In this document: positions 1 to 64,000 of the stretch, in pieces
Numbering within the stretch: the stretch's first letter is position 1
How the letters are laid out: each line of letters begins with the position of its first letter
NCBI GenBank assembly: GCA_017481945.1
Contig: JAFUOJ010000031.1
Location: 1 to 64,000 of the forward strand
Length of the DNA stretch: 64,000 bases
Direction: 5' to 3'
Source of the DNA: Parabacteroides sp.
GTDB lineage: Bacteria > Bacteroidota > Bacteroidia > Bacteroidales > Tannerellaceae
Position numbers and translations under genes: made by a program
Notes under the pieces: generated by a model
Seen by the model: only the letters and a program-made list of their open reading frames with translations
What the model was told of the DNA's origin: nothing
The model's database searches: none

Positions 1-120
1 AAACTCAATCTTGTTCGCACTTTGATTGGGATCGGTCAACCATACGCTCAAACCTTCATTGTAAACTGATCCTGCTACCTTCTCGGATACGACTATCCCA
101 ATGTGATGTAATGTTCTCAT
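1..120 (-). CDS. VOC (glyoxalase-fold) protein, N-terminal fragment
   Basis: The first 40 codons of a gene that runs off the left edge, starting at the ATG whose complement is at 118-120. The start reads MRTLHHIGIVV, and LHHIGIVV is the usual first beta strand of vicinal-oxygen-chelate proteins, with the first His a typical metal ligand. A later DPNQSANKIEF stretch also fits small VOC/lactoylglutathione-lyase-like proteins. It follows the ccsA-type gene by 35 bases on the same strand, so it may be the last gene of the cytochrome operon. The substrate cannot be told from 40 residues. Confidence 0.6.
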   Translation of the reverse strand, partial: MRTLHHIGIVVSEKVAGSVYNEGLSVWLTDPNQSANKIEF

Positions 121-155
121 GACTAATAAATTTAATTTGTTTATAATGATTTCTT

Positions 156-2582
156 TCAATACTTCCACCTTTTTCGAGAAAGAATGGCTAAAACAACTAC
201 AATTCCCAAAGTTAAATAAAGATACAAAAATATTCCATGTATATTATCATTTTGTCCATATGAATGCATTCCACTTAAAAAATAGTTCACTCCGAAGAAT
301 GTCATCAATACAGACGCAAACGCTACTACAGACAATAAATTAAATAACCAAGTATTGTTCCAACGTTTTACCAAATGTAAATGAGTAACTATAGCATAAA
401 CCACCATTGTAATCAATGCCCACGTTTCTTTAGGATCCCAGCCCCAATAACGTCCCCAAGATTCGTTTGCCCACACAGCTCCTAAAAAGGTACCGATTGT
501 CATCAGTGCTAACCCTATCCAAAGAGACATCTCGTTTACAATACTTAATTCCGTTATACGTGCCTTTAAAATCACTTCATTCCTCTTTCCGACAATACTC
601 ATCATAACCATATTAGTTAATCCAATCAAACAACTAATACCAAAGAATCCATAAGCAGCGACAATCACTGCAACATGAAACATCAACCACGGAGATTTTA
701 AGACAGGTACCAACGGATTAATCTCAGGGTCCATCCAATTTAAACTGGAAACAAACAGAATAATTCCTCCAAACAAAGTAGCCAATGCAAAAGTTATTGT
801 ACTTCTACGGACAAATAACAACCCTGCAAAAACAGTAGCCCATGCCACATAAACCATTGTCTCATAAGAATTACTCCAAGGAGCATACCCTCCAATATAC
901 CAACGCATTCCCATTCCATACATGTGATAATGGAAAACTATCAAAACCCCTATACCTAATAACCATATCACCGCTTTCATCCAGCGACTCTGGCGGAAAA
1001 GCATAATAAAAGAAAATACCAACAACAAGCCCCCTAAGACTAAATATCCAATCTTACAATAACGGAAAATCTCCATCTTGTTGTACTTCAACTCTACTTG
1101 TATACGCTCTTTACTAATATCAAGAGTCTTATTTTTAGCTTGTTGATAGGTATCAATCATTCCTACAATTTCATCCGCTTTTGACCAATTTCCACTCTTT
1201 AATCCTTCTTGTACCTCTGATAAATACCAACCTAAAATGCGAGAAACAAACATAGAATCTTTTCCTGAAAAGATTGAAAGGTCATCTCCCGGAGCATACC
1301 ATTTCTGATTGGGATCATCTTCTTTGGGGAAGATATTCAGCATTTGATAATTAATCAACTGATGGAATATATTCAATTGTTCGTCTAACTTCATCAAGTC
1401 TTTATCAAAACGTGTACGCAAAGCAGGCATTTTATTATAGGCCTCTTCCAATTTTTCTTGTAACTTATAATTTCCATTACTATCAAAGACTTGAATATAA
1501 GCGCACTCCCCGTCTGTTAAATCATAGTAGTTTGCCAATTCCGGATTAGATAATGCAATAAAAGGAACTCTCATCCACATATCAGGCATAGCTAAAAGAC
1601 TCAATAAGAATTGATCAGAATTTAAATTCCCTATTTTATCCGATTTGTGTAATTTACGAAGTATTTCAGAAGAGAATGTATTAATTGGCATCATACGTCC
1701 GCTACTCGATTGAACAGGTAATGCTCCAAATCGTTCCGCATGTTCAGGACTCACCTTATACTTCTGTACTGTTTCCAATAAATAGGCCGTATCCTCTTTC
1801 GCCATCATTGGATATACATTTACCAACGAAAGTAATATTATTGTCATTTTTGCAATCTTACACAACTCCTTCAATCGACGACTTTGATGCATAAAACGTG
1901 AATCTTTTCCTACGAAGCAGAATACCAAACCTATTACAAGTAGTAAATAACCAGTATAGGTAATATTACGACCTGCAACATCGGAATTCACAGACAATAT
2001 AGTTCCTTGTTCATCTTGGTCATAAGAAGCTTGAAAGAAACGGTACCCCTTTATATCCAATACATTATTCATGAATATACGAGCCTCCTGCTTCTGCCCA
2101 TCTACATGAACTATAACTTCACTTTCATAAGAAGAAGGACTGGTAGAACCCGGATAACGAGTTAATGTAAATCTCTTTAATTCAACGGAAAAAGGTAAGG
2201 TGTGAATAACGGTTTTACCAGCGGATTGAACCGCTATTTGATTACTAGTTTCCCCTTCACGTAGATGTAAGATTCCCTCTTGGCTAAAAAGAAAAGAGGT
2301 CAATGCCCCCAATAAAATCACTATAAATGCGAAATGAGTCAGGATGAATCCCCACTTTCCTTGTTTCAGAAAATGATATTTAATAACAACTACAACAAAA
2401 TTAACTACTAAAAGAAATTGGAGAAAGAAAAATAAAGGAGAATAATAAACTATGGTCTTTGCAACAGCGGTACCATGATACTTCTCAATAAAAGTAGCAA
2501 CAGCCAGACCAAAAGCATAAATCAGTAACAAAACTATTGTCGTTACAAAGGAAGAGAATATTTTTTCGAGTTTAGCTTTCAT
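156..2582 (-). CDS. Cytochrome c biogenesis protein, ResB-CcsA fusion
   Basis: 808 residues. Membrane protein of the System II cytochrome c maturation pathway, which carries haem across the inner membrane and attaches it to CxxCH motifs. The N-terminal third is ResB-like: membrane segments near residues 10-30, 50-70 and 75-100, then a periplasmic stretch. The C-terminal half is CcsA-like, with many helices, the WWD haem-handling motif (WGRYWGWDPKETWAL, around residue 715) and conserved His in MLFHVAV and VTHLHLVKRW. Fused ResB-CcsA proteins are usual in Bacteroidetes. It lies directly downstream of two genes for CxxCH proteins, so it probably matures them. A hairpin at 2602-2628 separates it from the gene upstream and may lower its expression. 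Confidence 0.92.
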   Translation of the reverse strand: MKAKLEKIFSSFVTTIVLLLIYAFGLAVATFIEKYHGTAVAKTIVYYSPLFFFLQFLLVVNFVVVVIKYHFLKQGKWGFILTHFAFIVILLGALTSFLFSQEGILHLREGETSNQIAVQSAGKTVIHTLPFSVELKRFTLTRYPGSTSPSSYESEVIVHVDGQKQEARIFMNNVLDIKGYRFFQASYDQDEQGTILSVNSDVAGRNITYTGYLLLVIGLVFCFVGKDSRFMHQSRRLKELCKIAKMTIILLSLVNVYPMMAKEDTAYLLETVQKYKVSPEHAERFGALPVQSSSGRMMPINTFSSEILRKLHKSDKIGNLNSDQFLLSLLAMPDMWMRVPFIALSNPELANYYDLTDGECAYIQVFDSNGNYKLQEKLEEAYNKMPALRTRFDKDLMKLDEQLNIFHQLINYQMLNIFPKEDDPNQKWYAPGDDLSIFSGKDSMFVSRILGWYLSEVQEGLKSGNWSKADEIVGMIDTYQQAKNKTLDISKERIQVELKYNKMEIFRYCKIGYLVLGGLLLVFSFIMLFRQSRWMKAVIWLLGIGVLIVFHYHMYGMGMRWYIGGYAPWSNSYETMVYVAWATVFAGLLFVRRSTITFALATLFGGIILFVSSLNWMDPEINPLVPVLKSPWLMFHVAVIVAAYGFFGISCLIGLTNMVMMSIVGKRNEVILKARITELSIVNEMSLWIGLALMTIGTFLGAVWANESWGRYWGWDPKETWALITMVVYAIVTHLHLVKRWNNTWLFNLLSVVAFASVLMTFFGVNYFLSGMHSYGQNDNIHGIFLYLYLTLGIVVVLAILSRKRWKY

Positions 2583-2601
2583 CTATTTTTAATATAAAGT
2601 G

Positions 2602-2628
2602 CACCGAGGCAGAAATTCTACCTCGGTG
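2602..2628 (-). terminator. Intergenic hairpin (attenuator or weak terminator)
   Basis: A perfect 8-bp stem, CACCGAGG pairing with CCTCGGTG, around an 11-base AT-rich loop. It lies in the 63-base gap after the large cytochrome/FGE gene and before the ccsA-type gene. The downstream T-run on the minus strand is broken (TTTATATTAAAAATAG), so it may terminate only partly or protect the mRNA 3' end. Confidence 0.55.
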
Positions 2629-2645
2629 TCTCTATTTATAAATTA

Positions 2646-5600
2646 TCAATCTTCAATGATCATACGGAAACCAACATTGAATACCGGCTGATAAGGATAA
2701 TAAGCCTTACGAGTATGTGCCGTTGCGTATTTTGGACGGTCAAAGAATGAACCACCACGAGCTACTTTATATTCAGATGTTTCTTTTGTCTTCTCATTGT
2801 AAGGATAAGAAACATAGTCAGAACGGGTCCACTCAGCCACGTTACCGTGCATATTGTACAAACCAAATGGGTTGGCTTCATATACTTTACCACCGACCTG
2901 AACTAAGCTACCATCATCAACACTTTCTTCTTTTGGAAGATAAGTATAATACTTATACCAGCGATTAGACTTATCCATCGGTTTCGGGTCTACCCCATAA
3001 ACAGCGAATAATAAAGTTGTCTTATCTGCTAAATTTTCTTTCTTACCAAAATCAGTGTGTGTATCACCATACCAGAAATCTTCGTTATTACCAGCACGAC
3101 AAGCCCATTCCCACTGTGCTTCTGTTGGAAGTGTGATATTCAAACCTGTCTTTTCACTCAACTTCTTACAATACTCCATTGCTTCGTTGTAGCTAACGCG
3201 GATAACCGGTTGTTCTGGCTGATTAGCTGGATATCCCTGGTTTACATGGTCTTTCCACTGCTGATCCATGTGACGACTATCATGCTCCGGACAGATCACA
3301 TTATACTGTTCATTAGTTGTTTCCAACTCAGCCATCCAGAATCCTTTGCTAATTTTTACTTTAGCTGTCGGATAAGCGTCTGGTTCACCAGCATAGCTAC
3401 CCATCACAAATTCACCGGCAGGAATACGTACGAAATTGATTTTTACACCAGGTGCAATTTCAACCACTTTACAAGTTTCGGTTTCCTTTGCCAACATTTC
3501 TTTGATCTTAGCAGCATCAAACGGCCAACCTTTAGCCTTCACATTCTTAACCTTTACATCCGCAGCCTTTTCTGGCATAACCGGAGTAATAGGACCCTTA
3601 TTCTTCAAATAGTCAGCATAATCAGCAATTTCCTTTTGCCAATCTACACCTGCTCCATTTGCATACTTATCAGTTAATTCTTTACGGCGTTTGATCTGAT
3701 CAAATCCCTGATACGGTATTACCTCTTTACCAATCACGTTCGCATTGAAATAACCTTTATCTGGAGCATTGTAGTCAATCCAGTTATACAACTTTCTCCA
3801 TTCTTCGTCTGTCAACTTCACATTATAGTGACCTTTCTTCAACATACGAACCAAATCACTTGTGTTTGGATGATATTCATACGGATACAATACCAACATA
3901 TCTCCTTCACCTCCTTGACGGTGGATATACGGATGAATGTTCAAATAAGAGGTACCGTAACCTAACTTATCTTTTTTACCACCACGCAAATCAAATGCTT
4001 TACCTTCACCATTGTGACAAGCAATACATGCACGGTCTAAAATTGGTTGAATTTCCAAATCAAAAGTGAAAGAACGTACACCACCTTCAGGTAAAGTCAA
4101 AGAAACCGGTGCTTTCTGAGAAGCAATCACACGCTTCGGAATCGCAATCTGATTCTGATCTTCATGACAACCGATACAAGATACAACTTCTCCCGGCTGA
4201 CCAGTTACCCAACTACGCATCCACTGAATAGCAACACCATCCTTATCTAATGGTTGGATAGAAATCGGAGTGTTAGCTGGAGCTTTGAAAATAACAGAGC
4301 CATCTTCTTCTACAGGGACAGTACCCAAAATACGTTTAATATCCCAACCTGATTGAATACCATGCCAATTGTGGTCAGAAGTAGTCTTCAAGTAAGCATA
4401 TTCATACGCATGTAAACGAAGTGCCTTTACAGTTCCACGAGGAATACCTTTCAAACCTTCTCCTTCATAAATATCCTGAATAAAGAAAGTAGCTTCCTTT
4501 TCATCCAATTTTACACGGTCAGGTATTGACGGAGGAGTTTTAGTTTCACGAACAATAATCGGACTGATGTAACCTTCTCCTTCTGATTTCATTAAACAAG
4601 TCACATTATCATATACGTCTACCAAATACAATCCCCATAAAGCATGTGGATCTAATTTAGCAGCCACCAAGAAATATTTATCGTTTAATGGAGTCGGTTT
4701 TACAAACTGAGGCCATACACCATTTACTAATTCGTCTTTAATAACCTCTTTGATTTCACGATTACGATGAGGTATTTCCTGCAACATACCAGCAGCACCC
4801 TTACGAGCTTTCGTCGGATCAAATAAGATTAGACGACCAGAACGAGCAACACCATGATGACCAGAAATAATACCAACGAATGCAGAAGAATGTCCTGGTA
4901 ACGGCTGAATATCAAATGTACTATTTGGGAACATAGAACCACTACCGTATAAAGCTTTCTGCTCTGTACCGTCCGGATTCATAGTCATCACAATACGAGT
5001 AAAATAATGAGTTAAATCAGTATATTCCCAACGAGTATACATAACTTTACCATTGTGCATAATAGTCGGATTCCAGTTAGCATCTTGGTCAAATGTCAAA
5101 CGACGCAAACTTTTATCTTTCGGATTATACAACATCATATTACCCACAATGTCAGCACCACTTACACAAGGCACACCTTGATAACCAATATTTGAGATTG
5201 CCAATACACGACCATCCGGCAAATAAGTTCCATCATAGAACTCAATATCCGGCTCTTCGCATTCCACCATTGGTTTCAATCCCGTACCATCCAATTTAAC
5301 TTCAAAGATGTTCCAATGTTTGTTTTCCTCTGTCTGAGTAAACATCACACGGTCTGCATCCCAATGTAATTTCAAATCAGAAATTGGAGAACCATTTTTC
5401 GGAGCATAGATAGAACGTACTTGAACATCCCCACGAAGGTTTGTCAACTCTACGATATCAGCTTTAAAGCCAGCACGAGGAGCTGAAGACTGGTTACTCC
5501 AGTTATTTGTTTGTGTACCTAAAGACGGAGACATGATATGATGTGCCTTTGCTCCCAATTGATAACGAGCAGCCACAACTTTATCAATATCCAATAACGG

Positions 5601-6644
5601 GTTACCCAACAAAATAGCCCGTTTACATTCTAACGCTTTCGTTGCATTATTGATTGCCTGTTCGTCTCCAGAGTAGATACCATCGAATCCCTTTTGAGTA
5701 AGCACCGACAATTCATTCAACATAGGCTCATATTTTGCAACATCATAACCTTTCTGTTTCTTCATATCTGCAAAAGCCAACTTAACAGCTTCTACATTCA
5801 ACCATTCCAAATCTTTTTGAAGATCTAAAACAGTACGAACAGTTGTATACAATTGCAAAGCATTACGTAGACGTTCTTCCGGAGTAGAACCTGAAAGGCT
5901 TTCCAATGCTTTTTTATAATATGAACCATCTTTCAACTCAGAAACAATAGTCGCAATCATTTCTTTTTCAGCGTCTTCTCCCTGAGTAGTCAACCAAGAT
6001 TCCAATCCATCAGCGTCAGCAGCTAAAGCTCCTAATTCTTTTGGATATTGTTTCAATAAATCATCCGCTAACTGCTTTGGATAAACATTCATAATACGGA
6101 AATTAACCGTACCTTTCTGATATTTATCTACAAGACCCGCTTCTGTTTCAAAACGAACATATTTCTTGTCAATGTTGTAAATTAATACAGCATTTGCATG
6201 ACAAAAGATACCATGATCATATTTCTTACCTCCTACAATCAATGGATCTCCATACATTGTTTCATTACGGAAAGCTCTTTTTGCCCCAGTCTTTTCAAAA
6301 ACAGGATCTAATTCGTCCAACCAAACAACGGAACCATCTTCCTTGATTAAACGAGCATTTACGAATGTACTCCAATCATCGCCAGTACCATCAGGACCTC
6401 CAGAAGCAATTAAAACTAACTGGTCTTGTCCCTTTACATTGGCTGACATGACAGTCGCTTTCTCAAAAGAGCGAACAACAGGAGAAATTACAGGCATACC
6501 CACCTTAGCCAAGTTTGACCGTAATCCCAACTTTGCCTCTATTGAAGCGTCCATCCAAGTCTTCGCTTTCTTGGTTTTCGGAGCAGCCGAAACCAAGAAA
6601 GGTAAAGACAAGAATAATGTTATTAATAACTTAATATTATTCAT
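2646..6644 (-). CDS. Multidomain di-haem c protein: NPCBM, hydrazine-synthase-alpha-like and FGE-like domains
   Basis: 1332 residues with a signal peptide (first ~20 residues, ending LVSAA), so exported. Parts in order: an NPCBM/NEW2-like beta-sandwich (about 85-185; GGKKYDHGIFCHAN), a helical stretch (about 200-350), and a region from about 370 that reads like the middle domain of hydrazine synthase alpha (GDVQVRSIY, TRWEYTDLTHYF, PGHSSAFVGIISGHHG). Two c-type haem sites follow, CIGCH at 823-827 and CIACH at 873-877. Last is a formylglycine-generating-enzyme/SUMF1-like domain (about 1068-1332; AGEFVMGS, MHGNVAEW, ARGGSFF, NVGFR). The catalytic Cys of true FGE is missing: the usual CR site reads HTRKAY. 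This architecture is more familiar from Planctomycetes/Verrucomicrobia than gut Bacteroidales. Catalysis is unknown; a periplasmic redox role is inferred. Confidence 0.85.
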   Translation of the reverse strand: MNNIKLLITLFLSLPFLVSAAPKTKKAKTWMDASIEAKLGLRSNLAKVGMPVISPVVRSFEKATVMSANVKGQDQLVLIASGGPDGTGDDWSTFVNARLIKEDGSVVWLDELDPVFEKTGAKRAFRNETMYGDPLIVGGKKYDHGIFCHANAVLIYNIDKKYVRFETEAGLVDKYQKGTVNFRIMNVYPKQLADDLLKQYPKELGALAADADGLESWLTTQGEDAEKEMIATIVSELKDGSYYKKALESLSGSTPEERLRNALQLYTTVRTVLDLQKDLEWLNVEAVKLAFADMKKQKGYDVAKYEPMLNELSVLTQKGFDGIYSGDEQAINNATKALECKRAILLGNPLLDIDKVVAARYQLGAKAHHIMSPSLGTQTNNWSNQSSAPRAGFKADIVELTNLRGDVQVRSIYAPKNGSPISDLKLHWDADRVMFTQTEENKHWNIFEVKLDGTGLKPMVECEEPDIEFYDGTYLPDGRVLAISNIGYQGVPCVSGADIVGNMMLYNPKDKSLRRLTFDQDANWNPTIMHNGKVMYTRWEYTDLTHYFTRIVMTMNPDGTEQKALYGSGSMFPNSTFDIQPLPGHSSAFVGIISGHHGVARSGRLILFDPTKARKGAAGMLQEIPHRNREIKEVIKDELVNGVWPQFVKPTPLNDKYFLVAAKLDPHALWGLYLVDVYDNVTCLMKSEGEGYISPIIVRETKTPPSIPDRVKLDEKEATFFIQDIYEGEGLKGIPRGTVKALRLHAYEYAYLKTTSDHNWHGIQSGWDIKRILGTVPVEEDGSVIFKAPANTPISIQPLDKDGVAIQWMRSWVTGQPGEVVSCIGCHEDQNQIAIPKRVIASQKAPVSLTLPEGGVRSFTFDLEIQPILDRACIACHNGEGKAFDLRGGKKDKLGYGTSYLNIHPYIHRQGGEGDMLVLYPYEYHPNTSDLVRMLKKGHYNVKLTDEEWRKLYNWIDYNAPDKGYFNANVIGKEVIPYQGFDQIKRRKELTDKYANGAGVDWQKEIADYADYLKNKGPITPVMPEKAADVKVKNVKAKGWPFDAAKIKEMLAKETETCKVVEIAPGVKINFVRIPAGEFVMGSYAGEPDAYPTAKVKISKGFWMAELETTNEQYNVICPEHDSRHMDQQWKDHVNQGYPANQPEQPVIRVSYNEAMEYCKKLSEKTGLNITLPTEAQWEWACRAGNNEDFWYGDTHTDFGKKENLADKTTLLFAVYGVDPKPMDKSNRWYKYYTYLPKEESVDDGSLVQVGGKVYEANPFGLYNMHGNVAEWTRSDYVSYPYNEKTKETSEYKVARGGSFFDRPKYATAHTRKAYYPYQPVFNVGFRMIIED

Positions 6645-6671
6645 AAATATAGATTAAGGCGTTAGCAATAA

Positions 6672-7424
6672 TTATAACGCAGCCTTAGAATTAGTAAAGC
6701 GTAAACCAGCATTATCGTGGTAACAAGCCCATTCATCTACTACAGCACCTTCAGGACCAGCCATCATAAAGTGGAATGTACCCAATTCTTTCAGGCGAAG
6801 AATATCACCAACTTTCTGAACTACAAAGTTCTTACTCTTAATCGGACCATGACCTGCAGGAATAGCCGGAGCGTTAGGAGTTGCTTCACCTACTTCAGAG
6901 AAATTATAAACCCAACCTTTTTCAACCATCCAAGATTCATGCTTTGCAGGGAAATCTGTCTTTACATGAGCATGTTCAGGAATCATTTGACCTGGTAACA
7001 AATAGATAGCATGAGCAAAATATCCATGTTCTGGGTCATTGATCCAGAAGATACCACCCATACCTACATTTTCGAAGTCACCTAAACCAAAATCTGTTAC
7101 CCACATTTCTTTAGCCATAAAATCAGTAAAAGGAACACCATAGAAAGCTAACATATCTTTCATTGCTTCCATTGCAACGTCCTGTTGAAATTTGCCGTCT
7201 TTATAGAAATCGGCATTTGTAAATTTCTTTGCGTACTTCATATCTTTTTTACATTTAGTGTTAGTATTACAACATTGTTCAGTTGGGCATTGGGCAGCAT
7301 TTGCACATCCATCACCACTCTTTGGGCAAGTCCCATTTCCACTGTTAGAACCCGAGTTACAACAAGAAGCCATAGATACCAATAAAGCACCCATAGCTAC
7401 AGATTTAATCCAATTCTTTTTCAT
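6672..7424 (-). CDS. Cupin-like lipoprotein with Cys-rich N-terminal linker
   Basis: 250 residues. Lipoprotein signal with the lipobox ending at Cys21 (SMASC). The following linker is unusually rich in Cys (22, 33, 40, 46, 51, 52 and 58), spaced by Gly, Asn and Ser. The rest (about 70-250) has a cupin-like pattern with possible metal ligands in PEHAHVKTD, a nearby Glu, and a late His in GTFHFMMAGPEGA. Related cupin proteins, some resembling sugar isomerases, occur in Planctomycetes; this is an impression from memory. It sits 27 bases upstream of the large di-haem gene and 32 bases downstream of the chorismatase-like gene, so it is co-transcribed. Function unknown. The Cys tail could bind metal, form disulfides or anchor a redox partner. 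Confidence 0.75.
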   Translation of the reverse strand: MKKNWIKSVAMGALLVSMASCCNSGSNSGNGTCPKSGDGCANAAQCPTEQCCNTNTKCKKDMKYAKKFTNADFYKDGKFQQDVAMEAMKDMLAFYGVPFTDFMAKEMWVTDFGLGDFENVGMGGIFWINDPEHGYFAHAIYLLPGQMIPEHAHVKTDFPAKHESWMVEKGWVYNFSEVGEATPNAPAIPAGHGPIKSKNFVVQKVGDILRLKELGTFHFMMAGPEGAVVDEWACYHDNAGLRFTNSKAAL

Positions 7425-7456
7425 TTTTATTTATTTATTAGTTAATAATATTTGTC

Positions 7457-8557
7457 TTATTCAATAGCAATACCCTCTATCTCTATTAGCAGTTCATCAC
7501 GGCAAACATCCGCCCACATGTAAGAAATAGGAATATCCAAGTGATACCCTTCTAATAATTCACGTGCTTCTTCGTAAAAAGATTGTTCTTTCAGATAAAC
7601 ACGTAACATTTTCAGCTTCGCTTGACCAATCAATTCTGCTATATTTTCCATCGTAATATGTAACTGGCGAGCAAGTCCTACCCCTGTTAGACTTTCTTCG
7701 CCACGAATAGCAGCTGTACCTGAAATATAAACAATTCGACGATCATCGAATGTCATACTCTTTGCCCGTTCAAATTTGGGAGTTGCTTTTTTCTTATGAG
7801 CAACTTCCAAAACCTGTTCTGAATAAGCATGAGCTGCCACCTGCAACTTATTATCAATCGGAGTTGCATAACATTCTGGACGAGAAAAGACAACTGCGTC
7901 TACATCCACTAATACACCTCCTAAATTTGCCCCGATACCAGTTGCTGCTGGATACCCAATATTCCACTTTGTCCTTTCATAAAAATCAGAACGGACATTA
8001 TTGAACATTTGATAATGTTGATCACCTCCAGAAAAGCTAGTAATCCGCTCGATATAATTCCACTGACGAATAATATTGTTAATAGGGAAACCTTCTTGAC
8101 GCATAACATCTCCCAACATTCGGAAAACTTCCGTTGATTGTTGCAAAATGCCAAAGTTAATCACATCTCCATGAAATCCACCTGCAAACAAAAAACGTCC
8201 ATCCCTATTCGCTAAAGTTACATATGGAAAACCATTATAACGGCGAAAAGTCAATTGTTCTGAGTCTTCCGGTGTATAACTATGAGCTTCCAATATTAGC
8301 CCAGCATTTAATGGAGGTTGAGATACATAACTTAATACCGGCTCATGATTACCATAATATTTACGTATCTTTTCACGTAAAATAATTCGACGAGTTACAT
8401 ATTCTTCATTATTTGCAGGCTTACCAAAAAAGGCTAATCGTAAGATTTGTTCATCCTTAGGTAACTGTGCAAGTAATGCGTCTACCATCTCCCCAAACGA
8501 AGGTAATAACTCCGTCGTATATATATTATAATGTATCTTATCGCAATAATTCTTCAT
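7457..8557 (-). CDS. Chorismatase-like (FkbO/Hyg5/XanB2) RidA-fold protein
   Basis: 366 residues, no signal peptide, so cytoplasmic. The sequence fits the duplicated RidA-fold chorismatases, which hydrolyse or lyse chorismate to dihydroxycyclohexadienoate or hydroxybenzoates. A central YPAATGIGANLGG motif precedes a C-terminal RidA-like domain (about 270-366) with ISGTAAIRGEES and TMENIAELI. The end, ADVCRDELLIEIEGI, matches the family's ICR...LVEIEA active-site strand with its catalytic Glu. An N-terminal FAGGFHGD stretch is also family-like. It sits 5 bases from the upstream di-haem gene, inside a cytochrome operon, which is an unexpected place for it. A hydroxybenzoate product would suit an IclR-controlled operon, but this is inference. 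A RidA-like imine deaminase role is the alternative. Confidence 0.75.
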   Translation of the reverse strand: MKNYCDKIHYNIYTTELLPSFGEMVDALLAQLPKDEQILRLAFFGKPANNEEYVTRRIILREKIRKYYGNHEPVLSYVSQPPLNAGLILEAHSYTPEDSEQLTFRRYNGFPYVTLANRDGRFLFAGGFHGDVINFGILQQSTEVFRMLGDVMRQEGFPINNIIRQWNYIERITSFSGGDQHYQMFNNVRSDFYERTKWNIGYPAATGIGANLGGVLVDVDAVVFSRPECYATPIDNKLQVAAHAYSEQVLEVAHKKKATPKFERAKSMTFDDRRIVYISGTAAIRGEESLTGVGLARQLHITMENIAELIGQAKLKMLRVYLKEQSFYEEARELLEGYHLDIPISYMWADVCRDELLIEIEGIAIE

Positions 8558-8562
8558 GGTTA

Positions 8563-10338
8563 CTATAATGAATTAACGTATTCCGTAAGTGCTTCAATAT
8601 CTTTTTGAGATACTTTTTTCTCAATGCCATGTTTATATACACTAAAAACTTCTTCCATTGTTGCAGCCCGTCCATCAAACAAATAAGGAGCCGTACGCCA
8701 AACTTCGCGTAAAGTCGGAGTATCCCAACCTTTTTCAAATTCGACATTTTCTCCAATACGGTGCATTTTCAAATCTGTATAATAAACACCACTATGACAT
8801 TCTCCACACTTCAACTTTTCAAAAACCTTTTTCCCCTCTTTAGCTTTCTCAGACAATTCACCATTTACTAAATAGGGACTTGGAACCGCTTCTAAAGATT
8901 TTACATAAGCGTCAACACATACTGCGTCCTCTTCCGTTACTTCAAAAAACTGAATAAACTTAAATCCGGCACGAACAGCCCATTCTGCCGTTTCGCGAAT
9001 CCCGGAAATCATACTTGGAGGGGTTGGATGACTATATAATAAGCTCTTACAATTCTTTGAGTTTCCAACTCCATCATTCATTAAATCCCAGTTCATACCA
9101 TCACTACGTGCACCACCTGGATGGCAACCGTTACAACTTTGCCAATTCTGGAAACAATGAGAAGCGTCATTAAAATAACGTTCCCCTTTATGAACCATTG
9201 TTTCTTCACGTCCAGGATTCAGTTCTACGGATGTAAACTCATTGGTATTTGTATCCAAAATATTTAAGACATCTGTAAAGTATGTCGGCACAAACAACTT
9301 ATCTCCCCCCAGAACAATATTTCTAGGACCATTGCCAACCACAGGAATACGTTCACGCAAACCATACAAGAAGTTCAAATCATAATCTAAAGCAGCTTTA
9401 TTCGGATAGTTCAAGAACTTCTCTAACATAGCTTTATGATCAATCACACTTACATCATGTGTACCCGAATGGGAAATATATACCTTCTCATCATTGCAAG
9501 CAATACTCCAAATACCCGCAGCTCCTCTCTCTGGCTCATCTACAATAATTGCCCCCAAGAACTCTTGCTTTTCCACATCTATCACACTAAAAGCACTGGT
9601 ATTCATCCATCCTTGTTGCAACTGAGAGGTAGGAACAGTAAAACGCCCCAAATTATGAGAGACGTAAACATATTTACCATCAGGTGTAATACAAATACCA
9701 CGTACTGCATTACTACCATTAGCCAACTGAATATCTTTCACTTTTGTGAAACCAGCCATTTCAATAACAGAAACACTTGCTGCAACATGATCTACATCTG
9801 CACGTTGTGCTGGTAAAAAGTTTGTTACAAACAGATATTTTCCATCTTTGCTAAAAACTGCAGATTTAGGTTCACGTAAGACTTTAATCGTACGAACCAC
9901 TTGCTTCGTCACGGGATCCACTTCTGTTACCGTATTCTGAAACTGATTACATACATATATGTACTTTTTATCTGGACTATATATCGGAGAACAAGCCCCA
10001 GAACCTGTCAAAACAGATCCCTCTTCTTGTCCTGAGTCCAAAGATAAAAAGTGTAATCGTCCAACTTTTTCAAAAGTGGTTACAAATGCTTTATTTCCAT
10101 CAACTAATACCCCCGTTGGTGTATCTTCTAATGGATAAGAACGCAATAAAGTCTTCCCATCTGAAGAAAAAACATCCAATCGTTTCATTCCTTTTTCAGT
10201 CATCACTAACTCTCCTTTTTCACTCAACTTTATGTCGGTCGGGAAAAAAGGAGGACTCCCCGCTGAAGCAGCTGATAAGCAACAGCATACTATAGCTGTT
10301 AGGAATGATCGTCTAAATATATTTCTTTTTATACTCAT
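8563..10338 (-). CDS. YVTN beta-propeller di-haem cytochrome (MauG/CCP-like C terminus)
   Basis: 591 residues with an export signal (residues 1-26, ending AASAG). Residues about 25-375 form a YVTN/WD-type beta-propeller with repeated blades such as YSPDKKYIYVCNQ, FSKDGKYLFVTN and ITPDGKYVYVSH. The C-terminal part (about 385-591) is a cytochrome c peroxidase/MauG-like di-haem module with CNGCH at 402-406 and CGECH at 511-515, plus FDGRAATMEEVF, typical of this fold. The product is periplasmic or surface-bound. It starts 9 bases after the iclR gene and ends 5 bases before the chorismatase-like gene. Such propeller-cytochromes oxidise cofactors or small molecules in other bacteria; the substrate here is unknown. 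Confidence 0.88.
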   Translation of the reverse strand: MSIKRNIFRRSFLTAIVCCCLSAASAGSPPFFPTDIKLSEKGELVMTEKGMKRLDVFSSDGKTLLRSYPLEDTPTGVLVDGNKAFVTTFEKVGRLHFLSLDSGQEEGSVLTGSGACSPIYSPDKKYIYVCNQFQNTVTEVDPVTKQVVRTIKVLREPKSAVFSKDGKYLFVTNFLPAQRADVDHVAASVSVIEMAGFTKVKDIQLANGSNAVRGICITPDGKYVYVSHNLGRFTVPTSQLQQGWMNTSAFSVIDVEKQEFLGAIIVDEPERGAAGIWSIACNDEKVYISHSGTHDVSVIDHKAMLEKFLNYPNKAALDYDLNFLYGLRERIPVVGNGPRNIVLGGDKLFVPTYFTDVLNILDTNTNEFTSVELNPGREETMVHKGERYFNDASHCFQNWQSCNGCHPGGARSDGMNWDLMNDGVGNSKNCKSLLYSHPTPPSMISGIRETAEWAVRAGFKFIQFFEVTEEDAVCVDAYVKSLEAVPSPYLVNGELSEKAKEGKKVFEKLKCGECHSGVYYTDLKMHRIGENVEFEKGWDTPTLREVWRTAPYLFDGRAATMEEVFSVYKHGIEKKVSQKDIEALTEYVNSL

Positions 10339-10347
10339 GGCATTTAT

Positions 10348-11151
10348 CTAATTTTTCTTACTATATCCCAATTCAAAAGAGATTGTCTGGGCAGTCGCTT
10401 TTACACATACAGCATAAGTTCGAATAACGTCATCCGCCAAACGATCTTTCGGTCCTGATATCCAAATAGCTCCACAAGGATACCCTGTATAATTAAAAAG
10501 TGGTGCTCCTATACAAATTACCCCATTTAATTCTTCTTCATTGTCCATCGCATACCCCAATGTCCGTACCCTCTCTAACTCTACCAAATAGTCTTCACGA
10601 GAAGTAATAGTCCGAGCATTATACCGAGTAAATTCCATATACGATAAATATCGTTCACGAACCGTATTGGGCAAATATGCCATTATAGCTTTACCAGGTG
10701 CAGAACAATGTAATTCAAAATTCTTTCCTGGAGACAAGACGAACCGAAATGTATGACATCCCTGCGCCTGTTCTATAAAAATTCCCTTTTGTTCTCCTAA
10801 TACTCCAAAACAAGCTGTTTCCTTTACTTCATCACGTAAATCCCGCAACCGAGGTAAAACCGTCTCCAACAAATTATGTTCATTCAACGGTCTAAATGCC
10901 AAAGTTAGTAATTTACGAGATAACTTGTATCTTTTTGTTTCATCATTATACAACAAATAATCTAAACGCACCAAAGTATTTAAGATTCGATAGGCCGTAG
11001 TTTGTGAAATTGCAAGCTCCGATTTAATTTCCTGAAGAGTTCTTCCTTGAGAATGAAAAGACAGATATTCAAGTACAGAAATCCCCTTCTCAAGATTCGG
11101 TACCTTGTAGTTCTCCTCTGATTTTTCCATATTTGGAAATACATTTTCCAT
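10348..11151 (-). CDS. IclR family transcriptional regulator
   Basis: 267 residues. N-terminal winged helix-turn-helix (about 18-80; ISVLEYLSFHSQGRTLQEIKSELAISQTTAYRILNTL read in sections) and a C-terminal GAF-like effector domain (about 95-260) with the family motif HCSAPGKAIMAYLP. IclR proteins bind small organic acids, often aromatic ones. As first gene of a run of five or more tightly packed genes, it probably controls its own operon. A second in-frame ATG at 11130 is an equally good start: the DNA between the two ATGs is part of a phased repeat that looks like an operator, and MEKSEENYK would then begin the protein. Confidence 0.9.
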   Translation of the reverse strand: MENVFPNMEKSEENYKVPNLEKGISVLEYLSFHSQGRTLQEIKSELAISQTTAYRILNTLVRLDYLLYNDETKRYKLSRKLLTLAFRPLNEHNLLETVLPRLRDLRDEVKETACFGVLGEQKGIFIEQAQGCHTFRFVLSPGKNFELHCSAPGKAIMAYLPNTVRERYLSYMEFTRYNARTITSREDYLVELERVRTLGYAMDNEEELNGVICIGAPLFNYTGYPCGAIWISGPKDRLADDVIRTYAVCVKATAQTISFELGYSKKN

Positions 11152-11177
11152 ATTTGAAATACAATTTCAGATTTGAA
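11124..11177. promoter_or_regulatory. Three phased operator-like repeats at the iclR start
   Basis: Three copies of a TTTCCATATTTGGAAA-like half-palindrome begin at 11124 (TTTCCATATTTGGAAA, 16 bp, near-perfect dyad), 11145 (TTTCCATATTTGAAA) and 11165 (TTTCAGATTTGAA). The spacings of 21 and 20 bp are about two helical turns. They overlap the possible iclR start codons and the leader, as expected for autoregulation by an IclR protein. No binding evidence; inferred from position and symmetry. Confidence 0.5.
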
Positions 11178-11178
11178 T

Positions 11179-11186
11179 CAAATGTA
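11179..11186 (-). promoter_or_regulatory. Candidate -7 promoter element for the iclR/cytochrome operon
   Basis: TACATTTG on the minus strand fits TAnnTTTG. A TTTTTTG stretch lies upstream but at a short distance (about 13 bases), so the -33 box is poor. It lies next to the phased operator-like repeats. Confidence 0.4.
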
Positions 11187-11277
11187 AAAAGAGAAGTAAC
11201 AAAAAAGAAAAAGATGTTTACAAAAATTCGTTAAGTATGTCGTAAAACATAATTCATATCCTTTCTCATCAAAAAAA

Positions 11278-11311
11278 TACCCGGAAGCTAAATTAATTTA
11301 ACCTCCGGGTA
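11278..11311 (-). terminator. Rho-independent terminator of the sdaA/GH43 unit
   Basis: Stem TACCCGGA / TCCGGGTA with further pairing across an AT-rich loop. On the minus strand it is followed by a run of seven T (complement of 11271-11277). It lies 33 bases after the GH43 stop codon, so it ends that transcript before the iclR promoter. Confidence 0.85.
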
Positions 11312-11344
11312 ATATAAATAAAATTCCTAATTGTATTACATTTT

Positions 11345-12340
11345 TTATTTCTTAATCCGCTGTGCAGCTACTCCTTCCCTTGTCATTTTAATTGGCTGTA
11401 TGAAGCCGTTTTCGTCAAAGATCATCTTATCAATACAAGTTACACGAGCGTCTCTAGCCTTTTCTTCTATAGGACGACGGTGATATACAATATAGTAATC
11501 ATCAGTATTAGGTATATGCAATACTGAGTGATGTCCCGCTCCTGTCGCTATCGTTGAATCTTGTTGTAAGATCTTTGCTACACGATTAAAAGGACCAAAT
11601 GGAGAATCGGCAATCGCATAAGCAACTGCGTAGTTCGGTCCAGTCCAACCTCCTTCACTCCACATAAAATAGTATTTCCCATTCTTTTTAAACATAAACG
11701 GACCTTCTACATAATTTTCCGGAGTCACCTCTTTATATAAACTTCCATCTTCAAAAGGTTTCAATCCGGTAAAATCTTCATTTAGAAGTACCATGTTACA
11801 ATGTCTCCAACCACCATAATACATATAATAAGTACCGTCATCATCCCGAAATACAAACTGATCAATCGGTTGTGCTCCATTCACGATATCATTAATAAGC
11901 GGTTTGCCAATTAAATCCTTATAGGGACCTTCAGGGCGATCACTAACAGCAACTCCAATACCTCCTACTTCTCCTTCATGCACATCATTTGCACCAAAGA
12001 AGAAATAATATTTACCATCTTTACGAACAACAGACGGAGCCCACATCGCACGTTTCGCCCACTTAACCTCTGTTGTATCAATAATATTAGAGTGCTTTGT
12101 CCAATTCACCAAATCCTTAGATGAAAAACAATCAAAATAAGTTTGTTTCTCAAACTTATCACTCCAAGTCGGATAAATCCAATAGGTATCATCATATATA
12201 ATACCTTCAGGGTCTGCATACCATCCTTGAAGAATCGGATTTCCACTAGTAACAACCTCTTCCATTGATTGTTGTTTAGGTTGCCCGCAAGACCAAAAAG
12301 CCGCAGAACATAAAAGGGCGTATAAACAATTTTTCTTCAT
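11345..12340 (-). CDS. GH43-type five-bladed beta-propeller glycosidase lipoprotein
   Basis: 331 residues. Lipoprotein signal with Cys18 (lipobox AFWSC), so anchored in the cell envelope. Single GH43/GH62/GH117-superfamily propeller. Visible catalytic landmarks are the Asp base in YADPEG (Asp43), the AMWAPSVV strand, and the Glu acid in YVEGPFMF. The length fits a single-domain enzyme. Likely substrates are arabinan, xylan or galactan side chains, but the subfamily cannot be set by eye. It follows the serine dehydratase gene by 12 bases, an odd pairing, and ends at a clear terminator. Confidence 0.85.
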   Translation of the reverse strand: MKKNCLYALLCSAAFWSCGQPKQQSMEEVVTSGNPILQGWYADPEGIIYDDTYWIYPTWSDKFEKQTYFDCFSSKDLVNWTKHSNIIDTTEVKWAKRAMWAPSVVRKDGKYYFFFGANDVHEGEVGGIGVAVSDRPEGPYKDLIGKPLINDIVNGAQPIDQFVFRDDDGTYYMYYGGWRHCNMVLLNEDFTGLKPFEDGSLYKEVTPENYVEGPFMFKKNGKYYFMWSEGGWTGPNYAVAYAIADSPFGPFNRVAKILQQDSTIATGAGHHSVLHIPNTDDYYIVYHRRPIEEKARDARVTCIDKMIFDENGFIQPIKMTREGVAAQRIKK

Positions 12341-12352
12341 ATACTTATTACT

Positions 12353-13558
12353 TTATTTCTGTTCCATGTGTTTTGCTAAACCACCTTCTGAAGTTTCTTT
12401 GTAAAGACTAGGCAAATCATTACCGGTCTGACGCATAACTTCAACAACTTGGTCAAAGCTTACCCGATGTTTACCATCAGAGAAATTAGAGAATGTATTT
12501 GCGTCCAATGCACGTGCCGCTGCAAAAGCATTGCGTTCAATACAAGGAATCTGTACTAACCCACATACCGGATCACAGGTTAATCCTAAATGATGTTCCA
12601 ATCCCATTTCAGCTGCATACTCAATCTGAGCGGAAGTTCCTCCAAACAATTGACTCGCAGCAGCTGCAGCCATCGCACAAGCAACACCGACTTCTCCTTG
12701 ACAACCTACTTCTGCTCCGGATACAGACGCATTTGTGCGCACTACATTACCAAACAATCCGGCAGTAGCCAATGCACGTAAAATGCGAGAATCGCGGAAT
12801 TCTCGAGAGTCTTTCAAGTGATACAACACCGCTGGCATAACGCCACAAGAGCCACACGTTGGTGCTGTTACAATCTTTCCCCCACAAGCATTTTCTTCAG
12901 AGACAGCTAAAGCGTAAGCATAAACCATACCACGGCTTTTTACACTGCTACCATAACCTTTTGCACGAATCATATAGTCTGACGCTTTGCGACGAATTCC
13001 TAAACCTCCCGGAAGAATTCCCTCCGCTTCTAAGCCATTACGAACCGCCTGTTGCATAATATCCCAGACTTCAGCCAGATAGTCCCAAATCTCTGGTCCC
13101 TCGCACTGTTCTACATACTCCCAATAAGAATATCCTGTTTTTTCACACCAAGCCTGAATATCCCGGATCGTTTCCATTTCATAAACCTGTCCTTGAGTCA
13201 ATTCATTATAAGTTTCATTGGCCAACGTACCTCCGCCTATACTATAAATTGTCCAACTGTCCATCTTTTCATCGTTAGCATTAAACGATTCAAAAAGGAT
13301 ACCATTTGGATGGAAAGGTAGAAACACTTTCGGTTCCCACGTAATATTAGTATTTGCGACAGGACTCAAAACATCTAATATAGCCACATCAGTCATGTGT
13401 CCTTTTCCGGTGGCAGCCAAACTACCATAAAGCGTCACATTAAAACGTGTCGCTTCTCGATTACGGACTAAAAACATTTCGGCAGCTCGTCTTGGTCCCA
13501 TTGTATGACTACTGGACGGTCCATGTCCAATCCGGTATATCTGCTTTATCGATTCCAT
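12353..13558 (-). CDS. sdaA: L-serine ammonia-lyase (iron-sulfur type, single chain)
   Basis: 401 residues. Converts L-serine to pyruvate and ammonia using a [4Fe-4S] cluster instead of PLP. The beta-domain motif GHGPSSSHTMGP lies at the N terminus. Cluster Cys appear in TAPTCGSCGVMPAV and in CDPVCGLVQIPCIERN. Both the beta and alpha parts are in one chain, as in the single-chain enzymes of many anaerobes. It is the first gene of a short unit with the GH43 lipoprotein. A possible -7 box lies at 13636-13643. Confidence 0.93.
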   Translation of the reverse strand: MESIKQIYRIGHGPSSSHTMGPRRAAEMFLVRNREATRFNVTLYGSLAATGKGHMTDVAILDVLSPVANTNITWEPKVFLPFHPNGILFESFNANDEKMDSWTIYSIGGGTLANETYNELTQGQVYEMETIRDIQAWCEKTGYSYWEYVEQCEGPEIWDYLAEVWDIMQQAVRNGLEAEGILPGGLGIRRKASDYMIRAKGYGSSVKSRGMVYAYALAVSEENACGGKIVTAPTCGSCGVMPAVLYHLKDSREFRDSRILRALATAGLFGNVVRTNASVSGAEVGCQGEVGVACAMAAAAASQLFGGTSAQIEYAAEMGLEHHLGLTCDPVCGLVQIPCIERNAFAAARALDANTFSNFSDGKHRVSFDQVVEVMRQTGNDLPSLYKETSEGGLAKHMEQK

Positions 13559-13635
13559 TTGTTTTATATATTATCGTTTAAACAATCCCTATTTGTTTCT
13601 ACTTTCAAAAAGACTTTATGTCAGTAAAACAATTA

Positions 13636-13643
13636 CAAAAATA
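13636..13643 (-). promoter_or_regulatory. Weak candidate -7 element for sdaA
   Basis: TATTTTTG on the minus strand fits TAnnTTTG and would give a leader of about 70 bases. The region is very AT-rich and no -33 box is seen, so this could be chance. Confidence 0.3.
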
Positions 13644-13739
13644 AATATTTTATGAATGTATTCCACACTGTAAATAATACAGAATAATATTTTTTTCACA
13701 ACCCCTCCTAATTTATAAAGACAGAGGTTTCTATAACAG

Positions 13740-13856
13740 CTACTGCCGACTGATAAATTCATCATAACTCATCCCCAAAGCGACTGCGACTCCTTTATAA
13801 ACGTATGCGCATTCGTCTTCAAACCGATAAGCAACGAATATATACTCAATAAGGAC
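13740..13856 (-). pseudogene. Possible gene remnant after the DUF5009 gene
   Basis: Directly after the stop codon of the DUF5009-type gene (13857-13859) the same minus-strand frame stays open for 38 codons to a TAG at 13743-13745. It reads like protein (FVAYRFEDECAYVYKGVAV, then ALGMSYDEFISRQ). There is no start codon in this frame. It looks like the C-terminal stub of a small helical protein whose front has been lost, or a chance open frame. The remaining 13559-13739 is AT-rich and shows only the weak sdaA promoter candidate. Confidence 0.3.
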
Positions 13857-14975
13857 TCATACTTTTAAGAATATACGTTGACGGTACAAGAAATACAAGA
13901 ATCCCCAACATACAGCAATATAGCCTATTGAACTAAACATAGGTTGAACAGACTCTGGCATTAAATCAATAATACCTCCAAAAAGCGCTTTTGAGGTATA
14001 GGAGAAGTTAATAAATTTCTGTGCCATGTATATCGTAATTGAGTTTGTTCCAATGACAGAGAAGAATAGAGTCCATTTGCGGAAGTTCAAGACATCTACC
14101 ACGTAATAGAAGAGAGCAAACATCAAAACTGAATAAGAACCGACGACACAGACAAAAGAACTTGTCCATAACTTCTTGTTAATCGGGAATACTAAATTCC
14201 ACACCAAACCAATTACTAAAAGAAGTAATCCGGCAACAACCATATAAAAAACTTTCTTCTGATCCGTCAGTCCCTCCTTTTCAGACTTCACCAGTTCGCC
14301 TGTTAACATACCCAGCATAGCCGTTGCAATGGCAGGAACTGTAGAAAGTAATCCTTCTGGATCAAAGAAGCCTTGATGTAACTTACCCGGAAGCAACAAA
14401 CGGTCTACATAGCCAACCCAATTTCCTTCCAAGGTGAACGGACCTGCCCCACTTACATCCGGAACCGGAATAAAAGCCATAAGTATCCAATACCCAATAA
14501 GAATAACAACCGTAATACAGATACGTGTCATTCGCTTCGTACTCATAAAGATCAAGGCAGCAAACATCCACCCTAAACCGATACGAGCCAAAACACTGGC
14601 ATATCGTAGATTTGCAAAATCCAAATGATTTAAAAAACCGTTATAAATACAACCCAATATAACTAAAGTAATACCGCGCTGAATGAGCTTTTTATAAATA
14701 GCTCTCTCGCCCTTTCCACTCAAACGCTGCTTCTCTAAAGAGAATGGGAAAGAGATACCTGCAATAAAAAGGAATAAAGGGAAAATCGTATCATGATGGC
14801 TCAACCCATGCCATTCTACATGTTCCATTTGTTCTGCAATAGTCTGAAAAAAAGGAGTCGGACACAAAGTAGCCAATGCCACCAGGAGGGAAGAACCACC
14901 CATAATGAAAAACATATCAAAGCCTCTTAATGTATCCAAAGAAAGAAGTCTACGGGGTTGTTTCTGCTTTTCCAT
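13857..14975 (-). CDS. DUF5009 / heparan-alpha-glucosaminide N-acetyltransferase-like membrane protein
   Basis: 372 residues with about ten predicted membrane helices. N terminus RRLLSLDTLRGFDMFFIMGG is the signature of the DUF5009/YeiB-like acyltransferases, and HHDTIFPLFLFIAGISFPFS carries the conserved His and Asp on the second helix. Lysosomal HGSNAT and bacterial NagX-like relatives move acyl groups across the membrane to a sugar amine. Here it follows glpT but is separated by a hairpin at 15002-15030, so it may be only partly co-expressed with the glycerol-phosphate genes. Substrate unknown. Confidence 0.8.
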   Translation of the reverse strand: MEKQKQPRRLLSLDTLRGFDMFFIMGGSSLLVALATLCPTPFFQTIAEQMEHVEWHGLSHHDTIFPLFLFIAGISFPFSLEKQRLSGKGERAIYKKLIQRGITLVILGCIYNGFLNHLDFANLRYASVLARIGLGWMFAALIFMSTKRMTRICITVVILIGYWILMAFIPVPDVSGAGPFTLEGNWVGYVDRLLLPGKLHQGFFDPEGLLSTVPAIATAMLGMLTGELVKSEKEGLTDQKKVFYMVVAGLLLLVIGLVWNLVFPINKKLWTSSFVCVVGSYSVLMFALFYYVVDVLNFRKWTLFFSVIGTNSITIYMAQKFINFSYTSKALFGGIIDLMPESVQPMFSSIGYIAVCWGFLYFLYRQRIFLKV

Positions 14976-15001
14976 AATTCATTGTATTTTATATAAACAA
15001 A

Positions 15002-15030
15002 AAGAATAAGCCCTCAAAGGGCCTATTCTT
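15002..15030 (-). terminator. Hairpin after glpT
   Basis: Stem AAGAATA-GCCC / GGGC-TATTCTT with a short loop, overlapping the end of glpT and followed on the minus strand by TTTGTTTATA. It probably ends, or partly ends, the glycerol-phosphate operon before the DUF5009 gene. Confidence 0.65.
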
Positions 15031-16420
15031 ATTTATGATTCTTTGCTAAATATTGCTCTTCCTTGTATGTGAAAGCCATAAACACAATAGACAATGCACA
15101 AGCTGCAATTAACAAAACAAACGTCCAATCCCAACCTGCAGACTCAGCCACATACCCCATCACAATATTAGCCAAAATAGCTGTACCGAAAAAGTATCCA
15201 AAGAATCCTGTCAAACCGGCAGCTGTACCTGCAGCATTCTTCGGAGCTAAATCTAATGCCTGTACCCCTATCAACATTACCGGTCCATAGATAAAGAAAC
15301 CGATAGCAATCAATGACATCGTTACAATCACATAATTATCCGAAAACTGCCAGTAGAGTAATATAAAGACTGCGACTAATGCCATAAACAGGATAGTCGG
15401 TATTGCTCGGCGACCATTAAATATTTTATCGCTTAGCCAACCACAAAACAAAGTTCCCGGTATCGCAGCAAACTCATAAGCAAAATAAGCCCAACCTGCT
15501 TGTTTGATATCGTAACCTTGTGCCTCTTTCAAAAATGTTGGAGCCCAATCCAGACACCCATAACGAACCATGTATACAAAAGCATTTGCAATAGCAATAA
15601 ACCACAGTAGTTTATTGTTCAATACATAGTTCATAAAGATTTCTTTTGTAGAAAGAACTTCTTCCTGTTTTGAACTATAATTCTTCGGATAATCATTACG
15701 CCATTTTTCGATAGAACAAAGTCCACAAGATTGTGGCGTATCCCGAATCATTGTATAAGCAAAAATAGCTACTAATATCGCAACTGCAGCAGGGAAAGCA
15801 TAGGTTCCAATCAAGAAATAGTGCGTAGAATCGCTTCCGTAGAACCAGGAGCCAAACCATAAAGCTCCATATACCGCCATCGGACCTACTAATGCACCGC
15901 CTACATTATGTGCACAATTCCAAATTGACATCATAGTACCCCGTTCCTTTACCGAAAACCAATGGGTCATTACACGCCCACACGGGGGCCACCCCATTCC
16001 GTTGAACCAACCGACCAAAAAGTTCAAAATTGCCATAACAGCAATTGACAACATTTTATTCTCAGCACCAAAAGCAACTACCGGTACAATCATAAAGACC
16101 ATAGATATAGCCGCCAATACTAATCCTAATGGCAAAAAGACACGCGCATTACTTCGATCCGAAACACTCCCCATCAAAAACTTCGACAAAGCATACGCTA
16201 TTGCGTTCATAGAAAGAACGATACTTAACTCCCCTTTCTCAAAACCGAATTGTGCCAATTCAGGAATAGCCATTGAGAAGTTCTTACGCACAATATAAAA
16301 ACCGGCATAACCGATAAATATACCTAAAAAAACTTGCCAACGTAATCGTTTGTAACGTTGATCAGCTTCAGGCCCTGACTGTTCAGGTTTAAAAGCAGGT
16401 GGTTGCAAAAATCCGAGCAT
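15029..16420 (-). CDS. glpT: Glycerol-3-phosphate:phosphate antiporter GlpT
   Basis: 463 residues, 12-helix major facilitator. Close to E. coli GlpT along its whole length: RRLRWQ-type start (YKRLRWQVFLGIFIGYAGFY), VRKNF with the substrate-binding Arg, MGSVSDRSNARVFLP, GMGWPPCGR, SIWNCAHNVGG and IYGPVMLIG. It exchanges glycerol-3-phosphate for inorganic phosphate. It lies 11 bases after the HAD phosphatase gene, as last clear member of the glpA operon. A second transporter of the same family is encoded two genes upstream. Confidence 0.93.
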   Translation of the reverse strand: MLGFLQPPAFKPEQSGPEADQRYKRLRWQVFLGIFIGYAGFYIVRKNFSMAIPELAQFGFEKGELSIVLSMNAIAYALSKFLMGSVSDRSNARVFLPLGLVLAAISMVFMIVPVVAFGAENKMLSIAVMAILNFLVGWFNGMGWPPCGRVMTHWFSVKERGTMMSIWNCAHNVGGALVGPMAVYGALWFGSWFYGSDSTHYFLIGTYAFPAAVAILVAIFAYTMIRDTPQSCGLCSIEKWRNDYPKNYSSKQEEVLSTKEIFMNYVLNNKLLWFIAIANAFVYMVRYGCLDWAPTFLKEAQGYDIKQAGWAYFAYEFAAIPGTLFCGWLSDKIFNGRRAIPTILFMALVAVFILLYWQFSDNYVIVTMSLIAIGFFIYGPVMLIGVQALDLAPKNAAGTAAGLTGFFGYFFGTAILANIVMGYVAESAGWDWTFVLLIAACALSIVFMAFTYKEEQYLAKNHK

Positions 16421-16431
16421 AAGCTTTCCTT

Positions 16432-17265
16432 TTAATTCTGTTGTGCTATTTCTAATAAATCACCCAACTCACCAATATTCTGAGCAATGACATCTGGAGG
16501 ATTTGGAGCAGCATTTGCAACCTCAATAGTTGTTTCACCTGAAAGGACTAATACTCCGACAGCACCTGCATTCTGAGCCATAGCTATATCGGTATAGATA
16601 CGGTCTCCTACCATTGCTATCTCCTCCGGCTGTAACTGTTTCTGCTGAAGGATACCAATTAACATATTGGGATCCGGCTTACCCAATGTAATATCCGGTT
16701 TACGGCCTGTAGCATGTTCCAAACATTTACAAATAGATCCACAGTCAACCAAAACTGTCTTAAGATTAGTTGGACATACTTTATCCGGATTAGTTGCGAT
16801 ATAAGGAATACCTTGTGAAATCCACCAAGCAGCACGGCACAAACGAGAATAAACCAAAGTTAAATCAAATGCTGCCACAATCAGATCTGGAACATCTTCT
16901 GCATCATCTGCAGTAGAGATAAATCCAGCTTTCTCAAACTGAGAAATCATACTAGGTGTACCTAATAAAAACAAACGACGTGCTTCCGGATAATGAGCTT
17001 TGATATAATCTATGGTTGCAACTGTAGTAGTGTACATTTCCTCTTCAGTAGCATGAATCCCCATTTTCTCTAACTTATACAAATAGTCATCTAATGACTT
17101 AGATGGGTTATTAGTCAAAAAAGAATAGGAAATGCCCATCCGTTTCAATTTTTCTAAAAAAGGAATGGTATAGGGGAAAAGAGAATCCCCCATATAAATT
17201 GTACCATCCATATCAAGCGCAACATGCTTGATCTTTGCTAATTTATTTTTTACTGTATTATCCAT
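16432..17265 (-). CDS. HAD-IIA (NagD/AraL-type) phosphatase
   Basis: 277 residues. HAD motif I is DMDGT with the nucleophile Asp near residue 18; motif II is FLTNNPS; the C-terminal motif is GDRIYTDIAMA. A C2 cap fits class IIA, as in NagD, AraL and the eukaryotic glycerol-3-phosphate phosphatase PGP. Its start overlaps the stop of the upstream transporter by one base (TAATG), so the two are translationally coupled. In Bacillus subtilis the related araL gene is next to araM, and an AraM-type gene is also in this operon. A glycerol-phosphate or related sugar-phosphate substrate is likely but unproven. Confidence 0.88.
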   Translation of the reverse strand: MDNTVKNKLAKIKHVALDMDGTIYMGDSLFPYTIPFLEKLKRMGISYSFLTNNPSKSLDDYLYKLEKMGIHATEEEMYTTTVATIDYIKAHYPEARRLFLLGTPSMISQFEKAGFISTADDAEDVPDLIVAAFDLTLVYSRLCRAAWWISQGIPYIATNPDKVCPTNLKTVLVDCGSICKCLEHATGRKPDITLGKPDPNMLIGILQQKQLQPEEIAMVGDRIYTDIAMAQNAGAVGVLVLSGETTIEVANAAPNPPDVIAQNIGELGDLLEIAQQN

Positions 17266-18749
17266 TATGCTTTTTCTTTTTTAGGTTTAACATGTTCATC
17301 GTCATATCCATCGGCTTCAGCACCCCACATTGTTAGGAATACTAACATGCCAATCACTGCAATACCAATCATACCCATAAATACATAATCCCAACTCTTA
17401 TCTGGATTTGTTTGGTTTATCAAATCAACCATATAACCAACTCCTAAGCCGGAAACAATACCACTGGCATAACCAAACAAGCCTGTCAAACCATTCGCAG
17501 TAGCAGCAGCACGATTAGTAGCCTGATTTGCTGCAGCAATACCTATCAATGCTTGCGGACCGTAGATAAAGAATCCGGCCATTGCCAAAACAACAATCAT
17601 TAACCACATAGGTGTTCCTGCTGGCATATATAAGAACAATGTCATGAATACAGCTACTCCAATCATACAGAAAACACAAGTACGATGTGCTTTCCCTTTC
17701 AAGAAACGATCTGTAAACCACCCACTTGCCAACATACCGATGATACCAAAAATTTCAAAAATCGCCACAGTCCAACCTGCATTGGTTAGAGACATTCCAC
17801 GTGCCTCTTTCAAAAATGTCGGTCCCCAGTCCAATACAGCAAAACGTACTATATATACAAAGAAGTTTGCGATACCTAAAATCCAAATCCACTTATTACG
17901 GAAAACTTTCTCGCGAATGAATGCTTTATATTCAGCATTATTTTCTTTTCCCATTTTATTTATCTTGTGAATTTCAGGTAATCCCACAGAAGAAGGGGTA
18001 TCTCGCAACATCATAAATAAACCGATAGCACCTGCAAACGCTAAAGCCGCAGGAATCCAAAAACACCATCGCCATGCTCCGATATGTGCGGCAGACTCCA
18101 TCACACTTTGCATACGTAAAGTATCGTCCATGTCTATATTTAGATTCCGTGCAATTGTAATTACAACCTCAGGACTCGCACTCAAATTAGTACCCAAAGT
18201 ACCCACGATATATCCACATAACATAGCAGCTAAACTTGCTCCAATAGAATGCGAAGTATTCCATATAGACATCTTAGTCGCTAATTCCTGCGGCGGGATC
18301 CAGTGAGTTAACAAACGAGCACACGGAGGGAATCCGCTTCCTTGTAGGAAGTTATTCAAGATTAAAATTACACCGAAATAGAAAATCAATGTATTTGTAA
18401 ACTGTGGTCCACCTGTATGTCCACCTGTAATCAGTGTACTGATATCCGCACCAAAACCAAATGCAAAGTTTGCAATTGCACAAAGTAATAAACCAATTGC
18501 CATGTGATAGCGTGCATTCAAACGGTCTGCTACCAAACCATTTAAAAAGCGTGAAACACCATACACAATGGTAATCAACGTCATAATAATACCGAAACTT
18601 GTTTTTGTAATACCATATTCAGCACTCAGTCCTGGAATTGCAAAAGAAAAGTTCTTACGAACAAAATAAAATAATGCATACCCAATCATTGTTGCAATGA
18701 TCGTACGCCACTGCCAGTATTTAAATAATTTATTAGATTCCATTTTCAT
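17265..18749 (-). CDS. GlpT/UhpT-family organophosphate antiporter (paralogue)
   Basis: 494 residues, 12-helix major facilitator of the organophosphate:phosphate antiporter family. It shares FVRKNFSFAIPG, GSGFPPCARLLTHW, SIWNTSHSIG and FIYGPQALIGI with GlpT, but is clearly a different branch, with an extra extracellular stretch around 110-135 and 180-215. The substrate may be another phosphorylated compound. Because glpT itself is present in the same operon together with an sn-glycerol-1-phosphate dehydrogenase, G1P or a glycerophosphodiester is an attractive guess. Spacing to the dehydrogenase gene is 26 bases. Confidence 0.85.
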   Translation of the reverse strand: MKMESNKLFKYWQWRTIIATMIGYALFYFVRKNFSFAIPGLSAEYGITKTSFGIIMTLITIVYGVSRFLNGLVADRLNARYHMAIGLLLCAIANFAFGFGADISTLITGGHTGGPQFTNTLIFYFGVILILNNFLQGSGFPPCARLLTHWIPPQELATKMSIWNTSHSIGASLAAMLCGYIVGTLGTNLSASPEVVITIARNLNIDMDDTLRMQSVMESAAHIGAWRWCFWIPAALAFAGAIGLFMMLRDTPSSVGLPEIHKINKMGKENNAEYKAFIREKVFRNKWIWILGIANFFVYIVRFAVLDWGPTFLKEARGMSLTNAGWTVAIFEIFGIIGMLASGWFTDRFLKGKAHRTCVFCMIGVAVFMTLFLYMPAGTPMWLMIVVLAMAGFFIYGPQALIGIAAANQATNRAAATANGLTGLFGYASGIVSGLGVGYMVDLINQTNPDKSWDYVFMGMIGIAVIGMLVFLTMWGAEADGYDDEHVKPKKEKA

Positions 18750-18775
18750 GTATTAGAAATTATAAACAAAAAAGA

Positions 18776-20119
18776 TCAATTTACAGGCCATACTCCGTCT
18801 TTTCCAAAAATATGATTTGTCCATTCGTCAATCTTACATGTACGTATTGCCAAATCTAAGATAGTAAAACGACGACGAATATGCTGTGCTTCGATAATAC
18901 TATCACGTAAACGAGCTCTTGAAATGCCAATTTGTTCCGGCTTTGTAGGAGCACCAACAGCATCCAAACGTCTTACAGCTTCATCAACAGTAACCAATTG
19001 TTTTGCCAACCGTTCCTTAATCACATCCCAATTTTCCACTAAACGACTCAATTGTTCACGTAATTCATCTTTTGAAACATACTTAGCCTTTATTTCTGTA
19101 GCACCAATCATTGGGAAATCTGTTCCTTTAAACATTTCTATAGCCTTTTCTTCAGCTTCCTCTAAAGAAGGCCAAGCTGCTACACAAGCCTCAATGTCTA
19201 AGGATTTCATATCACTTTTCATCAGTTCTTCATAGAAAGCTAAAGAGACCAAAGTTCCTATGCTTACCTGAAAACCATGCGAAGGAGTTACTCCATTCTC
19301 CATAACATGATGTTGCATATTCCATAAATGACTAAATTGATGTTCAGCACCACTGGCTGGACGACTTGATTTCGGATAGGCCTGCATTGCAAAGCCTCCT
19401 AATAATAGGCCTTCAATCAATCTACTCAATGCTTGTTCTTCACCATTCCGAGCTCCTATAGGATCACTTAAAGCGTCCTGTAAACCATCCTGCACAATAG
19501 AAAATGCCAAATCATCAATCGGTTCAACACCTAATCCATCTGCTATAATCCAATCTGCACCAGCTGGTACTTTCGCAAATAAATCACCAAAACCACTGGC
19601 TGTCATATCCTTGGGAGCAGTAGCTATAACATCAATATCAGCAACTAATGCTTGTGGAGCAGCACATGCAAAAGTTTGCTTTGCTCCATCCTTTGTAATA
19701 GAAGCACCAAATGCTGTATATCCATCCATTGAAGCTGCTGTAGCAACAGTCATATACCGACGATTATTATGTGAAGATGAAAGCTTTGTTGTATCATTTA
19801 TTGTCCCCGAACCCACTGCAATAGCAATAGCCTCCGTCTTGGCCAAATGAACGTCCAGACGTTCTATAAACTTCCATTCAGCATGCATATCGGGCTCATC
19901 AAAAATAAAAGGAACATCTTGTTCTACTCCTCCCTCTTCTAAAAAACGTTGTACAGCTTTACCTGCTACTTCAAACGTAGTTTTATCAGCAACAATAATC
20001 GCCCGTTTTCCAGGGAATTGTTCTTTAAAAAGAGTTGCTATAGAAGACAAAACTCCTTTTCCTAAAAGAAGTGCTTTTGTCTGCGTTGCATTTTCTAATG
20101 CCAGTTTTACTCTATCCAT
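18776..20119 (-). CDS. araM: sn-Glycerol-1-phosphate dehydrogenase (AraM/EgsA type)
   Basis: 447 residues, iron-alcohol-dehydrogenase-like superfamily. Interconverts dihydroxyacetone phosphate and sn-glycerol-1-phosphate with NAD(P)H. Visible motifs are the nucleotide loop VGSGTINDTTKLSS, TAASMDGYTAFG, the metal Asp in SGFGDLFAK, and metal His in SGAEHQFSHLWN and HGFQVSIGTLVS. It is slightly longer than Bacillus AraM. The enzyme handles the archaeal-type enantiomer, which makes its place between glpABC and two glycerol-phosphate transporters notable. Gap of 25 bases to glpC. Confidence 0.9.
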   Translation of the reverse strand: MDRVKLALENATQTKALLLGKGVLSSIATLFKEQFPGKRAIIVADKTTFEVAGKAVQRFLEEGGVEQDVPFIFDEPDMHAEWKFIERLDVHLAKTEAIAIAVGSGTINDTTKLSSSHNNRRYMTVATAASMDGYTAFGASITKDGAKQTFACAAPQALVADIDVIATAPKDMTASGFGDLFAKVPAGADWIIADGLGVEPIDDLAFSIVQDGLQDALSDPIGARNGEEQALSRLIEGLLLGGFAMQAYPKSSRPASGAEHQFSHLWNMQHHVMENGVTPSHGFQVSIGTLVSLAFYEELMKSDMKSLDIEACVAAWPSLEEAEEKAIEMFKGTDFPMIGATEIKAKYVSKDELREQLSRLVENWDVIKERLAKQLVTVDEAVRRLDAVGAPTKPEQIGISRARLRDSIIEAQHIRRRFTILDLAIRTCKIDEWTNHIFGKDGVWPVN

Positions 20120-20144
20120 ATTTATTATATACTATTTTTATTCC

Positions 20145-21380
20145 TCATTTATTTAAACGCTCTGTCTCCTCCACATCTAATGCATCTGCCAAAATAGAAA
20201 TCGGATTTTCAACTGTTACTCCCGTACTCATCTCTATTTGCCATTTACAGGTTTCACAATCGGTAGCAACCAAATCCACATTCAATCCCTGGATCTGTTT
20301 AAACAAGGGTTCTCCTATCTTTTGAGAATAAGGATAATTTTCTTTCTTAAAACCATATGTTCCGGCAATACCACAACATTGTGAATCTAACATAATAAAG
20401 TCTATTCCTGGAATCATCTGTAATAAAGACGTCGAATAAATAGCCCAACCTAATTTTTCCATATGGCAAGGAGTATGATAAGCTATTCGTTTCTGATATT
20501 CTTTCTTAAAAGATAATTTGACTTTACCGGAATCCACTAACTCAAAAATAAACTTGGTAGCCAACATAATATTATCCCGTACATCCGTATTATCAACTTG
20601 CAATAAATGTGGATATTCATCACGCATAGTAAATGTACAAGTTGAACTTGTTGTCAAAACAGGAGTACCTGATTGGACAGCTTTACGAGCAGAAGCCATA
20701 TTAATTTCAGCCTGTTCTTTCGCCTGAGCTGCCATTCCATTTGCAATTAAAGCAACTCCACAGCATTTTTCTTTCTCTAACAGACGAACTCCATATCCAA
20801 TCGCATTCAAGATTTTCACAAAATCCTTACCCAACTTCGGATAATTGTAGTTCGCATAACAACCATGAAAATAACTTACATATTTATTGAAATTATTCTG
20901 CTTCCCTACTGCATTCTTCTTAAACCAAGTTTCAAACTTCTGTCCACTATATGCAGGAAAAGTACGACGGTGATCTATCGATAATACTTGATCCATCAAA
21001 CTTTTCACCGGAGATAGCTTTAATGAAGCATTCACCAATGGAGCAAATGTCGTTGCCAAAGACCCCATTATATCCGTATTTGCCAACATATAATCACGCA
21101 ACTTCGGTTTTTTCTTACTATACTTCAAACGAGCCGACTGAATAATATCCCCAATCTTCACATTCGACGGACAAGCCACTTCACACCGTTTACAGTTTAA
21201 ACAGAAATCAAGTGAATCATCATAGAAATAGGGATTCTTCAATCGATAGCGCTCCCCATCAGGACCAGCTTGTTTTGGTCCTGGATACTCAGGATTAACA
21301 GCCGTTACAGGGCAGTAAACAGTACAAACGGTACATTTTATACACTGCTCAAAACTTTTATCGTCTTTGTTCTGTTCCAT
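20145..21380 (-). CDS. glpC: Anaerobic glycerol-3-phosphate dehydrogenase subunit C
   Basis: 411 residues. Membrane-associated iron-sulfur subunit that passes electrons from GlpAB to quinone. Two N-terminal [4Fe-4S] motifs, CIKCTVCTVYCPV and CLNCKRCEVACPS, are followed by two cysteine-rich CCG domains (HGCYANYNYP...EKCCGVA and HTPCHMEK...SQCCGIAGTYG). Length fits E. coli GlpC. Follows glpB by 18 bases. Confidence 0.95.
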   Translation of the reverse strand: MEQNKDDKSFEQCIKCTVCTVYCPVTAVNPEYPGPKQAGPDGERYRLKNPYFYDDSLDFCLNCKRCEVACPSNVKIGDIIQSARLKYSKKKPKLRDYMLANTDIMGSLATTFAPLVNASLKLSPVKSLMDQVLSIDHRRTFPAYSGQKFETWFKKNAVGKQNNFNKYVSYFHGCYANYNYPKLGKDFVKILNAIGYGVRLLEKEKCCGVALIANGMAAQAKEQAEINMASARKAVQSGTPVLTTSSTCTFTMRDEYPHLLQVDNTDVRDNIMLATKFIFELVDSGKVKLSFKKEYQKRIAYHTPCHMEKLGWAIYSTSLLQMIPGIDFIMLDSQCCGIAGTYGFKKENYPYSQKIGEPLFKQIQGLNVDLVATDCETCKWQIEMSTGVTVENPISILADALDVEETERLNK

Positions 21381-21398
21381 ATTCTCTATCCTGATTTA

Positions 21399-22622
21399 TT
21401 ATTTAAGAATTTCTTGAGCGACATTCAGTGATGTAAGAATAGAAACACCTGCTCCACATCCTTCTTTAATCGCATTAAAACCACTCAACACCGCACCTAC
21501 GGCATACATATTTAATAAAGTTTTTCCTTCTTTCTTTACTCGGAAATTTTTATCTGTTGCAACTCCAAACTTCATATAGGGTTGTGGCTTGAATAGATCT
21601 CTATCATACCATTCAGAACGTGCACCATTAAAATCAACGTCCAAACCTAATATAGGTTCATACACTTGATTAGGAGAAGCAACAATACCATGACTAAAGA
21701 AACTGCCTGTCGCCAACACAAAATGATCCGCTTCAAACTTCAGGTCTCCATGATTATTTGTCTGAATACTTTGTAGCTTATCACCAACAATTTCACCTTT
21801 TAAAACCGTATCTCCAAGCATATAAATACCACCAAGCTCTTGAAAACGTTTACGAAGCATAATTTGCGTACGAATTCCAGGAACTGAAGGAGGAAGAGTT
21901 GCTATAAAATGTAATGGCTTTTGAACCTTTTGTTTCAAGATTGAAACAGATTCTTTATCTAACAAGCCAACAACCGTTGGCATTAATATAGCTTCTACAT
22001 CTTTCGCAACAGCATTAATTTCTTTTGCTAAATGCTCAAGAGTTTCATTAACTAAAACCTTTGCAATATTAGTTGCACGCATTTCTGTCGGATTCTTACG
22101 AATTCTTTCTAACTCTGGTAAAGAGATAGCCGCAACCGAACATTCAACTCCCTGTTTTGCCAATCCTGAAGCCACAAAACTAGTATGAAAATCCAAGAAT
22201 CCTTCAATATTTAATACTATGACCTTTTTCCAAGGCATGTGTTTTGGATCATCCACTTTAGCATATTCTTCCATCGTTAACCAAGCAGGCTTTAATAAAC
22301 CTAATGGTGTCACCCGATAATGATTTTGTTCCACTGAACCCACCAATGGAATATTCATTTCGCTAAAGAAAGTTTTCACCTCTGTTGCCAATGTCTTTAT
22401 CTTTTCTACTCCTAATTTAGAATATGGATGAGAATCTTCCAGTTTAGCGATAGCGTCTAAAGGATTTCCTTCATTACCATATAATTCAAAAGAGCCCGAG
22501 AAAAAGTGTAGTGCACTTTGTCCCGAAGAAACTATCAAACATTTCTGTCCCTTTTTAGCCAAGGAGATACCAGTCACCAATCCGCTTAATCCCCCACCTA
22601 TTGTTATTGTATCAAATCTCAT
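21399..22622 (-). CDS. glpB: Anaerobic glycerol-3-phosphate dehydrogenase subunit B
   Basis: 407 residues. Flavoprotein subunit of the GlpABC complex. N-terminal dinucleotide-binding motif TIGGGLSGLVTGISLAKKG and C-terminal FAD-contact region NMYAVGAVLSGFNAIKEGCG. The C-terminal GAGVSILTSLNVA helix is typical of GlpB. Starts 11 bases after glpA, as in the enterobacterial glpABC operon. Confidence 0.93.
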   Translation of the reverse strand: MRFDTITIGGGLSGLVTGISLAKKGQKCLIVSSGQSALHFFSGSFELYGNEGNPLDAIAKLEDSHPYSKLGVEKIKTLATEVKTFFSEMNIPLVGSVEQNHYRVTPLGLLKPAWLTMEEYAKVDDPKHMPWKKVIVLNIEGFLDFHTSFVASGLAKQGVECSVAAISLPELERIRKNPTEMRATNIAKVLVNETLEHLAKEINAVAKDVEAILMPTVVGLLDKESVSILKQKVQKPLHFIATLPPSVPGIRTQIMLRKRFQELGGIYMLGDTVLKGEIVGDKLQSIQTNNHGDLKFEADHFVLATGSFFSHGIVASPNQVYEPILGLDVDFNGARSEWYDRDLFKPQPYMKFGVATDKNFRVKKEGKTLLNMYAVGAVLSGFNAIKEGCGAGVSILTSLNVAQEILK

Positions 22623-22633
22623 GAGAATACGAT

Positions 22634-24271
22634 TTATTTTTGTTCAGCGAATAAGTCAAGCCCACAAACTCCCTCATAAATCCAAGAGGTAAATTGTGTT
22701 TCACATAACGTTTCATTCCAAGCGACAGGGTACATTCCATGCCAACGTTCATTCAAGAAATCGGCCAAATCTTCTTGCGCTTTTTCTGCACATCCATTAG
22801 CTTTACTTAATAAACCAGCTGCACGACACGCACAAAGCTCTCCCTGGCAAGTACCCATTCCCACACGTGTACGACGACGCAAGTTAATCAAATTGTGAAC
22901 ACGCAATTCTTCTATTGCATAATTTACTTCCCCTATAGAAACTTCTTCACACTCACAAACCAAAGAACGATCATATCTATTATCAGCCGAAATCTTTTTA
23001 CTTCTTGTACCATGACGTCCTTCCGCTGCACGACTTCCTATATTAGGTTTAGGCACCGAATAATTTTTATTATTCTTTTCACTACCTTCTTCTTGTTCAC
23101 TTTCAGAACCAGGCAAACAAATCTCTGCAGTTTGACATTTCTTTGTATTACCTAATTTTTTACAAGCTAAATCAGTTGCCCATTCCGCCATTAAGCGATA
23201 GGTCATCAACTTTCCACCAGTAATAGTGATAAAACCAGGTATATCATCACGAGTTTCATGGTCTAAACAAACAATGCCACGACTAATACTTCGCCCGGAA
23301 GGATCATTATCCGCTGCCACCAAAGGACGTACTCCTGCATAGGCTCGCAAAATGCGTGTATTAGCCAAGCACGGGGCTAATTTTTCTCCCTCACGTAGTA
23401 ATAAATCTACCTCCTCGGGAGTTACCTGCATATTGTCTATTTCTTCATAAGGCACGCGACTAGACGTTGTCCCAATTACACAAATCGTATCACCGGGAAC
23501 AAGAATATCTGCATCTGCTGGTTTTCGACAACGATTCAACACTAAATTATTCACACGATGTCCAAAAATCAATAATGCACCTTTCGCAGGAAACATATTC
23601 ACAGTTGCACCTGCCATTGCAGCAATACGATGTCCCCAAATACCTCCGGCATTAATTGTTATATAAGCAAATATCTCAACTGTCTCTTTTGTACGATTGT
23701 TTAACAATTTTACGCCAACAACTCGTTTACCATCCTTAATAAAATCTATTACTTCATGATAAGTCAATACTTCCGCTCCATGTAAACGTGCGTCTAATGC
23801 ATTTGCAGTTGTCAGACGAAATGGATCTACAGATCCGTCAGGAACACGTACTGCACCTATCAATGTTTTATTAACTGATGGTTCTAATCGTTTCGCTTCT
23901 TCTGGATCAATTGCTTCTGCACGAATACCAGCACGTGTACAAGCATCAATAAATGTATTTTGGAAACTCAAATCATCTTCCGGTAAAGTAATAAATAACC
24001 CATCTGTCTCTTCTACACAATGACGAGCTACTTTCCTTAAAATCATATTTTCTTTTATACACTCTGTAGCTGACTCTTGATCAGTTACTGCATATCTGGC
24101 TCCACTATGAAGAAGTCCGTGATTACGTCCCGTTGCTCCTGTCGTTAAATCCGACCGTTCTACTAAAAGAGTTTTTAACCCACGCAACGCACAATCACGA
24201 GCTGTACCAGCACCCGTAATACCACCACCGATGACAATCACATCAAAATGATTTCGCTTATTTTCTCCCAT
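22634..24271 (-). CDS. glpA: Anaerobic glycerol-3-phosphate dehydrogenase subunit A
   Basis: 545 residues. Catalytic FAD subunit oxidising sn-glycerol-3-phosphate to dihydroxyacetone phosphate under anaerobic conditions. N-terminal Rossmann motif VIVIGGGITGAGTARDCALRG, then TGATGRNHGLLHSGARY. The substrate domain contains YAGVRPL. The C-terminal BFD-like [2Fe-2S] domain has CECEEVSIGE and GTCQGELCACR. First gene of the operon, with a candidate promoter at 24342-24349. Confidence 0.95.
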   Translation of the reverse strand: MGENKRNHFDVIVIGGGITGAGTARDCALRGLKTLLVERSDLTTGATGRNHGLLHSGARYAVTDQESATECIKENMILRKVARHCVEETDGLFITLPEDDLSFQNTFIDACTRAGIRAEAIDPEEAKRLEPSVNKTLIGAVRVPDGSVDPFRLTTANALDARLHGAEVLTYHEVIDFIKDGKRVVGVKLLNNRTKETVEIFAYITINAGGIWGHRIAAMAGATVNMFPAKGALLIFGHRVNNLVLNRCRKPADADILVPGDTICVIGTTSSRVPYEEIDNMQVTPEEVDLLLREGEKLAPCLANTRILRAYAGVRPLVAADNDPSGRSISRGIVCLDHETRDDIPGFITITGGKLMTYRLMAEWATDLACKKLGNTKKCQTAEICLPGSESEQEEGSEKNNKNYSVPKPNIGSRAAEGRHGTRSKKISADNRYDRSLVCECEEVSIGEVNYAIEELRVHNLINLRRRTRVGMGTCQGELCACRAAGLLSKANGCAEKAQEDLADFLNERWHGMYPVAWNETLCETQFTSWIYEGVCGLDLFAEQK

Positions 24272-24341
24272 GAAATTTATGTTGCTTCAGTTTTTTAATG
24301 GTAAAAATTTAAGAAAACGACCACACTATAGGCCATCAGCA

Positions 24342-24349
24342 CAAAAGTA
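24342..24349 (-). promoter_or_regulatory. Candidate -7 element for the glpA operon
   Basis: TACTTTTG on the minus strand fits TAnnTTTG, giving a leader of about 65 bases before the glpA ATG at 24271. No clear -33 box. No inverted repeat that could serve as an operator was seen in 24272-24440. Confidence 0.5.
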
Positions 24350-24440
24350 ACGAATAATATTAAAATCTGCACTACTTTACGCTTTATTTCCTCAAAAAAA
24401 GTTTAAAAGAGAAACAAAATTCTAAAACCTTCACTTCATT

Positions 24441-25370
24441 CTAAAGTGGTTCTATCCCTTCCACTGCAAGCAAATAGTTCTTCAAATTACCACTTTTCAT
24501 TAATCGCTTATAAGATTTACGTTCCAACTCTGAGTCCATATATTCCCAGAACAAGCGCAACTTACTATGTAATTGAGTTTCACTATTCACTATTTTCTCA
24601 TAATGAGCTTTTAATTGCTGATGCATTTCTATTAATTGCAACCGCCTTTCATCCCAAGACATTTCTTTTCCCAAAATATATTCAGCAGCCAATGAAGGTC
24701 GTGCTAATAAACCTCGACCGATCATTACTCCTGCTAAATTAGGATAAGTCTCTTCTATATATTGAATATCAGCTATTGTTTTTATATCTCCATTATAAAA
24801 CAAAGGATGTCTACAATTTCCCAAAAAGGAAGTAAAAGCCTCTTTATCAACGTCCCCCTTATATTGCTGTTTCCCAATACGAGGATGAAGTGTTATCTGT
24901 CTTAATGGAATATTATTTAACAGCTCAAGAACCGGCCTCCATTCCTCTTTATCTTCCCATCCTAAACGCATTTTCACTGAAAATTCAATATTCGGTTTAA
25001 ACTGAATAGATTTAACAATTTCCTCTACTATATCCAAATGGACTAATAAACCAGAACCCCTTCCGTGCTTTGCCTGCATTGGGAAAGGACATCCCATATT
25101 CAAATCAATCCTTTTATATCCTTTTTCCTCAATAACTTTCACTAAATAGTCAAACTCTTTCAAAGACTTCATAATTATTTGAGGAATCACAGGAACACCC
25201 ACATTATGAGTTGGTTCAATATCTCTTAAATCTTTATTCCGTATACCACCTCCTTCCATTCGTAAAAAAGGAGTATAATAAGTATTTACACCACCAATTA
25301 ATTGATGGTGTAACCTTCTGTATATATCATCCGTATATCCTTGCAAAGGAGCAAAATGTATTGGTATCAT
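24441..25370 (-). CDS. tRNA-dihydrouridine synthase
   Basis: 309 residues from the chosen start. FMN enzyme that reduces uridines in tRNA. The TIM barrel opens with IPIHFAPLQGYTDDIYR. RIDLNMGCPFPMQAKHGRGSG carries the catalytic Cys of the family, and ITLHPRIGKQQYKG and VMIGRGLLARPSL bind FMN. The frame is open to an earlier ATG at 25421, but the -7 element at 25419-25426 places the transcript start inside that extension, so the ATG at 25370, which begins exactly at the family N terminus, is preferred. Confidence 0.9.
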   Translation of the reverse strand: MIPIHFAPLQGYTDDIYRRLHHQLIGGVNTYYTPFLRMEGGGIRNKDLRDIEPTHNVGVPVIPQIIMKSLKEFDYLVKVIEEKGYKRIDLNMGCPFPMQAKHGRGSGLLVHLDIVEEIVKSIQFKPNIEFSVKMRLGWEDKEEWRPVLELLNNIPLRQITLHPRIGKQQYKGDVDKEAFTSFLGNCRHPLFYNGDIKTIADIQYIEETYPNLAGVMIGRGLLARPSLAAEYILGKEMSWDERRLQLIEMHQQLKAHYEKIVNSETQLHSKLRLFWEYMDSELERKSYKRLMKSGNLKNYLLAVEGIEPL

Positions 25371-25418
25371 ATCTAACTCTAACTTATTTTCAAATACAGA
25401 TATAACAAATTCAACAGA

Positions 25419-25426
25419 CAAACTTA
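25419..25426 (-). promoter_or_regulatory. -7 element for the dihydrouridine synthase gene
   Basis: TAAGTTTG on the minus strand fits TAnnTTTG; expected transcript start near 25412. It decides the gene start at 25370 over 25421. Confidence 0.55.
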
Positions 25427-25429
25427 TAA

Positions 25430-25463
25430 AAAACTTCTAAATCTAAGTACCTTCTGTTAGATT
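25430..25463 (-). terminator. Terminator after the GH106-like gene
   Basis: Stem AATCTAA / TTAGATT (25440-25446 with 25457-25463), followed on the minus strand by TAGAAGTTTTTTAT. It lies just after the stop at 25470 and before the dihydrouridine synthase promoter. Confidence 0.65.
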
Positions 25464-25469
25464 CTAATT

Positions 25470-28337
25470 TTATTCTTTTTCAAATATCCAAACCGGTCCT
25501 ACCAATCCCATTGATTGAATCGGTTGATTTTTATTTTTAAGAACTGTGTATTTCTGAGCAGTCGGATTATCTTTTAATGTTTTCATATAGTTACCCATTG
25601 TAGTTGCTACTCGAACTTCAATTTTATTCTCTCCTACTTTTAAATAATCAGAAATATCATAGATACGTTCCCCAAACCATTTGACACCACAAGATTGTCC
25701 ATTTATATAAAGTTCATTTACTCCCCAAACTTTTCCCAAATTCAAAATTTTTCGTTTAGAATCTGTCACATGAAGTGTTGTTCGATAAATAGCTTCTCCT
25801 GTAAAATAAACAAACTCAGTATCTTTTAAATCCTTTAATTGTGGCATGTACATAGATTTCTTCCATTGTTTCCTACAATGTCGTAATTCAACAACCCAAT
25901 CATTTACTTCCTGACATCCCCTTCCTGAACGAGGTAACGGCTGCCAAATTTTTCCACGTGTTTCTTTATCAAAAACAATCATATAGGTTTCTGCCGGTCC
26001 TAAATCCAAATGAAATCTTCCCTCTTTCAACTGAATTTTAAACTTTTCTCCCGTATTTGGATCCCAAATCCAAGCCTGACGTCCTCGTATAATTTTTGGG
26101 GAGAAGAATAAATCAGTCTGTATTCCTTCATGCATATGTGTATTTACAAACAAAAAGATATCAACTTTATCATCTCTTTGATAATGGTTTTGCAATAAGA
26201 AACGATCAGGATTTTCAATTGTCACCGCATGAGGTAAATGATATTGTTGAATTATTTGCTGATACCACTCCAGATATTTTCCATCTGCTGGTTTTTCCAA
26301 TAATACAAAACGATCTGAATAATTTTTCAATTTATCAATCCAATCCTGAACTTCTTTATCACGTTCCTTATAATCTTTCAATCCTAAAGACTTTTTCGGG
26401 TATTGTCCCATACAAAAAACACGACCTCCTGTCAAAACAAAATCATACAACTTGGCTAATGTAGCAGGAGTAGTTCCACTTACTTCTATTAGAAATAGGA
26501 CCTCATATTGTTTCTTTCCATAACATAACTTCCCATTTTTAACAACCATATCCTGCAATACCAATTCTGTCACATAATCAGCACCACCTCCATTTTTATG
26601 GATTGCCTCCCATATTAAAGAGGTATAAGGTACATTCAATCTCTCAGGGAACGGATCCGTTTGTACTCCCATCTCTCCCCACATATCATAATTAGCAGGA
26701 AGTAAAGCTATATCCGTACACATATCTGCTTGTTGCAATTGAGAAGACAGACGTGCACGATATTTATTCAAATATTTAAAATAAGGCCACCACGGGTTAT
26801 TCTCATGATAATAAGAACCATATCGAACCCAACCCGGGAAAGGAGCTTCCGGTGGTGTATAATTATATCCGGACCATATCGGATGAGTAGTACCAGAAAT
26901 AGCACTCATATCTGAACCTATCTTCAAGAACTCCAATGTTGCATTAAATACAGTATAAGTATTAGTCATTTCTTCTGCACTCACAATTCGTTTACCCGTT
27001 AAATTTGCAGCAGAAGAGACGTATTTATTAATCATTGTATAAGCACGACCTCGGCGATAATCTTCATCCCCCATTTCTTCTCCAACCCGATGTTTCAACC
27101 AATTAGTAGTCCATGATTCTCCCTCCGGAATATCATAACCCAAACTACTTTCCAATGGAAAAAAGCCTCGTCCATAAGCTTGAGCACGTGACTTAATATT
27201 CAACTCCCGACACCATTTCAAATAAGTTTTCGTAAAACGTTCATATAACAATTCGGCTTTTGTCAATTCAAAATCAAAACGAACCCGATTCGTTTCTTCT
27301 AAAAACACAGGAGTTTTAGACGCTCCATAATTAGCACTAACAACAGCTCCTAAACGTCCAACTTTAAACATTATAAATGGTAACCAAGGCATTAATTCAT
27401 ACCCTCGTCTTTTTTTAAATTCCTCAGCAAAATCAGAAGTCCAATTACAACCTTCCAATTCCATACTATCAGTAAAAAATGCACGAAGATGTTGAGATAA
27501 AGGTCCTGTCTTCTTTTGAATTGTATCTGACATGTGGCGCAAATATTTATAAACGGCCTTTTCATCCATGTGATTCAAAATTGCACCTGCTGCCCCTGGA
27601 GCACCATTAATCACACTCGCAAATGATTTATATTTTACAAGTGCATATAGTACATATTTTCCTTGAGGTACTTCAATGCGAATCACCTCTTCATTACATT
27701 TATCAGAAAGATCTATCACTTGATCTAAATTTCCTACCGGATCCGGAACCAATTTTAAAGTGACTAATTCACAAGTACGAGAGGGATTAGGAACAGTTAC
27801 ACCTGGATCTACCGATTTAAAAATATGGAAACGAGAAGTCTCAAATATGGTTCCTCCTTCAACCGCCTCTGCATACAAAATCATCACTTGTGCCCGTTCC
27901 TCATAAGGAAGAGATTCTGATCCAAAAGGCCAACCTGAACCAACAATCAAATCACAAGTCATATCTAACTTTTTGGCTTCCGCAAAAGTGACTTGTAGCA
28001 TCTCAATCCATTCATCACTTAACCAATATAAAGAACGCTTTCCAGCGTCATTATCAGTAGATGGTAAAGCTATCGGATTAATCTCAACCCCACCAATACC
28101 AGCTTCTTTCAACAAATGTAACTCTCGAAGCAGTTCTTTCGCTTCTACCTTATTACCATTCCACCACCAACGAACAAACGGACGAAAAAGAGGTTCTGGA
28201 TTCACAAAAGAATCATAATAATTTCCTTTTCTCTGAATGCCACCAATCTTAGGGGTTGCCCATAATTTTTTACTCGGAATAATAGAACATCCAGCCGTTA
28301 ATAGAACCGATTGTTTTATAAAATCTCGTCTTTGCAT
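25470..28337 (-). CDS. GH106-like alpha-L-rhamnosidase
   Basis: 955 residues. Opens with QRRDFIKQSVLLTAGCS, a twin-arginine-like export signal. The following FRPFVRWWWNGN and LLKEAGIGGVEI are the hallmark start of the GH106-type (alpha-L-rhamnosidase) barrel, and the length fits. Other landmarks are DLIVGSGWPFG and AFFTDSMELEG, the latter probably containing acidic active-site residues. A C-terminal galactose-binding-like sandwich (about 860-945) contains VWGVNELYINGQSCGVKWF. It likely releases L-rhamnose from plant pectin or bacterial polysaccharides. It lies 44 bases downstream of an (alpha/alpha)6-barrel gene on the same strand. Confidence 0.85.
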   Translation of the reverse strand: MQRRDFIKQSVLLTAGCSIIPSKKLWATPKIGGIQRKGNYYDSFVNPEPLFRPFVRWWWNGNKVEAKELLRELHLLKEAGIGGVEINPIALPSTDNDAGKRSLYWLSDEWIEMLQVTFAEAKKLDMTCDLIVGSGWPFGSESLPYEERAQVMILYAEAVEGGTIFETSRFHIFKSVDPGVTVPNPSRTCELVTLKLVPDPVGNLDQVIDLSDKCNEEVIRIEVPQGKYVLYALVKYKSFASVINGAPGAAGAILNHMDEKAVYKYLRHMSDTIQKKTGPLSQHLRAFFTDSMELEGCNWTSDFAEEFKKRRGYELMPWLPFIMFKVGRLGAVVSANYGASKTPVFLEETNRVRFDFELTKAELLYERFTKTYLKWCRELNIKSRAQAYGRGFFPLESSLGYDIPEGESWTTNWLKHRVGEEMGDEDYRRGRAYTMINKYVSSAANLTGKRIVSAEEMTNTYTVFNATLEFLKIGSDMSAISGTTHPIWSGYNYTPPEAPFPGWVRYGSYYHENNPWWPYFKYLNKYRARLSSQLQQADMCTDIALLPANYDMWGEMGVQTDPFPERLNVPYTSLIWEAIHKNGGGADYVTELVLQDMVVKNGKLCYGKKQYEVLFLIEVSGTTPATLAKLYDFVLTGGRVFCMGQYPKKSLGLKDYKERDKEVQDWIDKLKNYSDRFVLLEKPADGKYLEWYQQIIQQYHLPHAVTIENPDRFLLQNHYQRDDKVDIFLFVNTHMHEGIQTDLFFSPKIIRGRQAWIWDPNTGEKFKIQLKEGRFHLDLGPAETYMIVFDKETRGKIWQPLPRSGRGCQEVNDWVVELRHCRKQWKKSMYMPQLKDLKDTEFVYFTGEAIYRTTLHVTDSKRKILNLGKVWGVNELYINGQSCGVKWFGERIYDISDYLKVGENKIEVRVATTMGNYMKTLKDNPTAQKYTVLKNKNQPIQSMGLVGPVWIFEKE

Positions 28338-28381
28338 AAGTATGATTTAAGTAGTTTATATAATACAAATTTATTCTCGTT

Positions 28382-29722
28382 TTATTTCCCCATCAGAAAA
28401 ACAGCTAAAGGGGAAGTAACTGTTGTTAAATAAACAGGATTCTGTCGAGTTCCCTTTTTATTAAAACATTCATAAGGTGCACCATATTCTTCTCCCTTAC
28501 GAAAATCATTTTCTCTAAGCTCTTCGATATATTCTTTAACCATCATTGCTGCTGATTGCTTATCCGTAATTGCAATCGTATGACTTACCCAACCGACTGG
28601 GGTCCCCCAATAAGAGCCATTCTGATATTCCTCTTTCTTAACATGAGTTTTTTCCCAAGCTGTCTCCTCGCTGTAATCGTCTGAGACAAGTATATGACGA
28701 ACATTTCCTCGATAAGATAATTCTCCCTGTTTATAAGCTTCTGCCAAAGTTCGAGAAGTCTTTATCAATTGTTCTTCCTCCAAAATACCAAGGTAAGCAG
28801 CCAAAGCTGTACACCAAACATCTCCTTGTGCACCTATACCTGTAGACGCTAAAAGAAGTCCTCTCTCATTATAAAACAATTCCAATATCGCACTTTTTAT
28901 TTTTTCTGTAACCTCCTTATAATATTTTGCTCTCCCTTGCTCCCCAATAGAATTACAAAGTTCTTCCATCTGTAATGCCGCACGATATTTAAATACAGAA
29001 GCGATACTCAAATCTCCCGTAAGACAAATCGCGTCTCGAAAACCAAAATCAACTCCTCTCAACTTCTCTGTGGTATAAACAATATGATTATCCAAATGAG
29101 AAGGAGGAACCACAAAAGCTCTCTCTAACCTTTCTTTTAATGTAATACCGTTAATCTGCTCATAAAGAATAGAGCTATTTCCTGTACTTTTTACATACAT
29201 ATAAGTCATGTGTACAAAAAAGAACTGATCACTATACGGTGGAAAAGTTCCCCATTGAGGAGTACCCTGTTCTTCATAACTATAAGTTCCCGGAAAATAA
29301 ACAGGTAAAGAATCATCTATACGTATATGGTCTGCTATTGATCCTAACGGGACCATACCTCCTGCACGAGTAATCCACGTCTGATCCGCTTGTGTAGCTG
29401 CTGTTAATTTCAACATGTGTAATTGTTCAGTCGCAGAGACTAATCCACAATCAAGGGACATCGCATAATCCCGAATCCAAAACGAAGGATAACAATCCCG
29501 ACCACCCGGACGTATCAACACACCTCCTGTCGCATTAGGACCAAACTTTTCCGATACCTTTTGATTAGGATAGATACGAGAACTCTCCATTACATCCTCT
29601 GCCATCTTTTTCAAAAACTCAATATCCTCCCTATCCACATAGTCTACCAATTTATTTTGAGAAAAGATGATATACGGGCTATAAAACAATAAAATTGCAA
29701 TTAGTATTAGTTCTTTTTTCAT
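28382..29722 (-). CDS. Exported (alpha/alpha)6-barrel protein, putative glycoside hydrolase
   Basis: 446 residues with a signal peptide (residues 1-21, IIFSQ). GGRDCYPSFWIRDYAMSLDCG is the kind of Trp/Arg/Asp substrate strand found in six-hairpin glycosidases, followed by further paired helices and an acidic FGFRDAICLTGDLS. I do not recognise the exact family. Its pairing with the GH106-like gene suggests a two-enzyme rhamnoside or rhamnogalacturonan unit, with no susC/susD genes nearby. A -7 element lies at 29754-29761. Confidence 0.75.
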   Translation of the reverse strand: MKKELILIAILLFYSPYIIFSQNKLVDYVDREDIEFLKKMAEDVMESSRIYPNQKVSEKFGPNATGGVLIRPGGRDCYPSFWIRDYAMSLDCGLVSATEQLHMLKLTAATQADQTWITRAGGMVPLGSIADHIRIDDSLPVYFPGTYSYEEQGTPQWGTFPPYSDQFFFVHMTYMYVKSTGNSSILYEQINGITLKERLERAFVVPPSHLDNHIVYTTEKLRGVDFGFRDAICLTGDLSIASVFKYRAALQMEELCNSIGEQGRAKYYKEVTEKIKSAILELFYNERGLLLASTGIGAQGDVWCTALAAYLGILEEEQLIKTSRTLAEAYKQGELSYRGNVRHILVSDDYSEETAWEKTHVKKEEYQNGSYWGTPVGWVSHTIAITDKQSAAMMVKEYIEELRENDFRKGEEYGAPYECFNKKGTRQNPVYLTTVTSPLAVFLMGK

Positions 29723-29753
29723 AAATAGAATTTATCTCATTTTGTTTCAGCAA

Positions 29754-29761
29754 CAAACTTA
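29754..29761 (-). promoter_or_regulatory. -7 element for the glycosidase pair
   Basis: TAAGTTTG on the minus strand fits TAnnTTTG, about 32 bases before the ATG at 29722, within the divergent gap shared with the tauE-type gene. Confidence 0.5.
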
Positions 29762-29845
29762 CAAAAAAATCCACTCTTTTCTACCCTATAGATTCAAGAA
29801 GATCTCCTTTTTTCAAACATAAAGATAGATAAATAGCTTCTTAAC

Positions 29846-30616
29846 TTGACAGTTTCAATGAATCCTATTACTTTTGACAAAAATTTTCAAATGCTACAAA
29901 CAACAACATTCATATTTCTTCTTTCCATTATCGCCAGCTTCATTCAACGGGTCAGCGGCTTTGGTTTTGGGATATTTGTAATGATGTTTTTCCCGTTCTT
30001 CCTACCCTCTTACGGAGAATCGCTTACGCTTTCAGGATTATTAGCAGGAACAACCGCATTACTGATCGCCGTACGGGATTGGCGATACATCTGCTGGCGG
30101 TTGATGGGGATTATTATATTATTTAATGTAATAGCGTCATTTGTAGCAATAGAATACATGTCCTCTTTGGAAAATGAGACACTCAAACGCTGTTTAGGGA
30201 TCGTACTCGTTCTCATCTCTCTCTATTTTTTATTCTACGAAGGGAAATTAAATCTACTGTTCAGATCTAAATCTGCTCAGGTTATTATTGGAACGATCAG
30301 CGGAGTAATGGGTGGTATGTTTGCCATGCCCGGCCCTCCCGTTGTACTTTATTGTATTGGAGTGATTGAAGACAAACAAAGATACATCACCACCTTACAG
30401 GCATTCTCTGTTATTTTCAATATTTTCTATACCCTATTCCGAGCACGAGTCGGGTTCTTTGGAGAAAATACGCTATTATGGTGGGGTATTGGATTAATCG
30501 GCTTAGTCATTGGTGCTTGGTTAGGCTCTCTTTGCTTTGAGCGTATAAGCCGTATTTTACTCAAACGGATTGTCTATATAATTATGCTGATCAGTGGCGT
30601 CGTTGCCATCTTTTGA
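29846..30616 (+). CDS. TauE/SafE family membrane permease
   Basis: 256 residues, about eight hydrophobic helices. The paired motif of the family is seen: SFIQRVSGFGFGIFVMMFFP in the first half and GTISGVMGGMFAMPGPPVVLY in the second. The family exports sulfite, sulfoacetate or related organosulfur anions, but the substrate cannot be assigned. Transcribed away from the glycosidase pair. An ATG slightly upstream is used here; a start at the Met of MNPITFDKNF or MLQTTTFIF is also possible. Confidence 0.85.
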   Translation: MTVSMNPITFDKNFQMLQTTTFIFLLSIIASFIQRVSGFGFGIFVMMFFPFFLPSYGESLTLSGLLAGTTALLIAVRDWRYICWRLMGIIILFNVIASFVAIEYMSSLENETLKRCLGIVLVLISLYFLFYEGKLNLLFRSKSAQVIIGTISGVMGGMFAMPGPPVVLYCIGVIEDKQRYITTLQAFSVIFNIFYTLFRARVGFFGENTLLWWGIGLIGLVIGAWLGSLCFERISRILLKRIVYIIMLISGVVAIF

Positions 30617-30684
30617 TAGTATTTTCAGTTCAAGTACACTGAATTTTATAGAATTTTCCTATAAAACCAGTCATATTGATTAGA

Positions 30685-30729
30685 TTTTATCATATTTAAT
30701 TGCATAATCCAAACAGTTTTATCATATTT
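30685..30729. repeat. Two direct repeats upstream of the tryptophanase-like gene
   Basis: TTTTATCATATTT occurs at 30685-30697 and again at 30717-30729, 32 bp apart (three helical turns), 58 bases before the start codon of the tryptophanase-like gene. Placement and phasing suggest a regulator binding site. The gap 30617-30787 otherwise shows no clear TAnnTTTG match. Confidence 0.45.
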
Positions 30730-30787
30730 GTGGCCTATTTGCGTAAAAAACGTTAGAAAATAATATCACGAAAAACAAATAAAACAA

Positions 30788-32239
30788 ATGTCAGAAGTAA
30801 AATTTTACAAAACAGATCAACAAGTTCCTTTGGAAATGCACAAAGTGCGCGTAGTTCAAAAATTATTCTTACCTACAGTCGAGGAACGAGTAAAGAAAAT
30901 CAACGAAGCCGGAAATAATACATTTTTACTACAAAATAAAGATGTATTCATGGATATGCTAACCGACTCTGGTGTAAACGCCATGTCGGACAACCAGATG
31001 GCAGCTATGATGCAAGCAGACGATTCATACGCCGGCTCTGAAACCTGTAACCGTCTGTTGAAAGTCATCAAAGAGGTTTTCGGTACGGAACATTTCCTTC
31101 CTGCTCACCAAGGACGTGCTTGTGAAAACATTTTAGCAGAAGCATTCGTTAAACCGGGTGACGTGATTCCGATGAACTTCCACTTCACAACTACCAAAGC
31201 TCACATCACTCGTTTGGGTGGTTCAGTAGTTGAATTAGTTCGTCCTATCGGTTTGGAACCTAAGAATAATGAACCGTTCAAAGGTAATTTCGATATTCCT
31301 CGCTTACAGGCATTAATTAAAGAGGTAGGTGCTGAACATATTCCTTTCGTTCGTATTGAAGCCGGTACAAACCTAATCGGTGGTCAGCCTCTTTCTTTGG
31401 AAAATATGCTTGAAGTAGCTCGTGTCTGCAAAGAAAATGGAATCATCAGCGTATTAGACGCCTCTTTATTACAGGACAACCTCTATTTCATCAAGACTCG
31501 TGAAGCCGCTTGCAAATATATGAGCATTCGCGAAATCATGCGTACCCTTTGCGACAAGATGGATTTGATCTACTTCTCAAGCCGCAAATTAGGTTTCGCT
31601 CGTGGTGGTGGTATCGTTTCTAACAACGAACAGCTCATCTTGAAGATGAAACAATTCATTCCTCTTTATGAAGGATTCCTTACTTACGGAGGTATGGAGG
31701 TACGTTCAATGGAAGCCATCGCTGTTGGTTTATTGGAAACAATGGATGAAGAAATCATCAATCAAGGTCCGATGTTCATCGAATATTTAGTGAAAGAATT
31801 GGATGACTACGGTGTTCCTATGATTATGCCGGCCGGTGGTTTAGGTGCTCACATCAATGCAACAGAGTTCTTGGAAGGTATGCCTCACGATAAATATCCA
31901 GCCGGTGCTTTGGCAGCTGCTTTATACATTGCCGGAGGTATTCGCGGTATGGAACGTGGTACCATTTCTGAACAGCGTGACCCGGACGGTTCTGAACATT
32001 TTGCCGAACTGGAACTTCTTCGTTTGGCTTGTCCGCGCCGCGTATTTACGCTTTCTCAAATCAAATATTGCGCAGACCGCGTAAAATGGTTGTACGACAA
32101 CCGCGCTTTGATTGGTGGATTGCGTTGGGTAGAAGAGCCGGACGTACTTCGTTTCTTCTTCGGACGACTGGCACCGGTAGACGATTGGCAGCATAAGTTG
32201 GCCGCTAAATTTAGAGCTGATTTTGGTGACAGTCTTTAA
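30788..32239 (+). CDS. Divergent tryptophanase/tyrosine phenol-lyase family enzyme
   Basis: 483 residues, fold-type I PLP enzyme. Aligns by eye along its whole length with tryptophanase: LTDSGVNAMSD, DSYAGSE (Tyr81), PAHQGRACENI, NFHFTTTKAHI, VLDASLLQDN (Asp224, binds the PLP ring N), and LRLACPRRVFT (carboxylate Arg). The PLP Lys is Lys267 in FSSRKLGFARGGG. Two normally invariant positions differ. The Lys before the PLP Lys is Arg266, and the Arg three residues after the PLP Asp is Leu227. Substrate specificity is therefore open; it may be another beta-eliminating lyase. It is followed 14 bases later by the DUF554 gene. Confidence 0.85.
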   Translation: MSEVKFYKTDQQVPLEMHKVRVVQKLFLPTVEERVKKINEAGNNTFLLQNKDVFMDMLTDSGVNAMSDNQMAAMMQADDSYAGSETCNRLLKVIKEVFGTEHFLPAHQGRACENILAEAFVKPGDVIPMNFHFTTTKAHITRLGGSVVELVRPIGLEPKNNEPFKGNFDIPRLQALIKEVGAEHIPFVRIEAGTNLIGGQPLSLENMLEVARVCKENGIISVLDASLLQDNLYFIKTREAACKYMSIREIMRTLCDKMDLIYFSSRKLGFARGGGIVSNNEQLILKMKQFIPLYEGFLTYGGMEVRSMEAIAVGLLETMDEEIINQGPMFIEYLVKELDDYGVPMIMPAGGLGAHINATEFLEGMPHDKYPAGALAAALYIAGGIRGMERGTISEQRDPDGSEHFAELELLRLACPRRVFTLSQIKYCADRVKWLYDNRALIGGLRWVEEPDVLRFFFGRLAPVDDWQHKLAAKFRADFGDSL

Positions 32240-32253
32240 TCTTAAAGGTTATT

Positions 32254-32946
32254 ATGTTAGGAACTCTTGTTAATACATTAACGATTATCGTCGGAAGTAC
32301 CTTCGGGCACTTCGTCAAAAAAGGTATCAAAAAAGAGTATCAGAAAGTGATGTTTACAGCTATGGGATTGGCCTCCTTGGCTTTAGGATTCAATGCTGTA
32401 AGCAATCACTTACCTAAAAGTCAATATCCCGTACTATTTATCATCAGCCTCTCTATCGGGGGGCTGATCGGTACGGTGATTGACATAGACGGACGTTTTA
32501 AACGATTGGTTTCCCGTTTCTCTTCCTCTAATTCCAATTTAGCTCAAGGACTTTCAACCGGTATCCTGCTCTATTGTATCGGAACGCTTTCCATCGTCGG
32601 ACCGATGTTGAGTGCCCTTTATAACGACAATACCTATCTTTTTACCAACGCAACATTGGATTTGGTCACTTCAGCCGTATTAGCAGCAACCTACGGTATT
32701 GGCATGATCCTGGCAGCCCCTGTCCTCTTCTGCTGGCAAGGAAGCATTTACCTGTTGACCTCTTTGGTAGGAAATGTAATCCCAGACGCTTTGATGACAG
32801 AGGTTTCTATTGTCGGGGGAATTTTGATTGCCGCTTCCGGATTAGGAATTTTAGAGATAAAAGATTGTAAGACGCTGAATCTGTTGCCCTCTTTAGCTAT
32901 CCCCGTTTTCTTCTTCATTGCAAAGTATTTTATTTTTGGAGTATAA
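32254..32946 (+). CDS. DUF554 family membrane protein
   Basis: 230 residues with six or seven hydrophobic helices. N terminus MLGTLVNTLTIIVGSTFGHFVKKGI and the GLIGTVIDIDGR segment are typical of DUF554 (YdfK/YqgA). Possibly a small-molecule transporter; no substrate is established. It follows the tryptophanase-like gene closely and is probably co-transcribed, so it could move that enzyme's substrate or product (inference). Confidence 0.85.
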   Translation: MLGTLVNTLTIIVGSTFGHFVKKGIKKEYQKVMFTAMGLASLALGFNAVSNHLPKSQYPVLFIISLSIGGLIGTVIDIDGRFKRLVSRFSSSNSNLAQGLSTGILLYCIGTLSIVGPMLSALYNDNTYLFTNATLDLVTSAVLAATYGIGMILAAPVLFCWQGSIYLLTSLVGNVIPDALMTEVSIVGGILIAASGLGILEIKDCKTLNLLPSLAIPVFFFIAKYFIFGV

Positions 32947-32961
32947 TATAATGCCTCCCGG

Positions 32962-33116
32962 ATTCGTTTCAAACATTTGTTTATAACGAATTACATATAT
33001 AAAATTCTACCTAAACAAACGCTTAAGCAGAATCAAGTCCACTTATTCTATTCAAACAAATGTTTAAATAGAATAATAGATACTGGATTCGTTTTAAACA
33101 TTTGCTTAAGACGAAT
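32962..33116. repeat. Four helically phased 30-bp dyad elements
   Basis: Four imperfect 30-bp palindromes at 32962-32991, 33004-33033, 33045-33074 and 33087-33116. Start-to-start spacing is 42, 41 and 42 bp, close to four helical turns, with 11-12 bp AT-rich spacers. Outer elements 1 and 4 have ATTCGT/ACGAAT arms; inner elements 2 and 3 have ATTCT/AGAAT arms. The cores (AAACATTTGYTTA) run in the order plus, minus, minus, plus. Arms change together, so the symmetry is conserved. The array lies between the DUF554 stop and the aldose epimerase promoter. Function unknown. Confidence 0.85.
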
Positions 33117-33151
33117 CAGCTAAAATTCGAACCTCTTTAAAGAATATGTAG

Positions 33152-33159
33152 TATCTTTG
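33152..33159 (+). promoter_or_regulatory. -7 element for the aldose epimerase gene
   Basis: TATCTTTG, an exact TAnnTTTG match, 36 bases after the last phased dyad and 35 before the ATG at 33195. The dyad array is therefore directly upstream of this promoter. Confidence 0.65.
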
Positions 33160-33194
33160 TTGGGAATTAAAACATTTAATCTAATTGTTCTCTT

Positions 33195-34073
33195 ATGGAA
33201 ACTATTAATAATTCAATCCTCACGGTACAAGTGGCAGAACATGGAGCCGAGTTACAAAGCATTCAAAAGAATGGAAAAGAATATTTATGGCAGGGAGACG
33301 CCCGTTTTTGGGGCAGACGCTCTCCAGTCCTATTTCCAATTGTAGGTCGCGTGTGGAATAATATCTACCGTCACGAGGGGAAAAATTATGAGTTAGGACA
33401 ACATGGATTTGCTCGTGATATGGATTTCAAATTACTCAGTAAAGAGGCAGATCGAATTGAATATGAATTAGAAAGTACACCGGAGTCATTGGCGAAATAT
33501 CCTTTTCCTTTCCGTTTAAAAATCGGCTATCAGTTAGAAGGGAATCAAGTGATTGTCTCTTGGCAGGTAGAAAACATCAGCGAAACAGACCTGTATTTCC
33601 AAATCGGTGCACATCCGGCCTTTTATTATCCGGATTTCAACCCGGAGACTACAGACCGTTGCTTTTTTGCTTTCGATTCAACTCAAGAATTGAAATATAT
33701 TTGCCCGGTAGAGAAAGGTTGTGTATCTCCGGAAGTCCATACGTTGGAACGGAATGCCGAGGGACTCATGCCGGTAGATATTCATACGTTTGACTGTGAC
33801 ACCTATATTTTCGAGAATAAACAGGTAAAGAAAATCACGCTGTTAGACAAAGCGAAAAATCCCTATTTAAGTTTGGAATTCGACACACCTTTGGTAGCGA
33901 TTTGGTCACCCACCAAACAACATCCTGACTGTCCGTTTATCTGTATCGAACCTTGGTATGGTCGTTGCGATTCGATGGGATACGAAGGAGAGTATAAAGA
34001 GAAAGATTGGATCCAAAAGCTCGTTGCAGGGGGCATTTTTGAGGCAACATATAAAATAATTATCGAAGAATAG
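33195..34073 (+). CDS. Aldose 1-epimerase family protein
   Basis: 292 residues, cytoplasmic, galactose-mutarotase-like beta-sandwich. Motifs: GRRSPVLFPIVGRVWN near the N terminus, QHGFARDMDF with the conserved His, QIGAHPAFYYPD with the second His, and CIEPWYGRCDS with the catalytic Glu region. Belongs to the LacX/YeaD-like branch that acts on sugars or sugar phosphates. Single gene with its own promoter at 33152. Confidence 0.9.
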   Translation: METINNSILTVQVAEHGAELQSIQKNGKEYLWQGDARFWGRRSPVLFPIVGRVWNNIYRHEGKNYELGQHGFARDMDFKLLSKEADRIEYELESTPESLAKYPFPFRLKIGYQLEGNQVIVSWQVENISETDLYFQIGAHPAFYYPDFNPETTDRCFFAFDSTQELKYICPVEKGCVSPEVHTLERNAEGLMPVDIHTFDCDTYIFENKQVKKITLLDKAKNPYLSLEFDTPLVAIWSPTKQHPDCPFICIEPWYGRCDSMGYEGEYKEKDWIQKLVAGGIFEATYKIIIEE

Positions 34074-34118
34074 AACATATTTATATCCATTCAAGGGACT
34101 TTTACAATAATTTTGGGC

Positions 34119-34126
34119 TATCTTTG
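34119..34126 (+). promoter_or_regulatory. -7 element for the M24 peptidase gene
   Basis: TATCTTTG, exact TAnnTTTG match, 23 bases before the ATG at 34150, implying a very short leader. Confidence 0.6.
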
Positions 34127-34149
34127 AAGCGTGAAAAAAGAGCAGCAAA

Positions 34150-35322
34150 ATGATACAAAATAATTGGATAAATGACTTGCAGTTAAAATGGGGTCGAATG
34201 CAGCAAGCTATGCAACAAATGGAAGCAGATGGTTGCTTGCTGACCGTAGACGTCAATCTCTATTATACAACCGGACGAATATTCAGCGGATATTTTTACC
34301 TGCCGGTAGAAGGAAAACCATGGTTTTTCGTCAAACGGCCCAATGGTTTAAAAGGGGAACAGGTTATTTATATCCGTAAACCGGAACAAATGCCGGAATT
34401 ATTTGCTGCAAACGGACTAAAAATGCCGGAAAAGCTATTGCTTGAAGCAGACGAATTAAGCTATAATGATTACATACGATTACAAGCCGTTTTCCAGCCG
34501 AAAGTAACAGCGAACGCCACAGCTTTAATGCGTAAATTGCGTCAAGTCAAGACGCCTTACGAAATCGAGCAGTTCCGTATCTCCGCAAAACAGCATGCAA
34601 AGACTTATGCAGAAGTGCCGAGCTGTTTCCAAACAGGCATGACCGATTTAGAATTTCAAGCAGAGATAGAGAGACGCATGCGTCTTAATGGCTCCTTTGG
34701 AATGTTCCGTGCGTTCGGGGCAAACATGGATATCTTCATGGGGAGTGTTTTAGCCGGTGATAATGCCGAGACGCCCTCTCCTTTTGACTTCGCGTTAGGT
34801 GGACAAGGAATGGATAGCTCCTGCCCGTTAGGTGCAAACGGAACAGTACTGAAAGAGGGAACAGCAATCATGGTAGATATGGCTGGGAATTATACAGCTT
34901 ACATGACTGATATGACTCGTGTCTTTTCTGTCGGTAAACTGACCGATTTAGCCTATCGTGCTCACCAAACCTCTTTAAAGATTCAAAGTGAGATTGAAAA
35001 TGTAGCTCGACCGGGAACCTCTTGCGCTGAATTATATAACATCGCTCTACAAATCACTGAAAGCGAAGGGCTGGAAAGTTATTTTATGGGGACCAAACAG
35101 CAGGCAAAATTCATAGGACACGGTATCGGGATTCAGATTAATGAATTGCCAGTTTTAACTCCTCGTTCAAAAGAGTTATTAGAGCCGAATATGGTCTTTG
35201 CACTTGAACCGAAATATGTGATTCCGGGTGTTGGAGCAGTCGGAATTGAAAACAGTTTTTTAGTTACAGAAAGCGGATTGGAAAAAATTACGCTGTTTAA
35301 TGAAGAAATTATCGAATTATAA
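34150..35322 (+). CDS. M24 family Xaa-Pro peptidase
   Basis: 390 residues. N-terminal creatinase-like domain (1-150) and C-terminal pita-bread metallopeptidase domain. The five metal ligands can be read: Asp in MVDMAGNY and MTDMTRVF, His in IGHGIGIQINELP, Glu in ALEPKYVIPG and Glu in VGIENSFLV. Removes or cleaves at N-terminal residues before proline. The next gene, an alkaline phosphatase, begins 15 bases later, so the two are likely co-transcribed. Confidence 0.9.
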   Translation: MIQNNWINDLQLKWGRMQQAMQQMEADGCLLTVDVNLYYTTGRIFSGYFYLPVEGKPWFFVKRPNGLKGEQVIYIRKPEQMPELFAANGLKMPEKLLLEADELSYNDYIRLQAVFQPKVTANATALMRKLRQVKTPYEIEQFRISAKQHAKTYAEVPSCFQTGMTDLEFQAEIERRMRLNGSFGMFRAFGANMDIFMGSVLAGDNAETPSPFDFALGGQGMDSSCPLGANGTVLKEGTAIMVDMAGNYTAYMTDMTRVFSVGKLTDLAYRAHQTSLKIQSEIENVARPGTSCAELYNIALQITESEGLESYFMGTKQQAKFIGHGIGIQINELPVLTPRSKELLEPNMVFALEPKYVIPGVGAVGIENSFLVTESGLEKITLFNEEIIEL

Positions 35323-35337
35323 ATAATACAAACAATC

Positions 35338-37047
35338 ATGAAAAAGGCAACAACCCTTCTCCTTTTACTGGCGCTTATTTTCATGCCAGCAAAAGCGCAA
35401 CAGGACACTAAACATGTGAAGCCTGTTAAGAATGTTATCTTAATGATTCCTGACGGAACTTCATTAAGTGCAGTATCTGTAGCCCGTTGGTTACAGTGGT
35501 ATACCAATCCCGACAAGCCGAGATTGAATATTGACCCCTATTTGTGTGGTACAGTTTTGACGCACTGTTCCAACGCACCTATCGGTGATTCAGCTCCGAC
35601 AACTTCTTGTTATATGACTGGTTTCCCAGGATTAGCAGGTTGGGTATCTACCTATCCATTGGCAGATCCGGAAAATGACATCTATCCAAACGATCCTAAA
35701 CGTGCTTATCAACCGGCAACTACTGTATTGGAAGCTGCAAGAATGGTGAAAAATAAAGCAGTAGGTTTGGTTTTCACTTGCGAATTTCCGCATGCAACTC
35801 CGGCAGACTGTTCGGCACATAGCTACAATCGTAGTAAATACAACTGGATTGCACCTCAAATGGTTCACAACGGTTTGAGCGTCGTAATTGGTGGTGGAGC
35901 AAGTCTTCTTTCAGAAGAAAACGAAGCTATTTTGAAAGCAAATGGTTACGGAGTGTTTAAAGATGATTTGCAAGGAATGCGCAATTATCAAGGAGATAAG
36001 ATTTGGGCGTTGTACGATAAACGTGAGATGGATTATGACATCGACCGTAATCCGGACGAACAACCAGCTATCGAAGAAACAACTCGTTTAGCTATCGAAA
36101 AGCTTTCTAAAGATCCGGATGGTTTCTTCTTGATGGTTGAAGGTAGTAAAGTAGACTGGGCTGCTCACGCAAATGACCCTATCGGTATCGCTACAGAATT
36201 TTTAGCATTCGACCGTGCTTGCGGTGTTGCTTTAGATTTTGCTCGTAAAAATGGAGAAACAGCTGTTGTCATCGTTCCTGACCACGGAAACAGCGGACTT
36301 AGCATTGGCCGTCGTGATTGCAAAAACTACAGCAAACTAAGCAAAGATCAATTATTCCATCAGTTCTCTCAATACAAAAGAACAGCTCAGGGAATGGCGG
36401 AATTAGTAAACTCACATCCAGCTTCTGAAGTACAAAACTTATTCCGTACTTACTGCGGATTTGAATTAACTCCTGAAGAATTGAATGCTTTGAATAACTG
36501 CAACGATTATAAGAACAGTCCTATTCCAAAAGAAAAACGTTCTAAAACAAATGTAAGTGCTTCTTTATACAGTGGCTCATTGACCTCTTTCATGGCTCAA
36601 TTGATGACATCCCGTACTTGCTTTGGGTTTACAACAGGCGGTCATACAGGTGAAGAAGTGTTCTTGGCAGCTTACCATCCACAAGGTACATTGCCATTAG
36701 GTATGTGGAGCAACATTGAATTGAATCAATACCTTTGTTCACTATTTGGTATGACACATGATACATTGGAAGAACTAACAGCTAAAAATTTCGTTCCTCA
36801 TACAGAAGTATTCGGAGATTATACTTGTGAAATTATTCCATCTGCAGACGAAAAAGGCTCTCCTTCTTTGGTCGTAAAGAATAAGAAAAGCAAAAATAAA
36901 CAATTACAAATCACTCCGTTTACCAATATCGTAAAGGTAGGTAAAAAAGGCCAAGAGGAAATTCGTTTGAACTCTGTAGTTGTTTATGTAGACAAGAACA
37001 ATACATTCTATTTACCGAAAGAATTAGCAGACTATTTAAAGAAATAA
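35338..37047 (+). CDS. Alkaline phosphatase, exported
   Basis: 569 residues with signal peptide (MKKATTLLLLLALIF...AKAQ). PhoA-type fold: NVILMIPDGTS with metal Asp, nucleophile region IGDSAPTTS (Asp84-Ser85), VEGSKVDWAAHAND and VVIVPDHGNSG with metal Asp and His, TTGGHTGEEV near the end of the core. It releases phosphate from monoesters in the periplasm. Ends at a bidirectional terminator. Confidence 0.92.
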   Translation: MKKATTLLLLLALIFMPAKAQQDTKHVKPVKNVILMIPDGTSLSAVSVARWLQWYTNPDKPRLNIDPYLCGTVLTHCSNAPIGDSAPTTSCYMTGFPGLAGWVSTYPLADPENDIYPNDPKRAYQPATTVLEAARMVKNKAVGLVFTCEFPHATPADCSAHSYNRSKYNWIAPQMVHNGLSVVIGGGASLLSEENEAILKANGYGVFKDDLQGMRNYQGDKIWALYDKREMDYDIDRNPDEQPAIEETTRLAIEKLSKDPDGFFLMVEGSKVDWAAHANDPIGIATEFLAFDRACGVALDFARKNGETAVVIVPDHGNSGLSIGRRDCKNYSKLSKDQLFHQFSQYKRTAQGMAELVNSHPASEVQNLFRTYCGFELTPEELNALNNCNDYKNSPIPKEKRSKTNVSASLYSGSLTSFMAQLMTSRTCFGFTTGGHTGEEVFLAAYHPQGTLPLGMWSNIELNQYLCSLFGMTHDTLEELTAKNFVPHTEVFGDYTCEIIPSADEKGSPSLVVKNKKSKNKQLQITPFTNIVKVGKKGQEEIRLNSVVVYVDKNNTFYLPKELADYLKK

Positions 37048-37069
37048 ATCCTCTCCTAAGAATATGAGA

Positions 37070-37100
37070 AAGGCGGTTGAGAAATAAAATCAGCCGCCTT
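37070..37100. terminator. Bidirectional terminator
   Basis: 11-bp stem AAGGCGGTTGA / TCAGCCGCCTT (one G-T pair) with a 9-base loop, followed by TTTCT on the plus strand and preceded by an A-rich flank. It lies between the converging alkaline phosphatase and acyltransferase genes. Confidence 0.8.
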
Positions 37101-37105
37101 TTCTA

Positions 37106-38005
37106 TTACTCTACAACTTCCCGCTTCCGCTTCCATCGATTATGCGTCCAAAGCCAATAAGCAGGTTCTTTACGAATGGTCTGCTCCAACTTCCGAATAT
37201 ATAAATCTGTAACTTCATAATCTTTATAAGTTTGGACATCATCTACCATACGAGTTATCTTACATAGATAATATCCTCTTTTTATCCGTTTTATGTCTGC
37301 ATAAAAAATCAAAGCGTCTACCTGTTTACCAATTCGTTCTGTTCCTATAAATACGGGAGTGTCTTGGTTAAAGAACTGAGTCCAGTGGTGAATACTATTC
37401 CATTTAGGAGTTTGGTCCGAGATAAAACCTAAGATAGTTCTTCTCTCTGCTTTCTTCAATTCTATAATCTTTCGTAAGGTTTCTTTCATGGGTACATTAT
37501 TTCCATGAAAACGAGCTCGTATTCCTTTCAACAAGCGGTCAAAGATCCGATTCCTCAATGGATGATAAATATGACCTCCAAATATTATAGGATCAACTTC
37601 ATATACTCTGGCAGACAAAGAAGCTACCCATTCCCAATTACAATAATGCCCTAAATAGATAAAACCGAATAATTTCTTTTCATCTTTTAAAGCTTGTACC
37701 ATTTCCGGTACACCCTCAAAATGCATACGTTTTTTCATTTGTTCATCTGAAATAGAGAACATTTTAAGTGTTTCTACTATATAATCACAAAAGAAAGCAT
37801 AAAACTTTTTTTCTATACTTAATCTTTCCCTATCACTCTTTTCAGGGAAAGAATTTTTCAGATTCTTCCTTACTACCTTTTTTCGATACCCTATGATATA
37901 ATAAACTAAGAAATAAAGTATATCTGATAATCTATACAGTATCCACATAGGGAGCAGAGAAATCAAATAACAAACCGACCAAACGAGAAAGTAAATACAT
38001 TTCAT
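37106..38005 (-). CDS. LpxL/HtrB-like lysophospholipid (lipid A) acyltransferase
   Basis: 299 residues. One N-terminal membrane segment and the HX4E catalytic site in LGHYCNWEW (near residue 120). The late region EPAYWLWTHNRWKRKR is the usual C terminus of lipid A acyltransferases. It adds a secondary acyl chain to lipid A, or acts on another amino-linked lipid. Single gene; 48 bases separate it from the AraC-type gene upstream. Confidence 0.9.
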   Translation of the reverse strand: MKCIYFLVWSVCYLISLLPMWILYRLSDILYFLVYYIIGYRKKVVRKNLKNSFPEKSDRERLSIEKKFYAFFCDYIVETLKMFSISDEQMKKRMHFEGVPEMVQALKDEKKLFGFIYLGHYCNWEWVASLSARVYEVDPIIFGGHIYHPLRNRIFDRLLKGIRARFHGNNVPMKETLRKIIELKKAERRTILGFISDQTPKWNSIHHWTQFFNQDTPVFIGTERIGKQVDALIFYADIKRIKRGYYLCKITRMVDDVQTYKDYEVTDLYIRKLEQTIRKEPAYWLWTHNRWKRKREVVE

Positions 38006-38053
38006 ATATAGTTATATTCTTTTTCTATATAAATCACAGCTGGCTTAAATTGT

Positions 38054-38968
38054 TCAAAGATCTTCCCCTGAATTTCGATAAGTCAATGGAGACATACCTG
38101 TATGTGCCTTTACATACTTTCCAAAGAAAGAGACATTAGAGAAGTTAAAATCATCTGCGATCTCTTTAATCGGTTTACTAGTTCGCTTCAACTGATATTT
38201 TATTAAATCAACAGCATGTTCGTGAATGACTGTGGAAGGATTCTTTCCACAAACTTGTTTAACTACCTTCGATAAATACTTTGAGGTATAAAATAATTCA
38301 TTTGCAAAATATTCAACTGAGCGATGGAGACCTCTATCAGCTATTACCTTTTCTAAAAATCGGTGATAAATAAAATCTGCTTGTTTCAAGTTTATATCTT
38401 CTTCAAATTCAGTATTAATTTCCTTCTTTAAATCTGTCATCATTTCTAAAAACAAAGCAGAAAACAGATATTGTATAATGTTTCTATTATATATTCCCTC
38501 CTTTTGGGTAATCTTAAATTGTATCAATTCTCCATAAAATCTTAAGGCAGACTCTATTCTCTTTTCATCATCAATAGCCTTAATTGGATTCTTATATAGA
38601 GTACCACCCACTTGCCATATATCTTTTCTTCTGGAAATTACTCGTGAAAGGAAATTCACAGAAAAACCTAATATCATAATCTCTAAATCTGCACTCGACA
38701 TCAAACTATCAATAATAACAGTGGGTAAACAATAGGCTACCGTATTAGCCTCTAATAAATAAGTCTTTGTATTCATTGTAAACTGAAGGCGTCCCTTCTT
38801 ACAAAATACCATCAAAAAACAATCCAATCGGACAGGAGCTTCTTTATCAGGAAGTGGAAATAATCGTAAACTTTTAACTACTACAAAATCATTATCCACA
38901 TAGTCTAAAAGCTCTTTTTCTAATTTAAAAGAATCAATATTTACCGTTTTTACCGTCTTGTTGTTCAT
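38054..38968 (-). CDS. AraC family transcriptional regulator
   Basis: 304 residues. N-terminal cupin-like sensor (about 30-160) and C-terminal double helix-turn-helix (about 200-304) with YFANELFYTSKYLSKVVK, NPSTVIHE and the second HTH IKEIADDFNFSNVSFFGKY followed by GMSPLTYR. It is transcribed away from the RND efflux operon, with a 222-base shared gap, so it probably regulates that operon. Confidence 0.9.
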   Translation of the reverse strand: MNNKTVKTVNIDSFKLEKELLDYVDNDFVVVKSLRLFPLPDKEAPVRLDCFLMVFCKKGRLQFTMNTKTYLLEANTVAYCLPTVIIDSLMSSADLEIMILGFSVNFLSRVISRRKDIWQVGGTLYKNPIKAIDDEKRIESALRFYGELIQFKITQKEGIYNRNIIQYLFSALFLEMMTDLKKEINTEFEEDINLKQADFIYHRFLEKVIADRGLHRSVEYFANELFYTSKYLSKVVKQVCGKNPSTVIHEHAVDLIKYQLKRTSKPIKEIADDFNFSNVSFFGKYVKAHTGMSPLTYRNSGEDL

Positions 38969-39138
38969 ATTTCTCTCATTTTTGGACAGGCAAAGATGTA
39001 AATTATGAGTAGAAAAGATATGTCTTTTTGTCTACTAATTATATTCCAAATTTCCTTTTAATTCAAAATATCACATATTATTAGGGAAATAAACCACCAA
39101 TAGAGAAATTTACACATCCAAATGTACCAACATTTTCC

Positions 39139-39146
39139 TACCTTTG
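39139..39146 (+). promoter_or_regulatory. -7 element for the RND efflux operon
   Basis: TACCTTTG, exact TAnnTTTG match, 44 bases before the ATG at 39191. The upstream part of the 38969-39190 gap is AT-rich and would hold the AraC regulator site, but I see no convincing repeat there. Confidence 0.6.
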
Positions 39147-39190
39147 CCCTCGTTTTATAACCCATTATAATTAAAAAAAGAGGATTTAAA

Positions 39191-40294
39191 ATGGCAAAAG
39201 TTAATGAGAGATGGATACAGCTGATGGGAATTATCAGTTGTGTGTTATGTTTTACTTCTTGTAAGAAGACACAAGAAGTACAGATGCAGCCTAATTATTC
39301 AATTATGAAAGTGGCTACAGCGGACAAAGAACTTACAACAAGTTATTCTGCGACTATCCAAGGACGTCAGGATATCAGCATTTATCCGCAAGTATCTGGA
39401 ACAATTGTGAAATTGTGTGTAACTGAAGGGCTAAAAGTTCGCAAAGGACAAGTGCTTTTCATTATCGACCAAGTTCCTTACAGAGCAGCTTTAAATACTG
39501 CTTTGGCAAATGTAGAAGCTGCAAAAGCAGGATTAGCTACAGCTGAATTAAGCTATAACAGCAGCAAAGAACTTTATAATCAGAAAGTCATTTCTGCTCA
39601 TAGCTTACAAACAAGTGAAAACAGCTACTTAACAGCAAAAGCTCAATTGGCACAAGCTGAGGCACAAGCTGTAAACGCAAAAAACAACTTGTCTTACACA
39701 GAAGTAAAAAGTCCGAGTGACGGTGTTGTAGGTATGTTACCTTATCGTGTAGGTGCTTTGGTAAGCCCAAGCATTCCACAACCTTTGACAACTGTTTCTG
39801 ATAACTCTGAAATGTATGTTTACTTTTCTATGACAGAAAATCAATTGTTGTCTTTGACTCGTGAACATGGTTCTATGGATTCTGCATTGGTTAATATGCC
39901 GGAAGTTCAATTAGAATTAAATGATGGTTCTATGTATGGAGTAAAAGGTAAAATCGAATCTATCAGTGGTGTAATTGACCGTCAGACAGGAACAGTAGGT
40001 GTTCGCGTTGTGTTCCCGAATGAATCACGTTTATTACACAGTGGTGCTTCCGGTAATGTAGTTGTTCCAAGCACATACAAAGATTGTATCGTTGTTCCAC
40101 AAGGTGCAACAGTTCGTGTACAAGACAAAGTAATGGTATATAAAGTTGTAGACGGAAAAGCCGTTTCTTCACTAATCAAAGTTGCTAACACAAACGACGG
40201 ACGCGAATACATCGTTCTTGATGGTTTAAAAGTCGGAGAAGAAATTGTAGCAGAAGGTGCTGGATTGATTAGAGAAGGAACACAAGTAAAATAA
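39191..40294 (+). CDS. RND efflux periplasmic adaptor (lipoprotein)
   Basis: 367 residues. Lipoprotein signal ending at a Cys in VLCFTSC (about residue 24). HlyD/AcrA-type arrangement: barrel-sandwich half QDISIYPQVSGTIVKL, helical hairpin (about 100-160), second half VKSPSDGVVGMLPYRVGALV, then beta-barrel and membrane-proximal domains. It connects the inner membrane pump with the outer membrane channel. The pump gene begins 12 bases downstream. Confidence 0.92.
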   Translation: MAKVNERWIQLMGIISCVLCFTSCKKTQEVQMQPNYSIMKVATADKELTTSYSATIQGRQDISIYPQVSGTIVKLCVTEGLKVRKGQVLFIIDQVPYRAALNTALANVEAAKAGLATAELSYNSSKELYNQKVISAHSLQTSENSYLTAKAQLAQAEAQAVNAKNNLSYTEVKSPSDGVVGMLPYRVGALVSPSIPQPLTTVSDNSEMYVYFSMTENQLLSLTREHGSMDSALVNMPEVQLELNDGSMYGVKGKIESISGVIDRQTGTVGVRVVFPNESRLLHSGASGNVVVPSTYKDCIVVPQGATVRVQDKVMVYKVVDGKAVSSLIKVANTNDGREYIVLDGLKVGEEIVAEGAGLIREGTQVK

Positions 40295-40306
40295 GAAATT
40301 ACAACG

Positions 40307-43300
40307 ATGAAAGGAAATATATTTATCAAACGGCCGGTGATGGCTATGTCCATCTCCATCCTTATTGTGATAGTCGGATTTATTTCGCTCCTCACCTTGC
40401 CGGTAGAGCAATATCCGAATATTGCACCTCCAACCGTAAATGTGCAGGCTACTTATATTGGAGCTGACGCTGACGCGGTGATGAATTCTGTAGTCATGCC
40501 GTTGGAAGAAAGTATCAACGGTGTTGAAAATATGACATATATGACATCTACTGCAACCAACTCTGGTACTGCTACTATTGAGATATTCTTTAAGCAGGGA
40601 ACAGATCCGGATATGGCTGCAGTCAATGTACAAAACCGTGTATCTAAAGCACAAGGGTTATTACCTGCGGAAGTAACTAAAATCGGTGTAACTACTCAAA
40701 AACGCCAGACCAGTTTCTTGCAGATTAACACATTGGTTAGTACTGATGGTACATACGATGAAAACTTCATCAGTAACTATTTGGACATAAATGTAGTACC
40801 AGTCCTTAAACGTGTAGAAGGTGTCGGTGACGTGATGGAGTTAGGTAATACCTACAGTATGCGTATTTGGTTAAAACCGGATCGTATGGCACAATACGGT
40901 TTGATACCAAGCGATATTACCGCTGTATTAGGAGAACAAAATATCGAAGCTCCAACAGGAACATTAGGTGCTGAATCTCCTAATGTATTCCAATACACTA
41001 TGAAGTATCGTGGACGTTTGAAAAGTGAAGAAGCATTCCAAAATACAGTCATACGTTCAAATCCTGACGGTTCTGTTTTACGCTTGAAAGATGTTGCAAA
41101 GGTAGAGTTAGGAGCTTTATCTTACGCATTCCGTGGTGAAACTGACGGACATGCAGGTGTAACATTCATGGCATATCAGATTGCAGGAGCAAATGCTACA
41201 GATGTTAACAAACGTATTTCTGCCGCATTAGATGAATTATCAAAAGATCTACCCAAAGGTTTGGAATTCAGAAATTTGATGAGTTCTAATGACTTCTTGT
41301 TCGCTTCAATCCATAGTGTAGTTGAAACATTGATTGTTGCTATTTTATTGGTAATCTTAGTTGTATATTTCTTCTTACAAGATTTCAAAGCAACATTAAT
41401 TCCTTCTATCTCTATCATTGTATCATTGATTGGTACATTTGCTTGTTTGACAGCAGCAGGTTTCTCTATCAACATTTTAACACTGTTCGCTTTAGTATTG
41501 GCAATTGGTACTGTGGTGGATGACGCAATTGTAGTAGTAGAAGCTGTTCAAGAAAAGTTTGACTCAGGATATAAATCTCCTTACCAAGCGACTAAAGACG
41601 CAATGGGAGATGTAACAATGGCGGTTATTACTTGTACCATTGTGTTTATGGCGGTATTTATTCCGGTAACATTTATGGGTGGTACATCAGGTATCTTCTA
41701 TACTCAGTTCGGTGTAACAATGGCAACCTCTGTAGGTCTTTCTATGATTTGTGCGTTAACATTATGCCCTGCATTATGTGCTATTATGATGCGTCCAAGC
41801 GATGGAAAGAAGAGTCCAAAAAGTATCAACGGACGTGTACGTGCTGCTTACAATGCCTCTTATAATGCTATGTTAGGTAAATATAAGAAGGGGATTATGT
41901 TTGCAATCAACCACCGTTGGATGGTATGGACCGCATTGGCTTGTACTATTGTTTTGATGGTTTGGTTAATGAAGACAACAAAAACAGGTTTGGTTCCGAA
42001 CGAAGACCAAGGTGTTATCATGGTCAATGTAAGTACTTCTCCGGGTAATACATTGGAAGAGACTTATAACATCATGAACCAGGTAGAAAGTATCATAAAA
42101 GAAATGCCAGAAGTTAGAACCTACTCAAAAGTAACCGGTTATGGTTTCCTTGCAGGCCAAGGTACTTCTTATGGTATGTCAATTATCAAATTAAAAGACT
42201 GGAGTGAACGTAAAGGTGAAGAACATAGTGCGGACGCGGTAATGGCACGTTTGAATGGTGCATTCCAAAGTATTAAGAAAGCACAAGTTTTCTGTTTCCA
42301 ACCGGGTATGATTCCTGGATATGGTATGGGTAACTCTGTGGATCTTAACTTACAAGATAAAACAGGTGGTGATAAGGCTGTATTTTATCAAAATGCAATG
42401 AAGTTCTTAATGGCATTGAATCAACGCCCGGAAGTAGCTATGGCATACACTACTTACGCCATGAACTTCCCACAAGTTCGTGTTGATGTAGACGCTGCTA
42501 AATGTAAACGTGCAGGTATTTCTCCAGCCAGTGTTTTGGAAGTATTAGGTAGTTACTGTGGTGGTGCTTACATTTCAAACTTCAACCAATTTGGTAAAGT
42601 TTATCGTGTAATGATGCAAGCTTCTCCTGAATATCGTTTGGATGAACATTCTTTGGATAATATGTTCGTTCGTAATGGTACAGAAATGGCTCCTATCAGT
42701 CAATTTGTAAAGTTGACAAAAATCATGGGTTCTGAAATTGAAAACCGTTTTAACTTGTATAGTTCTATTGGTGCTAACGTAAACCCGGCTCCAGGATATT
42801 CAACTGGTGAGGTACAACAAGCTATTGCAGAAGTAGCAGAAGAGATGTTACCTTCAGGTTATGGATATGAATATGGTGGTATTAGCCGTGAAGAAGCAGA
42901 GACAGCAGGTAGCAATCAGACTATCTTCATTTACATTATCTGTATTGTATTGATTTTCTTGATTCTTTCTTGTTTGTATGAAAGTTTCTTAGTGCCTTGG
43001 GCTGTTATTCTTTCTGTTCCGTTTGGTTTGATGGGTTCATTCCTATTTGCTAAGTTATTTGGCTTGGAAAACAATATCTACTTACAGACAGGTGTGATCA
43101 TGTTGATTGGTTTGTTGGCAAAAACAGCCATCTTGATTACAGAGTTTGCATTGGAACGTCGTCGTAAAGGTATGGGAATTGTTGAAGCAGCTTACCAAGC
43201 TTCTCAAGTACGTTTCCGTCCGATCTTGATGACTGTATTAACAATGATCTTCGGTATGCTTCCGTTGATGTTCGCAAGTGGTGCAGGTGCAAACGGTAAT

Positions 43301-43507
43301 AGTTCATTAGGTACTGGTGTTGTTGGAGGTATGGCAATCGGAACAATTGCACTATTGTTCGTCGTACCTGTATTCTTCATCATCTTTGAATTCCTACAGG
43401 AAAAGATTCGTCCGCCGAAACATGAAGAAGCTGATGCACAATTTGCATTAGAATTGGAAAGAAATCAGGCAGAGATTAGAGCATTAAATGAAGAAAATAA
43501 GAAGTAA
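40307..43507 (+). CDS. RND efflux pump, HAE1 (AcrB-like) family
   Basis: 1066 residues, the usual AcrB length, 12 helices and two large periplasmic loops. N terminus GNIFIKRPVMAMSISILIVI; the proton-relay Asp pair is in GTVVDDAIVVVEAV on helix 4. The helix 10-11 region GVIMLIGLLAKTAILITEFA has the Lys of the relay. It exports hydrophobic drugs or bile-salt-like compounds; substrate unknown. Confidence 0.95.
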   Translation: MKGNIFIKRPVMAMSISILIVIVGFISLLTLPVEQYPNIAPPTVNVQATYIGADADAVMNSVVMPLEESINGVENMTYMTSTATNSGTATIEIFFKQGTDPDMAAVNVQNRVSKAQGLLPAEVTKIGVTTQKRQTSFLQINTLVSTDGTYDENFISNYLDINVVPVLKRVEGVGDVMELGNTYSMRIWLKPDRMAQYGLIPSDITAVLGEQNIEAPTGTLGAESPNVFQYTMKYRGRLKSEEAFQNTVIRSNPDGSVLRLKDVAKVELGALSYAFRGETDGHAGVTFMAYQIAGANATDVNKRISAALDELSKDLPKGLEFRNLMSSNDFLFASIHSVVETLIVAILLVILVVYFFLQDFKATLIPSISIIVSLIGTFACLTAAGFSINILTLFALVLAIGTVVDDAIVVVEAVQEKFDSGYKSPYQATKDAMGDVTMAVITCTIVFMAVFIPVTFMGGTSGIFYTQFGVTMATSVGLSMICALTLCPALCAIMMRPSDGKKSPKSINGRVRAAYNASYNAMLGKYKKGIMFAINHRWMVWTALACTIVLMVWLMKTTKTGLVPNEDQGVIMVNVSTSPGNTLEETYNIMNQVESIIKEMPEVRTYSKVTGYGFLAGQGTSYGMSIIKLKDWSERKGEEHSADAVMARLNGAFQSIKKAQVFCFQPGMIPGYGMGNSVDLNLQDKTGGDKAVFYQNAMKFLMALNQRPEVAMAYTTYAMNFPQVRVDVDAAKCKRAGISPASVLEVLGSYCGGAYISNFNQFGKVYRVMMQASPEYRLDEHSLDNMFVRNGTEMAPISQFVKLTKIMGSEIENRFNLYSSIGANVNPAPGYSTGEVQQAIAEVAEEMLPSGYGYEYGGISREEAETAGSNQTIFIYIICIVLIFLILSCLYESFLVPWAVILSVPFGLMGSFLFAKLFGLENNIYLQTGVIMLIGLLAKTAILITEFALERRRKGMGIVEAAYQASQVRFRPILMTVLTMIFGMLPLMFASGAGANGNSSLGTGVVGGMAIGTIALLFVVPVFFIIFEFLQEKIRPPKHEEADAQFALELERNQAEIRALNEENKK

Positions 43508-43513
43508 TCAATT

Positions 43514-44875
43514 ATGAAGAAAATAATCCTGTTAACATCCGCAACTGCCCTATTAAGCAGTTGCGGTATATACAACAAATATCAACCGGCAACAACTACT
43601 CCAGAAAATCTATATGGTGAGGAGGTTGTAACAACAGATACAACCAATCTGGGTAACGTGAATTGGCGGGAATTATTTACAGATCCGCAATTACAGGTTT
43701 TGATTGAACATGGATTGCAAAATAATACAGATTTGCAATCAGCTCAACTTCGTGTAAAAGAGGCCGAAGCAGGTTTAATGGCTGCGAAATTAGCCTTTTT
43801 ACCCTCATTAGCTTTTACTCCAGAAGGGGTAATCAGTAGTTTTGATGGGGCTAAGGCAACAAAAACTTATTCAGTTCCAGTTGTTGCAAGCTGGGAGTTG
43901 GATATTTTTGGTAAGTTACGTAATGCAAAACAGCAAGCAAAAGCGCTTTACGCACAAACTAAAGATTACCAACAAGCTGTTCGTACACAAATTATTTCAG
44001 GTATTGCCAATATCTATTATACCTTATTAATGTTAGATGAACAGCTAAGTATTGCACAACAGACAGAAAAGTCTTGGGAAGAAACTGTAACTTCTACACG
44101 TGCTTTGATGAATGCTGGTTTAGCAAATGAAGCAGCTACCTCACAAATGGAAGCAGCTTATTACAGTGTAAAGACAACTGTTCTAAACTTAAAAGAACAA
44201 ATCAACCAAGTTGAAAATAGTTTGTCTTTGATTTTAGCTGAAACTCCACGCCACTATGAACGTGGAACATTAGCAAATCAAGTTATTACACAAGATTTGT
44301 CAGTAGGTGTTCCTATGCAAATGTTGGCAAACCGTCCAGATGTACGTGCTGCTGAACGCTCATTAGAACAAGCTTTTTATGCAACTAATCAAGCTCGTTC
44401 TTCTTTCTATCCCTCTATTACATTAAGTGGTAGTGCTGGATGGACAAATAGTGCTGGAAGTATGATTGTAAATCCGGGTAAGTTTTTAGCTTCTGCTGTG
44501 GGTTCTTTAACACAACCTTTGTTTGCTAAAGGACAGCTTATAGCTCAATATAAAATTGCAAAAGCACAACAGGAAGAGGCTAGTTTAGCTTTCCAACAGA
44601 CATTATTAAATGCAGGTAGCGAAGTAAATGACGCTTTGGTAGCTTGTCAAACAACAAGAGAAAAACGCATTCTATTTGAAAAACAGGTAGAATCGTTGGA
44701 GAAAGCATTAAAGAGTACTTCTCTACTTATGGAGCATGGTACAACCACTTATTTAGAAGTATTGACTGCTCGTCAATCACTTTTAAGCGCACAGTTATCA
44801 CAAACTGCTAACCGCTTTAGTGAAATTCAGAGCGTTATTACTCTTTATCAAGCATTAGGTGGTGGTCGTGAATAA
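43514..44875 (+). CDS. Outer membrane efflux channel (OprM/TolC family lipoprotein)
   Basis: 453 residues. Lipoprotein signal with Cys in ALLSSC. Two TolC-like repeats with long coiled-coil helices (for example LQSAQLRVKEAEAGLMAAK), and the family motif NRPDVRAAERSLEQA. It starts 6 bases after the pump gene and completes a tripartite system; transcription ends at 44945-44984. Confidence 0.94.
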   Translation: MKKIILLTSATALLSSCGIYNKYQPATTTPENLYGEEVVTTDTTNLGNVNWRELFTDPQLQVLIEHGLQNNTDLQSAQLRVKEAEAGLMAAKLAFLPSLAFTPEGVISSFDGAKATKTYSVPVVASWELDIFGKLRNAKQQAKALYAQTKDYQQAVRTQIISGIANIYYTLLMLDEQLSIAQQTEKSWEETVTSTRALMNAGLANEAATSQMEAAYYSVKTTVLNLKEQINQVENSLSLILAETPRHYERGTLANQVITQDLSVGVPMQMLANRPDVRAAERSLEQAFYATNQARSSFYPSITLSGSAGWTNSAGSMIVNPGKFLASAVGSLTQPLFAKGQLIAQYKIAKAQQEEASLAFQQTLLNAGSEVNDALVACQTTREKRILFEKQVESLEKALKSTSLLMEHGTTTYLEVLTARQSLLSAQLSQTANRFSEIQSVITLYQALGGGRE

Positions 44876-44944
44876 TGCACACATTCACAACATAACATAA
44901 TTCTCACAACCAAAACCTGACATTGTATTAATCTATTTCCAATT

Positions 44945-44984
44945 AAAAGAGGTTGTTCTTTCAAAAAAGACAACCTCTTTTTTT
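44945..44984 (+). terminator. Rho-independent terminator of the RND operon
   Basis: 12-bp stem AAAAGAGGTTGT / ACAACCTCTTTT followed by a T-run and TATAT, 70 bases after the channel stop codon. Confidence 0.92.
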
Positions 44985-45040
44985 ATATCGGAAGTAGCAT
45001 TTACTCCAACTAAAACTTTCAATTTATACATATATTTCTC

Positions 45041-45048
45041 TATATTTG
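45041..45048 (+). promoter_or_regulatory. -7 element for the acyltransferase 3 gene
   Basis: TATATTTG fits TAnnTTTG, 38 bases before the ATG at 45087. Confidence 0.55.
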
Positions 45049-45086
45049 TTCGCAATAATTACATATCTAACGAATAATTCAACAAC

Positions 45087-46175
45087 ATGAAACGTATTGT
45101 ATTTCTTGATTACCTACGGGTATTTGCTTGTTTTCTTGTGATATTAGTTCATGCAAGTGAAAACTTTTATGGCGATATTGGCGCCACTGATATGGTTGGT
45201 CCGCAAGCTTATTTAGCCAACGAAACAGACCGATTATGGGTATCTATATACGATGGTTTCTCCCGAATGGCAGTACCTTTATTCATGATTGTATCTGCTT
45301 TTCTTTTAGTTCCAATGAAAGAAGAACAATCCTCTTGGCAGTTTTATGCACGTCGATTTACACGTATCCTGCCTCCTTTTTTCATTTTCATGATTCTTTA
45401 TAGCACCTTACCTCTTTTATGGGGACAAATAGACCAAGTAACCTCTATAAAAGATTTATCCCGATTATTCCTTAATTTTCCCACTTTAGCGGGACATTTA
45501 TGGTTTATGTACCCACTTATCAGCCTATATCTTTTCATTCCGATCATATCTCCTTGGTTAAAAAATGCCTCTGCAAGAGAAGAACGTTTCTTCATTGGGC
45601 TATTCCTTGTCTCCACTTGTATGCCCTATTTAAACCGTTGGTGTGGAGAAGTATGGGGACAATGTTTTTGGAATGAGTACCACATGTTATGGTATTTCTC
45701 AGGGTATCTCGGCTATTTAGTTTTAGCTCATTACATCCGTGTTCACCTGACTTGGAACAGAAACCAACGTCTTATTATCGGTTTTATATCCATGCTTGTA
45801 GGAGCCTTCCTCACTATCTACTCTTTTTATATTCAGGCCATACCCGGAGAACGGCTTTCTACTCCTGTAATAGAAATTGGTTGGGCTTTCTGTACAATCA
45901 ACTGTGTACTCCTAACTACCGGAACTTTTCTGCTTTTCACCTGCATTAACGCTCCAAAAGCCCCAGATATAATTACGGATATTTCTAAACTAAGTTATGG
46001 AATATACTTAATGCACATCTTTTGGTTAGGTTTATGGGTAAACATTATTAAGCATACACTCGCATTTCCAACGGTTGCAGCTATCCCATGTATTGCTATT
46101 GCAACTTTCATTTGTTGTTATATTACAAGCAAAGTAATCTCTTTCATTCCGGGTAGTAAATGGATTATCGGATGA
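45087..46175 (+). CDS. Acyltransferase 3 family membrane protein
   Basis: 362 residues, about ten helices. N terminus RIVFLDYLRVFACFLVILVHAS is the OafA/YrhL-type start, with the conserved His on helix 1. SWQFYARRFTRILPPF carries the conserved Arg pair, and SYGIYLMHIFWLG near the end is the family's last motif. It acylates a surface polysaccharide or lipid; acceptor unknown. Single gene ending at a strong bidirectional terminator. Confidence 0.88.
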   Translation: MKRIVFLDYLRVFACFLVILVHASENFYGDIGATDMVGPQAYLANETDRLWVSIYDGFSRMAVPLFMIVSAFLLVPMKEEQSSWQFYARRFTRILPPFFIFMILYSTLPLLWGQIDQVTSIKDLSRLFLNFPTLAGHLWFMYPLISLYLFIPIISPWLKNASAREERFFIGLFLVSTCMPYLNRWCGEVWGQCFWNEYHMLWYFSGYLGYLVLAHYIRVHLTWNRNQRLIIGFISMLVGAFLTIYSFYIQAIPGERLSTPVIEIGWAFCTINCVLLTTGTFLLFTCINAPKAPDIITDISKLSYGIYLMHIFWLGLWVNIIKHTLAFPTVAAIPCIAIATFICCYITSKVISFIPGSKWIIG

Positions 46176-46185
46176 TAAAAAGGAA

Positions 46186-46220
46186 TCGTACAGTTGAGAG
46201 ATTCCATCTCAACTGTACGA
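46186..46220. terminator. Bidirectional terminator
   Basis: Perfect 14-bp stem TCGTACAGTTGAGA / TCTCAACTGTACGA with a 7-base loop, between convergent genes. The A-rich left flank and the AAATTATTT right flank are modest in both directions. Confidence 0.82.
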
Positions 46221-46222
46221 AA

Positions 46223-47746
46223 TTATTTCATATTTGTACGCATTGCTAACATGATCGACTCCCCGACTAAGGCTATATTAGCTAAGAAATAATGTCGTTT
46301 ATTACCGATTTTAATAGTATGTCCTGCGATTTCTGCTGTAGCCAATATTTCATTTCTTACATTAGAATCCCCAAAATAGGCCGCACTTCCTGCAAAGAAA
46401 GCAGTTCCTGAAGGTCCTAATTCAAATAGTATAGGTCCTGCATCAATATCTATTCCAACATAACAAGTGTAATTCCAGTACTCCTTTAAACCAGATATTA
46501 CCCCCTCTTTCCAAAATAATGTTTTAAGTTGTTCATACTGTTTCTTTGCAAAAGCTTCATCTATAAATGTAAGGTAATAACAGTTTAAGGCAGAATAGGA
46601 ACCTTTCACTGGAGCATTTTCATATAAATTTCCATTTCTGTCTATGAAAGAGGCCAGTATCCCCGTCTCTTTATCCAACCATTCCTTTTGTGCTCTCGCA
46701 ATCCATTTTTTTACGGTCGAACGATATTTACCCTTATGTGTGTCTGCATATTGATTTAATGCCACAATTGCAACCAACATATCCGGCACATATATAGACT
46801 CACTGGGGTATGTAGGCAAATTTAAGCTCTCACTTTGTAGTATTCTGCGATTCATTGTTTCGCAAAGATCTGAGAGTAATTTATCATATTTCTTATCTCC
46901 TCCTATCTCTTTATATCCACAAATCATCCAAGCCAAGTGACTTAAATAGGATACATGGCTATTATCTCCCTCCAGACTCTCCAAAGGATCTTCATTCCAT
47001 CTCATCGTATCATAATAACGTATTTCTGGAGACATCACAATATTTATCAGGCTATCAATGTATAATACATTTTCTTTTTTTGTTTCCGGATAAAGATAAG
47101 AAAGGTTTACCAATGCAGCCGATAGCATTGAACAGGAGTATAAAGCCCACTCTCCTTGAAACTGAACACCTATCATAGAAGGCATCTCATTGAGTACATT
47201 TTGAGGGGAGGTTACCAACTTGTCAAGCAAATAATTCTTTCGTTCAAAAAGATCCTGCTTTTCCCTATCCAAAGATTTATGGTCTTGACACATCCAAAGG
47301 ACACTTAACGATTTCAATAGGATTAGAATAATCGCTATTGCAGAACGGCTTATTACCCTTCCAAACCGGCTTTTTTTACGGATTCTTTTTGAATATTTCC
47401 GAATAAGCTGAATACCAACCAAACAGGAAAGCCCATAAAACGGCAGCAATATACAGGTCCCTATGGAAGCGATCCAATGATCAGTCACTCCCCATAGGAT
47501 AATTGCTATTGCCAAATAAATCAGATAGGGAAAAAGAATCCTACGAAAACGCAGCTCTTTAGAAATAAAATTCCAGTATGTAACATATAAAGAGGTATAT
47601 AGAAGTATCAGTGTTATTGTTCCTACAGCATATTCATAATTCCATAAATAAGGCATAAGGAAATATAGAAACACTTGTAAAGCAAACCATTTACCTATTC
47701 TAAATAAACAATTAATACCTTTTATAACCTGCTCTTCTGACATCAT
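46223..47746 (-). CDS. Membrane-anchored alpha-toroid protein (linalool dehydratase-isomerase-like?)
   Basis: 507 residues from the chosen ATG at 47746. The open frame extends to 47845, but that would run through the promoter of the divergent EamA gene. N-terminal half: five or six hydrophobic helices (about 15-165). C-terminal half (about 190-507): a soluble all-alpha region with paired helices, NSHVSYLSHLAWMICGYK, GVQFQGEWALYSC, FIDRNGNLYENAPVKGSY, and a late GPSGTAFFAGSAAYFGD. The arrangement recalls linalool dehydratase-isomerase/DUF2264-type (alpha/alpha)6 barrels, but I cannot confirm the family. No signal for cleavage, so it is an integral membrane protein. Function unknown. Confidence 0.65.
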   Translation of the reverse strand: MMSEEQVIKGINCLFRIGKWFALQVFLYFLMPYLWNYEYAVGTITLILLYTSLYVTYWNFISKELRFRRILFPYLIYLAIAIILWGVTDHWIASIGTCILLPFYGLSCLVGIQLIRKYSKRIRKKSRFGRVISRSAIAIILILLKSLSVLWMCQDHKSLDREKQDLFERKNYLLDKLVTSPQNVLNEMPSMIGVQFQGEWALYSCSMLSAALVNLSYLYPETKKENVLYIDSLINIVMSPEIRYYDTMRWNEDPLESLEGDNSHVSYLSHLAWMICGYKEIGGDKKYDKLLSDLCETMNRRILQSESLNLPTYPSESIYVPDMLVAIVALNQYADTHKGKYRSTVKKWIARAQKEWLDKETGILASFIDRNGNLYENAPVKGSYSALNCYYLTFIDEAFAKKQYEQLKTLFWKEGVISGLKEYWNYTCYVGIDIDAGPILFELGPSGTAFFAGSAAYFGDSNVRNEILATAEIAGHTIKIGNKRHYFLANIALVGESIMLAMRTNMK

Positions 47747-47829
47747 ATTCTTAAATAGTATAAAATAATTGTAACCGGTACTCCGTATATTTCCGCGCTC
47801 TCTTAACCTATTTTTATCATAGAGTTCAC

Positions 47830-47837
47830 TATCTTTG
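47830..47837 (+). promoter_or_regulatory. -7 element for the EamA transporter gene
   Basis: TATCTTTG, exact TAnnTTTG match. A transcript start near 47844 excludes the upstream ATG at 47835 and supports the one at 47868. Confidence 0.6.
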
Positions 47838-47867
47838 CGCCCCAAAGATAATGGTTTTTATATAAAT

Positions 47868-48779
47868 ATGGGAAATAAGAGCACTACATTAGGGCATATT
47901 GCATGTTTTGTTTCTTATGCAATATTCGGGGTGAATATTATTGTTTGCAAAGATTTATCAAGTAGTCATTTAATATCTCCTATCGCTTTATTCTGCTTAC
48001 GTTCGCTTGGAGCCGGTCTGTTATTTTGGCTACTGTCCCTTTTTATGCCTTATGAGAAAGTGGAAAAGAAAGACTTCCTCCCTATTTTTGCAGCTTCTAT
48101 ATTGGGATTTTTCTTGACACAAATCACCTTTTTAATAGCGATTTCGGACATTACACCGATGGATTGTGCCATCGTTAGTGCCCTTTCTCCTATCTATACC
48201 ATGATTATTGCGGCAATAGCCATCAAAGAACCCATCACATTAAAGAAAGCAAGTGGTGTCGCATTAAGCTTTTGTGGGATTATCTATTTAATACTTCACA
48301 GTACAGGTACGGTAAGCGGTGCGGCCGAAACCCAGCCAATCGGACTCTTTCTAATGATACTTAACAGCCTTTGTTTCTCGCTTTATTTGGGAATTTTCAA
48401 GCCCATCATCTCCAAATATTCTGTCATTACCTTTATGAAATGGATATTTTTCTTCTCCCTTTTACTCTCCCTTCCCTTTGCCGGACGGGAGATTATACAT
48501 ATTGATTACACCGCTTTACCGACAAGCATTCTATCGGAATTAGCTTTCCTTATCATTTGTGCTACGTTCATTACCTACTTTCTTATTCCCCTCGGTCAAA
48601 AACGTATTCGTCCGACTTTGGTCAGTATGTACTCCTATGTACAGCCCATTATCGCCATATTCATCAGTGTTTATATCGGAATGGATACGCTTAGTTGGCA
48701 AAAAGTACTCGCTACTGTCACTGTCTTTACCGGAGTTATCCTCGTAAGTTACAGCCGCAGTATAAAACATAGTAAATAA
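47868..48779 (+). CDS. EamA (DMT) family transporter
   Basis: 303 residues from the ATG at 47868, ten hydrophobic helices in two EamA repeats. Motifs: FVSYAIFGVNIIVCKD at the start, SDITPMDCAIVSALSPIYTMI in repeat 1 and RIRPTLVSMYSYVQPIIAIF in repeat 2. Exports or imports small metabolites (amino acids, nucleosides or similar); substrate unknown. Confidence 0.88.
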   Translation: MGNKSTTLGHIACFVSYAIFGVNIIVCKDLSSSHLISPIALFCLRSLGAGLLFWLLSLFMPYEKVEKKDFLPIFAASILGFFLTQITFLIAISDITPMDCAIVSALSPIYTMIIAAIAIKEPITLKKASGVALSFCGIIYLILHSTGTVSGAAETQPIGLFLMILNSLCFSLYLGIFKPIISKYSVITFMKWIFFFSLLLSLPFAGREIIHIDYTALPTSILSELAFLIICATFITYFLIPLGQKRIRPTLVSMYSYVQPIIAIFISVYIGMDTLSWQKVLATVTVFTGVILVSYSRSIKHSK

Positions 48780-48849
48780 ATTCAAATCTGTTGCCTAATC
48801 TCTTTTTTTATCGTATCTTGCTTTCTATCTAATAACAATAGACGGAAAT

Positions 48850-49290
48850 ATGAAAGCAAATATAGATTATAATGATTTTCCGAAGCGGTTTGTTCATTGC
48901 CTGAATGAGAAATGTACACGCGGAGAAGAGTGCTTACGCCGGCAAATGGCATTGGAAGCGCCTGAAGAACGCAGATCTTTCACAGTGGTAAATCCCAAAC
49001 ATATCCATTCAGAGAATGGAGAAAACTGTACTCAGTTCCTATCTGTTGAGCCCAAACTATTCGCCAAAGGGATTAAGAAGTTATTCGATAAGATTCCTCA
49101 TAAGGAGGCTTTACTTCTAAAACAACAAATCCTAAATTACTTAGGACGCAATACTTATTACCGCTGTTACCGAGAAGAACGCATGCTTTCTCCCCAAGAA
49201 CAGGAGTACATCCAACAACTTTTCCTCCAACAGAACATAAAAGAACCTCCCCAATACGAAGAGCTTGTTCCGTATTATCAGTTAGATTGA
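48850..49290 (+). CDS. DUF6078 family protein
   Basis: 146 residues, cytoplasmic. Matches the small Bacteroidales family DUF6078 by its start NIDYNDFPKRFVHCLNEKC. Cys are placed like a metal site: CLNEKCTRGEEC near residues 18-30, then NCTQF (about 59) and RCYREE (about 115). A helical C-terminal half ends in a basic/acidic stretch. Function unknown. The 3' end abuts a cluster of phased dyads. Confidence 0.75.
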   Translation: MKANIDYNDFPKRFVHCLNEKCTRGEECLRRQMALEAPEERRSFTVVNPKHIHSENGENCTQFLSVEPKLFAKGIKKLFDKIPHKEALLLKQQILNYLGRNTYYRCYREERMLSPQEQEYIQQLFLQQNIKEPPQYEELVPYYQLD

Positions 49291-49292
49291 GG

Positions 49293-49359
49293 AAGTTTCA
49301 TATATTATGAAACTTCTGTTTTATATATTGTAAAAACTTTGTTTCATAATATATGAAAC
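49293..49359. repeat. Three phased GTTTC/GAAAC dyads
   Basis: Dyad cores start at 49295 (GTTTCATATATTATGAAAC), 49318 (GTTTT...AAAAC, 20 bp) and 49341 (GTTTCATAATATATGAAAC), exactly 23 bp apart. The third is the reverse complement of the first, and in the second both arms change together (GTTTC/GAAAC to GTTTT/AAAAC). The cluster fills the gap between the convergent DUF6078 and lipocalin-like genes. The first could act as a terminator hairpin, but no T-run follows and three evenly spaced copies are not needed for that. Confidence 0.8.
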
Positions 49360-49370
49360 TCACAAAAAGT

Positions 49371-49787
49371 TTAGAACTTTCGAAAAACATACGTCTTATT
49401 TTCGCTATTCAAGATAAGTTCTTTACCTGAAATCTTATCAATCGTGTAAGTTCGTTTAGCAGAAGTCCAGTCGGTATAAGGCAAGAAAGTGGAAACAGGA
49501 CCAGGATCATTGGTCAGTTCTAAATGAAGTATATTCTCTCCTTCCAACGTGTTATAACCGTACCGATAACTAAATGATTCCGTTTGTGGGCGGTAAACTT
49601 GATACATAAAAAGGGAACTTTGAAAATTAAAATAGATAGTATCCACCTTTTCTACCACGCCATCCATCTCCACTTGTTGCAATTGCCACTTTCCAAACAG
49701 CTTGGAATCTGTATCTTTACTGCAAGCTGTCATCAGACAAACAGAGCAAAGAATCAGTAGTGTATTTTGAATTTTCTTCTTCATCAA
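49371..49787 (-). CDS. Lipocalin-like lipoprotein
   Basis: 138 residues. Lipoprotein signal with Cys in CLMTACS (about residue 22). The mature part starts with LFGKWQLQQVEMDG and has about eight short strands, the pattern of the lipocalin-like lipoproteins common in Bacteroidales. Function unknown. Lies downstream of the dapA terminator on the same strand. Confidence 0.75.
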   Translation of the reverse strand: MMKKKIQNTLLILCSVCLMTACSKDTDSKLFGKWQLQQVEMDGVVEKVDTIYFNFQSSLFMYQVYRPQTESFSYRYGYNTLEGENILHLELTNDPGPVSTFLPYTDWTSAKRTYTIDKISGKELILNSENKTYVFRKF

Positions 49788-49816
49788 TCCTTCATTTTTT
49801 AATTCATAAAATTAAA

Positions 49817-49854
49817 AAGAGACTGCCTCAATGTGATTTTCAAGACAGCCTCTT
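49817..49854 (-). terminator. Terminator after dapA
   Basis: Stem AAGAGACTGCCT / AGACAGCCTCTT with two mismatches, followed on the minus strand by TTTTTAATTTTATG. Lies about 30 bases after the dapA stop codon. Confidence 0.75.
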
Positions 49855-49884
49855 CCAACCTTTTATTAACCCAATTATATATAT

Positions 49885-50778
49885 TTAGCACTTTATATTC
49901 AACTGGCGCAACACGTCACGAATCTTTTCAAAGGTAGTAATACGGGTTGGAACCAATGGTAAACGTAACTTATTCTCGATAAATCCCATTGCATTCAACA
50001 TACTTTTTGCTCCTGCCGGATTACCATCTACAAACAATAAGTTGAACAATTCGGTAAAGCTGTGGTGAATTGTACGCGCATTGTCATAATCTCCTGCCAA
50101 TGCTAAACGAACCATACGGCTAAATTCACGAGGGAAAGCATTACCTATCACTGAAATAACACCTACTGCTCCTAAGGTAATCAACGGGAAAGTAATACCG
50201 TCATCACCGGAAATCACGCTGAAATCCTTCGGCTTATTTTTAATGATATCGTCCATTTGGGTGATATTTCCGGAAGCTTCCTTAATAGCAATTACGTTCT
50301 TAAACTCACGAGCAATGCGAAGAGTTGTCTCCGCAGTCATGTTTACTCCCGTACGTCCCGGTACATTATATAACACAATCGGAAGAGTTGTTGCTTCAGC
50401 GATGGCTTTATAATGCTGATAAATTCCTTCTTGAGACGGTTTATTGTAATAAGGTACAACAGACAAAATCGCGTCTATTCCGTCGAAATTATCATTCTTC
50501 AACTTCTCAACAATAGCACGTGTACAGTTACCTCCCACGCCTAAAACAATAGGAATACGTCCGTTTACCTTTGTTACAACTAAATCAATGATATTCTTTT
50601 TTTCCTCTTCTGTTAATGTAGGTGTCTCAGCTGTAGTTCCTAAAACCACTAAATAATCAGTTCCATTTTGTAACTGATAATCCACTAACTTACCTAAAGC
50701 TTCGTAATCTACGCTTTCATCTTCTTTAAATGGAGTGATCAATGCCACACCCATTCCTTTTAAATTTATATCTGCCAT
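49885..50778 (-). CDS. dapA: 4-Hydroxy-tetrahydrodipicolinate synthase
   Basis: 297 residues. Condenses pyruvate with aspartate semialdehyde in lysine and diaminopimelate synthesis. TIM barrel with GTTAETPTL, YNVPGRTGVN (catalytic Tyr) and AIKEASGN (Schiff-base Lys). The frame is open to 50892, but the ATG at 50778 begins MADINLKGMGVALITPF exactly at the family N terminus, and a -7 element at 50809-50816 lies upstream of it. Confidence 0.95.
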   Translation of the reverse strand: MADINLKGMGVALITPFKEDESVDYEALGKLVDYQLQNGTDYLVVLGTTAETPTLTEEEKKNIIDLVVTKVNGRIPIVLGVGGNCTRAIVEKLKNDNFDGIDAILSVVPYYNKPSQEGIYQHYKAIAEATTLPIVLYNVPGRTGVNMTAETTLRIAREFKNVIAIKEASGNITQMDDIIKNKPKDFSVISGDDGITFPLITLGAVGVISVIGNAFPREFSRMVRLALAGDYDNARTIHHSFTELFNLLFVDGNPAGAKSMLNAMGFIENKLRLPLVPTRITTFEKIRDVLRQLNIKC

Positions 50779-50808
50779 AACGGAAATGTTCGATTTGTTA
50801 TTAGAATG

Positions 50809-50816
50809 CAAAAATA
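50809..50816 (-). promoter_or_regulatory. -7 element for dapA
   Basis: TATTTTTG on the minus strand fits TAnnTTTG, 31 bases before the dapA ATG at 50778; it makes the extended start at 50892 unlikely. Confidence 0.5.
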
Positions 50817-50827
50817 AAGATTTTATA

Positions 50828-54311
<3,484 letters not shown>

Positions 54312-54340
54312 CCTCTTTTTACCCTTAAAACCCTAATTTC

Positions 54341-55444
54341 TTATAAGTGATACCCCCATTGTTCGAGAGCCATCCCCCAGTTTTCTTCTACAAGTTGAAC
54401 GGTACGGTCGTTGTACTTGTATTGATTTTTCTTATAACCTTTCTTTTTACTAAGATACTTTTCTATATCTGTTTTCGATTCTTCAAAACCGGATAAATCC
54501 AACTTTTTATAGATATCTTCAGTCATAGAAAAAGCGTCCTGCTCAAAATCTTCAAACTTTACTTCTATCAGATTTCCTTCCGGAATCAAATGTTTTTCTT
54601 CTTCATACTTATAATACAAACGACGATAGATTTCAAGTACATTACTTTCTATCTGTTCATTTGTAATATCTTGTAGACGTAATGGCTGTATCGTATTTGT
54701 AAAGAAGCTACGTGTACTTTCAAAAACGGTATAAGGATTACGCATTAGATAAATGAACTTCGCATTAGGAAACATTTCTACCAGCGTCTTTATACGTCCT
54801 GTATGAGGAGGATTTTTGCTCAAAAACTGAGTACCCTTTGTATTCCATAGTGATATTTTAATCAACTTACGGAATGTATCCATGAATATCTGACGTTCTT
54901 CCTCTGTAATCTTATTGAATAACAAATAACGTTCACAATATTCCAACGTATCTTTTGGGAAAAACCAAAAGTTATAATAGGCATAAGGCATCATATTTGC
55001 TAAGGCAAACTCCTCTTCTTGAGGAAGATCAACCTTTAATTCCATATTATCCGTCGGACGTTTATCCGGCATTAAGAACGACATGTTTTTCTTAAAAAAA
55101 GGCTGTCCCCAAAGCATAATATTGGGGAATACCGTTTGATAGGTCGTATTGTATCCAAAATGTTTATCACAAGAAAAAACATTATGCATAAATGTTGTGC
55201 CGCTTCTCCAATGACCTAAAATGAAAACAGGGTCCATTTCTAACGGCTTATCTGCTATCTTTCGATAACGAGCGTCTTCAAAAGGTTGTAGCAAACTAAG
55301 CAAACGGCAAACGGACTTTGTCAAATAAAATTTACTTTTAAACCCTTTATCGATCGTTCGATTAGCAGTCACTGCCTTAAAAGTTTTCCAATTTGCCCCT
55401 ACTAAAGTATTAATAGGTAGCTTGTCAAATTCCAGTAACCCCAT
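54341..55444 (-). CDS. PAPS-dependent sulfotransferase (BT_0416-like)
   Basis: 367 residues. PAPS 5'-phosphosulfate loop FILGHWRSGTTFMHN near residue 75, and the 3'-phosphate motif KFIYLMRNPYTVFESTRSFF (conserved Arg and Ser). Transfers sulfate from PAPS to an acceptor. No signal peptide, so cytoplasmic. It lies three bases after cysN in a locus that makes PAPS. The same gene order in Bacteroides thetaiotaomicron includes BT_0416, reported to sulfate cholesterol and other steroids; that substrate is an inference here. Confidence 0.88.
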   Translation of the reverse strand: MGLLEFDKLPINTLVGANWKTFKAVTANRTIDKGFKSKFYLTKSVCRLLSLLQPFEDARYRKIADKPLEMDPVFILGHWRSGTTFMHNVFSCDKHFGYNTTYQTVFPNIMLWGQPFFKKNMSFLMPDKRPTDNMELKVDLPQEEEFALANMMPYAYYNFWFFPKDTLEYCERYLLFNKITEEERQIFMDTFRKLIKISLWNTKGTQFLSKNPPHTGRIKTLVEMFPNAKFIYLMRNPYTVFESTRSFFTNTIQPLRLQDITNEQIESNVLEIYRRLYYKYEEEKHLIPEGNLIEVKFEDFEQDAFSMTEDIYKKLDLSGFEESKTDIEKYLSKKKGYKKNQYKYNDRTVQLVEENWGMALEQWGYHL

Positions 55445-55447
55445 CTC

Positions 55448-56911
55448 TTATTTATTTTCTGTTATACATTTTACAGGAACACCCTGACGTTCAAGTTCCT
55501 TACAAATAGTACGGATAGCTTCATAATGTTCAGCAGCAATACCTAATTCAGGAAGATTTAATACAGCAAAAGCGTCTTCTGTTACCATATCACGTACATC
55601 CACACGATCAATAATCATCCCTACCGCAGAGGTATTATTGGTAATTGGATCAATTAAAATAAAAGCACCAGTCTGTCTATTTTTCTGATAAGGATCAAAA
55701 AATAATTCCTTTCCTGTTGTAAAAACGACACGACCAATTTCATTTAATTTCATCGGTAAACTATCCACTGTCAACTGCCCATTTTCAATAGATAATTGCT
55801 CCATCGTATTTACATTTACCTTATAACGGATATTATCAACACGGGCACGAGTCAAATTAGTGGTATGTTTAATATAAAATTGCTTATTTATATCCATTGG
55901 TTCCTCGTCCATCCAAACCAACATTGCCTCAAAATTGCGGTCAACAATGGGTTGATTATCGGGATGAACCAACATCTCACCTCGCGAAACATCTATTTCA
56001 TCTTCCAATGTAATTGTTACACACTGAGGAGGAAATGCGTAATCCAACTCGCCATCATACGTAACAATACTTTTGACTTTGGATATTTTTCCTGAAGGCA
56101 AAGCCATCACTGTATCCCCTTTACGTACAATACCACTTGATATCTTTCCGCTAAAACCTCGGAAGTTTAAATTAGGACGCAATACATATTGTACCGGATA
56201 ACGGAAATCTTCAAAATTACGATCCTGATCAATAGGAACTGTTTCCAAGAAATCTAACAAAGCAGGACCTTCATACCAAGGAGTACGAGTACTCTTTTCT
56301 ACCACATTGTCTCCATCTAAGGCAGAAAGTGGTATACAAGTAATATCAGGTATATTCAAAGAAGAAACAAATTCTTTATAATCAGAGACAATCTTATCAA
56401 AGACCTCTTTATCGAAATCAACCAAGTCCATTTTGTTAACAGCAAGTACTACGTGCTTGATTCCTAATAAAGAGACTAAATAAGTATGACGACGCGTCTG
56501 TGTAATTACTCCTGTTCGAGCGTCTACTAAAATAATAGCTAAGTTGGCGGTTGACCCCCCTGTAATCATATTACGGGTATATTGCTCATGTCCCGGGGTA
56601 TCTGCAATAATAAACTTACGATTATTCGTACTGAAATAACGGTATGCAACATCAATTGTAATACCCTGTTCTCGTTCAGCTTTCAAACCATCCAGCAACA
56701 AAGCATAGTCAATATGATCACCAGCATTCCCCATACGTTTACTATCACGTTCAAGAGCGTCCAGCTGATCTTCATAAATCTTTTTACTATCAAACAACAA
56801 ACGTCCAATCAATGTTGATTTTCCATCATCTACTGAACCAGCAGTCAGAAAGCGGAGTAAATCTTTCTGTTCGTCTTTATCTAAAAACTCCTTTATATCT
56901 AATGTTGCCAT
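55448..56911 (-). CDS. cysN: ATP sulfurylase GTPase subunit
   Basis: 487 residues from the ATG at 56911. G1 motif [21 protein letters not shown]3 [13 protein letters not shown]4 [10 protein letters not shown]; then two EF-Tu-like barrels. Drives adenylylation of sulfate with CysD. The frame is open to 56962 but that would overlap cysD by 50 bases; [13 protein letters not shown] at 56911 is the better start, one base from the cysD stop. It is not fused with the APS kinase, which is separate here. Confidence 0.95.
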
Positions 56912-56912
56912 A

Positions 56913-57821
56913 TTAAAAATATCCCTCCCGTTTTTTCTGTTCCATACTTGCGTCTTGATCAAAATCTATCACACGTGTCGTACGTTCACTCTTTGTTGTC
57001 GTCATCATTTCCTCAACAATCTTCTCAATTGTATCCGCATTACTTTCAACAGCACCAGTCAATGGCCAACAACCTAATGTACGAAAACGTACCATACGCA
57101 TTTGAATCTTATCCCGATATTGCTCTGGTAAACGGTCATCATCCGCCATAATTAAATTACCATCCAATTCTATAACCGGGCGTTCTTTAGCATAATACAA
57201 AGGAACGATTGGAATATTCTCTAAACGAATATATTGCCAAATATCTAATTCTGTCCAGTTTGACAAAGGAAACACTCGGATACTCTCTCCTTTATGTACA
57301 CGAGCATTATAGATATCCCATAACTCCGGACGTTGATTTTTAGGATCCCACTGATGAAACTTATCACGGAAAGAATAAATACGTTCCTTTGCACGACTCC
57401 TCTCTTCATCACGACGAGCTCCACCAAAAGCGGCATCAAACTTATATTTATCAAGCGCCTGTAATAAAGCTTGTGTCTTCATTAAATCTGTATGCACCTT
57501 ACTTCCGTGTGAAAAAGGACCAACACCCGCATTATATGCTTCCATATTTGATTCCACAATCAGGTTCCATCCATATTTCTTTGCATATTCATCTCGGAAC
57601 TGAACCATCTCTTTAAATTTCCATTTTGAATCAATGTGCATTAATGGGAAAGGAACTTTTCCCGGTGCGAAAGCCTTTTCTGCCAAACGAACCATGACAG
57701 AAGAATCTTTTCCAATAGAATAAAGCATGACAGGGTTCTCAAATTCAGCTGCTACCTCACGAATAATATGGATAGATTCAGCCTCTAATTCCTGCAAATG
57801 GCTTAATTTGTAATCTGACAT
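56913..57821 (-). CDS. cysD: ATP sulfurylase catalytic subunit
   Basis: 302 residues. PP-loop motif [18 protein letters not shown] and [18 protein letters not shown]. Converts ATP and sulfate to APS. Usual length. A 104-base gap upstream, toward cysC, holds three phased dyads, and no promoter motif was seen there. Confidence 0.96.
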
Positions 57822-57858
57822 ATCTTACTTTTTGTTTTTTTATTTCTATTCATATAAA

Positions 57859-57920
57859 ATTTCTTCCCGAAGAAACTTTTGTTTCATGCCGAGAAACTTT
57901 CAGTTTCATACCCATAAAAC
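57859..57920. repeat. Three phased GTTTC/GAAAC dyads between cysC and cysD
   Basis: Elements start at 57859 (ATTTCTTCCCGAAGAAAC), 57881 (GTTTCATGCCGAGAAAC) and 57903 (GTTTCATACCCATAAAAC), exactly 22 bp apart, or about two helical turns. Arms are GTTTC/GAAAC, or GTTTC/AAAAC, with a C-rich centre. They lie between the stop of cysC and the start of cysD. They share the arm sequence and layout of the dyads at 49293-49359 but have different centres. Could be an operator set or an mRNA feature for cysD. Confidence 0.8.
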
Positions 57921-57925
57921 AATTA

Positions 57926-58552
57926 TTACATGCCGAGAGATACTTTAGGTAATATCAAGTCAAGTAATAACTTTACCGATTCTTCTACACTCAATTTTGA
58001 AGTATCCAAAGATAAATCTGGAGACTCAGGAGCTTCAAATGGAGCAGAAATACCCGTAAAGTTTTTAATTTCTCCTCTACGAGCCTTAGCATATAACCCC
58101 TTTACATCTCTTTTTTCACACTCTTCTATGGGTGTACTTACATATATCTCTAAAAAATTTTCTTCTCCAATGATAGAAGCAGCCATCTTTCTTAACTCAT
58201 TATTTGGGCTAATAAAAGCGGCAATCGTTATAATACCTGTATCAACAAATAATTTACTAACCTCAGCAATACGACGAATATTTTCTACGCGATCCTCAGC
58301 TGAAAAGCCTAAGTTATTATTAATTCCACTACGGATATTGTCTCCATCTAAGATTCTACACAATAAACCACGTTGATGTAATTCTCGCTCTAAAGCTATT
58401 GCTATCGTACTTTTTCCCGAACCACTCAGTCCCGTAAACCAAACCATTACACTGCGTTGCTTCAATAAGGCCTCTTTATCTTCACGGGTCATCATCTTCT
58501 CAAAAATAGGATAAATATACTGTTGCTCTGTATTTCTGTTCATTTGTTCCAT
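57926..58552 (-). CDS. cysC: Adenylylsulfate kinase
   Basis: 208 residues from the ATG at 58552. P-loop WFTGLSGSGKSTIAIA, DGDNIRSGINNNLGFSAEDR, and the lid region with SAPFEAPESPDL. Phosphorylates APS to PAPS. The frame extends to 58585 and overlaps the permease gene; 58552 or 58543 avoid the overlap. It is a separate gene between the SLC13 permease and cysD. Confidence 0.94.
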   Translation of the reverse strand: MEQMNRNTEQQYIYPIFEKMMTREDKEALLKQRSVMVWFTGLSGSGKSTIAIALERELHQRGLLCRILDGDNIRSGINNNLGFSAEDRVENIRRIAEVSKLFVDTGIITIAAFISPNNELRKMAASIIGEENFLEIYVSTPIEECEKRDVKGLYAKARRGEIKNFTGISAPFEAPESPDLSLDTSKLSVEESVKLLLDLILPKVSLGM

Positions 58553-58572
58553 TTTACGACTAACTAAATTGA

Positions 58573-60126
58573 TTAGAATTTCCAAATCATTGGTACAACG
58601 AATACCGATATTAAAAATGCTATTATATTCAATGGTAAGCCTATTTTTACAAAATCAGTAAACTTATAACTACCAATACCTTGTACAATTAAATTTGTTT
58701 GATATCCAATCGGTGTACTAAAACTTGCAGAAGCAGCCATACAAATCACAACAAAAAATGGTGTAGGATCTACTCCTAATTGAGTTGCAACCGATAAAGC
58801 AATAGGAAAACCTAAAGCAGCTGCAGCATTATTCGTAATTAATTCTGTAAAAACATTCGTAATAATAAAGACAATAGCTAATAATGCATACGGTCCTAAA
58901 CTACCTGATAACCCAATAATATTACGGGCTATTAAATCAGCAAAACCGGAATTTTCCATTGCTTTACTAATAGCAAAAGCACATGCAATCGTTATCAAGA
59001 TATCCCAAGATATATATTTAGTATATTTTTTAGGAGGAAATATCTTTGTCCATGCCATAATAATAGTAGTAATACATACAAAGAAAAACATATCCAAACG
59101 AATAGAAGGGAAAGCTTCTTTCACAAAAGGTAATTCTCCAATTGTTGCTCCTGTAATCATAAAAACCAATAAACCTAAAGCAAACCAACGTTTTCCTCGA
59201 GAAACAGGTTCAGGTTCATTATCACTTCCATTTGCTAATAACAAAAAGACGCTAGATTCACCCCAAGTTGGAATAAATGTATCATCAGCCCAAAGGACTA
59301 ATGTATCTCCTTCCTGCAACCGTACTTTATCTAAATCACGAGTAAACCGTTGTCCTCCACTCTTCACTTCTTTAACAATCGCTCCATAATGACGGGTGAA
59401 ATTAAATTCACCTAATGTCTTATTTATACCGGGGAAACGTGCGCCAATCACAGCCTCAACACGATGGAGATTTCCTCTATCGCTCTCTTCATCCTCCTCT
59501 ACATTACTAACACGAGAGTCTGGAAGTAATCGCTTAGAAAATAAAAACAGGTATAACATTCCTGCCAAAGCAATAATAACACCGACTTTTCCTAACTCAA
59601 ACATAGTAAATCCTTCATAACCGGCCTCTAACACCATTCCATGTACTACTAAATTTGTAGATGTACCGATTAAAGTACAAATTCCACCTAAAATAGTCAC
59701 ATAAGAAAGAGGAATTAGAAACTTTGTCGCAGGAAGATTCACAGATTCAGCCCAACGTTTAATAATTGGAGCAAAAATTACAACGACAGGTGTGTTATTC
59801 AAAAATGCAGAAATAAAGGCGATAGATGGTAACATCCGTAACTGAGCTCTGAAAATAGTAGTCTTACCACTTGGTAAAAGTTTCTTAATAATATGTCCTA
59901 AAGCTCCGCTTTGACGAACACCTTCACTAACAAGAAAAAGTAAACCTACCGTAATCATTCCTTTATTACTAAATCCCTCCAACATTTCTTTTGGAGTTAA
60001 GATTCCCGCACATAAAAATAGAACTACTACAGTAAGTAAGACCATCCCTGGTCTCATCTTATCCCATATCAAAGCTGCTAACATACCAATTAATGCTAAC
60101 AGCACAAATATTATTTCAAAACTCAT
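58573..60126 (-). CDS. SLC13/DASS-family permease with RCK domain, probable sulfate transporter
   Basis: 517 residues. Two halves of hydrophobic helices, a cytoplasmic RCK/TrkA-C domain (about 215-285, EAVIGARFPGINKTLGE), and the twin carboxylate motifs FLNNTPVVVIFAPI and ITNNAAAALGFPIALS; GTSTNLVVHG and PIGYQTNLIVQG bind anion and sodium. In this locus sulfate uptake for PAPS synthesis is the obvious role. First gene of the sulfation operon, promoter at 60162-60169. Confidence 0.9.
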   Translation of the reverse strand: MSFEIIFVLLALIGMLAALIWDKMRPGMVLLTVVVLFLCAGILTPKEMLEGFSNKGMITVGLLFLVSEGVRQSGALGHIIKKLLPSGKTTIFRAQLRMLPSIAFISAFLNNTPVVVIFAPIIKRWAESVNLPATKFLIPLSYVTILGGICTLIGTSTNLVVHGMVLEAGYEGFTMFELGKVGVIIALAGMLYLFLFSKRLLPDSRVSNVEEDEESDRGNLHRVEAVIGARFPGINKTLGEFNFTRHYGAIVKEVKSGGQRFTRDLDKVRLQEGDTLVLWADDTFIPTWGESSVFLLLANGSDNEPEPVSRGKRWFALGLLVFMITGATIGELPFVKEAFPSIRLDMFFFVCITTIIMAWTKIFPPKKYTKYISWDILITIACAFAISKAMENSGFADLIARNIIGLSGSLGPYALLAIVFIITNVFTELITNNAAAALGFPIALSVATQLGVDPTPFFVVICMAASASFSTPIGYQTNLIVQGIGSYKFTDFVKIGLPLNIIAFLISVFVVPMIWKF

Positions 60127-60161
60127 GTTCCTTTTCTGTAAGATGTTTTCCCGAAAAAGTG

Positions 60162-60169
60162 CAAATGTA
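60162..60169 (-). promoter_or_regulatory. -7 element for the sulfation operon
   Basis: TACATTTG on the minus strand fits TAnnTTTG, about 35 bases before the permease ATG at 60126. No operator-like repeat was seen in 60127-60311. Confidence 0.5.
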
Positions 60170-60311
60170 ATAAGAATCTTAAAGTTAAACGAACTCCAAG
60201 ATTCTATTTTTCACATTTATCTTACTTACAGACCAAAAGATTCAGTAAACAGAACAACTATTTATCTATTAAAAGAGCACTTTCAATTCAGTACACAACT
60301 TCACCCTATAC

Positions 60312-61136
60312 TTATACCGGTTTAGGTTTAACTATGAACCACGGATTATGTAAATCTTCTTTATTATATCGTAAAGGTGTTTTCTCATCTATATGATATA
60401 CCTCACATCCGGCAGCTTTTGCTATCGCATGACCTGCAGCTGTATCCCATTCCATTGTAGGAGCAAAACGAGGATAAACATCAGCTGCCCCATCAGCAAC
60501 CAAACATATTTTTAAACTACTACCACTGCTAATTAAAGTAACAGGTTGTCCTTGTTTACGTAAATTCTGAATAAATGCAGTCGTCTCCTCTGATTGATGA
60601 GAGCGAGAAGCGACCACAACAATACCTTGATGTCCCATAGTAACAGGTAGCCGAACTGCTTGTGCAAGAATATCATCTACCGCAGGCTGATTTGCACTAT
60701 CTATTCCTGTAATCTTAAAAGCACCTTGTAAATTAGAAGCAAAATATAATTCCTTTCTAACGGGTACATAAATAACCCCTAAAACAGGAACACCTTTCTC
60801 TACCAAGGCAATATTGACAGTAAATTCTCCATTTCTTTTTATAAACTCTTTTGTTCCATCCAATGGATCAACAATCCAAAGAGTATTCCATTCCGAACGT
60901 TCTGAAAAAGGTATTTCTTTTCCTTCTTCACTTAACACGGGAAAAGGTGTTACCGATAAAGCTAAAGATATTATTTTATGAGCTCTTTTATCTGCTTTTG
61001 TCAAAGGAGAGTCATCCGCTTTCTTCTCAATTTCAAAATTAGCATTTGGATCTGTATATACATCCATGATAGCTTTACCCGCATCAAGAGCTGCTCGTAT
61101 TGCAATATAAAGGTATTTAGAATTATCACTTGCCAT
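60312..61136 (-). CDS. cysQ: 3'(2'),5'-Bisphosphate nucleotidase
   Basis: 274 residues from the ATG at 61136. Inositol-monophosphatase fold with metal motifs LSEEGKEI and VDPLDGTKEFI, and WDTAAGHAIAKAAG at the end. Hydrolyses PAP, the by-product of sulfotransferases, to AMP, so it completes the sulfation cycle. The frame is open to 61190, but the promoter at 61161-61168 lies inside that extension and MASDNSKYLYIAIRAALDAG is the family-like start. Confidence 0.93.
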   Translation of the reverse strand: MASDNSKYLYIAIRAALDAGKAIMDVYTDPNANFEIEKKADDSPLTKADKRAHKIISLALSVTPFPVLSEEGKEIPFSERSEWNTLWIVDPLDGTKEFIKRNGEFTVNIALVEKGVPVLGVIYVPVRKELYFASNLQGAFKITGIDSANQPAVDDILAQAVRLPVTMGHQGIVVVASRSHQSEETTAFIQNLRKQGQPVTLISSGSSLKICLVADGAADVYPRFAPTMEWDTAAGHAIAKAAGCEVYHIDEKTPLRYNKEDLHNPWFIVKPKPV

Positions 61137-61160
61137 AATCGTATTCTTTACGTTTAAACA

Positions 61161-61168
61161 CAAATGTA
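61161..61168 (-). promoter_or_regulatory. -7 element for cysQ
   Basis: TACATTTG on the minus strand fits TAnnTTTG, same octamer as in front of the sulfation operon. It supports the start at 61136. Confidence 0.55.
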
Positions 61169-61315
61169 AAGACTTTCTTTTAATAACCAAGACTAAAAAT
61201 TCATTTTTCCACCTAAATTAGTTACATTTGAAATATCATCAGGAAGAATACTATTTATACGGAGATACCGGTTTAACTCATATAGTTAAAACAGACCGTT
61301 AAGCCAATATCCTAT

Positions 61316-61518
61316 AAAAAAAGAGCAAGGTACCAGGATCTAAACCTGCCCCTGCTCCCAAAACAGAGTAAATTTACTAAGATAATCATAGTTTTCAATC
61401 TGATTACCAAGTATTTCACTCAATAGAACAAGATGTTACACTTCTTACAGTTTACATGATATGCAAACTGCGACTTATTAGAAATTAAACTAATAAATTC
61501 TTATCAATTCTAATTACC
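61316..61518 (-). ncRNA. Candidate structured small RNA, about 200 nt
   Basis: A free-standing transcription unit without a coding frame. Promoter TATCTTTG (61524-61531) with a TTG 20 bases upstream; terminator hairpin GAGCAGGGG... / ...CCTTGCTC (61324-61358) followed by seven T. Between them at least three more stems form: TTATTAG/CTAATAA, CAGTTTGCAT/ATGTAAACTG (10 bp, triloop ATC), and GGTAATCA/TGATTATC. Size and layout fit a 6S-like or Bacteroidales-1-like RNA, but I cannot match a family. The Sir2 gene ends 130 bases upstream. Alternatively it is a long 3' UTR with an internal promoter. In the rest of 61169-61650 I see nothing else. Confidence 0.65.
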
Positions 61519-61523
61519 GCTAC

Positions 61524-61531
61524 AAAGATAA
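61524..61531 (-). promoter_or_regulatory. Promoter of the candidate small RNA
   Basis: TATCTTTG with TTG at a spacing of 20 bases, the best two-part match to the Bacteroidetes sigma consensus (TTTG, 19-21 bases, TAnnTTTG) seen in this window. Confidence 0.65.
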
Positions 61532-61650
61532 CTATTATTCCCATTATTATCAATGTTCTTATACCATAAATTATCAATCGACTATATCTTTTTTCAACGT
61601 TTCAACCTACCACCAGATCGGTATATTGTAGCTTTCTAATTACTCAATAT

Positions 61651-62322
61651 TTATAGCATTATCAGTTCTTTAATCAATTTATCCACTCCCTTTGTCGCAC
61701 TTTCCTTTATACGTACGAATCCATTGGGTACTTCCTTACTATTCGGGGCAATGATAAACTTCGGTACTTTGGAGTGCGCATAGTCAACTAAATTTGCGGC
61801 TGGATGAACGGTAAGCGAAGTTCCAATTACCACGAATATATCTGCTTCTTTAACATAATCCATTGCAACCTCCATTGCATAAACGTATTCTCCAAACCAT
61901 ACGATGAATGGTCTAAGTTGAGAGCCATCCTCTGCTTTATCTCCTAAACATATCGGTTTGTCTAAAGGATAGTCCTTTATGCAACATGGATTCAATCTAT
62001 CTTTGGAAGATGTTACCTTTGTCAGTTCTCCATGCAAATGAATAACGTGTGTACTGCCTGCTCTTTCATGCAGATTATCCACATTCTGTGTAAGAATAGT
62101 AACATCATACCATTTCTCCAATTCAACCAACATTTTGTGTGCATGGTTTGGCTCTACTCCCAACAACTGCTTCCTGCGATAATTGTAAAAGTCGAGAACG
62201 GCTTGCGGATTCTCCTCAAATCCTGCTACACTTGCCAATTTCTCTGCATCGTTATTCTTCCACAATCCGTTATCATCCCGAAATGTAGCCAACCCACTTT
62301 CGGCACTTATTCCTGCCACCAC
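61651..62322 (-). pseudogene. Sir2 NAD-dependent deacylase with disrupted N terminus
   Basis: The intact part, 223 codons from a GTG at 62322, reads as a sirtuin: GISAESGLATFRDDNGLW, LTQNVDNLHERAGS, HLHGELTK, RPFIVWFGE and VVIGTSLTVHPAANLV. A normal protein begins about ten residues earlier with a VVLTGAGISAESG strand. Here the first Gly of GAG is Val. A stop lies 11 codons upstream of the GTG in this frame, with no ATG between. The nearby ATG (complement at 62346-62348) is in another frame, and a third frame reads EKHFV, so two one-base shifts would restore a usual start. Either a recent pseudogene, a sequencing error in A-runs, or a shortened protein from GTG. Confidence 0.7.
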
Positions 62323-62398
62323 CTTTTGACGAAGTGTTTTTCTCCATTATTATGATAAGTAACTATTGAATCATTACCATTATATATAATCCGCTTGC

Positions 62399-62920
62399 CT
62401 AAGCTGTCCCAAAAACAATAATAAAATTCTTTTTATAAAGTTGTAAATTTCCATTTGTTGTTTTATAGAAATCCTTTTGATTACCGTTATACCCAGCCCA
62501 AAGACTAATAATCAATAATTTATTTGTAAAATCCAATTCTGTCCATTCATCAAACATTGGATATCTATAATTCTCACTGATTCGATTGTAAGCTGTATCT
62601 ATTTCCCAATCACCATTCGAGGATAATTTATGAGGAATATAGACAGTTAAAAATCTTTGTCCAGCTAATGGATGTGTAGTTATCAATTCTTTTTCATCAT
62701 CAAAATTTATATCTAAATAGAAAGATTTATATTCTTTAAAATCCTCCAATTTTATGTTGCTTGATTTGATATCAACCTCCACATCTGATAACAGAAACGT
62801 CGAATCTGAAATAAAGTTCATGCTATTTCCCACATGTAAATTATTAACCATTTGTTTTCCTTGTTGCTTGCAAGCTGATAATATCAGCAAACAGCCGATG
62901 GTAAATAATAGTTTCTTCAT
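62399..62920 (-). CDS. Hypothetical lipoprotein
   Basis: 173 residues. Lipoprotein signal with the lipobox at LILSAC (Cys about 17), then KQQGKQ. Mature part is beta-rich with FYLDINFDDEKELITTHPLAGQ, and may be a small immunoglobulin-like or lipocalin-like fold. I do not recognise a family. Its start overlaps the stop of the ADP-ribosylglycohydrolase gene by four bases, so the two are translationally coupled. Confidence 0.7.
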   Translation of the reverse strand: MKKLLFTIGCLLILSACKQQGKQMVNNLHVGNSMNFISDSTFLLSDVEVDIKSSNIKLEDFKEYKSFYLDINFDDEKELITTHPLAGQRFLTVYIPHKLSSNGDWEIDTAYNRISENYRYPMFDEWTELDFTNKLLIISLWAGYNGNQKDFYKTTNGNLQLYKKNFIIVFGTA

Positions 62921-63861
62921 TTCTCTACAAATTTCTGATAAAACTTCTGCATTACCTCTATAAACTCATTCGGAAGTATTTTCAGTACCTCCTTCCTGAT
63001 ATGCTCCGGTACACCACCGTAAAAGGCTTCAGCGATGCCTCCCGTAATGGCTCCCATTGTATCAGCATCGCCACCCAATGAAACCGCCAACCGAATGGAA
63101 CTTTCGTAATCGGTACTCTCCAAGAAAGCGATGATGGATTCAGGTACCGTACCTTGACAACTTTCGTTGAATTGATAAGCGGGACGTATTTCATCACAAG
63201 TTCTACTAAGGTCATAGCCGAAATAATCCTCTATATATTCCTTGATTTCCTGTTTACTTTTACCGGTACGAGCCAAAAAGATACAGGCTGCCGTAGCCTG
63301 TGCACCTTTGATACCTTCGGGATGATTGTGCGTAATCTCTGCACTTTGTCTGGCAGCTTCCAATGTTTCTTCCAAAGTATCAAAAGCCCAACCTACAGGA
63401 CTGACACGCATGGCAGAGCCATTGCCCCAACTATTATAAGGTTGTGGATCGTAAGCGTGAAGCCATTCCCAGAACATTCCGCCATAACCTGCAGGATAAC
63501 GATTGCCAAAATCTTGCATTATTCCCAACAAGCTATCTCCACTTAATAACCATTCCGCATTAGCTACAGTCATAACCGTATCGTCCGTATATCCAGAAGA
63601 ATCGCTGAATAATGGGAATGTCGTTTCTTTAAATGGTCTGAACTCATAAACAGAGCCTATGATGTCTCCTGCAATAGCACCAAGCAACAGATTCCCTTTA
63701 GGTGGAATTTCTTTACCTCTGCCAATGCCATTTCGTACACTCGTTCCTGTACATCGACAAATCTTTTTTAAAGAATGGTCTTTCTGTTCTTTGGGCTGTA
63801 TTTTCTTCAGGGCTTCTTCCTTTCTGAAAGCGGAAGCCAATATTTCTCTAATCTTGTTCAT
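62917..63861 (-). CDS. ADP-ribosylglycohydrolase family protein
   Basis: 314 residues. DraG/ARH-type all-alpha fold. Metal-binding motifs GYTDDTVMT (Asp pair) and SLGGDADTMGAITGG near the C terminus, and GAIAGDIIGSVYEF at the start of the domain. Removes ADP-ribose from proteins, nucleic acids or small molecules. An N-terminal extension of about 55 residues, rich in Lys and Glu with a CRCTG patch, comes before the domain. Next to a sirtuin gene, so the region forms an NAD/ADP-ribose theme. Confidence 0.88.
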   Translation of the reverse strand: MNKIREILASAFRKEEALKKIQPKEQKDHSLKKICRCTGTSVRNGIGRGKEIPPKGNLLLGAIAGDIIGSVYEFRPFKETTFPLFSDSSGYTDDTVMTVANAEWLLSGDSLLGIMQDFGNRYPAGYGGMFWEWLHAYDPQPYNSWGNGSAMRVSPVGWAFDTLEETLEAARQSAEITHNHPEGIKGAQATAACIFLARTGKSKQEIKEYIEDYFGYDLSRTCDEIRPAYQFNESCQGTVPESIIAFLESTDYESSIRLAVSLGGDADTMGAITGGIAEAFYGGVPEHIRKEVLKILPNEFIEVMQKFYQKFVEK

Positions 63862-63878
63862 ACTATTTACAATTTTGT

Positions 63879-64000
63879 TTACCCCCCAAAAAACTTCTGA
63901 AGAAATCTTTTAAGACCTCCCTCTTGTCTTTTATGTAAAGAATCTTCTTCCATTTCCAATACCACTCCGGCTACCATATATTCGCTGTTGGTTGTTTCAT
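63879..64000 (-). CDS. C-terminal fragment of an unidentified gene
   Basis: The last 39 codons and the stop of a gene entering from the right edge. It reads ETTNSEYMVAGVVLEMEED, then SLHKRQEGGLKRFLQKFFGG, an amphipathic basic end. It is followed by 17 bases and then the ADP-ribosylglycohydrolase start, so it is probably in the same operon. No family can be assigned. Confidence 0.6.
   Translation of the reverse strand, partial: ETTNSEYMVAGVVLEMEEDSLHKRQEGGLKRFLQKFFGG

What the first reader, a model, noticed from the sequence alone, without database searches (positions are those of the whole stretch)
1..11151. Uncharacterised IclR-headed c-type cytochrome operon with a chorismatase-like gene
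Seen: six same-strand genes with gaps of 9, 5, 32, 27 and 63 bases: IclR regulator, YVTN-propeller di-haem cytochrome, chorismatase/RidA-fold protein, Cys-rich cupin lipoprotein, NPCBM/hydrazine-synthase-like/di-haem/FGE-like protein, ResB-CcsA; a VOC gene follows. Four CxxCH motifs lie in two exported proteins. Known: IclR regulators often sense aromatic acids; XanB2-type chorismatases make hydroxybenzoates; CcsA matures c-haem proteins. Inference: an exported redox pathway using or producing a small aromatic or quinone-like cofactor, with its own maturation gene. I know of no described pathway with this set. The two large exported proteins and the cupin resemble Planctomycetes/Verrucomicrobia proteins, so transfer from that group is possible.
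Basis: partly seen in the sequence, partly recalled or inferred. Interest (0 to 1): 0.78.

Follow-up and report, generated by a model that had tools for sequence, protein, structure and literature searches.

The report
Hydrazine-synthase-like sugar operon in gut bacteria
Gut Bacteroidales carry a conserved operon whose two exported haem proteins are relatives of hydrazine synthase, the key enzyme of anammox bacteria, but here they sit among sugar-processing genes, which suggests what the unexplained non-anammox relatives of that enzyme may do.

Summary
In detail: six same-strand genes with the stated gaps and four CxxCH motifs. The identification changes. The 591-aa protein is a fused beta-gamma homologue, and the 1332-aa protein an alpha homologue, of hydrazine synthase (HZS). 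The cupin lipoprotein is lyxose-isomerase-like. The operon is conserved across Bacteroidales and runs on, past the contig end, into VOC, DhaK, DhaL, an LsrF-type thiolase and a propeller lipoprotein. HZS-diagnostic residues are missing, so it should not be filed as hydrazine synthase. In 8 of 11 loci read, paralogues of the alpha-like protein lie near glycan-utilisation genes, and a second HZS-like set sits by a sugar kinase and DeoC. Best reading: the exported redox step of a sugar catabolic pathway; the reaction is unknown. The chorismatase-like gene keeps its catalytic residues and, in most loci read, neighbours CcsBA or a di-haem cytochrome gene. Non-anammox HZS homologues are already published (PMC12758564), function unknown. 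My searches found no description of this gene set; structure prediction never ran.

The parts
1..168 (-). VOC-family gene, cut by the contig end; the complete gene is in L199 11427-11741 (same genome, contig C13)
   Evidence: bases 1-141 are an exact overlap with L199 11622-11762
156..2582 (-). CcsBA (ResB-CcsA fusion), System II cytochrome c synthetase; the only PF01578 match found in this genome (83% complete)
2646..6644 (-). HzsA-like exported protein, 1332 aa: NPCBM + beta-propeller/HZS_alpha + two haem c motifs + FGE-like domain
   Evidence: PF18582 1.6e-37, PF08305, PF03781; 5c2v_A
6090..6326 (-). NPCBM domain (residues 107-185)
4161..4436 (-). HZS_alpha middle domain (residues 737-828)
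4164..4178 (-). haem motif CIGCH (residues 823-827), matches the haem alpha-I motif of HZS
4014..4028 (-). haem motif CIACH (residues 873-877), matches the haem alpha-II motif
2658..3434 (-). FGE/SUMF1-like domain (residues 1071-1329); no Cys in its last 75 residues
   Evidence: sequence
6672..7424 (-). Cys-rich cupin lipoprotein, D-lyxose-isomerase-like; lipobox Cys21; H151, H153, E163, H218 invariant in 28 of 28
7457..8557 (-). chorismatase-type protein (FkbO/Hyg5 fold) with Glu359, Cys352 and Gly280 at the Hyg5 Glu334, Cys327 and Gly240 positions
8563..10338 (-). HzsBC-like exported protein, 591 aa: YVTN propeller (HZS beta-like) fused to a MauG/CCP-type di-haem domain (HZS gamma-like)
   Evidence: NF052342 105.5 bits; 5c2v_B, 5c2v_C
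9121..9135 (-). haem motif CNGCH (residues 402-406), gamma-I position
8794..8808 (-). haem motif CGECH (residues 511-515), gamma-II position; distal His570 kept in 41 of 42
10348..11151 (-). IclR-family regulator, first gene of the operon
11155..11169 (-). candidate IclR operator TGAAATTGTATTTCA just upstream of the start codon; TGRAAN5-7TTYCA lies within 60 nt of the IclR start in 37 of 46 loci (4 such boxes in the whole window)
11171..11183 (-). palindrome ATTTGATTCAAAT, seen in many of the 46 upstream regions
11179..11186 (-). TACATTTG, fits the Bacteroides -7 box TAnnTTTG (consensus recalled)
11221..11247 (-). upstream element TTTTACGACATACTTAACGAATTTTTG, similar in the related loci printed
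11279..11310 (-). inverted repeat (terminator-like) between the GH43 gene and the operon, so GH43 is probably not part of it

Best explanation
The operon encodes an exported tetra-haem complex built on the hydrazine-synthase plan (HzsA-like plus fused HzsBC-like), made for sugar chemistry and not for hydrazine. Proposed flow: a surface or periplasmic lyxose-isomerase-like lipoprotein interconverts an aldose and a ketose; the HZS-like complex, perhaps holding the sugar or glycan with its NPCBM domain, carries out a haem redox step on it; the product enters the cell, is phosphorylated by DhaKL and cleaved by the LsrF-type enzyme to DHAP plus a small fragment; IclR senses an intermediate. CcsBA and the chorismatase-type protein are a cytochrome-support pair. 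Shown: gene identities, synteny, haem motifs, loss of HZS-specific residues, association with carbohydrate genes. Inferred: periplasmic complex formation, sugar as substrate, order of steps, operator function. Not known: the reaction and its direction (oxidation or reduction).
For: HZS homology of both proteins. Conserved operon continuing to VOC-DhaK-DhaL-LsrF-propeller lipoprotein; the own genome has VOC-DhaK-DhaL-LsrF on another contig. LsrF-type family above its NCBIfam cut-off (438 against 297 bits, on L033). Of 59 genomes, 23 have both HzsBC and LsrF, 3 HzsBC only, 1 LsrF only, 32 neither (at 1e-60, 65 at 1e-30; Fisher p 4e-12, relatedness ignored; within the genus 22, 2, 1, 10). Lyxose-isomerase-like cupin. 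A second HzsA-HzsBC type sits with an FGGY kinase (above the XylB cut-off in L183), Zn-ADH, DeoC (above cut-off in L183) and propeller lipoprotein. In 8 of 11 loci read with other HzsA-like paralogues, carbohydrate genes by Pfam lie in the locus: SusD (L203, L204, L205, L207, L073), GH88 (L207, L073), GH2 and an alginate-lyase-family gene (L073), GH3 (L090), sulfatase (L072), fucosidase (L206).
Against: Five of 47 well-flanked loci have only IclR-HzsBC-Cupin-HzsA, and 9 of 10 genomes of reduced or variant loci show no LsrF at 1e-40 (some are incomplete MAGs), so the kinase/thiolase half is dispensable. Three of 11 paralogue loci (L070, L109, L208) show no carbohydrate gene by eye. L072/L073 and L203/L205 are pairs of like loci, so the 8 are not independent. 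NPCBM binding, the isomerase activity and the substrate are untested. In the other phylum, in the 10 of 26 loci whose neighbours I looked through, I saw no consistent sugar genes (only two of those neighbours were Pfam-tested).
Confidence: 0.5

Rival explanations
1. Nitrogen chemistry is kept: the complex reduces NO or hydroxylamine, or makes an N-N bond, as hydrazine synthase does, for detoxification or as an electron sink in the gut.
For: Overall homology to HZS alpha, beta and gamma; gamma-I and alpha-I haem motifs and the gamma-II bis-His pair are kept.
Against: The segment with gamma-Cys165 and gamma-Asp168 is missing in 73 of 73 homologues aligned and gamma-His144 reads Ile in 42 of 42 operon copies. 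No Tyr within ten residues after the alpha-I CxxCH of the window protein. The neighbours are sugar enzymes; only 6 of 24 HzsBC-bearing genomes of the genus have an NrfA match.
Confidence: 0.12
2. One reading: the chorismatase makes a hydroxybenzoate that serves the haem proteins as redox mediator or cofactor precursor, and the operon's main business is this aromatic-linked redox chemistry.
For: Catalytic residues kept in 31 of 31 operon copies, 8 of 8 HzsBC-linked copies elsewhere and 11 of 11 further copies. Chor is in 7 of 26 HzsBC loci of another phylum. Chor is directly followed by CcsBA in 10 of 11 Bacteroidales loci L200 and L220-L229, twice after a DHOR di-haem enzyme. The 10 genomes asked whose operon lacks Chor all have a Chor homologue elsewhere at 1e-15.
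Against: No aromatic catabolism or prenylation gene seen in the operon; Chor is missing from 14 of 47 well-flanked operons; genomes without HZS genes were not asked for Chor, so one search has no negative control; two more Chor copies, in L181 and L102, have no CcsBA next to them, and CcsBA in L230 and L231 has no Chor; DhaKL and LsrF are unexplained by it.
Confidence: 0.2
3. The HzsBC-like protein is a MauG/MbnH/CCP-type di-haem enzyme (peroxidase or protein-modifying), and HzsA is its partner or target.
For: NCBIfam hits to MbnH (47.6 bits) and MauG (37.1 bits) families; PDB hits to a di-heme enzyme and a CCP.
Against: The HZS beta-gamma, gamma and beta models score higher (105.5, 71.0, 69.3 bits); the position of the CCP/MauG Trp (named in PMC12758564) reads Ile in 42 of 42 (Trp in 4 of 31 others); gut anaerobes (recalled); no substrate protein seen.
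Confidence: 0.13
4. The operon scavenges autoinducer-2-like or Maillard-type deoxy-dicarbonyls: DhaKL stands in for LsrK, VOC for LsrG, with an LsrF-type thiolase.
For: LsrF-type family above cut-off, next to a kinase and a small VOC protein; Chor-CcsBA-VOC-LsrF without HZS genes in L200.
Against: No Lsr-type receptor or transporter gene seen in the operon; does not explain haem proteins or isomerase; in L200 DhaKL is not in the cluster.
Confidence: 0.08

Closest known systems
Hydrazine synthase of anammox bacteria (HzsA, HzsB, HzsC; PDB 5C2V)
   Same: alpha-like and beta-gamma-like proteins encoded together, two CxxCH motifs in each, propeller plus di-haem domain, gamma-II bis-His pair
   Different: beta and gamma fused (as in Scalindua japonica, per PMC12758564); gamma-Cys165, gamma-Asp168 and gamma-His144 missing; no Tyr591 counterpart; added NPCBM and FGE-like domains; sugar-type neighbours
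Non-anammox HZS homologues, clades I-IV of Hagglund et al. 2025 (PMC12758564; sections 7, 8 and the first part of 12 read)
   Same: adjacent alpha and fused beta-gamma genes, HZS key residues lost, function unknown; the paper names Bacteroidota in its beta-gamma tree
   Different: its co-localised examples in the text are Planctomycetota, Syntrophobacter, Paludibaculum and Opitutus; the words Verrucomicrob-, Akkermansia, chorismat- and FGE are not in its main text; clade I keeps gamma-Cys165, ours does not
LsrK-LsrG-LsrF autoinducer-2 breakdown (recalled)
   Same: kinase plus LsrF-type thiolase (above family cut-off)
   Different: DhaKL in place of the FGGY kinase LsrK, VOC protein, IclR regulator, exported haem complex
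Hyg5-type chorismatase (PDB 5AG3; PMC7170507, passages read)
   Same: sequence match over the C-terminal two thirds, Glu334, Cys327, Gly240
   Different: below the TIGR04444 cut-off (91.5 against 325 bits); linked to c-type cytochrome genes, not to natural-product genes
D-lyxose ketol-isomerase (PDB 7NZO, 2Y0O)
   Same: cupin profile match, four metal-ligand positions
   Different: exported Cys-rich lipoprotein, no Pfam match

Membership tests
Hydrazine synthase | alpha and beta-gamma subunit homologues encoded together | tested here: met
Hydrazine synthase | four c-type haem motifs, two in alpha and two in gamma | tested here: met
Hydrazine synthase | third covalent haem link gamma-Cys165 and the distal gamma-Asp168 | tested here: not met
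   segment absent in 42 of 42 operon and 31 of 31 other homologues aligned
Hydrazine synthase | gamma-His144 at haem gamma-I | tested here: not met
   Ile in 42 of 42 operon copies; alignment of this stretch differs
Hydrazine synthase | alpha-Tyr591 as proximal ligand of haem alpha-I (His+4) | tested here: not met
   window has Asn at His+4 and no Tyr in the next ten residues; Asn831 is at least 90% conserved; ligand named in PMC12607021
Hydrazine synthase | zinc ligand alpha-Cys303 | tested here: inconclusive
   the region does not align to 5c2v_A; PMC12758564 says it is not universal in anammox bacteria
Hydrazine synthase | gamma-II bis-His ligation | tested here: met
   H515 42 of 42, H570 41 of 42
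Hydrazine synthase | NCBIfam cut-offs of the HZS models | tested here: not met
   beta-gamma 105.5 against 1250 bits, alpha 47 against 800 bits
Hydrazine synthase | hydrazine formation | not testable with these tools
   needs purified protein
Hyg5-type chorismatase | catalytic Glu334, subfamily Gly240 and Cys327 | tested here: met
   roles in PMC7170507, where the third subfamily Gly was not tested by me
Hyg5-type chorismatase | family model cut-off (TIGR04444, 325 bits) | tested here: not met
   91.5 bits
D-lyxose isomerase | three His and one Glu metal ligands of the cupin (roles recalled) | tested here: met
   H151, H153, E163, H218 invariant in 28 of 28, aligned to 7NZO and 2Y0O
LsrF thiolase (NF006081) | family cut-off | tested here: met
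   438 against 297 bits for the L033 copy; own-genome copy 594.7 bits to the operon profile
Formylglycine-generating enzyme | C-terminal catalytic Cys pair (motif recalled) | tested here: not met
   no Cys in the last 75 residues of the window protein
DhaK/DhaL dihydroxyacetone kinase | Dak1 and Dak2 domains | tested here: met
   PF02733 and PF02734 in L033; own genome L199 by the operon profiles

The most novel reading that the evidence does not exclude
A new class of exported haem enzyme system for carbohydrates: hydrazine-synthase-type complexes that carry out a redox step on sugars or glycan fragments in the periplasm of gut Bacteroidales, with lineage-specific kinase and class I aldolase or thiolase partners (DhaKL-LsrF; FGGY-DeoC), and with a chorismatase-type enzyme serving as a partner of cytochrome c synthesis. 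Anammox hydrazine synthase would then be one specialised offshoot of a broader family.
Probability: 0.35. Interest if true: 0.88.

Novelty: new variant of a known kind. Interest (0 to 1): 0.72.

Why it matters
PMC12758564 states that no protein with another experimentally confirmed function was among the top structural hits to HZS alpha (section 8); what the non-anammox relatives do is open. These operons are in cultured gut bacteria, for example Parabacteroides goldsteinii, P. gordonii, Bacteroides salyersiae and B. clarus (record titles), so the question becomes testable by gene deletion and growth screens. The recurrent pairing of a chorismatase-type gene with the cytochrome c synthetase gene CcsBA, including outside HZS contexts, is an unexplained link between chorismate and cytochrome c.

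Tried and rejected
Recent transfer from PVC bacteria: tree and GC give no support; an old relation is not excluded, since the tree is drawn with a midpoint root, two long-branched rows of the other phylum (L161, L165) fall on the Bacteroidales side, and L096 (a MAG titled Verrucomicrobiales) branches beside the operon copies, by transfer or contamination.

CcsBA as a private maturation gene: rejected, genus-wide. GH43 gene 11345-12340 as operon member: rejected (terminator-like repeat; among the 80 named loci a relative of it at 60 bits or more shows only in L038). FGE-type catalysis of the C-terminal domain: no Cys (motif recalled). Chor as part of the sugar pathway proper: less likely, since it pairs with CcsBA without sugar-pathway genes in L225 and L227; L200, L228 and L229 keep an open question because MFS and GH130-type genes follow there. 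NrfA as the cytochrome client: no NrfA match in the window's own genome (83% complete).

Limits of the counts: my ORF picker keeps one frame per place and missed real genes (no HZS label in L159 and L170, no HzsBC label in L162 and L172, although one search had HzsBC hits there; another frame at the kinase place in L220-L222). The order and phylum samples scored at most four candidates per genome. For some searches the HzsA alignment A7, and for the other structure calls the HzsBC alignment A1, was offered.

Literature: 10 searches, seen as listings. No description of this gene set was found; one search gave a long, mostly unrelated list of which 15 were shown. The library holds only open-licence PMC papers and no preprints. 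Opened: PMC12758564 (outline, sections 7, 8, part 1 of 2 of section 12, a word search), and passages only of PMC12607021, PMC7170507, PMC12423496 and PMC4433059. The original HZS structure paper (Dietl 2015) was not read; ligands come from PMC12607021 and PMC12758564.


Full report
What is in the window. The window starts at base 1 of contig C24 of the genome G000, so the VOC gene is cut. The genus of G000 is taken to be Parabacteroides in that sense.

Identity of the two haem proteins. The 1332-aa protein carries NPCBM, HZS_alpha (1.6e-37) and FGE-like domains. The stretch around its haem motifs matches the alpha subunit of Kuenenia hydrazine synthase (HZS; E 7e-7 with residues 700-960; E 5.7e-7 with a 27-sequence profile; E 3.3e-4 with the whole protein). 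The 591-aa protein matches the NCBIfam model of the HZS beta-gamma fusion (105.5 bits, far below its cut-off of 1250). In the PDB it matches the beta and gamma subunits (4.8e-18 and 7.6e-17; 9.1e-26 and 4e-19 as profile); one S-layer propeller scores higher for the propeller part.

Not a hydrazine synthase by its residues. By PMC12607021 (passages) and PMC12758564 (sections 7 and 8), HZS has gamma-Cys165, gamma-Asp168, gamma-His144 and alpha-Tyr591 at its active haems. In an alignment of 42 operon copies and 31 other homologues with the gamma subunit, the stretch with Cys165 and Asp168 is missing in all 73, and His144 reads Ile in 42 of 42 operon copies and Ile (13), Val (6), Ser (5), Trp (4), Leu (2) or Thr (1) in the 31 others. 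The placing of His144 is less sure, because searches align this stretch differently. The gamma-II bis-His pair is kept in the operon copies (H515 42 of 42, H570 41 of 42). A Cys near haem gamma-I, C430, is in 42 of 42 operon copies and 2 of 31 others; it could be a new haem link, untested. After the alpha-I motif the window protein has Asn at His+4 and no Tyr in the next ten residues (Asn at least 90% conserved).

The other genes. The cupin lipoprotein is D-lyxose-isomerase-like (7NZO 7.6e-15, 2Y0O 9.2e-11), with H151, H153, E163 and H218 invariant in 28 of 28 (ligand roles recalled). The chorismatase-like protein matches Hyg5 (1.4e-15) and keeps Glu334, Gly240 and Cys327 in 31 of 31 operon copies, in 8 of 8 copies near HzsBC elsewhere and in 11 of 11 further copies. 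Their roles come from passages of PMC7170507. The FGE-like domain lacks a C-terminal Cys.

The operon is longer and conserved. Of 80 named loci (best 80 of 91, found through HzsA), one search shows the order IclR-HzsBC-Chor-Cupin-HzsA-CcsBA-VOC-DhaK-DhaL-LsrF-propeller lipoprotein in many records titled Bacteroides, Parabacteroides, Tannerellaceae and others, and a shuffled order in three Rikenellaceae-type records (L094, L100, L103). Of the 47 loci with enough flank, 14 have all eleven genes and 6 all but the last. DhaK, DhaL and the LsrF-type gene were named by Pfam and NCBIfam on L033. In G000 itself VOC-DhaK-DhaL-LsrF lies on contig C13. Window bases 1-141 are identical to C13 bases inside and just before VOC, but on C13 an HlyD-like gene (by eye) lies upstream in place of CcsBA: an assembly branch, from two strains or two copies. 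Of 59 relatives (own genome included), HzsBC (1e-30) and LsrF (1e-60) are both present in 23, HzsBC alone in 3, LsrF alone in 1, neither in 32 (Fisher ignores relatedness).

Regulation. Directly before the IclR start lies TGAAATTGTATTTCA (11155-11169); the pattern TGRAA-N5-7-TTYCA is within 60 nt of the IclR start in 37 of 46 loci, against 0.077 per kb over the named loci; the window has 4 such boxes. A palindrome, a TAnnTTTG box (Bacteroides consensus recalled) and a further upstream element recur. The reduced four-gene version in Bacteroides (L046, L047, L060, L110) has nearly the same operator region, so it probably answers the same signal; the reduced L057 differs.

Why sugars. (a) Lyxose-isomerase-like cupin, DhaKL and LsrF-type thiolase in the operon. 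(b) A second HzsA-HzsBC type in the same genus and in Bacteroides sits in a cluster with a Zn-dehydrogenase, DeoC and the propeller lipoprotein (L183, L201, L202, L220-L223) and an FGGY kinase (seen in L183, L201, L202, L223; in L220-L222 my ORF picker took another frame there); the kinase (400 against 380 bits) and DeoC (263 against 117 bits) of L183 pass their cut-offs, the others were judged by sequence likeness. (c) Of 11 loci read with other HzsA-like paralogues, 8 have carbohydrate genes by Pfam: SusD in L203, L204, L205, L207 and L073, GH88 in L207 and L073, GH2 and an alginate-lyase-family gene in L073, GH3 in L090, a sulfatase in L072, a fucosidase in L206. L072/L073 and L203/L205 are pairs of like loci, and SusD in L203 and L205 is some genes away. 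Against: L070, L109 and L208 show no such neighbours by eye; 9 of 10 genomes of reduced or variant loci show no LsrF at 1e-40. LsrF and DeoC both cut deoxy-type sugar phosphates (recalled), which would fit a haem step that makes or handles a deoxy-ketose; this is a guess.

The chorismatase puzzle. In 11 Bacteroidales loci (L200, L220-L229), Chor is directly followed by CcsBA in 10; the exception L224 has a hemerythrin-domain gene next. Eight of these (L220-L227) were chosen by Chor, L228 and L229 by CcsBA, L200 by LsrF. Two more Chor copies, L181 (next to HzsBC) and the distant one in L102, have no CcsBA beside them, and L230 and L231, chosen by CcsBA, have no Chor. In L225 and L227 the pair follows a DHOR di-haem oxidoreductase, a porin and a one-haem protein, in L225 also an imelysin, with no HZS gene in the locus. 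In the phylum of G354 (a MAG titled Verrucomicrobiales), 47 of 240 genomes have HzsBC at 1e-20. In 26 loci fetched there, an HzsA-like gene is labelled in 12 and Chor in 7 (L156, L169, L171, L174, L175, L177, L190; L175 and L177 are near-copies); my ORF picker gave no HZS label in two of the 26. The 10 genomes asked whose operon lacks Chor all have a Chor homologue elsewhere, six of them only a distant one (below 210 bits); two genomes with operon Chor served as positive controls, and no genome without HZS genes was asked. I read this as a chorismatase-type partner of c-type cytochromes, mechanism unknown. A paper search for chorismatase with cytochrome c listed five papers; the one opened (PMC12423496, passages) is about something else.

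Place in the genome and history. A CcsA-family gene is in 34 of 35 genomes of the genus. In G003 and G009, which show no HzsBC, the order is SdaA-GH43-CcsBA, with 85, 71-72 and 59-61% identity to the window's genes. The window has SdaA-GH43-[IclR-HzsBC-Chor-Cupin-HzsA]-CcsBA. This fits gain or loss of the five-gene block as a unit at this place. In the HzsBC tree (54 rows, the operon rows thinned) the 22 operon rows plus L096 form one group (100/99); the operon rows alone are weakly supported (65/28). HzsBC at 1e-30 was found in 17 of 295 genomes of the order sample and in 1 of 296 of the phylum sample, the own genome counted in both, with at most four candidates scored per genome.

Verdict. 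The finding is real and more interesting than stated: an HZS-like complex in gut bacteria with a sugar-type setting. HZS homologues outside anammox bacteria, and their pairing, are already published (PMC12758564), so I rate it a new variant of a known kind. The function is inferred; structure prediction could not be run.

Noticed in passing
window 1-141; L199 11622-11762: Exact 141-bp overlap between the window's contig end and an internal part of contig C13, with different upstream genes (CcsBA or an HlyD-like gene): an assembly branch suggesting two strains or two copies of the VOC start.
   Followed up: partly
L230 80-4750, L231 5614-10444: SdaA-GH43-CcsBA without the five HZS-block genes, an apparent empty site of the window's operon; in both, GH43 and CcsBA overlap by 4 bp.
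   Followed up: partly
L225 4310-12132, L227 5973-12937: Imelysin (L225), DHOR di-haem oxidoreductase, porin, one-haem protein, chorismatase-type gene and CcsBA in a row: a second cytochrome cluster with the chorismatase.
   Followed up: partly
L224 9258-11135: A further chorismatase-type gene next to a hemerythrin-domain gene in a genome that also has the operon.
   Followed up: no
window 8563-10338, residue C430: A Cys close to haem gamma-I, present in 42 of 42 operon copies and 2 of 31 other homologues; could be a third haem link in place of HZS gamma-Cys165.
   Followed up: no
L096 1543-6515: A MAG titled Verrucomicrobiales carries HzsBC-HzsA at 59-61% identity to the window's copies; transfer or contamination.
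   Followed up: no
L183 2264-3123, L201 17446-18308: Two small DUF6905 membrane-type proteins side by side before the FGGY kinase (Pfam-tested in L183 only); perhaps a transporter.
   Followed up: no
L200 5619-12962, L228, L229: Congeners without HzsBC keep Chor-CcsBA, partly with VOC and LsrF, followed by an MFS transporter and a GH130-type gene (Pfam-tested in L200 only).
   Followed up: partly
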